Part shown: positions 1-36,265 of the stretch, piece by piece
How the letters are laid out: each line of letters begins with the position of its first letter
Numbering within the stretch: the first letter of the stretch is position 1
Assembly: GCA_017468935.1 (NCBI GenBank)
Contig: JAFUHJ010000212.1
Location: 1-36,265 of the forward strand
Direction of reading: 5' to 3'
DNA length: 36,265 nt
Source of the DNA: Candidatus Methanomethylophilaceae archaeon
Lineage (GTDB): Archaea; Thermoplasmatota; Thermoplasmata; Methanomassiliicoccales; Methanomethylophilaceae
The notes under the pieces: model-generated
Databases searched by the model: none
Told to the model about the DNA's origin: nothing
Seen by the model: the letters and a program-made list of their open reading frames with translations, nothing else
Position numbers and translations under genes: made by a program

Positions 1-1524
1 GCCTGATGTCTCTCCCATTATCATTATTCCGCGTTCCTTCGCGTACACGGGCAGAAGGTTACCGCTGGAGAACGAGTTATTGGTACAGAGTATAGCGAAG
101 TTGAAGTCGTACTGTTTCTTCAGATCCTTCTCATCGAATTTACCGTCCAGGTTGGTATCTATGTGGCTCTTCATCTCTACGGACAGTTCGGTGTCCACGA
201 ATTTGTTGTACATGTACGAGTAGTCCCCCGTCATAATCGAGATGATCGCCAAGCATGGGGATGAATCACCGCCGGAATTCGTTGTCACGTCGAAGATGAA
301 ATTCTTGATGTTCGGGTTCTTTTTGGCCTTTTCCAAAGCCGCGATGACGGAACCGTACGTGTCCTTTGGCAGCTCTCCTTTGTTGTCGTAGTAATTCTCC
401 CAGCCTTCCAGATCGGTTACGAAAGTATCGAATGTGAACATGGCTGTGTCTCCCGATTCATGATAGTCCCCGGGGCCTAGCACATTGGTTCTGGCTTCCT
501 TTAGTTTATTCATGATCGTGCCTTTGTCCCTAATCTCGGGTACATCGATGGTATTGAGAAGGTTGATGACCTCAGTCTTGCGCTCATCACCAATGATATT
601 ATTCAGGACGGGGAATGAAGTGTGACCGCCATCATTCAGATATGCCCCCAGAGCTGTGAGTCCTGCTATGTATTCCACATAATCGTCGGATTGCAGCCAT
701 GATGCTATCTTCTTGGTCGATTCGTTGTAGTTGTTCAGCACATCGTCCAGTTTGGACTTCTGCAGTTCCTTTCCAAGGGCGGCCGTATCCGGTTTACCAT
801 AGTTGTTGTCTATGACCAGGCAGAACTCCTTGTATGTCAGGTCGACAAGATCCGCTGAACGAACCGTCTCGTATGACAATACTTCTATCTCTTTCTGAAT
901 GACAGCCTCGAGTTTTGCAGGTGTTCCGCTTAGTGATTCATATACAGTGATACAGCATATGAGTTCTGGAATGCAGTATGTATAATACGCGAAGGGGCTC
1001 AAGAACAGGTCGGCCGCTGTCTGAACAGGCATCCATATATTACCATCATCGAAATACAAGGGGATATCGTAGTCTCCGATAGCGATGGTCTTCGTTTTTT
1101 CCTCATGGGTTGCTTCGGACGTAGATTTCATGAATCTGGCGCTATGATCTTCCTCGGTCAGGGGTGCCTTGAACACAGAGTAATTGTCGCATTTGAACGT
1201 CCATGTTTCGGTATCGATGGTCGCGGTGACTTCTGTATTGATGGGGTTGATGTATGTCACCTTCCCATCGGAGAAGGTCGTCTTCATCTCTTTCCCTGAA
1301 TAGATGTTGTATAATCCGTCCAATGTTATGAACGGTACATTGGGCATATCGCTGTATATGCGGTATTCCTTCATAGTGGGTTCATCTTCATTCGGCCTGT
1401 AGGTCTCGATCTCCTTTATCTCGTAATCGGAATCGTCGGCGGAAAACTCTACCGATGTCGAAATGAGAGGGACGATCAAAGTCGTCACGGCCAGAAGAGC
1501 AATCAGCTTTGTTCTGGACATCAT
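1..1524 (-). CDS. Secreted S41-family (tail-specific protease-like) peptidase, 3' end outside window
   Basis: The frame is open from ATG 1524 (or the adjacent in-frame ATG 1521) to base 1, giving 508 codons without a stop, so the C-terminus is missing. The N-terminus has a basic start (MMSRTK), a hydrophobic segment and a small-residue stretch, a typical signal peptide. The last ~100 residues look like an S41 core: a beta strand followed by TTNSGGDSS, matching the family's D-x-R-x-N-x-GG element, and near the end NNSFSSGN followed by GETSG, where the serine of FSSGN is the likely nucleophile. The middle is not recognised. It probably acts outside the membrane on proteins or peptides. A TATA-like box lies at 1550-1557. 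It is divergent from the FtsZ-like gene. The fold assignment rests on motifs only. Confidence 0.65.
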   Translation of the reverse strand, partial: MMSRTKLIALLAVTTLIVPLISTSVEFSADDSDYEIKEIETYRPNEDEPTMKEYRIYSDMPNVPFITLDGLYNIYSGKEMKTTFSDGKVTYINPINTEVTATIDTETWTFKCDNYSVFKAPLTEEDHSARFMKSTSEATHEEKTKTIAIGDYDIPLYFDDGNIWMPVQTAADLFLSPFAYYTYCIPELICCITVYESLSGTPAKLEAVIQKEIEVLSYETVRSADLVDLTYKEFCLVIDNNYGKPDTAALGKELQKSKLDDVLNNYNESTKKIASWLQSDDYVEYIAGLTALGAYLNDGGHTSFPVLNNIIGDERKTEVINLLNTIDVPEIRDKGTIMNKLKEARTNVLGPGDYHESGDTAMFTFDTFVTDLEGWENYYDNKGELPKDTYGSVIAALEKAKKNPNIKNFIFDVTTNSGGDSSPCLAIISIMTGDYSYMYNKFVDTELSVEMKSHIDTNLDGKFDEKDLKKQYDFNFAILCTNNSFSSGNLLPVYAKERGIMIMGETSG

Positions 1525-1548
1525 TCGTATCCCTTTGTCGGGAGTATG

Positions 1549-1665
1549 GTGATAAAATGTAATAAGCATTCATTCAGGGCATCGGATGTACGAGATTCTT
1601 TATGTTCAAGTGTTGAAAGCCAATAGTTGGCAAACCATTGATCCCCCGACCGTTCCTTTTATCAC
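1549..1665. promoter_or_regulatory. Divergent promoter pair for the S41 peptidase and FtsZ-like genes
   Basis: The 9-mer TTTTATCAC occurs on the minus strand at 1557-1549, about 30 nt before the S41 start, and on the plus strand at 1657-1665, about 27 nt before the FtsZ-like start. Both sit where an archaeal TATA box is expected. Neither gene has an obvious ribosome binding site, so both transcripts may be leaderless. Confidence 0.45.
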
Positions 1666-1686
1666 GGGTAGCCCATATGGTGCTCC

Positions 1687-2499
1687 ATGGAAGAGGATGT
1701 CGCGGTCATCGTATGCGGAGGTGCAGCAAAGAATGCCTTCGACATCATCGACTCCAAGGACAGGAACCCTTGGGAGCAGTACGAGGAGGCCCAGAACGAG
1801 TTCGGCCACCATTTCGATGTCCTCTCCGATAAGTTCTCCACGATCCCAAAGGACGACCTCAAGGAGATAGAGTATGCCCTAGAGGGAAAGCGCATAGTCG
1901 TACCGTTCCTGATCCTCGGAGGTGCGGTCGGTACCGGCATAATCAGGGATGTCATCAGATGTGCCAGGAACAGGAATTGCAAGGTGGTTTCCGTGTTCGG
2001 CATCCCCATGGGATTCGAGGCGGAACGCCGTGAGAGGGCGTTCAAGAACCTCTCGGAGGTGGTGGCCCTGTCGGATTGCAGTCTTGTCGTGGACATGCAG
2101 AAGCTGATGGATGTCAACCTCGAATTGAACAAGGAGAAGCTTTGGACAGTGTTCCTTAAGATGAGCGACCGCATGATCAGGAGTTCGATAAGGTCGATCG
2201 TCGAGTTCATGCAGGGACCTTTCTTCTCCGTGTTCACGGACAGGATGTACGCATTCGTGCCTTCCACGGATGTCCTCCCGGTGAATGCGGTGACAAGGTC
2301 CTGGGATCATCTGATGTTCGACATAGAGCGCGCCACCGACAGATCGGTTATAATGCTAGGATCCAACGTGAGATCGTCCGAGATAGAGGATATCAAGAAC
2401 AGTGTCGCGATGCTGTGCGGTACGATCCCGGAGATAGTCCTCCGCAACGATTCCGACGATTCCAAAGTGATAATCTTCAGAGCGGTCAGATCATTCTGA
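1687..2499 (+). CDS. Divergent FtsZ/tubulin-superfamily protein
   Basis: This 270-residue protein keeps the outline of an FtsZ GTPase domain. A degenerate glycine loop near residue 11 (VCGGAAKNA) corresponds to GVGGAGNNA. GGAVGTG near residue 78 matches the tubulin/FtsZ signature GGGTGTG. GFEAERRERA and a following LSEVVALSD segment match the FtsZ FEG-x-RR and L-x-x-x-vD region. The T7 loop that supplies the catalytic aspartates in FtsZ (NxDFADV) is not recognisable, and the protein is about 100 residues shorter than typical FtsZ, without a C-terminal tail. It may bind nucleotide but hydrolyse it poorly, or act as a regulator of a true FtsZ. ATG 1687 is the first start after an in-frame stop at 1669. 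Its stop overlaps the convergent trmJ-like gene by 9 bp. Confidence 0.6.
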   Translation: MEEDVAVIVCGGAAKNAFDIIDSKDRNPWEQYEEAQNEFGHHFDVLSDKFSTIPKDDLKEIEYALEGKRIVVPFLILGGAVGTGIIRDVIRCARNRNCKVVSVFGIPMGFEAERRERAFKNLSEVVALSDCSLVVDMQKLMDVNLELNKEKLWTVFLKMSDRMIRSSIRSIVEFMQGPFFSVFTDRMYAFVPSTDVLPVNAVTRSWDHLMFDIERATDRSVIMLGSNVRSSEIEDIKNSVAMLCGTIPEIVLRNDSDDSKVIIFRAVRSF

Positions 2500-3222
2500 T
2501 TTGTCTTTCTTCCACGGTTTTCCGTACTTGAGATACTTGGAGGCATCTCCGAAGATGCCCATTATCGTGTTGTACTCGTATTTCGTGGGTATCGCACGGC
2601 CCATCATCCTTCTGAACATGACCGCTGTGTTGGGGCGCCTCTCCTTGGGATAATCAATCGCGTCAAGGAGATCCCCGAAGTATGCGAACATCAGTTCCTT
2701 CTCCCGCTTGTCCGCCGGCTCTGGCCTCCTCAGCTCCGTGTGCATGGCGGTGAAGAATTCGTAGAGCACCGTATGCGTTGCATGCGAGAGATTAAGGATC
2801 GGATATTCGTCGCTGGCCGGGATGGTGATGAGGACATCGCAGTAGTTCAATTCCTCCTGCAGCAGTCCGATATCCTCCCTTCCGAAGACCACAGCTATCT
2901 TCTCGGTGTATCCCCTGCAGTGTTCCGCGAACTCCCTTACAGGCATGGGCACGCGTGTGTAGTTGCTGTCGCCCTTGGTGACGACTCCGCTCGTACCGAC
3001 AACAAGGAAGCAGTCCTGAGTGGCCTCCTCCAGAGTGGTGCACATCACTGCCGAATCCAGTATATCCGCTCCGTGCTTGGATCTGCGATAGGCATCGTCC
3101 CCCAGTTCGCAGGGGTTCACCAGATAGAGTTCCTTCATATCGAAGTTGGCCATCGATCTTGCTATCGCTCCGACGTTCCCTTCGTACTTGGGACCGACTA
3201 TCACCACACGGATTTCGGGCAT
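2491..3222 (-). CDS. trmJ: SPOUT-family tRNA 2'-O-methyltransferase, TrmJ type
   Basis: The protein begins EIRVVIVGPKYEGNVGAIAR, the SpoU/TrmJ N-terminal signature with the N-x-GAIAR substrate/SAM loop. It continues with VFGREDIGL and IPASDEYPILNLSHA, which form the trefoil-knot SAM-binding site. TrmJ methylates the ribose 2'-hydroxyl at position 32 of tRNAs in the cytoplasm. The length (243 residues) is normal. I chose ATG 3222 because family members start a few residues before this motif and a TATA-like TTATGTAA lies about 25 nt upstream at 3243-3250. In-frame ATGs at 3228 and 3240 are alternatives. It is convergent with the FtsZ-like gene and divergent from phosphopantothenate synthetase. 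Confidence 0.85.
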   Translation of the reverse strand: MPEIRVVIVGPKYEGNVGAIARSMANFDMKELYLVNPCELGDDAYRRSKHGADILDSAVMCTTLEEATQDCFLVVGTSGVVTKGDSNYTRVPMPVREFAEHCRGYTEKIAVVFGREDIGLLQEELNYCDVLITIPASDEYPILNLSHATHTVLYEFFTAMHTELRRPEPADKREKELMFAYFGDLLDAIDYPKERRPNTAVMFRRMMGRAIPTKYEYNTIMGIFGDASKYLKYGKPWKKDKSE

Positions 3223-3344
3223 GACCATGGAGAGGAGCATCGGTTACATAACATGTTCGACCCCCTCCTCGGAAGTACGGTCTAGGATGCACTTATCTAT
3301 CTTGTACCGTTATGGATGTATCAGTACACTACGGGGACAATCCA

Positions 3345-4103
3345 ATGGAAATACCGAAGGACCATCCAAGATACAAATCGTTGATGACAAGGGAACGTCT
3401 GGCTCATATGGTGGAAGAGGGTCTCGTGACCCCTACCGGCCTCATCTCCCACGGAAGGGGAGAGGCCTACGACTACCTCATGGGCGAGAAGAGCATCCCT
3501 CCCGCGCTGGAGGCCGAGAAGGTCGCAGCCGCATATCTGCTCAGGGCCAAGAACCCTGTCGTATGCGTCAACGGGAACGCCGCGGCTCTCGATCCGGAGA
3601 ACCTCATCGCATTGGCCAAGGCCGTACCTGCCAAGATGGAGGTCAACCTGTTCCACAGGACGCCGGAGAGGATGGAGGGCCTGATATCATATCTGGAGTC
3701 CAAGGGTGCCGAGAACGTCCTCGGACGCGAACCGGACTGCAGGATCCAGGGATTGAACCACGACCGTGCCCTCTGTACCAAGGAAGGCATCTTCGACAGC
3801 GATGTCATCGTGGTGCCGATAGAGGACGGGGACCGTGCGGAAGCGTTGGTCTCCATGGGGAAGGTCGTGATCTCCATAGATCTGAATCCACTGTCCCGTA
3901 CGTCATGCAAGGCGACCGTCCCCATCTCGGACGAGATGACCCGCGCATTGGAGAACATCATACGTTTCATCGGGGAACTCAGGGGACACGATGAGATAAT
4001 CCTTAAAGTGATTGAGCAATATGATAGCTCAGCGAACCGTCGCGAGACCGTCGAATGCATCTGTGAATCACTGATGTCCGGTTTCGGATCGGGAGATGAT
4101 TGA
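3345..4103 (+). CDS. 4-phosphopantoate--beta-alanine ligase (archaeal phosphopantothenate synthetase)
   Basis: The protein starts MEIPKDHPRYKSL and contains LISHGRGEAYDYL, NPVVCVNGNAAAL, EVNLFHRT, VIVVPIEDGDRAEAL and SIDLNPLSRT, all hallmarks of the archaeal COG1701 phosphopantothenate synthetase. It joins 4-phosphopantoate to beta-alanine using ATP, the archaeal replacement for bacterial PanC/PanK in coenzyme A synthesis. The length from ATG 3345 (252 residues) matches the family, whose members begin just before IPKxHPRY. An in-frame ATG at 3312 would add 11 non-conserved residues and cannot be excluded. Its TGA is followed at once by the ATG of the S-adenosylhomocysteinase gene, indicating one transcript. 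Confidence 0.9.
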   Translation: MEIPKDHPRYKSLMTRERLAHMVEEGLVTPTGLISHGRGEAYDYLMGEKSIPPALEAEKVAAAYLLRAKNPVVCVNGNAAALDPENLIALAKAVPAKMEVNLFHRTPERMEGLISYLESKGAENVLGREPDCRIQGLNHDRALCTKEGIFDSDVIVVPIEDGDRAEALVSMGKVVISIDLNPLSRTSCKATVPISDEMTRALENIIRFIGELRGHDEIILKVIEQYDSSANRRETVECICESLMSGFGSGDD

Positions 4104-5342
4104 ATGGAAGACCTTCTCAAACAGGGATCCCTGAAGCTGCACTGGGTGGAGAACCACATGCCCGTGCTCCAGGAGATCAGAAAGAACTTCATCAAGGAAC
4201 AGCCCCTAGCGGGTTTCAAGATCGGAATGGCCCTCCACACGGAGGCGAAGACAGGTATGCTGGCCATCACACTTGCCGATGCCGGAGCGAATATCCGTCT
4301 CGCAAGCTGCAACCCCCTTTCCACCGACGATTCCGTCGCACACGCCCTCCGCGACGAGTACGGATTGGACGTCTATGCGAAGAAGTGGGAGACGCAGGAT
4401 GAGTATTACGCCAACCTGAACACGGTGCTCAACATGAACCCGGACCTCATCATCGATGACGGTGCGGACCTCATCACCATGGCGCACACCACCCGCAGGG
4501 AGGTGCTGCCCAACATCAAGGCGGCCAACGAGGAGACCACCACAGGTGTCACACGCCTCAAGGCGATGGCCGCGGACGGGACGCTCAGCTTCCCCGTATT
4601 GGATGTCAATGACGCCAAGATGAAGTTCCTGTTCGACAACAGATACGGAACTGGTCAGTCAGCCTTCGACGGATGGATGAACGCCACGAACCTGCTGGTC
4701 GCCGGAAAGACCGTCGTAGTGGCAGGATACGGCTGGTGCGGTAAGGGTATCGCCATGAGGGCCAAGGGATTCGGGGCATGCGTCATCGTCACCGAGGTAG
4801 ATCCCGTCAAGGCCATAGAGGCCAAGATGGACGGATTCCAGGTCATGAGGATGATCGATGCCGTCAAGGTCGCCGACATGGTGTTCACCGTCACCGGATG
4901 CAAGGACATCCTGACCCTCGAGCACTTCCAGGTCATGAAGGACGGTTGCGTAGTCGGTAACGTCGGACATTTCGACAACGAGATCAACAAGGAGCATCTG
5001 TACGCCCTGTCGGAGTCATGCACGCGTGTCCGTGAGTTTATCGACGAGTACAAGATGAAGGACGGACGCCGCATCTACCTTATCGGAGAGGGACGTCTCA
5101 TGAACCTCGCCGCAGGACAGGGTCACCCCGCAGAGATCATGGATATGAGCTTCGCCACACAGGCGCTCGGTATCGAGTACATGAGCAAGAACTACAAGGA
5201 CATGAGTCCCCAGGTCTACAGGGTCCCCGAGGATATAGATTCCAGGATCGCTAGCATCAAGCTGGAATCGATGGGCGTTCTCATCGACAAGCTCAGCGAT
5301 GACCAGGTAAGATACACCACGGGATGGAAGGAAGGCACATGA
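4104..5342 (+). CDS. ahcY: S-adenosylhomocysteinase, short archaeal form
   Basis: This 412-residue protein hydrolyses S-adenosylhomocysteine to homocysteine and adenosine, clearing the inhibitory product of methyl transfer. Visible features are the N-terminal substrate domain (LHTEAKTGMLA, SCNPLSTDD, DDGADLI, EETTTGVTRL), the Rossmann NAD site GYGWCGKG near residue 210, and VGHFDNEI and GRLMNLAAGQGHP. It lacks the C-terminal KPxxYRY extension of the ~430-470-residue bacterial and eukaryotic enzymes, as usual for archaeal forms. Some methanogen homologues prefer S-inosylhomocysteine, and sequence alone does not decide this. Translation starts directly after the upstream stop. Its stop overlaps the PfkB start as ATGA, so translational coupling is likely. 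Confidence 0.93.
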   Translation: MEDLLKQGSLKLHWVENHMPVLQEIRKNFIKEQPLAGFKIGMALHTEAKTGMLAITLADAGANIRLASCNPLSTDDSVAHALRDEYGLDVYAKKWETQDEYYANLNTVLNMNPDLIIDDGADLITMAHTTRREVLPNIKAANEETTTGVTRLKAMAADGTLSFPVLDVNDAKMKFLFDNRYGTGQSAFDGWMNATNLLVAGKTVVVAGYGWCGKGIAMRAKGFGACVIVTEVDPVKAIEAKMDGFQVMRMIDAVKVADMVFTVTGCKDILTLEHFQVMKDGCVVGNVGHFDNEINKEHLYALSESCTRVREFIDEYKMKDGRRIYLIGEGRLMNLAAGQGHPAEIMDMSFATQALGIEYMSKNYKDMSPQVYRVPEDIDSRIASIKLESMGVLIDKLSDDQVRYTTGWKEGT

Positions 5343-6259
5343 GCCAGCCTTTCCTGTCCGTCTACGGTCACGTCACCGTGGACCAGATCCTCACGGTCAG
5401 GAAGTTCCCTGCGGACAACACCACCGAGGACATCGTCACCAAGATGACGACCCTCGGCGGTACGGGTACCAACATCGCCGTCGCGGCGGCCAAGCTCGGA
5501 TGCCCAACAGCCCTCTGCGCATTCGTCGGGAACGACTTCCCGGGCATGTACGAGAGGCAGATCGAGGAGTCCGGTCTGATACTGGACGAGTTCCTGCACG
5601 TCGACAAGTTCGAGACATCGGGGGCGGTCGTGGTCAACGATCCCAACATGGTCCAGAAGGTAGTGTTCTATCAGGGGCCTCAGGGATTCGCGGACGAGAC
5701 AGGCATAAGGCTAACTTCCAACGCAAAGAAATCCAAATACACTCACTTCTGCACCGGTCAGCCGTCATATTACATCAGTGTGATGGACGAGATCGCATCC
5801 AAGACCAGGATCGCCATAGATCCGGCCCAGGAATCACACAGGATATGGAACGCGGAGAACTTCCCTGAGGCCCTGAAGAGGTCCGATGCACTGTTCTGCA
5901 ACAACTTCGAGGCGGAATCGCTGAGGAAGTACATCGGATTGGACGACATCATGGATGCCCCGGTGGACATGGTCGTCTGCACGCACGGCTCCGAGGGCAG
6001 CAAGGCGAAGGTCGGAGGGGAGATCATCTCGATCCCCACAGTCAAGGCCGACAGGATAGCCGATCCCACCGGATGCGGGGATACGTACAGGGCGGGATTC
6101 TACACGGCACTGTACAAGGGATACGATGTGCCAGAGGCACTTACTATAGCCTCTGCGGTAGCATCATTCGTCATCGAGGAGACGGGCGCTCTCACCCACA
6201 TTCCCACATGGGATGCGGTCATGGAGAGGGCGGAGCCCTATCTCAGAGAGATCGTATGA
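5339..6259 (+). CDS. PfkB-family sugar/nucleoside kinase
   Basis: This 306-residue ribokinase-fold kinase has the N-terminal GGTGTNIAVAAAKLG substrate/lid motif, a central region with NNFEAE, and the C-terminal ATP/anion-hole signature DPTGCGDTYRAGF with the catalytic aspartate. The substrate is not readable from sequence. Because the start overlaps the S-adenosylhomocysteinase stop (ATGA at 5339-5342), a role as adenosine or nucleoside kinase recycling the adenosine released by that enzyme is attractive but inferred. ATG 5339 is preferred over the upstream frame because GGAAGGAAGG lies just before it. The stop again overlaps the next start as ATGA (6256-6259). Confidence 0.85.
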   Translation: MSQPFLSVYGHVTVDQILTVRKFPADNTTEDIVTKMTTLGGTGTNIAVAAAKLGCPTALCAFVGNDFPGMYERQIEESGLILDEFLHVDKFETSGAVVVNDPNMVQKVVFYQGPQGFADETGIRLTSNAKKSKYTHFCTGQPSYYISVMDEIASKTRIAIDPAQESHRIWNAENFPEALKRSDALFCNNFEAESLRKYIGLDDIMDAPVDMVVCTHGSEGSKAKVGGEIISIPTVKADRIADPTGCGDTYRAGFYTALYKGYDVPEALTIASAVASFVIEETGALTHIPTWDAVMERAEPYLREIV

Positions 6260-6789
6260 CGCTCTACGCCCTCACCGGCACCCCCGGTACGGGAAAGACA
6301 TCCCTTTCCAATGAGCTCCGCAGCAGGGGATACAACGTCATAGATGGTAAGGAGCACATCAAGGCCAACGGCCTGCTGGGGGAATTGGATGCGGAGAGGG
6401 ACACCCATGAGGTAGACCTCGATCTATTGAACGATTCCCTTCAGGAGTATCGTGACAGTCCCGATCTGTATCTAATCGACAGCCACCTGTCCCATTTCAT
6501 GGACTGCAGCGGGATAATAGTCCTCAGATGTCATCCCGATATACTCGCTGACAGGCTCAGGGCACGCGGCTATGGGGAGAACAAGGTATGCGAGAACGTC
6601 CAATCAGAGGTATTGGACGTGATCCTCTGCGAGGCAACGGAATCGGATATCCCGGTATGGGAGATCGACTGTTCTCATGATGATATTCCTGTTTCAGCCG
6701 ATTCCATAGAAGAAATACTAAAAGGGAAGTCAGACGATTACGTACCTGGAAAGACCGATTGGTCGCTGGAGATGGACAAATGGTTCTAG
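6256..6789 (+). CDS. Archaeal adenylate kinase-like NMP kinase (Fap7/AK6 family)
   Basis: This 177-residue P-loop kinase begins LYALTGTPGTGKTSLS, with the Walker A GTPGTGKT characteristic of Fap7/AK6. It has LIDSHLSHF in the substrate region and LRCHPDILADRLRARGY in the lid/base-binding part, then VQSEVLDVILCEA. Family members have adenylate kinase activity and assist late small-subunit ribosome maturation with Rps14/uS11. ATG 6256 overlaps the PfkB stop; the open frame upstream is antisense-free read-through inside PfkB and was not used. This is the only called gene in the window ending in TAG (6787-6789), notable if the organism decodes UAG as pyrrolysine. It overlaps the next gene by 10 bp. 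Confidence 0.85.
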   Translation: MTLYALTGTPGTGKTSLSNELRSRGYNVIDGKEHIKANGLLGELDAERDTHEVDLDLLNDSLQEYRDSPDLYLIDSHLSHFMDCSGIIVLRCHPDILADRLRARGYGENKVCENVQSEVLDVILCEATESDIPVWEIDCSHDDIPVSADSIEEILKGKSDDYVPGKTDWSLEMDKWF

Positions 6790-7454
6790 ACGGGCAGAGA
6801 GCGAGGGTCGACTTCTTACTGGCCCCTGTTGCAAGGAAATTCATCAACGTCAACCCGAACACCGTATCGTGGATCGGGCTCATCATCGCCGTACTGAGCG
6901 GTGTCGTGTTCTACCTCAGCGGGGATTCGGACAGGGAATGGCTGCTGCTTGTAGGTGCGGCCCTCGTGATAATCTCGGGGTACTTTGATGCCCTCGACGG
7001 TAAGATTGCGAAGCTCGGTAACAAATGCAGTGCAAAAGGGGACTATCTCGATCACGTCTTCGACAGATACGCGGATATCTTCATGATCGGAGGTATCGCA
7101 TGCTGCGGATACTGGTGCAACCCGTATCTTGGAATGGCGGCCTTGGTAGGAGTGCTCCTGACATCATATATGGGTACTCAGGCCCAGGCCATCGGAGCGC
7201 CCCGTCTCTACGCTGGATTCCTCGGACGTGCGGACAGGGTCGTGCTCTCTACGCTCTTCCCCATAATCCAGATCGTGATGTCCGCATTCGAGCTAGGTTG
7301 GTTCGACATAGAGATAGGATCCTGGGCATTCACCCTGAACTGGCTCGAGATCATGATACTCTGGTTCGCCGTAGTCGGAAACCTCACGGCCATCCAGAGA
7401 GCGATAATCACCTGGAAGAACCTCGGTAAGATGGAACAGGAGAAGAAGGAATGA
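6780..7454 (+). CDS. CDP-alcohol phosphatidyltransferase, probable archaetidylinositol phosphate synthase
   Basis: This 224-residue multi-pass membrane enzyme has the CDP-alcohol phosphatidyltransferase signature near residue 70: D-x2-DG-x2-A-K-x8-G-x3-D-x3-D, with lysine in place of the usual arginine after the alanine. About five to six hydrophobic helices are evident (for example TVSWIGLIIAVLSG and IMILWFAVVG). In archaea this class transfers inositol-1-phosphate, glycerol or serine head groups to CDP-archaeol. The VNPNTVSWIG start and overall form best match the archaetidylinositol-phosphate synthases, but the head group is inferred. ATG 6780 is preceded by GGAGATGG inside the end of the upstream gene. 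The stop abuts the convergent priL stop with no gap. Confidence 0.8.
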   Translation: MVLDGQRARVDFLLAPVARKFINVNPNTVSWIGLIIAVLSGVVFYLSGDSDREWLLLVGAALVIISGYFDALDGKIAKLGNKCSAKGDYLDHVFDRYADIFMIGGIACCGYWCNPYLGMAALVGVLLTSYMGTQAQAIGAPRLYAGFLGRADRVVLSTLFPIIQIVMSAFELGWFDIEIGSWAFTLNWLEIMILWFAVVGNLTAIQRAIITWKNLGKMEQEKKE

Positions 7455-8519
7455 TCACTGGGGGCCTGCCGGGTTCTCCGGAGGCCTCTGGGCATTCCTT
7501 TCCTTGTCCTTGACCTTTGTTCTGTAATATTTGAGCGGGTGGTTCATCCACTCCTGCTCGCATAGTTTGTCGGGATTGTAGCAGAGACCGTTGGTCTTCA
7601 TGGTCTTGCATTCGGGCGGGGAGTATCCTTCGCCACCGCTCAGCTCGCCCATGATGTGCTTGATCTGATATTCCGACTTGGACTCGTCAAAATCAGGGGA
7701 TTCCGCGAACACCTTGATGATGTCCTCATAGCCCAATCCCAACGCCTTGAGGAACGTCACGACCGCGAATCTGGCACTGTGCGGAAGGTTCAGTCCGTTC
7801 CTGGACATCTCCAAAATGTGGACCAGGCACGGAGGGAGGAATTCGGTCTTCATCCCCTCGCCGTTCGTGGGACTCATCTTCATCTTCGTATCGGCAAGAG
7901 CCATGGTCACCGCGGTGACATCACCGGCCAGGTATCCCTTGTATTCATCCGGCGTCATCAGGGGGAGTTCCGACTCGATCTTGTCCTGGAGGGCGTTCTG
8001 CATGAGACGGCTGAACTTGTCCTGCGGGAGATAGACTACACCGTGGTGGATGTCGCTGTTGATCAGTTTCCATTCCACGCTGTTCAGTCTGCTGGCGAGT
8101 CTGAGGAAATCGGGGAAGTTCATGTGTATGGTCCCGTCGCGTGCCACTGCCGATGACACCCCCAGTTCCTCTGATACCATGAGGACCGTCTCCCTGTCCT
8201 CCTTGTTCAGGAGTTCGTTCATCCTGACCGCCTCTGCAAGGGCATACCTCTTGGTGAGGAAACGGTCCCCGATGAGGGATACGATCATCCTTGCATACGG
8301 GTATGACATGACCTCGATGAGCCTGTCGTAATCGGTCATGAGCTCCACATAGGACACCTCGTAGTTCTCCAGCGCCTGGAGTACCCTCTCCCTGCCCCTG
8401 ACGCGCGCAGGAGCATAGGATTCGGACGTGAGCAGGGATTCCAGGTCTGCAGAGTTCTTCTCCGCGAACTCGGCCGATTCCTTCAAGAAAGGATATCTCG
8501 CAGCACGTTTGGTGTCCAT
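7455..8519 (-). CDS. priL: DNA primase large subunit PriL
   Basis: This 354-residue protein is the regulatory, iron-sulfur subunit of the archaeal primase. It supports initiation and hand-off of the RNA primer made by PriS, which is also in this window. The N-terminal helical domain begins RAARYPFLKESAEF. The C-terminal domain carries the expected four cluster cysteines: PPCLVHILEMSRNGLNLPHSAR, a helix-rich stretch, then ECKTMKTNGLC and DKLCEQEWMNHPLKYY. ATG 8519 is chosen over the longer frame because the conserved region starts there and a TATA-like box lies 27 nt upstream. No ribosome binding site is visible, so the mRNA is probably leaderless. It shares an upstream element with priS. Confidence 0.9.
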   Translation of the reverse strand: MDTKRAARYPFLKESAEFAEKNSADLESLLTSESYAPARVRGRERVLQALENYEVSYVELMTDYDRLIEVMSYPYARMIVSLIGDRFLTKRYALAEAVRMNELLNKEDRETVLMVSEELGVSSAVARDGTIHMNFPDFLRLASRLNSVEWKLINSDIHHGVVYLPQDKFSRLMQNALQDKIESELPLMTPDEYKGYLAGDVTAVTMALADTKMKMSPTNGEGMKTEFLPPCLVHILEMSRNGLNLPHSARFAVVTFLKALGLGYEDIIKVFAESPDFDESKSEYQIKHIMGELSGGEGYSPPECKTMKTNGLCYNPDKLCEQEWMNHPLKYYRTKVKDKERNAQRPPENPAGPQ

Positions 8520-8540
8520 ATTTGAATGACGAACGTACTG

Positions 8541-8571
8541 ATAGATAACATTTGAGTTACATCGCAACAAT
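8541..8571 (-). promoter_or_regulatory. priL promoter with element shared with priS
   Basis: On the minus strand a TATA-like TGTTATCTAT (8550-8541) is centred 27 nt before the priL ATG. Immediately upstream, plus-strand bases 8556-8571 read GTTACATCGCAACAAT. They match the priS upstream element in 13 of 16 positions, including ten contiguous bases (TCGCAACAAT), at nearly the same distance from the start codon (37 versus 38 nt). Confidence 0.5.
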
Positions 8572-8607
8572 ATCTGTTGATGACGTCGATAAAGGTGAAG
8601 AAAGGGC

Positions 8608-8628
8608 GGCAGGGCCGCAGACCCTGCC
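8608..8628 (-). terminator. Hairpin terminator after glnK
   Basis: A perfect 7-bp stem, GGCAGGG (8608-8614) with CCCTGCC (8622-8628) around a 7-nt loop, lies 15 nt past the glnK stop. On the minus strand it is followed by the T-rich GCCCTTTCTTCACCTTTA. The same stem sequence follows gltB at 23731-23754. Confidence 0.55.
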
Positions 8629-8642
8629 TTTGAATGATCGTT

Positions 8643-8981
8643 TCATTCCTGTTTTTCGGGAGGTTCCGGTCTGATCCTGATGAACCTCTCCACCGGTGTG
8701 ACCATCAGACGTCCGTCTCCTGGTCTCCCTGTCTGTGCGGCCTTGACGATCGCATCTATGGCGGAATCCACCTGAGAATCATCCTCGACCACTATCTCGA
8801 TCTTGGTCTTCTCGAGCTCGTCTATGATGATCTCCCCCGCTCTTGTGGTGAACTTCACCCCGCCCTGTCTCCCTCTGCCATAGACATGGGTTATGGTCAT
8901 ACCGTTGATACCGAGGTCCTTGAGTGCATCCTTCACTGCCTGGCACTTCTCCGGACGTATCACTGCTGTGATTAGTTTCAT
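8643..8981 (-). CDS. glnK: P-II nitrogen regulatory protein GlnK with atypical T-loop
   Basis: This 112-residue protein reads nitrogen status through ATP/ADP and 2-oxoglutarate and plugs the Amt channel. The N-terminus MKLITAVIRPEK is typical, and GRGRQGG (Gln39) and the lysine at position 58 are the usual 2-oxoglutarate/ATP contacts. The B-loop TGRPGDGR is intact. In the T-loop Arg47, the residue that enters the Amt pore, is kept, but Tyr46 and Tyr51 are replaced by Thr and Ile, so uridylylation or tyrosine modification is not possible there. The C-terminus is proline-rich and unlike the common IRIRTGE end. ATG 8981 is preceded by GGAGATAGGA. The gene follows amt by 11 nt and ends at a hairpin. 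Confidence 0.92.
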   Translation of the reverse strand: MKLITAVIRPEKCQAVKDALKDLGINGMTITHVYGRGRQGGVKFTTRAGEIIIDELEKTKIEIVVEDDSQVDSAIDAIVKAAQTGRPGDGRLMVTPVERFIRIRPEPPEKQE

Positions 8982-8992
8982 TCCTATCTCCC

Positions 8993-10303
8993 TCACATGT
9001 ATGCGTTCTCACCGTGCTCGATTATGTCCTGTCCCACGAGCATCTCCTCTTCCGTCACGCGAACCCTCATGAACTTGGATATCACGAATATTATGCAGTA
9101 GGAGACCGCGAAGCAGAACACCAGTGTGATGATCACCGCTACGATCTGTCCGATGAATAGGTCCCAGGAACCGTATATCAGTCCGGCGACCCCTCCGGCA
9201 TAATCCGGGTTGGCGAGTATACCTGTCGCAATCGCTCCCCATATACCGCCCACACCGTGGACTGCGAAGACATCCAGGGCATCGTCCAGCTTCTCCCTGC
9301 CCTTGGTGTATCTTACGGCGAAGAAGCACAGCACACCTGTGACCGCACCTATGATCATCGCTTCCGATATGCCGACATATCCTGCTGCAGGGGTTATACC
9401 GACGAGCCCGGCTATCGAACCGGCTATCATTCCGAGCACTCCGACGCGTCCCACCATGTAGTACTGGACAGCGAACCAGGCGATCATACCGCATGCTGCT
9501 GATGTCATGGTCACCATTATCACACGGACAGCTTCACCACCGGCGGACAGTCCCGATCCTCCGTTGAATCCTATCCATCCGAACCACAGAAGTGCACATC
9601 CCAGGAATGCAAGCGGGATGTTGTGCGCTCTGGAGTTGCGTACCATGTCGCTCCTCTTCCCTGCGAAGAGGACGAGAGCGATACCGGTGATCCCTGCACA
9701 TATGTGGACCACTGTGCCTCCCGCATAATCGAGGACGGTCAGGTACTGATCGAACAGTCCCCCTCCCCACACCCAGTGGGCCATGGGAGCATAGACTATC
9801 ACGGACCATATCGCAAGGAACCAGATCATCGCCGTGTATCTGATACGTTCTGCGCATGCACCGAGTACGATGGCAGCGGTTATCATTGCGAACATTCCCT
9901 GGAATATTGCGAACTCCATCTCGGAGATGCCTGTAGGGGCGTTCTCGGTCACTCCGTTCAGGAACATGTGCTCCAGGTCGCCTATGAAGGTACCGTCGCC
10001 GCTGAACGACAGCGAGTATCCCACGACGACCCACGATACGGTCATGACACCCATCGCTATGAGTGTCTGGGTTATCATCGACGACATGCTCTGTTTCCTC
10101 AGCATGCCCCCGTAGAAGAATGCGATCCCCGGTGACATTATGAACACCAGTGCGGAGCATACCATTATCCAGGTTATGCTTCCGGTATCCTCGGTCCCTT
10201 CCCCGGTCCCGGCATCGGAACCCTGTGTGGCAAAGACCATCATCGCGGCGCATATGACGAGCGCCATCGTTGCAATTATTGCTATTCTCTTTTTCGTTCC
10301 CAT
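8993..10303 (-). CDS. amt: Ammonium transporter Amt
   Basis: This 436-residue inner-membrane channel conducts ammonium/ammonia. It opens with a hydrophobic, signal-like segment, then a small-residue extracellular stretch and about eleven transmembrane helices. Family landmarks are FFYGGMLRKQS, ACAERI, the first pore histidine in MAHWVWGGG, the GCALLWFGWIGFNGGS stretch and the second pore histidine in DVFAVHGVGG. ATG 10303 is chosen because GGAGGG stands 6 nt before it, a strong ribosome binding site. glnK follows 11 nt downstream in the same transcript, the widespread pairing in which P-II blocks the channel when nitrogen is plentiful. The ~250 nt upstream contains palindromes that may be operator sites. 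Confidence 0.95.
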   Translation of the reverse strand: MGTKKRIAIIATMALVICAAMMVFATQGSDAGTGEGTEDTGSITWIMVCSALVFIMSPGIAFFYGGMLRKQSMSSMITQTLIAMGVMTVSWVVVGYSLSFSGDGTFIGDLEHMFLNGVTENAPTGISEMEFAIFQGMFAMITAAIVLGACAERIRYTAMIWFLAIWSVIVYAPMAHWVWGGGLFDQYLTVLDYAGGTVVHICAGITGIALVLFAGKRSDMVRNSRAHNIPLAFLGCALLWFGWIGFNGGSGLSAGGEAVRVIMVTMTSAACGMIAWFAVQYYMVGRVGVLGMIAGSIAGLVGITPAAGYVGISEAMIIGAVTGVLCFFAVRYTKGREKLDDALDVFAVHGVGGIWGAIATGILANPDYAGGVAGLIYGSWDLFIGQIVAVIITLVFCFAVSYCIIFVISKFMRVRVTEEEMLVGQDIIEHGENAYM

Positions 10304-10391
10304 CCGGTCCCTCCTGTCGGTCCACGGACGGTGATAATGGATTTGCATTCCGTATTTGAAACAGTATCCTTCATTCTGACAGCAGGAAATC

Positions 10392-10498
10392 CAAGATGTA
10401 TCTTGACTGACTTTTCAGGCGATATGGGTCAGGATCTGTCTCAAATCAGACAAACTGTGTCGTTTTGTCCATCCGTTTACAAAAGAAGACTAAATAAG
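10392..10498 (-). promoter_or_regulatory. Upstream region of amt-glnK with palindromes
   Basis: The interval between the carB terminator and the amt start holds a perfect palindrome CAAGATGTATCTTG (10392-10405) and an inverted repeat TGTCT-N6-AGACA (10437-10452). The best TATA-like sequence on the minus strand is CTTATTTAG at 10498-10490, which would give a leader of about 160 nt containing both inverted repeats. These are candidate operators for a nitrogen regulator. No copy of the GGTA-N6-TACC or GGAA-N6-TTCC type expected for NrpR was found. Confidence 0.35.
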
Positions 10499-10557
10499 GT
10501 CCGATGTTGAACACAGTGAAGTCGGCCATCATGATTATGGGCGGAAAAATGAAAGAG

Positions 10558-10575
10558 CCCCGGGATTACCCGGGG
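10558..10575 (-). terminator. Hairpin terminator after carB
   Basis: A perfect 7-bp stem CCCCGGG (10558-10564) with CCCGGGG (10569-10575) encloses a 4-nt loop, 10 nt past the carB stop. On the minus strand it is followed by CTCTTTCATTTTTCC, a T-rich tail. It separates carAB from amt-glnK, which lie on the same strand. Confidence 0.6.
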
Positions 10576-10585
10576 AGTTTTGGAT

Positions 10586-13500
10586 TCAGAATCTAAGGTC
10601 GTGATATTCCTGCACGCTCTTGACGCTGAGTTCCTTCTCGCGTTTGACAGCTATGGCACCTACGGACATCTCAGCTTCATTCATGGTGGTGATGTAGGGA
10701 ATCTCAAGTTCAACGGCCTTACGGCGCATGTTATGGCCGTCCCTGACGGCACCGGAATGCTCAGAAGGAGTGTTTATGATGAGGGATATGTCGCCGGCCC
10801 TCATCAGATCGAGAGCATCGGGTTCGGAATCCTCTCCGCTCTTGGACACACGTATGTTCTTCACACCGTTCCTGGTGAGATATGCCGACGTTCCTCTGGT
10901 CGCGTAGATCGTAAATCCCATATCCGCAAGGGATCTGGCCACTTCCGTGGCACGCGATTTGTCCAGGTCGTTGACCGTTATGTACACTCCTCCTTCCGTA
11001 GGAAGGTCCGTACCAGCGGACATCAGGGCCTTGAGAAGAGCGGTATGCAGATCGGGATCGATGCCCATGACCTCTCCGGTGGATTTCATCTCGGGGGTCA
11101 GTATGGGATCCACCCCGGGAAGCTTCAGGAATGCGAACACAGATTCCTTTACTGCGAAATGGTCTATCGGTCTGTAGCCTGAGAGGCCGTATTCCCTGAG
11201 CTTATGTCCCAGCATGACCTTGACTCCTATCTTCGCCAGAGGCACTCCCGTGGCCTTCGATATGAATGGGATGGTCCTGGAGGCCCTGGGATTGGCCTCG
11301 ATCATCCATATTTGTCCGTTCTTGCAGGCCAGCTGCAGATTCATGAGTCCGCGGATTTCAAGCGCGAGGGCGACCTTCCGATTGATTTCCACTATCTCGT
11401 CGATGATCCTCTGACTCAGGTTGTAAGGAGGCATGACCATGGCGGCATCACCCGAATGGCATCCTGCGTATTCGATATGTTCCAGTATGCCTCCGACATA
11501 CACGTCCTCGCCGTCGCAGATTGAATCTACGTCGATCTCGATCGCATCTGATATGAACTTGTCTATAAGCACGGGATGGTGGTTCGAAACCTTTACTGCC
11601 GTTTCCATGTAGGTACTGAGCTCCTCATCGGAGTAGACAATCTCCATTGCACGCCCTCCGAGGACGTAACTGGGTCTGACCAGTACGGGGTATCCTATCT
11701 GTTTGGCGATAGCCACGGCCTCATCGTATGAATATGCCGTACCGGACGGGGGTTGTCTGATCTCCAGGCGGCGCATCAGGTCAGTGAACCTCCTTCTGTC
11801 CTCGGCCACATCCATTTGATCCGGTGTGGTACCGAGTATCTTCACCTCCGTACCTTCCAGTCCTTTCTCAAGATCCACAGCCATGTTCACCGAAGTCTGT
11901 CCTCCATACTGGCATATCACGCCGTCCACATCCTCGGTCTTTAAGATGTTGAGCACATCCTCTGTCTCCAAGGGCTCGAAGTACAAGCGGTCTGATATGT
12001 CGTAATCCGTGGACACGGTCTCGGGATTGTTGTTGATCATGATGGTTTCTACACCTTCTTCCTGCAGGGCCATCACACCATGCACGCAACAGTAATCGAA
12101 TTCTATCCCCTGACCGATGCGTATCGGTCCTCCTCCGATGACAGCTACCTTCTTCCTGCCGCTCTTGCGGACCTCGGTGGCGACCCCGTTGTATGTGCTA
12201 TAGTAGTACGGCGTGGAGGCAGCGAACTCGGCAGCGCAGGTGTCCACCATCTTGTAAACCGGGACGATGCCCAAGTCCTCACGCAGTCTGCGGACATCCC
12301 ATTCGCTCATATCGCCGCGTATGGTTGCTATGTTCAGGTCCGAGAGCCCCATCTCCTTGGCCTTTCTGAGGAGACTTTCGGTCAGTGTGCCGTTCCTGAC
12401 CTTCTTCTCCATATCGATGATATTCTTCAGTTTATTCACAAAGAATATGTCCCAGCATGTCTCCTTTGCGATGTCCGCGGGATCCCATCCTCTTCTTAGT
12501 GCCTCACCTATGGCGAAAATACGACGGTCAGTGGCATGAGTGAACTCGGCATGTATCTCCTCATCCGGCATGTCTATGGGGTCGAGACCTATGTTGTCGA
12601 TCTCGAGGGAGCGCAGCCCTTTGAGCAGAGCTTCCTCTACCGTCCTTCCTATTGACATGGTCTCCCCGGTGGATTTCATCTGTGTCCCGAGATGTCTGTC
12701 GACCGTGCGGAACTTATCGAAAGGCCAACGGGGGATCTTGATGACTATGTAATCCAGCGAAGGTTCGAAAGCTGCGGATGTGTTGCCTGTGATGCGGTTA
12801 GGTATCTCGTCCAGAGTATATCCTACGGCGATCTTCGTAGCCACCCTAGCTATTGGATACCCCGTCGCCTTGGATGCAAGGGCGGAAGAACGGGATACCC
12901 TTGGGTTGACCTCGATCACACGATAATCATGTGTCACAGGATCGAAAGCATATTGGACGTTGCAGCCACCTTCTATCTTCAGGGCACGGATGATCTTGAT
13001 TGAAGCGGTACGGAACATCTGGAGATCGTCATCCGACAGTGTGAGACAGGGAGCGCATACAATGGATTCCCCGGTGTGTATCCCCATGGCGTCGAGATTC
13101 TCCATATTACAGATGATTATGCAATTGTCCTTGGAGTCCCTCATGACCTCGTACTCGATCTCCTTCCAGCCGAGGACGCTCTCTTCGATCAATACCTGAT
13201 GGATACGGCTGTATGCGAGTCCATGGGAACAGACGTCCCTGAGTTCTTCCTCGTTGTAGGCGACACCTCCTCCGGTACCGCCAAGTGTGAAAGCGGGACG
13301 TACCAGGACAGGGTATCTCCCGATGTACCTCACCGCCTCTATCGCTTCCTCCACGCTATTCACGGAACGCGATTTTGGAATGGGTTCGCCGATGGATTCC
13401 ATGGTCTCCTTGAAGAGTTCCCTGTCCTCTGATTTCTCGATCGCATCGGGCTGGGTGCCGACCAGTTTTGCTCCGTATTTCTCCAGGTATCCTTTCTCTG

Positions 13501-13801
13501 CCAGTTCCGCAGAGATGTTCAGTCCGGTCTGGCCTCCCATTCCGGAGATTACCCCGTCGATGCCTTCCTTCTCGATGATCTTCGCCACCGATTCTGCCGT
13601 GAGCGGTTCGATGTAAACCCTGTCAGCGGTATCCGGGTCAGTCTGGATTGTCGCAGGGTTGCTATTCACGAGTACGGTGCTGTATCCTTCCTCGCGGAGT
13701 GAGCGGCATGCCTGGGAACCGGAGAAATCGAATTCTGCGGCCTGACCGATGACTATGGGCCCCGAGCCGATTACCAGGAGCTTCTTGTAATCCTTCTTCA
13801 T
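10586..13801 (-). CDS. carB: Carbamoyl-phosphate synthase large subunit
   Basis: This 1071-residue protein, full length for CarB (E. coli about 1073), makes carbamoyl phosphate from ammonia delivered by CarA, bicarbonate and two ATP, for pyrimidines and arginine. It contains two homologous ATP-grasp halves: the first begins KKLLVIGSGPIVIGQAAEFD with VISGMGGQTGLN, the second begins KKVAVIGGGPIRIGQGIEFDY with ICQYGGQTSVNMA. Metal/ATP residues appear in EVNPRVSRSSALASK and IEANPRASRTIPFISK. The last ~140 residues form an MGS-like allosteric domain (ATRGTSAYL, IINTPSE). The ATG overlaps the carA stop as ATGA (13798-13801), coupling the two subunits, and a strong hairpin follows the stop. Confidence 0.97.
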   Translation of the reverse strand: MKKDYKKLLVIGSGPIVIGQAAEFDFSGSQACRSLREEGYSTVLVNSNPATIQTDPDTADRVYIEPLTAESVAKIIEKEGIDGVISGMGGQTGLNISAELAEKGYLEKYGAKLVGTQPDAIEKSEDRELFKETMESIGEPIPKSRSVNSVEEAIEAVRYIGRYPVLVRPAFTLGGTGGGVAYNEEELRDVCSHGLAYSRIHQVLIEESVLGWKEIEYEVMRDSKDNCIIICNMENLDAMGIHTGESIVCAPCLTLSDDDLQMFRTASIKIIRALKIEGGCNVQYAFDPVTHDYRVIEVNPRVSRSSALASKATGYPIARVATKIAVGYTLDEIPNRITGNTSAAFEPSLDYIVIKIPRWPFDKFRTVDRHLGTQMKSTGETMSIGRTVEEALLKGLRSLEIDNIGLDPIDMPDEEIHAEFTHATDRRIFAIGEALRRGWDPADIAKETCWDIFFVNKLKNIIDMEKKVRNGTLTESLLRKAKEMGLSDLNIATIRGDMSEWDVRRLREDLGIVPVYKMVDTCAAEFAASTPYYYSTYNGVATEVRKSGRKKVAVIGGGPIRIGQGIEFDYCCVHGVMALQEEGVETIMINNNPETVSTDYDISDRLYFEPLETEDVLNILKTEDVDGVICQYGGQTSVNMAVDLEKGLEGTEVKILGTTPDQMDVAEDRRRFTDLMRRLEIRQPPSGTAYSYDEAVAIAKQIGYPVLVRPSYVLGGRAMEIVYSDEELSTYMETAVKVSNHHPVLIDKFISDAIEIDVDSICDGEDVYVGGILEHIEYAGCHSGDAAMVMPPYNLSQRIIDEIVEINRKVALALEIRGLMNLQLACKNGQIWMIEANPRASRTIPFISKATGVPLAKIGVKVMLGHKLREYGLSGYRPIDHFAVKESVFAFLKLPGVDPILTPEMKSTGEVMGIDPDLHTALLKALMSAGTDLPTEGGVYITVNDLDKSRATEVARSLADMGFTIYATRGTSAYLTRNGVKNIRVSKSGEDSEPDALDLMRAGDISLIINTPSEHSGAVRDGHNMRRKAVELEIPYITTMNEAEMSVGAIAVKREKELSVKSVQEYHDLRF

Positions 13802-14880
13802 CTGTATTCCCCCTTTATGACGTTGAGGAAGCGGCTGAACAGGAACGATGTGTCGTCCGGCCCGGGATGCGCCTCAGGATGATACTGTGATGTGAATATC
13901 GGGAGGTCCCTGTGCTTCATACCCTCGATGCTCTTGTCGTTGCTGTTGAACTGATCCGCTATGAGACCCGTGCCCTCGAGACTGTTCTCGTCCACAGCAA
14001 AACCGTGGTTTTGGCTCGTTATGTAAATCCTTCCGTCGTAGGAGACCGGCTGGTTGCATCCTCTGTGACCGAATTTCATCTTGTAGGTGTTACCGCCGAA
14101 TGCCAGTGCTGTGATTTGGTTGCCAAGGCATATTCCCATTATAGGCATGGATGAAGAGAGGTCGGATACGGTCCTCACAGGTCCTTTGAGGATATTCGGA
14201 TGGCTCGGATCCCCGGGCCCGTTGGATATGAGTATCCCCTGTATCCCGGAATCAGATATGACATCGGACGGGGTATCGTACGGGAACATGATGACGTTGA
14301 AATGTTCGCGGAGATTCTTCAGGATGCGGCTCTTCTCGCCGCAGTCGAGCAATCCCACGGTGTATTCCTTACCTTCGTCGAACCTCTGTATTTCGGTGCA
14401 TGAGACCTCTGAGACCAGATCCGACTCCGAAGGAGCGGGCATGGATCTCAGTTTCGAGATGGTCTCCTGTATAGCATCCTGATCATGGATTATTGCTCCC
14501 TTGAGAGTACCGTGCTCCCTGATCCTGATGACCAGGTCCCTGGTGTCCACTCCGGAGATTCCAGGCACCCTGTTCTCTATAAGGAATTCATCTATCGTCT
14601 TTCCGCGGTATGAGTCCGAGGGATGCACTGTGTGCTCCCTTACCACCACAGCGCGGCAGTGGACCGAATCGGATTGAGAGAAACCTTCCGCCGTACCGTA
14701 GTTCCCTATGGTAGGGAACGTCATAACCAGTATCTGACCTTTGTATGATGGATCAGTGAGGCTTTCCTGGTAGCCACTCATGCCTGTGCAGAATACGACC
14801 TCCCCTACTGCCTCGGATTCGAACCCGAAAGAATGCCCCGGATATACCGCCCCGTCTTCGAGAACAAGGTAACTTTTCAT
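13798..14880 (-). CDS. carA: Carbamoyl-phosphate synthase small (glutaminase) subunit
   Basis: This 360-residue subunit releases ammonia from glutamine and channels it to CarB. The N-terminal CPSase domain has VVFCTGMSGYQESLTDPSY and FPTIGNYG. The C-terminal class I glutamine amidotransferase has the oxyanion strand ISNGPGDPS, the nucleophile cysteine in GICLGNQ, and the histidine-glutamate pair in QYHPEAHPGP. All catalytic residues are present. The ATG at 14880 has a TATA-like box (plus-strand CTATAAAA, 14905-14912) 28 nt upstream and no ribosome binding site, so a leaderless mRNA is likely. It is transcribed divergently from pyrG across a shared 183-bp interval. Confidence 0.96.
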   Translation of the reverse strand: MKSYLVLEDGAVYPGHSFGFESEAVGEVVFCTGMSGYQESLTDPSYKGQILVMTFPTIGNYGTAEGFSQSDSVHCRAVVVREHTVHPSDSYRGKTIDEFLIENRVPGISGVDTRDLVIRIREHGTLKGAIIHDQDAIQETISKLRSMPAPSESDLVSEVSCTEIQRFDEGKEYTVGLLDCGEKSRILKNLREHFNVIMFPYDTPSDVISDSGIQGILISNGPGDPSHPNILKGPVRTVSDLSSSMPIMGICLGNQITALAFGGNTYKMKFGHRGCNQPVSYDGRIYITSQNHGFAVDENSLEGTGLIADQFNSNDKSIEGMKHRDLPIFTSQYHPEAHPGPDDTSFLFSRFLNVIKGEYR

Positions 14881-14904
14881 CGGGAATTTAGCAACTTTTC
14901 ATCT

Positions 14905-15029
14905 CTATAAAACTGTAATCGACCTACAAAAACATCTTACAGGGGTTTTGTTTCATATCGGACAAATGATTATCTCGTATGTCTATCTGGCACATACAAT
15001 AAAACTTGTAGCAATCTGTGTTTTATTTA
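14905..15029. promoter_or_regulatory. Divergent promoter region carA / pyrG
   Basis: The 183-bp interval contains a minus-strand TTTTATAG (14912-14905), 28 nt before carA, and a plus-strand TTTTATTTA (15021-15029), about 39 nt before pyrG. Both genes use glutamine for pyrimidine nucleotide synthesis, so joint regulation from this interval is plausible. I saw no convincing operator palindrome in it. Confidence 0.45.
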
Positions 15030-15063
15030 CCCACATTCCGAATCATCAATCCCGTTGATAAAA

Positions 15064-16713
15064 ATGAAATTCATCTTCGTCAGCGGCGGCGTAATATCCG
15101 GTTTGGGCAAAGGAATTACCGCATCATCGATCGGTTTTCTGTTGAAGAAACGCGGTATCAAAGTGGTGGGGGTGAAAGTGGATCCCTACCTAAACATAGA
15201 CGCGGGTACAATGAATCCGTACGAGCATGGGGAGGTTTTCGTGCTTGATGACGGAGGAGAGACGGACCTTGATCTCGGTAACTACGAACGTTTCATGGAT
15301 TTGAACCTGACAAGGGACAACAACATCACCACAGGCAAGATCTACCGTTCGGTCATAGAGAAGGAGCGTAGGGGACAGTATCTCGGTAAGACAGTCCAGA
15401 TTATCCCGCATATCACTGATGAGATCAAGGCTCGCATCGTCGATGTAGCCAGGGAATCCGATGCTGACGTTGCCATAGTAGAATTGGGCGGTACCGTAGG
15501 GGACATAGAGTCGATGCCGTTCCTGGAGGCTGTCAGGCAGTTGGGACGCGATATCGGGAGAGGGGAGAACGCTCTGTTCATCCACTGTACACTTGTCCCC
15601 GTCATGGGCTTGGTGGGGGAGGAGAAGACCAAACCTACGCAACATTCCGTCAAGGATCTTATGAATGCGGGTATAAGGCCGGACATGATCGTCTGCAGGT
15701 GCAGCGAGGACTTGTCCGAGAAGGCCAAGAGGAAGATCTCGATGTTCTGCGATGTGGATGAGAGTGCCGTGATATCATGTCCCGATGCCAGGACCATATA
15801 CGAGGTGCCCATGATCCTGGAGAAACAGGGTGTGGCGGATTACATAATCAAACGTATGAACCTGGGGCTCATTTCCAAAGAGCCAGATATGACAGATTGG
15901 GAGCATTTCGTGGAGAGTATCGTGTCCCCCGATTATGAAGTGGAGATCGCCATAGTAGGCAAGTACACGGCTCTTGCGGATTCGTATCTAAGTCATTTGG
16001 AATCGTTCACCCATGCGGGCGCCAGGACAGATTGCAAGGTCAGGATCCGTTTCATCGATTCCGATTTGTTCTTATCCAAAACCCCGTCGGAGCTCCTGGA
16101 GGGATGCGATGGACTGCTCATACCTGGAGGATTCGGGGTAAGGGGTGTGGAAGGCAAGATTCAAGCCGCCAGGTATGCCCGTGAGACCGGATTGCCGTTC
16201 CTGGGCGTATGTTTGGGTTTCCAAGTGGCCACCATCGAGATGGCCCGTGATGTCCTCGGTCTGTCCGACGCCGATTCGACCGAGTTCTCGCCCGATACGG
16301 GGAATCCCGTCATAGTCCTGATGCCCGAGCAGCAGAGCATATCCGATATGGGAGGAACCATGAGGCTCGGTATCCGTCATACAGTGATCGCACCCGGATC
16401 GAAGGCTTCCGAACTCTACGGAGGCGAAGGATGCGACGAACGTCACAGGCATCGCTATGAGGTCAATATAGATTACATTGACAGGCTCGAGGCGGTCGGG
16501 TGGCATTTCACCGGACGTTCGGAGGACGGATCCAGAATGGAGATAGCCGAGCTGTATGGTCATCCGTACTATGTGGCCGTCCAATTCCATCCCGAATTCA
16601 AGAGCAGACCGCTATCGCCGTCCCCGTTGCACCTGGGCCTCGTCAGGGCCGCCATAGACAGGAAGTACGTTCGCGGGACTGGAAGAGGCGACCTATCGGA
16701 AAAGCGGAGATGA
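15064..16713 (+). CDS. pyrG: CTP synthase
   Basis: This 549-residue enzyme aminates UTP to CTP using glutamine and ATP. The N-terminal synthetase domain opens [16 protein letters not shown] (P-loop-like) and includes [33 protein letters not shown] and [11 protein letters not shown]. The C-terminal glutaminase domain has IPGGFGVRG, the nucleophile in FLGVCLGFQ and the pair in [14 protein letters not shown] 15064 is chosen rather than the in-frame TTG three codons earlier because the conserved MKFIFVSGG begins there. The stop lies 4 nt before the next gene, and its last codons hold the likely ribosome binding site (GGAGATGA) for that gene. Confidence 0.96.
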
Positions 16714-16717
16714 CACC

Positions 16718-17053
16718 ATGGGGAAGAGAGGTCCGAAATCCGGGTACACCCACATGTCCTGCCCCAATCACGAGTGCACGTTCTACGGTGTGACGGGGGA
16801 GGGCAACGTGGTCTCCAACGGCACATACAGGATACAATCGGGTATCGTAAGGAAGTTCATCTGCAAGGAGTGCGGAAGGACCTTCAACAGCAGGACCGGG
16901 ACCATCATGCAGGGGCTTCATACCCCATCCAACAAGGTCGAGGAGTGCATCAGCTTCCTGGACATCGGACTGGGGATCAGGGCGACCGGGAGACTGACCG
17001 ATGTCAGCAAGGGCACGGTGAAAAGATGGTCCGACCGCAGAAACAGATTATGA
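16718..17053 (+). CDS. Solo IS1-type transposase zinc-ribbon/HTH protein, possibly domesticated or a remnant
   Basis: The 111-residue product has a four-cysteine zinc ribbon (Cys15, Cys20, Cys49, Cys52: SCPNHEC and ICKECGRTF), followed by RTGTIMQGLHTP and an HTH-like stretch near residues 80-108 (GIRATGRLTDVSKGTVKRW). This is the N-terminal, DNA-binding half of IS1-like transposases. The DDE catalytic half is absent: the frame ends at TGA and the next 100 bp is the AT-rich glnN promoter, with no out-of-frame remainder. ATG 16718 lies 4 nt after pyrG with GGAG upstream, so it is positioned as a second gene of the pyrG transcript. Either a decayed insertion sequence or a DNA-binding regulator is possible; I favour the latter weakly because the frame is intact. 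Confidence 0.65.
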   Translation: MGKRGPKSGYTHMSCPNHECTFYGVTGEGNVVSNGTYRIQSGIVRKFICKECGRTFNSRTGTIMQGLHTPSNKVEECISFLDIGLGIRATGRLTDVSKGTVKRWSDRRNRL

Positions 17054-17134
17054 CGGTTTTTATGAACTGAAACATCGGTAGTTTTCGGGGACATTTTTAA
17101 CCATATTATCGGTATTTTTACAGTTTTTATTAAA
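17054..17134 (+). promoter_or_regulatory. glnN promoter with repeated CGGT motif
   Basis: A TATA-like TTTTTATTAAA (17124-17134) is centred 26 nt before the glnN ATG and no ribosome binding site is present, which fits a leaderless mRNA. Upstream, three similar blocks begin at 17054 (CGGTTTTTA), 17076 (CGGTAGTTTT) and 17110 (CGGTATTTTT). The last two also share a leading AT. They could be binding sites for a nitrogen regulator. Confidence 0.4.
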
Positions 17135-17154
17135 CATCAAAGTATTCGATCACC

Positions 17155-19338
17155 ATGCAGAACTATAGGTTCAATGTCATCGACAAAGCTAATTCTAAGA
17201 ACCCAATAGTAACGGTCGTCCCCGATAAGGAGACTTCGAATTATTACGGGTGCAACGTGTTCAATAGGGCCGCGATGAGGAAGTACCTCTCTGAGGATAC
17301 CCGTAGATCCATCTACGAGACTGTGGAGAGGGGAGCCACCCTTGACAGGGATGTCGCCGACCATGTGGCGGAAGGAATGAAGAGATGGGCCATGGACCAC
17401 GGTGCCACCCATTACACGCACTGGTTCCAGCCCCTCACCGGCGGAACAGCGGAGAAGCACGATTCGTTCACGGATCCGCGCCGTCACGGAGAGGCCATGG
17501 AGAATTTCAGCGGAAAGCTGCTCTTCCAGCAGGAACCTGACGCATCGTCTTTCCCAAGCGGAGGTCTCAGGAACACATTCGAAGCGAGAGGATACACGGC
17601 ATGGGATCCCTCGTCTCCTGCTTTCGTCATCGGGGATACGCTCTGTGTCCCTACGGTCTTCGTATCATACACAGGAGAGGCGCTCGACTACAAGACTCCC
17701 CTGCTCAAGTCAGATGCTGCGGTGACCAAAGCAGCCAAGGAGATCTTAGAGTACTTCGGGGAGGGCGATGAGGTCGTCCATTCATATCTCGGATGGGAAC
17801 AGGAGTACTTCCTGGTGGACAAGGATCTATTCATGCAGCGTCCTGACCTCGTTCTCACGGACCGTACTCTTCTCGGTCATGACAGTGCCAGAAACCAGCA
17901 GCTCGATGATCACTATTTCGCGGATATCCCTCCGAGGGTCCTGAATTTCATCAGGGACCTGGAGATCGAAGCGTACAAACTGGGAATACCCGTCAAGACT
18001 AGGCACAATGAGGTAGCACCCAACCAGTTCGAGATCGCACCTGTCTACGAGGCGGCCAACCTGGCGATCGATCACAATCTGCTCCTGATGTCCGTTATGA
18101 AGTCCGTGGCGCAGAACCACGGTTTCGAGCTCTTGCTCCACGAGAAACCCTTCGCAGGTATCAACGGATCCGGAAAGCATTGCAACTGGTCCCTCGGAAC
18201 CGAGAGCGGTATCGGCCTGATGTCACCCGGAAAGACAGACGAGGAGAATCTCAGATTCCTGTGCTTCATGGCCAACACGCTGAAGGCCGTATACGATAAC
18301 AACGGACTCCTGAAGGCTACCGTCCTCAACGCTACCAATGCGCACAGGCTCGGTGCCAACGAGGCTCCTCCTGCGATCATCTCATCATTCCTGGGAAAGC
18401 AGGTCAGCGATGCTTTCAGTAAGCTCCTCGAGAGCAAGGGTATGGTCAAGATCTCAGGAAAGAAGGGATATAGCCTCGGCATCCCCCAGATTCCCGAGTT
18501 GCTCATCGATAACACGGACAGGAACAGGACGTCTCCCTTTGCATTCACCGGTAACAGGTTCGAGTTCAGGGCTGTCGGTTCATCTGCCAACTGTTCGGGT
18601 GCCATCATGGTGCTCAACACCATCCTGGCCAATCAGCTGAGGATGTTCAAGAAGGCGGTGGACGAGAAGGTATCATCAGGTGTTCCGGTCATGCAGGCCA
18701 TCCTCGATGAGACCCGCGAGACCTACAGGGCATGTCAGCACATCTGCTTTGACGGTAACGGATATTCCGACGAGTGGAAGGCCGAGGCGGCAAGACGCGG
18801 TCTTGACTGTGAGACGTCTCCCCCCATCATCTATGACCAGTACACTTCTAAGGACACCGTCAGGATATTCTCCGAGACAGGGGTCCTGAGCGAGATCGAA
18901 CTGGAATCCAGGAAGGAGGTCTACTGGGAGATCTACTGCAAGAAGCTGGCCATCGAGGCAAAGGTGCTCAGCGACCTCACGACCAATCACATCATCCCAG
19001 TGGCAATCAAGTACCAGAGCGTACTGCTCGAGAACGTAAAGGACCTCAAGGAGATCTATGGGGATCCGGATTACAGGTCCAGGGCAAAATCCCAGTTGAA
19101 CCTCATCGACCGCATATCCGCGGACATCGAGGGAGCGGAGACCGGAGTGGAAGAGTTGGACCGTCTCGAGGAGAAGCTCTCCAGAATGGATAACGGACGC
19201 GAATCCGCGATCATCTATCATGACGAGGTCGCACCACTCATGGAGAGGATCAGGAAGCATGTCGACTCGCTCGAGATGACTGTCGACGATCAGATGTGGC
19301 CCTTACCCAAGTACAGGGAACTCCTGTTCATACACTGA
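17155..19338 (+). CDS. glnN: Type III glutamine synthetase (GlnN)
   Basis: This 727-residue enzyme makes glutamine from glutamate, ammonia and ATP. Its length and motifs are those of the type III family and not the ~450-residue GSI used by most archaea: THWFQPLTGGTAEKHDSF and FPSGGLRNTFEARGYTAWD near the N-terminus, GWEQEYFLVD with metal-binding glutamates, RHNEVAPNQFEIAP, and GINGSGKHCNWSLG in the ATP/glutamate site. GSIII is known mainly from Bacteroidetes, Firmicutes and cyanobacteria, so acquisition from bacteria is likely, though base composition here does not stand out. gltB follows after 8 nt, so both steps of the GS-GOGAT cycle are co-transcribed. The start at ATG 17155 is supported by a TATA box at the leaderless distance. 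Confidence 0.95.
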   Translation: MQNYRFNVIDKANSKNPIVTVVPDKETSNYYGCNVFNRAAMRKYLSEDTRRSIYETVERGATLDRDVADHVAEGMKRWAMDHGATHYTHWFQPLTGGTAEKHDSFTDPRRHGEAMENFSGKLLFQQEPDASSFPSGGLRNTFEARGYTAWDPSSPAFVIGDTLCVPTVFVSYTGEALDYKTPLLKSDAAVTKAAKEILEYFGEGDEVVHSYLGWEQEYFLVDKDLFMQRPDLVLTDRTLLGHDSARNQQLDDHYFADIPPRVLNFIRDLEIEAYKLGIPVKTRHNEVAPNQFEIAPVYEAANLAIDHNLLLMSVMKSVAQNHGFELLLHEKPFAGINGSGKHCNWSLGTESGIGLMSPGKTDEENLRFLCFMANTLKAVYDNNGLLKATVLNATNAHRLGANEAPPAIISSFLGKQVSDAFSKLLESKGMVKISGKKGYSLGIPQIPELLIDNTDRNRTSPFAFTGNRFEFRAVGSSANCSGAIMVLNTILANQLRMFKKAVDEKVSSGVPVMQAILDETRETYRACQHICFDGNGYSDEWKAEAARRGLDCETSPPIIYDQYTSKDTVRIFSETGVLSEIELESRKEVYWEIYCKKLAIEAKVLSDLTTNHIIPVAIKYQSVLLENVKDLKEIYGDPDYRSRAKSQLNLIDRISADIEGAETGVEELDRLEEKLSRMDNGRESAIIYHDEVAPLMERIRKHVDSLEMTVDDQMWPLPKYRELLFIH

Positions 19339-19346
19339 AGATAACC

Positions 19347-22300
19347 ATGAACAGAGTTCGCGGTTTGTACGACCCTCTAAAGGGGAAGGGATCATGCGGC
19401 GTGGGCATGGTAGTCAGGATGGACGGGGCCAGATCTCACGCCATAGTCGAGGACGGTCTTAGTGTCCTGGAGAATCTGGCACATCGCGGTGCGGAGAATG
19501 CTGACGGCAGGACCGGGGACGGATCGGGGATAATGATACAGATCCCCCACGAGTTCATACTCAAGTGCGGGATCAATGTACCCGAGGCCGGAAGATACGG
19601 TACCGGTATCGTATTCCTCCCCCGTGACCCCGTCAGGTACAGGAGGTGCCTGGACGTGTTCGAGAGGGAATGTTCGTCCGCGGGTCTTGCGGTCATCGGC
19701 ACGAGGGATGTTCCCGTCGATCATGACGTACCCGGACCTTTGGCATCCGAGATGGAACCGAACATCGTACAGGTGTTCGTTAGCAGCTACGATAGCCAGG
19801 AGACCCTGGAGCACAAGCTGTATCTCGTCAGGAAGCATCTGGAGAGGGATGATGTCGACGAGGATCTCTATGTCTGCAGTCTCTCTACCAGGACCATAGT
19901 CTATAAGGGGATGCTCACACCGAAGCAGCTTCGCAAATACTATCTCGACCTGTCCGATCCCGAGGTGATCTCCGCAGTGGCGATGGTGCATTCCAGATTC
20001 AGTACCAACACCCTTCCGATGTGGAAGCTGGCACAGCCGTTCAGGATGCTCTGCCACAACGGGGAGATCAATACAATATCTGCGAACCGCTCATGGATGC
20101 ATGCAAGGGAGAACGTCCTCAGGAGCAAGGTGTTCCCCGACATACAGGATATATCGCCGATAGTGGAGCCCGGTATGAGCGACAGCGCATCGCTCGGCAA
20201 CGTGTTCGAGTTCCTCACAATGAGCGGTCTGTCCATGACCAACGCCCTCACTGCACTCATCCCCGAGTCCTGGAATGGGAAGAATCCGATCCCCGACTCG
20301 CTCAAGGCGTATTACGAGTACAATTCTATCAACATGGAGCCTTGGGACGGTCCTGCGGCCGTGCTGTTCACCGACGGCAGGTTCGCCGGAGGGATGTTGG
20401 ACAGGAACGGTCTCCGTCCGGTCAGATATACCGTGACAAAGGACGGATTGCTGATCCTTTCCTCCGAGGTCGGGGTACTCCGTATCGATGAGAAATCCGT
20501 GAAGGAGACGGGTAGGCTGAGGCCGGGTAAGATGATGCTCGTGGATACACGTGAAGGTAGGATCATCAGTGACAGCGACATCAAATCTGCCCTCTCATCC
20601 GCATATCCTTACAGGGATTGGCTGGAGAAGAACCGTCTAGATCTCGCAGATGTCTCTTCCGGACGTGTCGTGGACCGTTCGGTGGAGGACATACAACGCA
20701 TGAAGGCCGAGTTCATGTACTCTAAGGAGGACATAGAGACAATACTCATCCCCTCCGTTCTGAATCTTAAGGAACCGGTATCCGCTACGGGATCAGATAT
20801 ACCGATGCCCGCACTGTCGGATGTTCCGCAGTTGTTCTTCAACTACTTCAGACAGTCATTCGCACAGGTCACCAACCCTCCGATTGACCCTATAAGGGAG
20901 GAACTGGTGATGTCCATCACGAGTTACATCGGACCAGTGCACAATGACATCCTGTCTCCGGCGCCGGAGAACTGCAGCATCGTGAAGGTAAGGCATCCGA
21001 TAATCACCAATCGCGAACTGGATCTGTTGAAGAATCTGAGGTATCGCGGATTCTCTACCGAGGTCATACCCATGTTTTTCGATGTCTCCGAAGGGGCAGA
21101 GGGCATGAGGAAGGCCCTGGACAGGATATGCTCCCTCGCTGACGAGATCGTCGACAGGGGAGGATCTTACATCATCCTGTCCGACCGCGGGACCGACAGG
21201 GAACACGCGGCGATCCCATCGCTTCTGGCGGTATCTGCTGTGAACCAGCATCTGATGGAGAACAAGAAGCGCCTCAGTACCGGGATAATAGTAGAATCGG
21301 CGGAGCCAAGGGAGGTCGAGCATATGGCACTCCTGTTCGCGTACGGGGCCAATCTGGTGAATCCGTACTTGACATTCGCAGTCCTGGAGGAACTGAGTGC
21401 CGCCGGCAGGCTCCCGTACGATCCCGACACGTCGGAGTACAGATACATCCGTGTACTCGAGAAGGGTCTTATGAAGATAATGTCGAAGATGGGGATCTCC
21501 ACCATCCGCTCATACCGCAGTTCGCGTCTGTTCGAGACCCTCGGGCTCGACCGCGATCTGTGCGACAAGTACCTATCGGGGACTGCATCCTCAATAGGAG
21601 GAGCGACGCTCGACGATATAGTGCCAGATATAATCCGTAATCATGTCGATGCATTCAATGGGGGACAGGAGATCAAGGACTTCGGGATATACACGTACCG
21701 TAAGGGAGGGGAGCGCCATGCTTGGTCCCCGGAGACGGTCAAGTTGCTGCAGGCGGTGTCTTCCGACCCCGGAAGGTACGGTGAATTCGCCAAACAGACG
21801 TCCGATCCCGAAAGGCCGTTCTATATCCGTGACCTGATGGACATAAAGAAGTCCGATGCTGTTCCGATCGAGGAGGTCGAACCGGTCTCGGAGATAGTAC
21901 GCAGGTTCGTCATAGAGGCCATGTCCTTCGGGGCCATTAGCAAAGAGGCTCACTGGACCGCGGCCGAGGCGGCCAACAGGATCAATGCGATGAGCAACTG
22001 TGGTGAGGGAGGAGAGGATCCCGCAAGATCCGAAATCAGGGACGGTAGGGACGTACATTCTGCTGTCAGACAGGTCGCTTCGGGAAGGTTCGGTGTCGAT
22101 GCCAGATACCTGGTGGATGCGGACGAGCTCCAGATCAAATGCGCCCAGGGTGCCAAACCCGGAGAGGGCGGGCAGCTCATGGGATTCAAGGTGGACAGCA
22201 CCATTGCCGCCATACGTCACACGCTTCCGGGCGTCACACTCATATCGCCGCCGCCGCATCACGACATCTATTCGATAGAGGATCTGAAACAGCTCATAAC

Positions 22301-23723
22301 CGACCTCAGGGCCGTCAACCCATCAGCAAGGATAAGCGTTAAACTGGTCTCCGAGGCCAGCGTCGGTACCGTGGCTGCAGGTGTGGCAAAGGCTGGAGCG
22401 GATATGATACTGATCTCAGGCTCGGATGGAGGTACCGGTGCTGCACCGATATCATCCATGAGATATGCGGGACTCCCGTGGGAGATAGGTCTCGCGGAGA
22501 CGCAGCAGGCCTTGATATCAAACGGTCTCAGAGGCCGTGTGAGGCTCCAGGTCGACGGTCAGATGAAGACCGCCCGCGATGTTGTCATAGCAGCCCTTCT
22601 CGGTGCCGAGGAGTTCGGTTTCGCCACATCGGTCATGATCTCCATGGGATGCATTATGTGCCGTAAGTGCCAGACGAACACATGTCCCGCAGGTATAGCC
22701 ACTCAGGATCCAGGGAAGAGGGCGAAGTTCAAAGGTACTCCCCAGGGGATAATAAACTACTTCACGGCCATTGCCGAGGATGTCAGGAGAATACTATCTG
22801 ACATGGGGTTTCGTTCTTTGGACGAGATCGTGGGCAGGGCCGACCTGGTCACAAGGAGGGAGGCTGTCGGCGAGAGGTCCCTCGACATCTCGCCTCTGCT
22901 CCTCATGCCGGAAGGCACAAGGATGTTCAGCGAAGGTCAGCCGGAATGCATCGCATCCAGCGTGGAGAGGTCCCTGATCAATCAGGTCGTCTCCGCTGAT
23001 AGCGGATCCCCGATCATTCTGGAGTGCAGCATCTCCAACACCGACCGTTCAGTAGGCGCTGGATTGACCGGAGCGGTCCTGAGAGGAGGGAGGGACTGCT
23101 CCAAAGGCATCGACGTAACATTCAGAGGGAACGCGGGACAGAGTTTCGGAGCGTTCCTCACGAAGGGCATATCATTCCGTCTGGAAGGTCTTGCCAACGA
23201 TTTCGTCGGTAAGGGGCTATCCGGCGGACGCATAGCGATAATAGGTCCGGTACCAGGTCCGTCCAACGTCATAGCGGGCAATACGGTTCTTTACGGTGCG
23301 ACATCGGGCGAGCTCTATGTGGCCGGTACGGTAGGTGAGAGGTTCTGCGTCCGTAACAGCGGAGCGGTGGCCGTGGCCGAAGGTGTCGGTGACCATTGCT
23401 GCGAATACATGACCGGAGGCAGGGTGGTCGTGCTCGGCAGCTGCGGAAGGAACTTCGCAGCAGGTATGTCGGCCGGAGTTGCCTATGTACTTGACGACGA
23501 AGGGGATTTTGATCGTCACTGCAACATGGACATGGTCGAACTGGAACTCGTGGAGGATGTATCTGACCGTAGGGAGCTGAAAGGCATCCTGGAGGACCAT
23601 CTGAGGTACACGGGCAGCAGTAAGGCAGCAGAATTGTTGTCCGATTGGGACAGCAGCTGCAAGAGGTTTGTCAAGGTCATCCCGGTCGGTTACAAGATGC
23701 TGCTGAAGGATGAGAGTAATTGA
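19347..23723 (+). CDS. gltB: Glutamate synthase large subunit (GOGAT), full-length
   Basis: This 1458-residue flavoenzyme converts glutamine plus 2-oxoglutarate to two glutamates. The N-terminal amidotransferase has its nucleophile at Cys17 (KGSCGVGM), so a 16-residue propeptide must be removed, and continues with LAHRGAENADGRTGDGSG. A central domain follows, then the FMN barrel with GEGGEDPAR, QCAQGAKPGEGGQL-like KCAQGAKPGEGGQL, ISPPPHHDIYSIEDL and SGSDGGTGAAPISS. The 3Fe-4S cysteines are spaced C-x5-C-x4-C (GCIMCRKCQTNTCPAG). The C-terminal GXGXG beta-helix closes the protein. No gltD small subunit is adjacent, so it is either ferredoxin-dependent or pairs with a distant subunit. ATG 19347 was chosen over the longer frame that overlaps glnN, because it precedes the propeptide closely. 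Confidence 0.95.
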   Translation: MNRVRGLYDPLKGKGSCGVGMVVRMDGARSHAIVEDGLSVLENLAHRGAENADGRTGDGSGIMIQIPHEFILKCGINVPEAGRYGTGIVFLPRDPVRYRRCLDVFERECSSAGLAVIGTRDVPVDHDVPGPLASEMEPNIVQVFVSSYDSQETLEHKLYLVRKHLERDDVDEDLYVCSLSTRTIVYKGMLTPKQLRKYYLDLSDPEVISAVAMVHSRFSTNTLPMWKLAQPFRMLCHNGEINTISANRSWMHARENVLRSKVFPDIQDISPIVEPGMSDSASLGNVFEFLTMSGLSMTNALTALIPESWNGKNPIPDSLKAYYEYNSINMEPWDGPAAVLFTDGRFAGGMLDRNGLRPVRYTVTKDGLLILSSEVGVLRIDEKSVKETGRLRPGKMMLVDTREGRIISDSDIKSALSSAYPYRDWLEKNRLDLADVSSGRVVDRSVEDIQRMKAEFMYSKEDIETILIPSVLNLKEPVSATGSDIPMPALSDVPQLFFNYFRQSFAQVTNPPIDPIREELVMSITSYIGPVHNDILSPAPENCSIVKVRHPIITNRELDLLKNLRYRGFSTEVIPMFFDVSEGAEGMRKALDRICSLADEIVDRGGSYIILSDRGTDREHAAIPSLLAVSAVNQHLMENKKRLSTGIIVESAEPREVEHMALLFAYGANLVNPYLTFAVLEELSAAGRLPYDPDTSEYRYIRVLEKGLMKIMSKMGISTIRSYRSSRLFETLGLDRDLCDKYLSGTASSIGGATLDDIVPDIIRNHVDAFNGGQEIKDFGIYTYRKGGERHAWSPETVKLLQAVSSDPGRYGEFAKQTSDPERPFYIRDLMDIKKSDAVPIEEVEPVSEIVRRFVIEAMSFGAISKEAHWTAAEAANRINAMSNCGEGGEDPARSEIRDGRDVHSAVRQVASGRFGVDARYLVDADELQIKCAQGAKPGEGGQLMGFKVDSTIAAIRHTLPGVTLISPPPHHDIYSIEDLKQLITDLRAVNPSARISVKLVSEASVGTVAAGVAKAGADMILISGSDGGTGAAPISSMRYAGLPWEIGLAETQQALISNGLRGRVRLQVDGQMKTARDVVIAALLGAEEFGFATSVMISMGCIMCRKCQTNTCPAGIATQDPGKRAKFKGTPQGIINYFTAIAEDVRRILSDMGFRSLDEIVGRADLVTRREAVGERSLDISPLLLMPEGTRMFSEGQPECIASSVERSLINQVVSADSGSPIILECSISNTDRSVGAGLTGAVLRGGRDCSKGIDVTFRGNAGQSFGAFLTKGISFRLEGLANDFVGKGLSGGRIAIIGPVPGPSNVIAGNTVLYGATSGELYVAGTVGERFCVRNSGAVAVAEGVGDHCCEYMTGGRVVVLGSCGRNFAAGMSAGVAYVLDDEGDFDRHCNMDMVELELVEDVSDRRELKGILEDHLRYTGSSKAAELLSDWDSSCKRFVKVIPVGYKMLLKDESN

Positions 23724-23730
23724 TCATTAT

Positions 23731-23754
23731 GGCAGGGTCATCATCGGCCCTGCC
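23731..23754 (+). terminator. Hairpin terminator after gltB
   Basis: GGCAGGG (23731-23737) pairs with CCCTGCC (23748-23754) around a 10-nt loop, 7 nt past the gltB stop. A second weak stem GGAAA/TTTCC follows at once. The same 7-bp stem ends glnK. Confidence 0.5.
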
Positions 23755-23821
23755 GGAAAACCCCTTTCCGATGAACGGATGGATTATCTCGATTGCAGCC
23801 AATTGGTTCCGTTAAGCCGAC

Positions 23822-23834
23822 CTAATTACTAAAT
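23822..23834 (+). promoter_or_regulatory. TATA-like box of the carbonic anhydrase gene
   Basis: CTAATTACTAAAT is centred about 30 nt before ATG 23858. There is no ribosome binding site between them, consistent with a leaderless mRNA. Confidence 0.4.
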
Positions 23835-23857
23835 CGGACTATCATTTTCCCCGTTAT

Positions 23858-24433
23858 ATGGCCCCACATTCGGCACCCAGAGGGAACATATCCGCACAGG
23901 AAGCATTGGAAAGGATCAGAGAAGGCAATTCCCTGTTCGTCAAGCATGTGGAGTATCGCGGGGATATAACCGAGGAGAGGGTCAGGGATGCAGCGATCAA
24001 CGGTCAGCACCCTTATGCGGCCATTGTCAGCTGCTCTGATTCCCGTGTGATACCCGAGGTGATCTTCTCCGCAGGTATCGGAGAACTCTTCGTGATCAGG
24101 ACGGCAGGTAACGTCGTCGATGACATCAACACCATGGGCAGTTTGGAATACGCGGTGAACCATCTCGGATGCAACCTGATAGTCGTGATGGGCCATACGA
24201 AGTGCGGTGCGGTCGCCGAGGCGCTCAACGGGTTCCACGAGGAGCATGCGCTCCGTATCATCAAGGAGATCGTGGACGGTATCGGTGACGAGAGGGATCC
24301 CACGAAGGCATCCATATTGAACATCAAGAACAGCGTCCGTCTGATCAAAGAGGATATGAACGACAGGGACGGACTCGAGATCATCGGTGCTCTCTACGAT
24401 ATCGAGACAGGCGAAGTGGAGTTCATCGATTGA
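23858..24433 (+). CDS. Beta-class carbonic anhydrase
   Basis: This 191-residue zinc enzyme interconverts carbon dioxide and bicarbonate. The zinc site is complete: cysteine and the Asp-Arg dyad in SCSDSR near residue 59-63, histidine and cysteine in MGHTKCGAV near residue 113-116, and the RTAGNVVDD strand between. The N-terminus has the usual helix (SAQEALERIREGNSLFV). Bicarbonate is a substrate of the carbamoyl-phosphate synthase encoded 9 kb away and of carboxylation reactions, but a link is only inferred. It has its own TATA-like box after the gltB terminator. Its TGA directly abuts the stop of the convergent radical SAM gene. Confidence 0.93.
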   Translation: MAPHSAPRGNISAQEALERIREGNSLFVKHVEYRGDITEERVRDAAINGQHPYAAIVSCSDSRVIPEVIFSAGIGELFVIRTAGNVVDDINTMGSLEYAVNHLGCNLIVVMGHTKCGAVAEALNGFHEEHALRIIKEIVDGIGDERDPTKASILNIKNSVRLIKEDMNDRDGLEIIGALYDIETGEVEFID

Positions 24434-26047
24434 TCAGCCAAGGACGATGATGTCCTTCAGCTTCTCAACAACAGACGGGTCCTCGATGACCGCCGCCAGT
24501 TCTTCCAAACTTGAGAAGGGTCTCTCCATAACGAGCTTGCTCGCTCTTTTCTTTCCGATCCCGGGGAGTCCCGCAAGGGATGACATCGGCATATGATTGA
24601 TATCGAACGGATAGGTTATGCCTGTGATGGAACGGAATCCCCATTCTGTTACGAAAACATCATGGAATTCCTCGGTATCCACCTTGTACGGTATACCGAC
24701 CAGCAGCGGATATGAACCGATCTGCCTTCCGAAGGTGGTGTTCCCGTCGTTCAGCTCCATGTAGACGTCCTTGAGTATGGTACCGTAAGGCACTATGCGC
24801 TCGAGCATGACACGGTCGATATCCTCCCTGACCTCCTCCTTGAACTTCTTGAACCTGCGCTGGTCCACCTTGACCTCGAAAGGCCTTCTCACCGGAAGGA
24901 CCTGACGGATGTTGATACGGCGTATCATCAGTCCCTCGTCCTTCATCCTGTTCAGGATATCCATGTCCATGGCGTAGGTGTTCTTCGTCTCGCCGTCGAG
25001 TCCGCAGATGATGTTGATCCCGGGGAGCAGTTTGGGCATCCCGCGCTCCCCTCTATCCGAACCCACTTTGTTGATCAGTCTGACGGCATCCATGACCTGG
25101 TCGGGCATGCTGTTGAGATTGTTCTCGGTGATGACGAACGGATCTGCCGTCTCCATACCAAGTGCCAGCACGTTACCGTCGGTACAGTTGTCGGCTATGA
25201 TGCGGAGTATCTCCTCCGCTTCCTTCGGATATGTGGCGATGACCGCAGGGTTGGCGTTGTCCACGTGGATCGTGTCGAATCCCATGGAATGGAGGCCTTC
25301 GAACAGTTCCCTCACCGCTGACGGATTCGGGCGGGGGGTCTCGGAATCATCCTCCGAACCGAAGGATACGATGCATGTCTGCCCGCCTATCCTTATGTTC
25401 CTCACACCTAGATCCCTCAGTTTCCGAGCCTCTGCGAGGATATCGCCGGGTGACCTCATCAGGGGCTTCCCTTTCATCGGCTCGATGCAGTAGGAGCAGC
25501 CTCCCGACTTGTAGCGGTGGCATCCCCTGTATGATTCAATCTCCGCCACCAATGGTTCTGGGAAGTCCTGATGCTGTGTGACGATATCGGCACCGAGCAT
25601 CATCCACCTGTTCCATTCCTCCAGGGTCCTGTATCTTTCAAGGACCTCCTTCCCGGATATGCCGTCGTAGAGCGAAGCGGCAGGATCCTGTTTGATTATG
25701 AAATCGAAGGCCTCGGCCTCCTTGGAGTCCGCGGCGGAACCGCTGATCATCTTCCATCCCTTCAGCTTCGGGGTAATCTCCGAGAGCTCCTTGAGGGACA
25801 TGGGCATGGTCCTCAGATACTTGCCTGGCACAGTGTTCCCGGATAGTACGACGGTCACTGCCGCATCAGGTATCCGCCTGCCCTTGCGGATCATGTCTAT
25901 GGAGATGTATTCCACCCTGTCGGCACCCGCATCCAATGCCGCTCCGGCTATGGAGCGGATCATCGGGGAGATGTACGGAGGTACACCTAGGGCAGCGGGG
26001 TCGTCGATGTATCCGTCGATCAGGGCTATTACTATCTCCTTCGCCAT
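24434..26047 (-). CDS. Radical SAM protein with C-terminal helix-hairpin-helix (COG1031 type)
   Basis: The 537-residue protein has an N-terminal ~150-residue domain (IVIALIDGYIDDP, ending LGADIVTQHQDFPEP), then a radical SAM core whose cluster cysteines are Cys176, Cys184 and Cys187, spaced C-x7-C-x2-C instead of the canonical C-x3-C-x2-C. NIRIGGQTC, VLALGMETADP, LPGINIICGLDGET and RINIRQVLP follow as barrel strands. The C-terminus has a DNA/RNA-binding helix-hairpin-helix (SLAGLPGIGKKRASKLV). This architecture matches the uncharacterised archaeal COG1031 family; the substrate is unknown, and nucleic acid or RNA modification is a reasonable guess. ATG 26047 is preferred over an upstream TTG; a TATA-like ATTAACAAATA lies about 27 nt before it. 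Confidence 0.85.
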   Translation of the reverse strand: MAKEIVIALIDGYIDDPAALGVPPYISPMIRSIAGAALDAGADRVEYISIDMIRKGRRIPDAAVTVVLSGNTVPGKYLRTMPMSLKELSEITPKLKGWKMISGSAADSKEAEAFDFIIKQDPAASLYDGISGKEVLERYRTLEEWNRWMMLGADIVTQHQDFPEPLVAEIESYRGCHRYKSGGCSYCIEPMKGKPLMRSPGDILAEARKLRDLGVRNIRIGGQTCIVSFGSEDDSETPRPNPSAVRELFEGLHSMGFDTIHVDNANPAVIATYPKEAEEILRIIADNCTDGNVLALGMETADPFVITENNLNSMPDQVMDAVRLINKVGSDRGERGMPKLLPGINIICGLDGETKNTYAMDMDILNRMKDEGLMIRRINIRQVLPVRRPFEVKVDQRRFKKFKEEVREDIDRVMLERIVPYGTILKDVYMELNDGNTTFGRQIGSYPLLVGIPYKVDTEEFHDVFVTEWGFRSITGITYPFDINHMPMSSLAGLPGIGKKRASKLVMERPFSSLEELAAVIEDPSVVEKLKDIIVLG

Positions 26048-26087
26048 ATGACGTATCAACGGGCTACTCCTATTTGTTAATGAGTCG

Positions 26088-26279
26088 TCACCGGAACATG
26101 TAGAAGAACGGCAATGTTACGATGAATCCGCCCAGACAGCATGGGAAACAGCAATCGTCGGTGCAGTCCATCAGCATGCTGCCGAATGTTCCGGAGGGAT
26201 CGCCCAGGAATGTGTTCTCCATCCAACCATCATTCGATTGGAGCAGATATTTGGATAGTAAGGAGTCGATTGGTTCCAT
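26088..26279 (-). CDS. Small cysteine-rich, membrane-type peptide of unknown function
   Basis: The 63-residue product is not recognised. The first ~35 residues are polar; the end is a compact cysteine cluster (MDCTDDCCFPCCLGG, five cysteines) running straight into a hydrophobic tail (FIVTLPFFYMFR). The start is well supported: ATG 26279 has a perfect GGAGGT ribosome binding site eight bases upstream (26293-26288), stronger than most genes here. The gene ends 40 bp before the radical SAM gene on the same strand. A CCCC-CCXXC-like cluster next to a membrane segment suggests metal or lipid attachment, or palmitoyl-like anchoring seen in eukaryotic cysteine-rich tail proteins, but no function can be given. 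Confidence 0.5.
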   Translation of the reverse strand: MEPIDSLLSKYLLQSNDGWMENTFLGDPSGTFGSMLMDCTDDCCFPCCLGGFIVTLPFFYMFR

Positions 26280-26283
26280 GCAA

Positions 26284-26421
26284 TCATACCTCCATGAGTC
26301 CCCTCATCTCAGACTTGAGGGGTCTGATTTCCTTCCGTAGGCCGGAGACCTGCTGCTCTGACCTTCCATAGTTTTTGTTCGTGAACCATCCCGTGGTATC
26401 ATCTGAGCAGGGTCCCGTCAT
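26284..26421 (-). CDS. Possible 45-residue coiled-coil peptide upstream of the cysteine-rich gene
   Basis: A short frame from ATG 26421 to TGA 26284 encodes a peptide whose second half has heptad-spaced hydrophobic residues (SEQQVSGLRKEIRPLKSEM, then RGLMEV), as in a short coiled coil. Codon choice (AGG, CTC, GAG, ATC) is like neighbouring genes. Its last codons and stop span the GGAGGT ribosome binding site of the cysteine-rich gene, an arrangement expected for coupled translation. There is no ribosome binding site of its own and no well-placed TATA box, so the call is tentative. A 7-bp hairpin (CCCCTCA at 26300-26306 with TGAGGGG at 26316-26322) lies inside it. Confidence 0.3.
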   Translation of the reverse strand: MTGPCSDDTTGWFTNKNYGRSEQQVSGLRKEIRPLKSEMRGLMEV

Positions 26422-26468
26422 GAGAGTATTTCAATGGTCGTTAGGGCAGATCGGATTCTTCGTCAAAG

Positions 26469-26669
26469 ATGACCGATATACTGACAATGAGTGAGATCAG
26501 GGAAGGATGTCTTACAACCAGAGAGATCTCCGAAAGGCTTGGATACTCTACGATACCGAGCAACCTGAGGAAGAGACTGAATTCCATGCTGGATTAGGGC
26601 AAGATATCATACCTGTCTCCGGAATCCCCGATGTCATCCAAGCAGAGGTTGTGCCTGAAGATACAGTGA
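26469..26669 (+). pseudogene. HTH-like reading frame interrupted by an in-frame TAG
   Basis: From ATG 26469 the frame reads 42 codons to TAG (26595-26597) and then 23 more to TGA (26667-26669). The first part looks like a helix-turn-helix: TTREISERLGYSTIPSNLRK, preceded by MSEIREG. The part after TAG (GKISYLSPESPMS) would suit the wing of a winged helix. Either the gene is a 42-residue protein or decayed remnant, or UAG is read through, for instance as pyrrolysine, which is known in the Methanomassiliicoccales. No ribosome binding site precedes it. A different-frame open reading at 26507-26716 overlaps it but shows no recognisable features. Confidence 0.3.
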
Positions 26670-26704
26670 TGTGTCGGAAAGCTTCCGATCCGCGGTCACT
26701 CATT

Positions 26705-26778
26705 CTTAAATATTAAGCATCGGAATGAGGGTCATTACCGACAACGGCTGGCGATGGGTATCAGCACGTATCGAGGTG
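26705..26778 (+). promoter_or_regulatory. Promoter and ribosome binding site of malic enzyme
   Basis: CTTAAATATTAAG (26705-26717), a palindromic and strong TATA-like box, lies 70-80 nt before the start. GAGGTG (26773-26778) stands 7 nt before ATG 26786. The gene thus has a leader of roughly 45 nt and, unlike many neighbours, a clear ribosome binding site. Confidence 0.5.
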
Positions 26779-26785
26779 AATTGAA

Positions 26786-28135
26786 ATGGCAAACGACCAG
26801 GAAATATCCGTTGAAGAGCGTCTGGCCAAGGCGAAGAAGCCCGGGCAGGACGCAATGAAGATGCACCCCTACTACGGGGGGAAGATCGAGGTCGTACCGA
26901 AGGCATGCGTAAGGTCCTTCGACGACTTCTCCGTTTGGTACTCCCCGGGAGTGGCGGAGCCCTGTAAGGACATCGCAGCGAATCCCGAAAAGGTATACGA
27001 GCACACATGGAAATGGAACACCGTTGCTGTGGTGTCTGACGGAACACGTGTCCTTGGTCTCGGAGATATCGGACCCGAAGCCGCCATGCCAGTCATGGAG
27101 GGAAAGGGAATGCTGTTCAAGTACCTCGGAGGAGTGGACTGCGTCCCGATCTGTCTGGACACCAAGGATCCCGACAAGATCATCGAGACCGTCAGGCTCA
27201 TCGCACCCTCATTCGGAGGAATCAACCTCGAGGATATCTCGAACCCCAAGTGCTTCGACATCCTCGATGAGCTCAGGAAGGATTGCAAGATCCCCGTATG
27301 GCACGACGATCAGCAGGGAACCGCGACCGTGGAGGTCGCAGGTGCGATCAACGCTATGAAGCTGGTCGGAAAGAAGCTCGAGGATGCGAACATCACCGTC
27401 ATAGGTGCCGGAGCCGCATCCATCGCTATCGCGAGACTCCTCCTCGCAACGGGATTCAAGCCCGAGCACATGTGCATGTGCGACTCGAAGGGAATCCTCA
27501 ACCAGTCCAGGTCGGACGTGGAGAAGGATTTCAAGCAGAAGTGGGAGATCTGTAAGAAGACCAACGGAGCCGGGAAGACTGGCGGAATGAAGGAGGCCTT
27601 CGAGGGAGCGGATATCGTCATCGCCGCATCCAAGCCCGGACCGGGAACGATCCCTCCGGAGTACGTCGACCTCATGGCGGACGACCCCGTCATCTTCGCC
27701 ACTGCCAACCCGATCCCCGAGATCTGGCCTTGGGAGGCGAAGGAGCACGGATGCAAGATCTTCGCCACCGGCAGGTCCGACTTCCCCAACCAGGTCAACA
27801 ACTCGATGGGATTCCCCGCAATCTTCCGCGGAGTCCTCGATGTCAGGGCCAAGACCATCACCGACGAGATGTGCATCGCAGCGGCCAAGTCCCTTGCGGC
27901 ATCCGCCGAGAAGAAGGGAATCACCCCCGAGTATATCGTCCCGACCATGTCGGAGACCGAGGTCTTCATCGACGAGGCCGTCGCAGTAGGAGCGAAGGCA
28001 CAGGAGCAGGGCGTCGCCAGGCTCAAGCTCTCCAAGCAGGAGATGCACGACAGGGCAGAGTTCATGATCACCAGATCGAGGAACCTCACCGCCCAGATGA
28101 TGAAGGACGGCTTCATCAAAGAATACGTCGAGTGA
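26786..28135 (+). CDS. NAD(P)-dependent malic enzyme
   Basis: This 449-residue enzyme oxidatively decarboxylates malate to pyruvate, linking C4 acids to pyruvate and reducing power. The N-terminal domain has the catalytic tyrosine in VWYSPGVAEPC and the lysine region in DGTRVLGLGDIGPEAAMPVMEGK. Metal ligands lie in NLEDISNP and WHDDQQGTATV. The Rossmann site is GAGAASIAIA near residue 210, followed by ATANPIPEIWP and FATGRSDFPNQVNNSMGFP. It corresponds to the short prokaryotic form, without the phosphotransacetylase-like domain of MaeB. The codon bias is strong, suggesting high expression. A GGGCC-TTCG-GGCCC hairpin follows. Confidence 0.93.
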   Translation: MANDQEISVEERLAKAKKPGQDAMKMHPYYGGKIEVVPKACVRSFDDFSVWYSPGVAEPCKDIAANPEKVYEHTWKWNTVAVVSDGTRVLGLGDIGPEAAMPVMEGKGMLFKYLGGVDCVPICLDTKDPDKIIETVRLIAPSFGGINLEDISNPKCFDILDELRKDCKIPVWHDDQQGTATVEVAGAINAMKLVGKKLEDANITVIGAGAASIAIARLLLATGFKPEHMCMCDSKGILNQSRSDVEKDFKQKWEICKKTNGAGKTGGMKEAFEGADIVIAASKPGPGTIPPEYVDLMADDPVIFATANPIPEIWPWEAKEHGCKIFATGRSDFPNQVNNSMGFPAIFRGVLDVRAKTITDEMCIAAAKSLAASAEKKGITPEYIVPTMSETEVFIDEAVAVGAKAQEQGVARLKLSKQEMHDRAEFMITRSRNLTAQMMKDGFIKEYVE

Positions 28136-28149
28136 TTCTAAACATTTCA

Positions 28150-28163
28150 GGGCCTTCGGGCCC
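28150..28163 (+). terminator. Hairpin terminator after malic enzyme
   Basis: GGGCC and GGCCC form a 5-bp stem around a stable TTCG tetraloop, 14 nt past the malic enzyme stop. A pyrimidine-rich tract follows. Confidence 0.45.
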
Positions 28164-28226
28164 ATCTCCCCATTGTTCCTGACGAGCGAAAGCTATGTTC
28201 AAATAGTTGTTATTATATGGAGAATC

Positions 28227-28829
28227 ATGATTTACACCGGGGAGATGATCATTGACACGTACTCGTTCCACGAGGAAGAGTACTCCAATCCGCGCATGAA
28301 GTTGAGCAGGGAGGTCAAGGCAGGGAAGTATATCAGGCTCAAGAGGGACCTGTATGTATCGGACAAGGATATTCCAAGTATTGCGCTGGCACAAGCAATC
28401 TACGGTCCTTCATACATATCATTCGATTATGCGCTGTCGTATTACGGTATGATACCGGAACATCCATACAACATATCATGTGCTTCATTCAACAAGCGCA
28501 GGGATAAGGTATTCAAGACAGATATTTGCTCCTATTATTATACAGATGTTCCTGCAAAGGTATTCCCCGAGGATGTCACCTGTATGTCTATCGACGGGTA
28601 TGCATTCAACATGGCCTCCATGGAGAAGGCCCTCTGTGATAAGCTGTACAAGATCAGCCCGGTCTCCGGGATGAACGATCTAGAAGAGCTTCTTCTGGAC
28701 GATATGAGGTTGGAAGAGGATATGCTCTTTACACTGGATACGAACAGGATAAGGGAATTGAGCGAAGGCTACAGATGCAAGAACGTATCAATGCTATCTG
28801 ACTACCTGGGTTCGGAGGTGACCATATGA
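28227..28829 (+). CDS. AbiEi-type antitoxin / transcriptional regulator
   Basis: The 200-residue protein has the AbiEi outline: an N-terminal DNA-binding region with REVKAGKYIRLKRDLYV, then a PSYISFDYALSYYGMIP helix, a central beta region (CASFNKRRDKVF, SYYYTDVP) and MASMEKALCDKLY. AbiEi proteins neutralise AbiEii toxins and repress their own operon. ATG 28227 has GGAG five bases upstream. However, the TATA-like TTATTATATGG (28210-28220) is 31 nt before a second in-frame ATG at 28245, so a leaderless start there is equally possible. The stop overlaps the toxin start as ATGA. Confidence 0.75.
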   Translation: MIYTGEMIIDTYSFHEEEYSNPRMKLSREVKAGKYIRLKRDLYVSDKDIPSIALAQAIYGPSYISFDYALSYYGMIPEHPYNISCASFNKRRDKVFKTDICSYYYTDVPAKVFPEDVTCMSIDGYAFNMASMEKALCDKLYKISPVSGMNDLEELLLDDMRLEEDMLFTLDTNRIRELSEGYRCKNVSMLSDYLGSEVTI

Positions 28830-29698
28830 AACTACTGGAATCGATCGTCACCGAGCATCCCAAGAATCCGGTGGATGCAGTGAATCTTGCCAGACAGTAT
28901 CTCCAAGAGATAGTTCTCTGCGGATTGTATCGCAGCAATTTCTTCAACTATGCGGCATTCCAGGGAGGCACCTCGCTCAGGATATTCCACGACCTGGACA
29001 GGTTCTCGGAGGATCTGGATTTCTGTGTGGTAGAGGAAGGGCATAAGGTGGACCTCGAGAAGATATCGGGTTATCTGAAGGATGAGATCATGTCCTATGG
29101 TCTTGAATTCAACATTCAGATCAGGGATGTAGAAGGAGGGAACATCTGCGGTTTCCGTATCAAGGGCAATACAAGGGATCTGCTCCAGGCCATGGGTTTT
29201 CCCGAATCGACGTTGATGCTGATACATCCCAAGGCCCTGACCGATATCAAGATCGATATTGATAAGGAGACGCCCAAGGGATACAAGGTCGAGCATGTTT
29301 TCAAGTCTTATCCTTTCCAATATGGTGCCACAATCATGGATTATCCAACCCTGTTTGCGGGCAAGACCTCCGCAGTGATCACACGTCATTGGAAGAACCG
29401 TGTGAAGGGTCGTGACCTTTATGATTTCGAATGGTACATAGGCCAGAATATCCCAGTGAACATGCGTTTCTTAGAGAGCAATCTGGTGAGGGAGGGGCTC
29501 ATCAAGGAATCGGAATTCAACAGGGAAGTTCTTCTGGAACTATTGGAGGACCGTTTCAGGGTCATCGATTACAACAGTGCTCTGGAGGATATCAGTCTAT
29601 TCGTTCCTTCTGATAAAGTCCCTGAGAACTGGAGCCCCGAACACTTCATAGAAGTCTCTAAGAGGATTCAGATAGACGATGGGCATCGATATCGGTAA
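28826..29698 (+). CDS. AbiEii-type nucleotidyltransferase toxin
   Basis: The 290-residue protein has the AbiEii/MNT-fold active site: FQGGTSLR at residues 45-52 (GG-T/S motif) followed by DRFSEDLDF at 58-66 with the metal-binding aspartates. Further on, KIDIDKETP gives a third acidic strand and KTSAVITRHWKNRVKGRDLYDF is the conserved helical segment of this family. Such toxins transfer nucleotides, in some members to tRNA acceptor ends, and serve in phage defence. All key residues are present, so the toxin should be active. The start overlaps the antitoxin stop, with GAGGTGA upstream. This is the only called gene in the window ending in TAA. Confidence 0.85.
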   Translation: MKLLESIVTEHPKNPVDAVNLARQYLQEIVLCGLYRSNFFNYAAFQGGTSLRIFHDLDRFSEDLDFCVVEEGHKVDLEKISGYLKDEIMSYGLEFNIQIRDVEGGNICGFRIKGNTRDLLQAMGFPESTLMLIHPKALTDIKIDIDKETPKGYKVEHVFKSYPFQYGATIMDYPTLFAGKTSAVITRHWKNRVKGRDLYDFEWYIGQNIPVNMRFLESNLVREGLIKESEFNREVLLELLEDRFRVIDYNSALEDISLFVPSDKVPENWSPEHFIEVSKRIQIDDGHRYR

Positions 29699-29723
29699 AA
29701 CCGTCTAAGTGATTCGGACGGAT

Positions 29724-30947
29724 ATGAAGTCCCTCGAGACCGTCCTCAAAGAAGTCGAATCCATGGAACAGGAGATCATCGAAACCACAATGGAGATGAT
29801 CAGGATCCCAGCTCTGGCACCTATTAACGGCGGTGACGGGGAATCAAGGAAAGCGGATTATCTGATGACCAGGACCGGGGGTTTCGACCAGGTCAGGAGA
29901 TTCGATGTACCGGATACTGTCGACCCCAATGTCATGAGGTCGAACATCATTGCAGTGAAGAAGGGGAAGAGGAAGGAGACCCTTTGGTTCGTATCCCACA
30001 TGGATGTGGTCCCCACGGGCGATCCGGAATTATGGGATACGCCCCCGTTTGATCCTGTCCTCAAGGACGGAAAGGTATACGGAAGGGGTACGGAGGACGA
30101 CGGTCAATCCGTGATATCCACTATGTTCGCATCGAGGCCCTTCCTCGACCAGGAGTTCGAGGGGATGTCCCTTGGTATCGCTTGGGTCGCCGACGAGGAG
30201 ACCAACAGCACTTGCGGTATTCAGCATCTTCTCAGTCAGGGCGTGTTCCAGCCCGGTGACATCATAATGGTGCCCGATCATTGCTCTCCGGACGGAAGCA
30301 CCATCGCAATGGCCGAGAAGCACATCATTTGGCTCAAGTTCTGCATCGAAGGGAAGACAACGCACGCTTCGACACCGGGCCTGGGCATCAACGCCTACAA
30401 GGTGTCCACCATGCTGCTCATGGATCTGATAGAATCGTTCGACGGCAGGTTCGGGGACAGGGATACCATGTACCGTCCCAGCAACTCTACGTTCGAGCCC
30501 ACCAAGAGCATAGCTACGGTCGAGAACGTGAACACGATCCCGGGATACGACGAGTTCTGTATGGACATCCGTCTCAACCCCAATTACGATCCCGAATTGG
30601 TCATCAGAATGGCCGAGGAGATAGCCGGCATATATGCGGAATCGACCGGGGCAAAGATCACCGTAGAGGTACTTCAGAAAGCCATTGCTGGCAAACCCTC
30701 ATCGTTGGAGTCCGTGGGATACAAGGCGCTCTCCGATTCGATCGAAGAGGTCATGGGAAGGGTCCCGGAACCGATCGGTATAGCCGGAGGTACCTGTGCC
30801 AATTTCTTCAGGCTCAAAGGATTCGATGCCTATGCATGGCAGACCGGGGACGGTTCCCTGCATGCACCTAACGAGTACATGCTGGTGAAGAACGTGATGA
30901 ACGATACGAAGGTCTTCGCCACACTCATACACAAGCTGTGTATGTGA
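29724..30947 (+). CDS. M20-family metallopeptidase (ArgE/DapE-like)
   Basis: This 407-residue amidohydrolase has the di-zinc site of the M20 family: VSHMDVVPTGD (His, Asp), GRGTEDDGQS (bridging Asp), and the DEETNS glutamate pair. A dimerisation-domain segment KTTHASTPGLGINA with its histidine follows, and a late histidine lies in GSLHAPNEY. Members hydrolyse N-acyl amino acids or dipeptides, as in arginine and diaminopimelate synthesis or peptide breakdown; the substrate is not predictable here. GRGTEDDGQS replaces the common GRGAxDMKG, hinting at the peptidase and not the DapE branch. ATG 29724 is chosen over GTG 29709. It lies 25 nt after the toxin gene and its stop abuts the convergent ftsY stop. 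Confidence 0.85.
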   Translation: MKSLETVLKEVESMEQEIIETTMEMIRIPALAPINGGDGESRKADYLMTRTGGFDQVRRFDVPDTVDPNVMRSNIIAVKKGKRKETLWFVSHMDVVPTGDPELWDTPPFDPVLKDGKVYGRGTEDDGQSVISTMFASRPFLDQEFEGMSLGIAWVADEETNSTCGIQHLLSQGVFQPGDIIMVPDHCSPDGSTIAMAEKHIIWLKFCIEGKTTHASTPGLGINAYKVSTMLLMDLIESFDGRFGDRDTMYRPSNSTFEPTKSIATVENVNTIPGYDEFCMDIRLNPNYDPELVIRMAEEIAGIYAESTGAKITVEVLQKAIAGKPSSLESVGYKALSDSIEEVMGRVPEPIGIAGGTCANFFRLKGFDAYAWQTGDGSLHAPNEYMLVKNVMNDTKVFATLIHKLCM

Positions 30948-32054
30948 TCACTCGAACATCCTCTCGATCATCCACTCGGTGTTGAACTTGACGATGTCGT
31001 CGTATTCCTGACCGTTGCAGACGAATGCGATGGGTTTGCCGATCGTGTGGGCGATCGATAATGCCGCTCCGCCCTTGGCGTCCGTGTCGATCTTGGTGAG
31101 GATTACAGCGTCGATACCTACAGCGTCATCGAACACCTTCGCTTGCTCGATAGCATTGTTGCCTGCGAGGGAGTCACCGACGAAGACCTTGAGGTCAGGT
31201 TTGGCGACCCTTACGATCTTCTTCATCTCTTCGATGAGGTTGCTGTTGGTCTGCATACGTCCGGCTGTGTCCACGAGGACCACATCCCTGAACTTGGACC
31301 TCGCATGTTCGACCGCATCGAATGCGACCGCGGCGGGATCCGCGTCCTGGGTCTGCTTGACTATCTTGCATCCGAGCTTCTCGGCATGGATGCTCAGCTG
31401 TTCGATGGCACCTGCCCTGAACGTGTCGCAGGCGGCCATGACGACGGTCTTCTCCTGGTCCTGGAGACGCTTCGCGATCTTGGCGATGGCCGTGGTCTTA
31501 CCGGTACCGTTGATACCGACGAACATGATGACAGTGGGCCTCTTCTGCTGGGAGATCCACTGGTCGAAGTCGAACTCGTTGATCTTCAGGACATCCCTGA
31601 CGGCATCCTTGACGGACATCTCGACGACCTGCTCGAGCGAGTATGAGCGGTCGTACTTCTTTCCGAGGAGGTTCTGCCTCACGCCCTCTTTGATCTCGTC
31701 CGCCACGGGGAGGGCCACATCGGCCTCCAAAAGTGTGAAGTAGAGCTCGTCGAGGATCTCGTCCAGAGCGGAATCCTTGATCTTCTTTCCGCTGTCGGAG
31801 ACTATTTCGGAAGTCTTCGGGGCAGCAGGGGCCGTGGCCTTCTGCTGCTTCTGGAGCTTCAGCATCTCCTTCCTGGAGAGCTTGGGTTGCTCCGGTTCCG
31901 GCTGGGAAGCCGGGATAGAAGGTTCTTGAATGGGTTTGTCTGGAGTCACGGATGGGGACTGTTCCTCCTCCTTTCCGAATATCTGTTCCTTGTCCAGCTC
32001 CTTATCGGCCTTGCTGAACAATCCTTTCAGTTTGGATTTGAGAGAATCGAACAT
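30948..32054 (-). CDS. ftsY: Signal recognition particle receptor FtsY
   Basis: This 368-residue GTPase docks ribosome-SRP complexes to the membrane translocon. A short amphipathic, lysine-rich N-terminus (MFDSLKSKLKGLFSK) is followed by a charged Pro/Glu linker to about residue 80. The NG domain then carries G1 GINGTGKTT, DTFRAGAIEQL, G3 VDTAGRMQTNSNLIEE, G4 TKIDTDAKGG and GQEYDDI near the end. All GTP-binding motifs are intact. It is the last gene of a minus-strand run with L18Ae and prefoldin alpha; the prefoldin stop is 10 nt upstream, and this order is widely conserved in archaea. Confidence 0.96.
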   Translation of the reverse strand: MFDSLKSKLKGLFSKADKELDKEQIFGKEEEQSPSVTPDKPIQEPSIPASQPEPEQPKLSRKEMLKLQKQQKATAPAAPKTSEIVSDSGKKIKDSALDEILDELYFTLLEADVALPVADEIKEGVRQNLLGKKYDRSYSLEQVVEMSVKDAVRDVLKINEFDFDQWISQQKRPTVIMFVGINGTGKTTAIAKIAKRLQDQEKTVVMAACDTFRAGAIEQLSIHAEKLGCKIVKQTQDADPAAVAFDAVEHARSKFRDVVLVDTAGRMQTNSNLIEEMKKIVRVAKPDLKVFVGDSLAGNNAIEQAKVFDDAVGIDAVILTKIDTDAKGGAALSIAHTIGKPIAFVCNGQEYDDIVKFNTEWMIERMFE

Positions 32055-32064
32055 CCCGCACCAC

Positions 32065-32493
32065 TCACTGCATCGGGGCCTGCTGCCTGTTCATGTATTC
32101 GACCTGAACGGCCTCGGATACCGTCGAGAGTGCCTGCTGGACCTCCTGAAGGGCGTCCACGGTCTTCTTCAGTGCTTCCGAGAGTTCGGCAGCGTTCGCT
32201 TCCATGTACTTGTTCGCATCCTCGGGGGTCTTCTCGACGGATATTCCGGAGCCGACTCCTACGACGATGTTCTTGTTGGAAGTGACCTTGACGTTCATGA
32301 AGGACGAAGCTCCGATAGGGACCATGATCTCATCTCCCTCTTTGGCTGCCATCAGGGCCCTTATCGACTCGTTGGCCATGTTGACCTCGTCGAGGGTAGA
32401 GCGCAGTACAGTGACCTGGCGCGAGAGCGCTTCGGTCCTGTTCTTGTAGCTCTCCATCAGGGCCAGCATCTGACGGAGTTCGTCATCGTTCAT
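32065..32493 (-). CDS. pfdA: Prefoldin subunit alpha
   Basis: This 142-residue chaperone subunit forms the hexameric prefoldin that holds unfolded proteins for the chaperonin. Two long coiled-coil helices flank the central beta hairpins: MNDDELRQMLALMESYKNR at the start, VPIGASSFMNVKV and VVVGVGSGISVEKT-like VGVGSGISVEKT in the middle, and a helix rich in Glu/Ala/Leu at the end. A GTGA overlap with the L18Ae stop offers GTG 32499 as an alternative start. I prefer ATG 32493 because GGTGA stands six bases upstream. Confidence 0.9.
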   Translation of the reverse strand: MNDDELRQMLALMESYKNRTEALSRQVTVLRSTLDEVNMANESIRALMAAKEGDEIMVPIGASSFMNVKVTSNKNIVVGVGSGISVEKTPEDANKYMEANAAELSEALKKTVDALQEVQQALSTVSEAVQVEYMNRQQAPMQ

Positions 32494-32495
32494 GT

Positions 32496-32723
32496 TCACT
32501 CACCGATCTGGTATTTCACGACGTGGTTGGTGACTTCTTCTGCGGAGAGCTCCTTGACCTCGGCGATGTTGATCTGCCATCTCTTCAGCTTGTGCTTGCT
32601 TCCGATGGTCGAGAGTGCCTTCTCCTTGACTGCCGCCTCATCAGCAGCTGCCATCTCTACAGCGAAAGGCTGCTGCTTCTGCCTGGGGTCGGCATATGTT
32701 CCTGATACGAGGAATGCTTTCAT
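32496..32723 (-). CDS. rpl18a: Large-subunit ribosomal protein L18Ae (LX)
   Basis: The 75-residue protein begins MKAFLVSGTYADPRQKQQPF and contains KEKALSTIGSKHKLKRWQINI, both typical of archaeal LX/L18Ae, a small 50S protein. AGGT stands just before ATG 32723. Two copies of ACCTTTAT, 17 bp apart on the minus strand (32765-32741), may supply the TATA element. In many archaea this gene follows L39e, L31e and eIF6; here it follows priS directly, so that part of the cluster has moved elsewhere. Confidence 0.9.
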   Translation of the reverse strand: MKAFLVSGTYADPRQKQQPFAVEMAAADEAAVKEKALSTIGSKHKLKRWQINIAEVKELSAEEVTNHVVKYQIGE

Positions 32724-32835
32724 TTTATTACCTGAAACACGTGATAAAGGTCCCATTAATAAAGGTTACGCGTTAATTAAAAAGAGATTGGATGGGTAGG
32801 ATGAACAGACGATTGTGTGTTTCCGTATGTGCCAG

Positions 32836-34065
32836 TCAGAACAGTTTTTCCTTTTTGCTCTCTTCAGACGCGAATCCGTAGCTGGCGTACTTCCTACCGA
32901 TGAGGAATATGGCGGCGTACTCGGGTGCGGTGGTCTCTCCGCTGAGCTCGAAGTGCTGTCCCTTCATGTCAAGGGACATGTCCTTCCTCATGGTGATCTT
33001 CACCTCTTCGTCGCTGTATTCGTCCGGTACGGCCATCTGCAGGGGATCGAAATCGGTGAGTTCCGAACGTGTGATGGGGGTTACCCTCAGGCCGCTCTTC
33101 CCGTGGATGGATCCCGGGAGACGGATTAGTCTCTTGATGTCCGCCGTGACGGGTTCGTCCACCTCCCCGGATAGGCGGGGAGCCATGTCCTCCTTCATGA
33201 CCTTCACGAGAAGATTCTGAGTGGACTGGCTCAGCATGGCCATGGTGTTCTTCTCGAACAGGAGTCCCCTTGTCTTCTTGAGCTCCTCCTGTGCCTTGTA
33301 GAGGGTCGTCGATTGGCTGCCCTTGATGCTCGGGTATTCCTTCTTGAAATCCTTCACATCCCCGTCGCAGAGGTCGTTGACGACATCCATGAGGGAGTTC
33401 CTCATCATCAGCTTCCATCCTCCCGAGTCCGCGGAGGGAATGAGACGGTCCTTCGCTATGTTGGTGCGGACCCCGTTGCCCGTGGCCACCTGGGATGTCG
33501 CCACCCTGTTGTAGGGAAAGACCCAGTCTATGTTGAGACCGGAACCCGTGATGAAGTCAACGAGCTCCCTCCTCTCCGGTGATCCCAGGCCCATGATGTC
33601 GGGAGTCCTCACGTGTGCGTGGTATCCCCTTCCTCCCGAGAACGTTATGTGGATCTGGTCCTCCTGGAATCCCAGGTTGTCCATCAGGAACCTGTCCACC
33701 AGGCGCATCATCTGCGAGCGGATCTCGATGAGCATCTCCGCATAGGTCATGTTCCCGGCACCCTCAAGGTGGTCGGCGTCAAGATCGAAGATGAGCTCTG
33801 CACCCATCCAGCCTTTCTCGTCCATGGTAGGGGCATCGGGTCTGCGGTAGTATGAGGTGGAATAGTAACTGTGTGACGGCACCTGTCCCGCCATGAACCT
33901 GTGCAGTTCCGCCGAGTTGCCGAAGGCCATGTGCCTTTGGACATATGTCTTGTCGAAGAACATGAATCCGAACTCCCTGCGGGTGAACCTGTCCGGCAAT
34001 GACGGCGTGTTCGCCTTGTAGTATTTCCTGAACGCCTTCAGGAGGAAGCGTTGGTTCGAATCCAT
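32836..34065 (-). CDS. priS: DNA primase catalytic subunit PriS
   Basis: This 409-residue protein is the polymerising subunit of the archaeal primase. The catalytic aspartates are in ELIFDLDADH near residue 90, and ITFSGGRGYHAHVRTP supplies the nucleotide-binding serine and histidine. RLIRLPGSIHGKSGLRV marks the conserved C-terminal part. The first residues (QRFLLKAFRKYY) and RREFGFMFFD are typical. ATG 34065 follows a GTG that is a possible start. No ribosome binding site exists, and a TATA-like box is centred about 31 nt upstream. It shares its upstream element with priL, coding for its partner 25 kb away. Confidence 0.93.
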   Translation of the reverse strand: MDSNQRFLLKAFRKYYKANTPSLPDRFTRREFGFMFFDKTYVQRHMAFGNSAELHRFMAGQVPSHSYYSTSYYRRPDAPTMDEKGWMGAELIFDLDADHLEGAGNMTYAEMLIEIRSQMMRLVDRFLMDNLGFQEDQIHITFSGGRGYHAHVRTPDIMGLGSPERRELVDFITGSGLNIDWVFPYNRVATSQVATGNGVRTNIAKDRLIPSADSGGWKLMMRNSLMDVVNDLCDGDVKDFKKEYPSIKGSQSTTLYKAQEELKKTRGLLFEKNTMAMLSQSTQNLLVKVMKEDMAPRLSGEVDEPVTADIKRLIRLPGSIHGKSGLRVTPITRSELTDFDPLQMAVPDEYSDEEVKITMRKDMSLDMKGQHFELSGETTAPEYAAIFLIGRKYASYGFASEESKKEKLF

Positions 34066-34090
34066 CACGATGACAATCTACGATTGTTTT

Positions 34091-34118
34091 CTTTAATGTA
34101 TTGTTGACTCGCAACAAT
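34091..34118 (-). promoter_or_regulatory. priS promoter with inverted repeat shared in part with priL
   Basis: TACATTAAAG (minus strand, 34100-34091) is a TATA-like box about 31 nt before the priS ATG. Abutting it upstream is a perfect inverted repeat ATTGTTG-N5-CAACAAT (34100-34118). Its right arm and spacer, GTTGACTCGCAACAAT (34103-34118), match the priL upstream element in 13 of 16 positions at nearly the same distance from the start. Confidence 0.5.
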
Positions 34119-34159
34119 TCGGCAGGGAACGATTATATGTCGATCAGGATGGATGAATC

Positions 34160-34360
34160 GCAGAAGGTTATTGGGATATGGCCGGGGAGATCAATGGGTG
34201 ACGCTCTCCCCGGCCTACCCAAGTGGATAATGGATGGCGATTCTTTAGCGTGACCCCTTGCGTCCGGAGTGTTCGGACATGAGTTCAATCCCCGTCTTGC
34301 ATCCGAAGTATATGAACGGTCACCCAGATATATCGGAGATGTGGGAAACTGTTTCCACAA
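34160..34360 (+). ncRNA. Candidate structured non-coding RNA, family unknown
   Basis: The 372-bp gap between priS and the phosphatase gene (34069-34440) holds no convincing protein gene but strong secondary structure. A TATA-like GATTATATG (34131-34139) would start transcription near 34160. Stem 1 is TTGGG/CCCAA plus an uninterrupted 11-bp GGCCGGGGAGA/TCTCCCCGGCC (about 34171-34221). Stem 2 is GTGACC/GGTCAC (34250-34255, 34318-34323) closing a domain with hairpin GTCCG-N7-CGGAC and the near-repeats CTTGCGTCCGGAG and CTTGCATCCGAAG. Stem 3 is TGTGGGAAA/TTTCCACA (34339-34358), a possible terminator. I do not recognise SRP RNA, RNase P RNA or a tRNA. A 38-codon frame (34137-34253) overlaps stem 1 and is the alternative. 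Confidence 0.3.
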
Positions 34361-34405
34361 TTACTGACAATCCTTAACACCTTAGATATCCGGGCCCTGG
34401 TATGG

Positions 34406-34412
34406 TTTTATC
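34406..34412 (+). promoter_or_regulatory. TATA-like box of the histidine phosphatase gene
   Basis: TTTTATC is centred about 32 nt before ATG 34441, with no strong ribosome binding site between. This supports the downstream ATG as the start and a leaderless or near-leaderless mRNA. Confidence 0.35.
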
Positions 34413-34440
34413 GTTGCTTCCACATACATCCGTGATTAGG

Positions 34441-35028
34441 ATGCTTTATATCGTACGCCACGGACAGACCGACCTCAACAGCAGGAACGTCCTGCAGGGT
34501 CGCAGCGACCATCCGCTGAATCCCAAGGGGGAGGAGCAGGCCAGGGAGATCGGTGACGTCCTTTCGGATGTAAGATTCGACCGTGTGTTCTCCAGTCCGC
34601 TTAAGCGTGCGGTGCGCACGGCGGAGATCATCGCCCCTTATGCGCCGATGACGATCGACGAGCGTCTGATCGAGATGGAATACGGCCCTTACGAGGGGCT
34701 CGGGTTGGATTCCCTTCCGGCGGAGGTGCTGGAGTTCTTCAGCGATTTCGTCAACAACAGCGCTCCGAAGGGGATGGAACCGCTGCCTGATATCGTGTCC
34801 CGTGCGGGTTCCTTCATCGAGGAAAGATGCAGGACCGACGAGGACATCCTGATCTCCACACACGCTATAGCGATGAAGGGGATATTGGAATACCTCACCC
34901 CGGACTCCAACGGCAGCTACTGGTCCAAGTACATTGGGAACTGTTCGGTGTACACCGCCGAGTACAGGGACCGCGGGTTCACGGTACCGAAGGAATTGGT
35001 ACGTGATTCTTACCAGAACCGACTCTGA
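34441..35028 (+). CDS. Histidine phosphatase family protein (phosphoglycerate mutase-like)
   Basis: The 195-residue protein has the branch 1 histidine phosphatase motif YIVRHGQTDLN with the phospho-accepting histidine. It is followed by LQGRSDHPLNPKGEEQA, the second arginine region SSPLKRAVRTAEII, MEYGPYEGL with the proton-donor glutamate, and the second catalytic histidine in LISTHAIAMKG. It could be a cofactor-dependent phosphoglycerate mutase, a cobalamin-pathway phosphatase or a broad phosphatase; motifs alone do not decide. ATG 34441 is used instead of upstream starts because the conserved region begins at once and the TATA box is placed for it. Confidence 0.88.
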   Translation: MLYIVRHGQTDLNSRNVLQGRSDHPLNPKGEEQAREIGDVLSDVRFDRVFSSPLKRAVRTAEIIAPYAPMTIDERLIEMEYGPYEGLGLDSLPAEVLEFFSDFVNNSAPKGMEPLPDIVSRAGSFIEERCRTDEDILISTHAIAMKGILEYLTPDSNGSYWSKYIGNCSVYTAEYRDRGFTVPKELVRDSYQNRL

Positions 35029-35037
35029 GAGAGCCCC

Positions 35038-35048
35038 ATTATATATTC
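35038..35048 (+). promoter_or_regulatory. TATA box of the Sel1-repeat gene
   Basis: ATTATATATTC, the best TATA box in the window, is centred 27 nt before ATG 35070. No ribosome binding site is present, so the mRNA is probably leaderless. Confidence 0.55.
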
Positions 35049-35069
35049 CAAGAATCCCATCCCATCCAT

Positions 35070-35954
35070 ATGGCAGATAAATTCGATCAGTTGGTCATCA
35101 AGGCATCCGATGGGGATGCGGAGGCTCAGTGCGAGCTAGCGAACTACTATTATGACATCTTCGATGAGCACTTCGATCCGGAACTCGCCGCGAAATGGTA
35201 TCTGAAATCTGCCGAGCAGGGCAATGCCGAAGCAGAGTTCTGCATCGCAAGGATGTACTCATGGGGAGACGGTGTGGAAGCATCCTCCGAAAAGGCTGTG
35301 GAGTGGTTCAATAAGGCCGCGAAACAGGGACACACCGATGCTATGTGCGACCTTGCGAGCATGTACCTTTACGATCCCGAGGTCAGGAAGTCCAAGAAGA
35401 AGGCCATCCAGCTCTACGAGAAGGCAGCGGACCTCGGCAACTCCAACGCCCAGTACTATCTCGGTCTCCTCTATCTCGACGGGGAGTTCGTGGAGCAGTC
35501 GTACGAGACCGCGTTGAAGCTGTTCAAGAAGGCAGCGGAGCAGGACAACCCCTATGCACAGTTCGATCTCGGAGAGATGTACTTCACCGGAATCGGAGCG
35601 AAGAAATCCAAGAAGACCGCCTTCAAGTGGTACCTCAAGGCTGCAAAGGCCGACCACGCACTGGCACAGTATGCTGTTGCCACCATGTGCCTCGAAGGAA
35701 AGGGCACCAAGCAGGATTACAAGGAGGCCTTCAAGTGGATGAAGGAGGCCGCTGAGCAGGGAGTCACCAGCGCGATGTACGACCTCGCCCTGATGTACCA
35801 TTACGGTACCGGTGTGAAGAAGTCCAACAAGGAGGCCTTCAAGTGGATGAGGTTCGTCGCGGACGATCTCTTCGAGGCAGAGGACGAATTCGAGTTCGAT
35901 GAGGGTTTCGACGAGGCCCCTGACGAGATCGAGGTCGAGCCGGAGGACGATTGA
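35070..35954 (+). CDS. Sel1-repeat (TPR-like) protein with acidic tail
   Basis: The 294-residue cytoplasmic protein is built from about seven ~36-residue Sel1-like repeats of the form A-x-x-x-LG-x-M/L-Y-x-x-G-x-G-x-x-x-x-x-x-x-A-x-x-W-x-x-KAA-x-x-G. Examples are YLKSAEQGNAEAEF, FNKAAKQGHTDAM and MKEAAEQGVTSAM. The last ~30 residues are almost wholly Asp/Glu with Phe (EDEFEFDEGFDEAPDEIE), likely disordered. Such proteins scaffold other proteins; the partner is unknown. There is no signal peptide. Codon use is strongly biased, suggesting good expression from the strong TATA box. A perfect hairpin follows, shared with the convergent gene. Confidence 0.88.
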   Translation: MADKFDQLVIKASDGDAEAQCELANYYYDIFDEHFDPELAAKWYLKSAEQGNAEAEFCIARMYSWGDGVEASSEKAVEWFNKAAKQGHTDAMCDLASMYLYDPEVRKSKKKAIQLYEKAADLGNSNAQYYLGLLYLDGEFVEQSYETALKLFKKAAEQDNPYAQFDLGEMYFTGIGAKKSKKTAFKWYLKAAKADHALAQYAVATMCLEGKGTKQDYKEAFKWMKEAAEQGVTSAMYDLALMYHYGTGVKKSNKEAFKWMRFVADDLFEAEDEFEFDEGFDEAPDEIEVEPEDD

Positions 35955-35963
35955 TCAATTCAA

Positions 35964-35980
35964 CCGGGGCATCGCCCCGG
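35964..35980. terminator. Bidirectional hairpin terminator
   Basis: CCGGGGC and GCCCCGG form a perfect 7-bp stem with a 3-nt loop between the convergent Sel1-repeat gene and the minus-strand gene at the window end. Confidence 0.5.
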
Positions 35981-36004
35981 ATACAAACATCTTACCGATA
36001 ATTC

Positions 36005-36265
36005 TCAAAGTTTCAGACGCAGTATCTTGGCCATACCGAACCTGTCCGCCCATGCCATGGAGATGCGGGTGATAAGGTGGGTCTTCCTCCACAGCTTCTT
36101 ACGTGCATCCGTGAAGAACGGGATGCATTCCAGGAGTTCCGTTCCCGACCTATCCGCGAAATCCTTCGCATCGTCGACACCGAAATACATCGCGGCTGAC
36201 TTGTTGCCGGTCTTCCTGACGTATCTGTTCGTATAGTTGAGCCCTTTCATGTTCGTTGCATCGAA
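36005..36265 (-). CDS. 3' part of an unassigned gene, possibly a SAM-dependent methyltransferase
   Basis: The frame is open through the right window edge, so the 86 residues seen are a C-terminal piece; the ATG at 36250 is probably internal. Segments such as FDATNMKGLNYTNRYV, AMYFGVDDAKDFADRSG and ELLECIPFFTDARKKL, then a basic tail, recall the end of class I (leucine carboxyl methyltransferase-like) SAM enzymes, where a strand and hydrophobic helix close the fold. No SAM-binding motif lies in the window, so this is only a suggestion. It ends at the shared hairpin downstream of the Sel1-repeat gene. Confidence 0.45.
   Translation of the reverse strand, partial: FDATNMKGLNYTNRYVRKTGNKSAAMYFGVDDAKDFADRSGTELLECIPFFTDARKKLWRKTHLITRISMAWADRFGMAKILRLKL

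Follow-up and report, generated by a model that had tools for sequence, protein, structure and literature searches.

A candidate pseudoknotted RNA gene beside priS in a rumen-type methanogenic archaeon, with homologs in relatives

The locus between priS and a histidine phosphatase gene

The window analysed here is a stretch of 36,265 nt from a Candidatus Methanomethylophilaceae archaeon (contig JAFUHJ010000212.1, positions 1 to 36,265). Near its right end priS lies on the minus strand (32836-34068; DNA_primase_S), followed on the plus strand by a histidine phosphatase gene, which starts at 34402 or 34441 and ends at 35028, and by a Sel1-repeat gene (35070-35954). Comparison with related genomes indicates that the gap between priS and the phosphatase gene of this rumen-type methane-making archaeon holds a real and previously undescribed RNA gene of about 130 nt. 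In the open-access literature searched, no small RNA of this order of gut and rumen methanogens was described, and archaeal intergenic RNAs of known structure or target are very few (PMC5867862).

The first-pass annotation had proposed a new structured RNA at this position, read from the plus strand and reaching 34360. The RNA itself gains support from compensatory changes in relatives and from the lack of a matching Rfam family; the plus strand is probably wrong, and conservation of the RNA proper stops at about 34293. We place the gene (about 128-135 nt, minus strand) at 34159-34293, based on a match of a covariance model (R2) to 34159-34299, on the conserved part of the RNA proper in the homolog comparison (about 34159-34293) and on paired changes described below (12/30 pairs changed on both sides). 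We propose that the first nucleotide of the RNA lies near 34286-34293 and the last near 34159-34163. A hairpin at 34341-34359 (GTGGGAAACTGTTTCCAC), formerly counted as the last domain of the RNA, is present in this genome but is absent from the related genome G003 and not conserved; with the RNA gene read on the minus strand, this hairpin falls upstream of it.

Read on the minus strand, the RNA would open with a short unpaired 5' end, GAACUCA (34280-34286), which appears in the alignment as GAACUCA, GUUAUCA, CAACUCA and GAACUCA. It is followed by a hairpin of five base pairs, P3, with the sequence GUCCG-(AACACUC)-CGGAC (34262-34278); alignment, pair counts and a pattern search agree that its stem and the CACUC of its loop are invariant. 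The previously proposed second closed domain contains this hairpin (GTCCG/CGGAC), which is the most conserved piece of all. Downstream of P3 a linker would carry the first strand of a pseudoknot, strand A (GGGUCACGC, 34248-34256), and an invariant unpaired segment CAUCCA (34231-34236; alignment columns 72-77). Then comes a long GC-rich hairpin, P1/P1a, whose loop would pair back with the linker. It consists of the P1a 5' arm UUGGG (34218-34222), the P1 5' arm (GGCCGGGGAGA, 34205-34215), the loop with pseudoknot strand B (GCGUCACCC, 34196-34204), the P1 3' arm (UCUCCCCGGCC, 34180-34190) and the P1a 3' arm CCCAA (34171-34175). The perfect 11-bp stem noticed at the outset is thus P1, an exact inverted repeat (34180-34190/34205-34215), and its 5-bp extension, likewise exact (TTGGG 34171-34175/CCCAA 34218-34222) and recovered by folding, is P1a. 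The RNA would end in a pyrimidine-rich tail, AACCUUC (34163-34169; CUCUUCUUC in G003 and G018), which we propose as the terminator; tracts of the same kind occur after many of this genome's tRNA genes.

Homologs within one genus

When 41 genomes were searched at the nucleotide level, G003 proved to have a stretch of 72% identity upstream of its priS gene, and G009 and G018 gave short matches. When these loci were read, the order of elements proved to be the same as in the present genome (G000). A pattern search (GTCCGGAGTG..CGGAC) of 147 genomes of the order gave 17 matches and added G042 as a carrier; 12 of the 17 resemble coding sequence and lack the other elements of the RNA. The RNA is therefore known from G000 and four other species of the genus, as a single copy in each and at three genomic locations. 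These five carriers provide four distinct sequences, G018 and G042 being counted as one.

A covariance model built from the four distinct sequences matched the five carriers and nothing else that was convincing in the order. With looser filters on 31 genomes of the genus, the model did not find the RNA in the 26 others. At the level of the phylum, where 390 genomes were scanned, the second model, R2, gave no further convincing RNA; the matches listed did not include G009, which had probably not been drawn for that scan. Carriers scored E-values of about 1e-17 to 1e-24, which are not independent evidence because those sequences built the models. Weak model matches in G001, G007, G013, G020, G024, G041, G046, G060 and G134 proved by eye to be P3-like pieces only, and no diverged copy adjoining priS or the Sel1 gene was found in the non-carriers. 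Viral contigs and GTDB contigs gave, besides the known G009 and G018 records, no more than weak matches, at or below about 15 bits. The RNA is missing from the near relatives G007, G012, G024 and G022. A lineage-restricted gene, with carriers from one genus, is the best reading of this distribution. In a priS tree one branch, with 75/85 support and present in 78% of bootstrap trees, has all five carriers on the same side, so that a single origin of the RNA would be the simplest reading.

Structure and covariation

From this genome alone the case for an RNA would be weak, and it is the comparison of homologs that carries it. The folding energy of the plus-strand stretch originally pointed out is unremarkable (z -1.5), 11 of 200 shuffles being as good; folding alone therefore shows no more than chance. 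The minus-strand folds of all four sequences are stabler than their shuffle means (z -1.9 to -3.0).

We aligned the four distinct sequences, all from one genus, by hand (alignment A3) and counted 30 proposed pairs in four helices. Of the cells, 89.7% were paired; 12 of the 30 pairs and 15 cells were changed on both sides. The covariation score was 0.383, compared with 0.056-0.117 when partners were slid; the slid controls had 1-3 pairs changed on both sides and none of 500 shuffles reached the observed values. The changes on both sides fell in P1 (five pairs), P1a (three of four pairs) and the pseudoknot (four pairs). The stem of P3 does not vary in any sequence and is thus neutral as evidence of covariation. 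Compensatory changes in relatives, which the first-pass annotation had suggested looking for, are accordingly present, and the comparison supports the covarying helices P1 and P1a together with the pseudoknot.

Two results argue that the pairing between the loop of the long hairpin and the linker was not simply fitted. Of three MAFFT alignments made without guidance, two led RNAalifold to join these strands as well. In a duplex test the two strands paired better than shuffled ones in three of the four sequences, the fraction of shuffles as good being 0.002 for G000, 0.023 for G018 and 0.047 for G003, but a weak 0.20 for G009. The folded shape, pseudoknot included, thus appears to be kept by matched base changes in the four relatives, even where the RNA sits at other genomic places; four sequences are a small sample. 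Two further pairings were rejected. Single folds suggested another stem in the 5' leader, around P3, but it differs in register between the sequences, and a perfect 8-bp complement (34195-34202/34319-34326) is not kept in G003.

The earlier judgement that the region encodes no convincing protein holds: the 38-codon frame at 34137-34253 is not found in the homologs, among which there is no shared or conserved open frame.

Strand, promoter and terminator

The RNA is probably transcribed from the minus strand, since the fixed promoter spacing, the shared upstream element and the tRNA-like pyrimidine tail lie there. A putative TATA box (TTCATATA, 34309-34316) precedes GAACTCA, and its start is 30 nt away in each of the four distinct homologs; the most AT-rich minus-strand 9-mer common to the four (TTCATATAC, TTTATATAT, TCTAATATT and TTATTATAT) lies exactly at -30 from GAACTCA. 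The TATA scores of the individual sequences are modest (2.9-5.0). This position agrees with 30 tRNA promoters of the genome, whose T-rich columns or TATA element begin at about -33. Further upstream, at about -85, lies the element ATTGTCAGTAATTGT (34357-34371), which is common to G003, at the same locus, and G018/G042, at a different locus, with a weakly similar sequence in G009. The sequence TTGTCAGT is shared at about this distance by G000, G003 and G018/G042, the last of which are independently placed; it thus occurs at two of the three locations. At the far end the RNA of G003 and G018 has CTCTTCTTC, and such tracts follow tRNA genes here. The RNA would then be made from its own archaeal promoter, formed by the TATA box at 34309-34316 and the upstream element at 34357-34371, and the transcript would run from about 34286-34293 down to 34159 and stop in the pyrimidine tract.

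That the same structured RNA is instead read from the plus strand, starting from the TATA-like box at 34134, seems rather unlikely. In this genome alone the box is a strong TATA/BRE-like match (score 8.4). Its distance to the stem, however, varies between about 47, 41 and 21 nt, and it is absent from the fourth sequence, G009, where the preceding gene ends at that place; this speaks against the plus-strand box as the promoter of the RNA. The 3' side on this strand has no shared terminator, whereas the spacing of the minus-side promoter is fixed in all four sequences. Wobble pairs leave the strand open: 105 of 117 cells are paired if the RNA is read as minus and 106 of 117 if read as plus. G-U pairs within the pseudoknot slightly favour plus (33 versus 30 of 37 cells), but the nested helices slightly favour minus (75 versus 73 of 80). 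The corrected strand shows where the transcript should be sought.

Genomic context and relocation

In G000 and G003 the RNA lies upstream of priS and runs toward it. The G009 copy is convergent with a plus-strand gene, whose end it faces, and is flanked on the opposite side by a Sel1-repeat ortholog, which G000 and G003 have there too. In G018 and G042 the RNA lies between an MTAP-type phosphorylase gene and an aminopeptidase gene and runs toward the latter. In G003, G007, G009 and G024 these two genes are split by a short gap without the RNA. The names given to the flanking genes of G009 and G018 (MTAP-type phosphorylase, aminopeptidase, zinc-ribbon protein) were assigned by inspecting the protein sequences rather than through a family search. 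Given the differing gene orders and the RNA-less gap in other genomes, the RNA is evidently not the leader of one gene and appears to have relocated at least once, along with its promoter and upstream element. The spacing of the TATA box, fixed in three gene contexts, is sequence evidence for a promoter of its own and for independence from the neighbouring genes.

The locus might instead be a DNA element and no RNA gene: a small site, mobile or used in recombination, with hairpins that are conserved as DNA. Three locations among five genomes would fit such an element, as would an 8-bp direct repeat (TGACAATC) on both flanks of the gene (34071-34078 and 34365-34372). The repeat is not on both sides in G003, however, and is probably due to chance. 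There is one copy per genome, no terminal inverted repeats or transposase were seen beside it (terminal repeats and transposase were likewise not seen at the G018 insert), promoter-like elements move together with it, and double-stranded DNA offers no easy reason for a pseudoknot to be conserved. We consider a DNA element improbable.

Very improbable, too, is a cis-acting leader, whether riboswitch or attenuator, belonging to priS or to the respective downstream gene. The minus-strand RNA does point to priS in G000 and G003 and to the aminopeptidase gene in G018 and G042. Across the carriers, however, the downstream gene differs (three contexts), and in G009 it is convergent. Moreover, most priS genes of the genus lack such an RNA upstream, the pyrimidine tail precedes the gene, and priS has its own TATA-like site past the RNA (score 6.9).

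Two observations concern the genes on the far side of the RNA. The histidine phosphatase gene (34402-35028) separates the RNA from the Sel1 gene here, while in G003 the Sel1 gene adjoins directly; the phosphatase gene is probably a gain in this genome. Among 31 genomes of the genus, only eight have a match to the Sel1-repeat protein at E <1e-60, and the RNA is present in five of these eight.

Relation to known RNAs and possible function

In a search of Rfam, as first suggested, nothing in the window reached the gathering threshold, and the RNA of the homologs was not matched either. The best sub-threshold match at the locus was to RT-12 RNA (RF03016; 28.8 bits, gathering threshold 44.2). It lies on the plus strand, covers mainly the GC-rich hairpin and does not recur in the homologs, and was judged to be chance. 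Like archaeal RNase P RNA, SRP RNA and the C/D and H/ACA guides, the RNA would be a structured archaeal non-coding RNA; unlike them it has no Rfam match at threshold. Although its size and stem-loop layout are within the range of guide RNAs, it can hardly be a diverged guide (C/D or H/ACA) or housekeeping RNA, given the lack of Rfam matches, the lack of a conserved C box RUGAUGA or D box CUGA at fixed places on either strand, the lack of an ACA (ANA) three bases from the 3' end of a hairpin unit shared by the four sequences (with inferred RNA ends), and the presence of RNase P RNA (RF00373, about 200 bits) elsewhere in all five genomes.

A closer parallel is sRNA154 of Methanosarcina mazei, likewise a free-standing archaeal RNA from an intergenic region, with two stem-loops and conservation within a single lineage; the likeness drawn here is one of layout, and we do not claim the present RNA as a member. 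Loop 2 of sRNA154 bears an anti-RBS sequence (reviewed in PMC5867862), and the CACUC loop described here might act in the same way. Unlike in sRNA154, a pseudoknot ties the loop of the long hairpin to the linker.

The invariant unpaired CACUC of the P3 loop is complementary to GAGUG or GGAGUG, a ribosome-binding motif, and the invariant unpaired CAUCCA of the linker to UGGAUG, a start-codon motif. Because of these complementarities and the anti-RBS loop of sRNA154, regulation in trans is the function that we tentatively put first, a protein-binding or other role being the main alternative. As a trans-acting regulator the RNA would have its body fixed by the pseudoknot, which would expose CACUC and CAUCCA; the exposed segments would mask or stabilise target mRNAs at translation starts, much as in M. 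mazei.

Taken jointly, the sequence data are compatible with a self-standing minus-strand gene for a small RNA, with its own promoter, an end in a pyrimidine tract and, as the most plausible role, regulation in trans, a composite reading on which our judgement is evenly poised. It would go considerably further, and is at present speculative, to propose a new class of archaeal regulatory RNA, a mobile cassette of promoter, RNA and operator in which the pseudoknot switches access to the anti-ribosome-binding segments. Comparative support for the pseudoknot, a likely promoter and known relatives make the RNA directly testable.

Other features of the window

An overlapping two-gene unit on the plus strand (28173-29698) is likely to be a type IV toxin-antitoxin pair. 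Its second protein is AbiEii (PF08843, E 1.1e-21); the first has no Pfam match and occupies the usual place of the AbiEi antitoxin. A short protein with cysteine pairs and no Pfam match is encoded at 16718-17053 (plus strand); we take it to resemble the N-terminal part of an insertion-sequence transposase, of which it is possibly a remnant.
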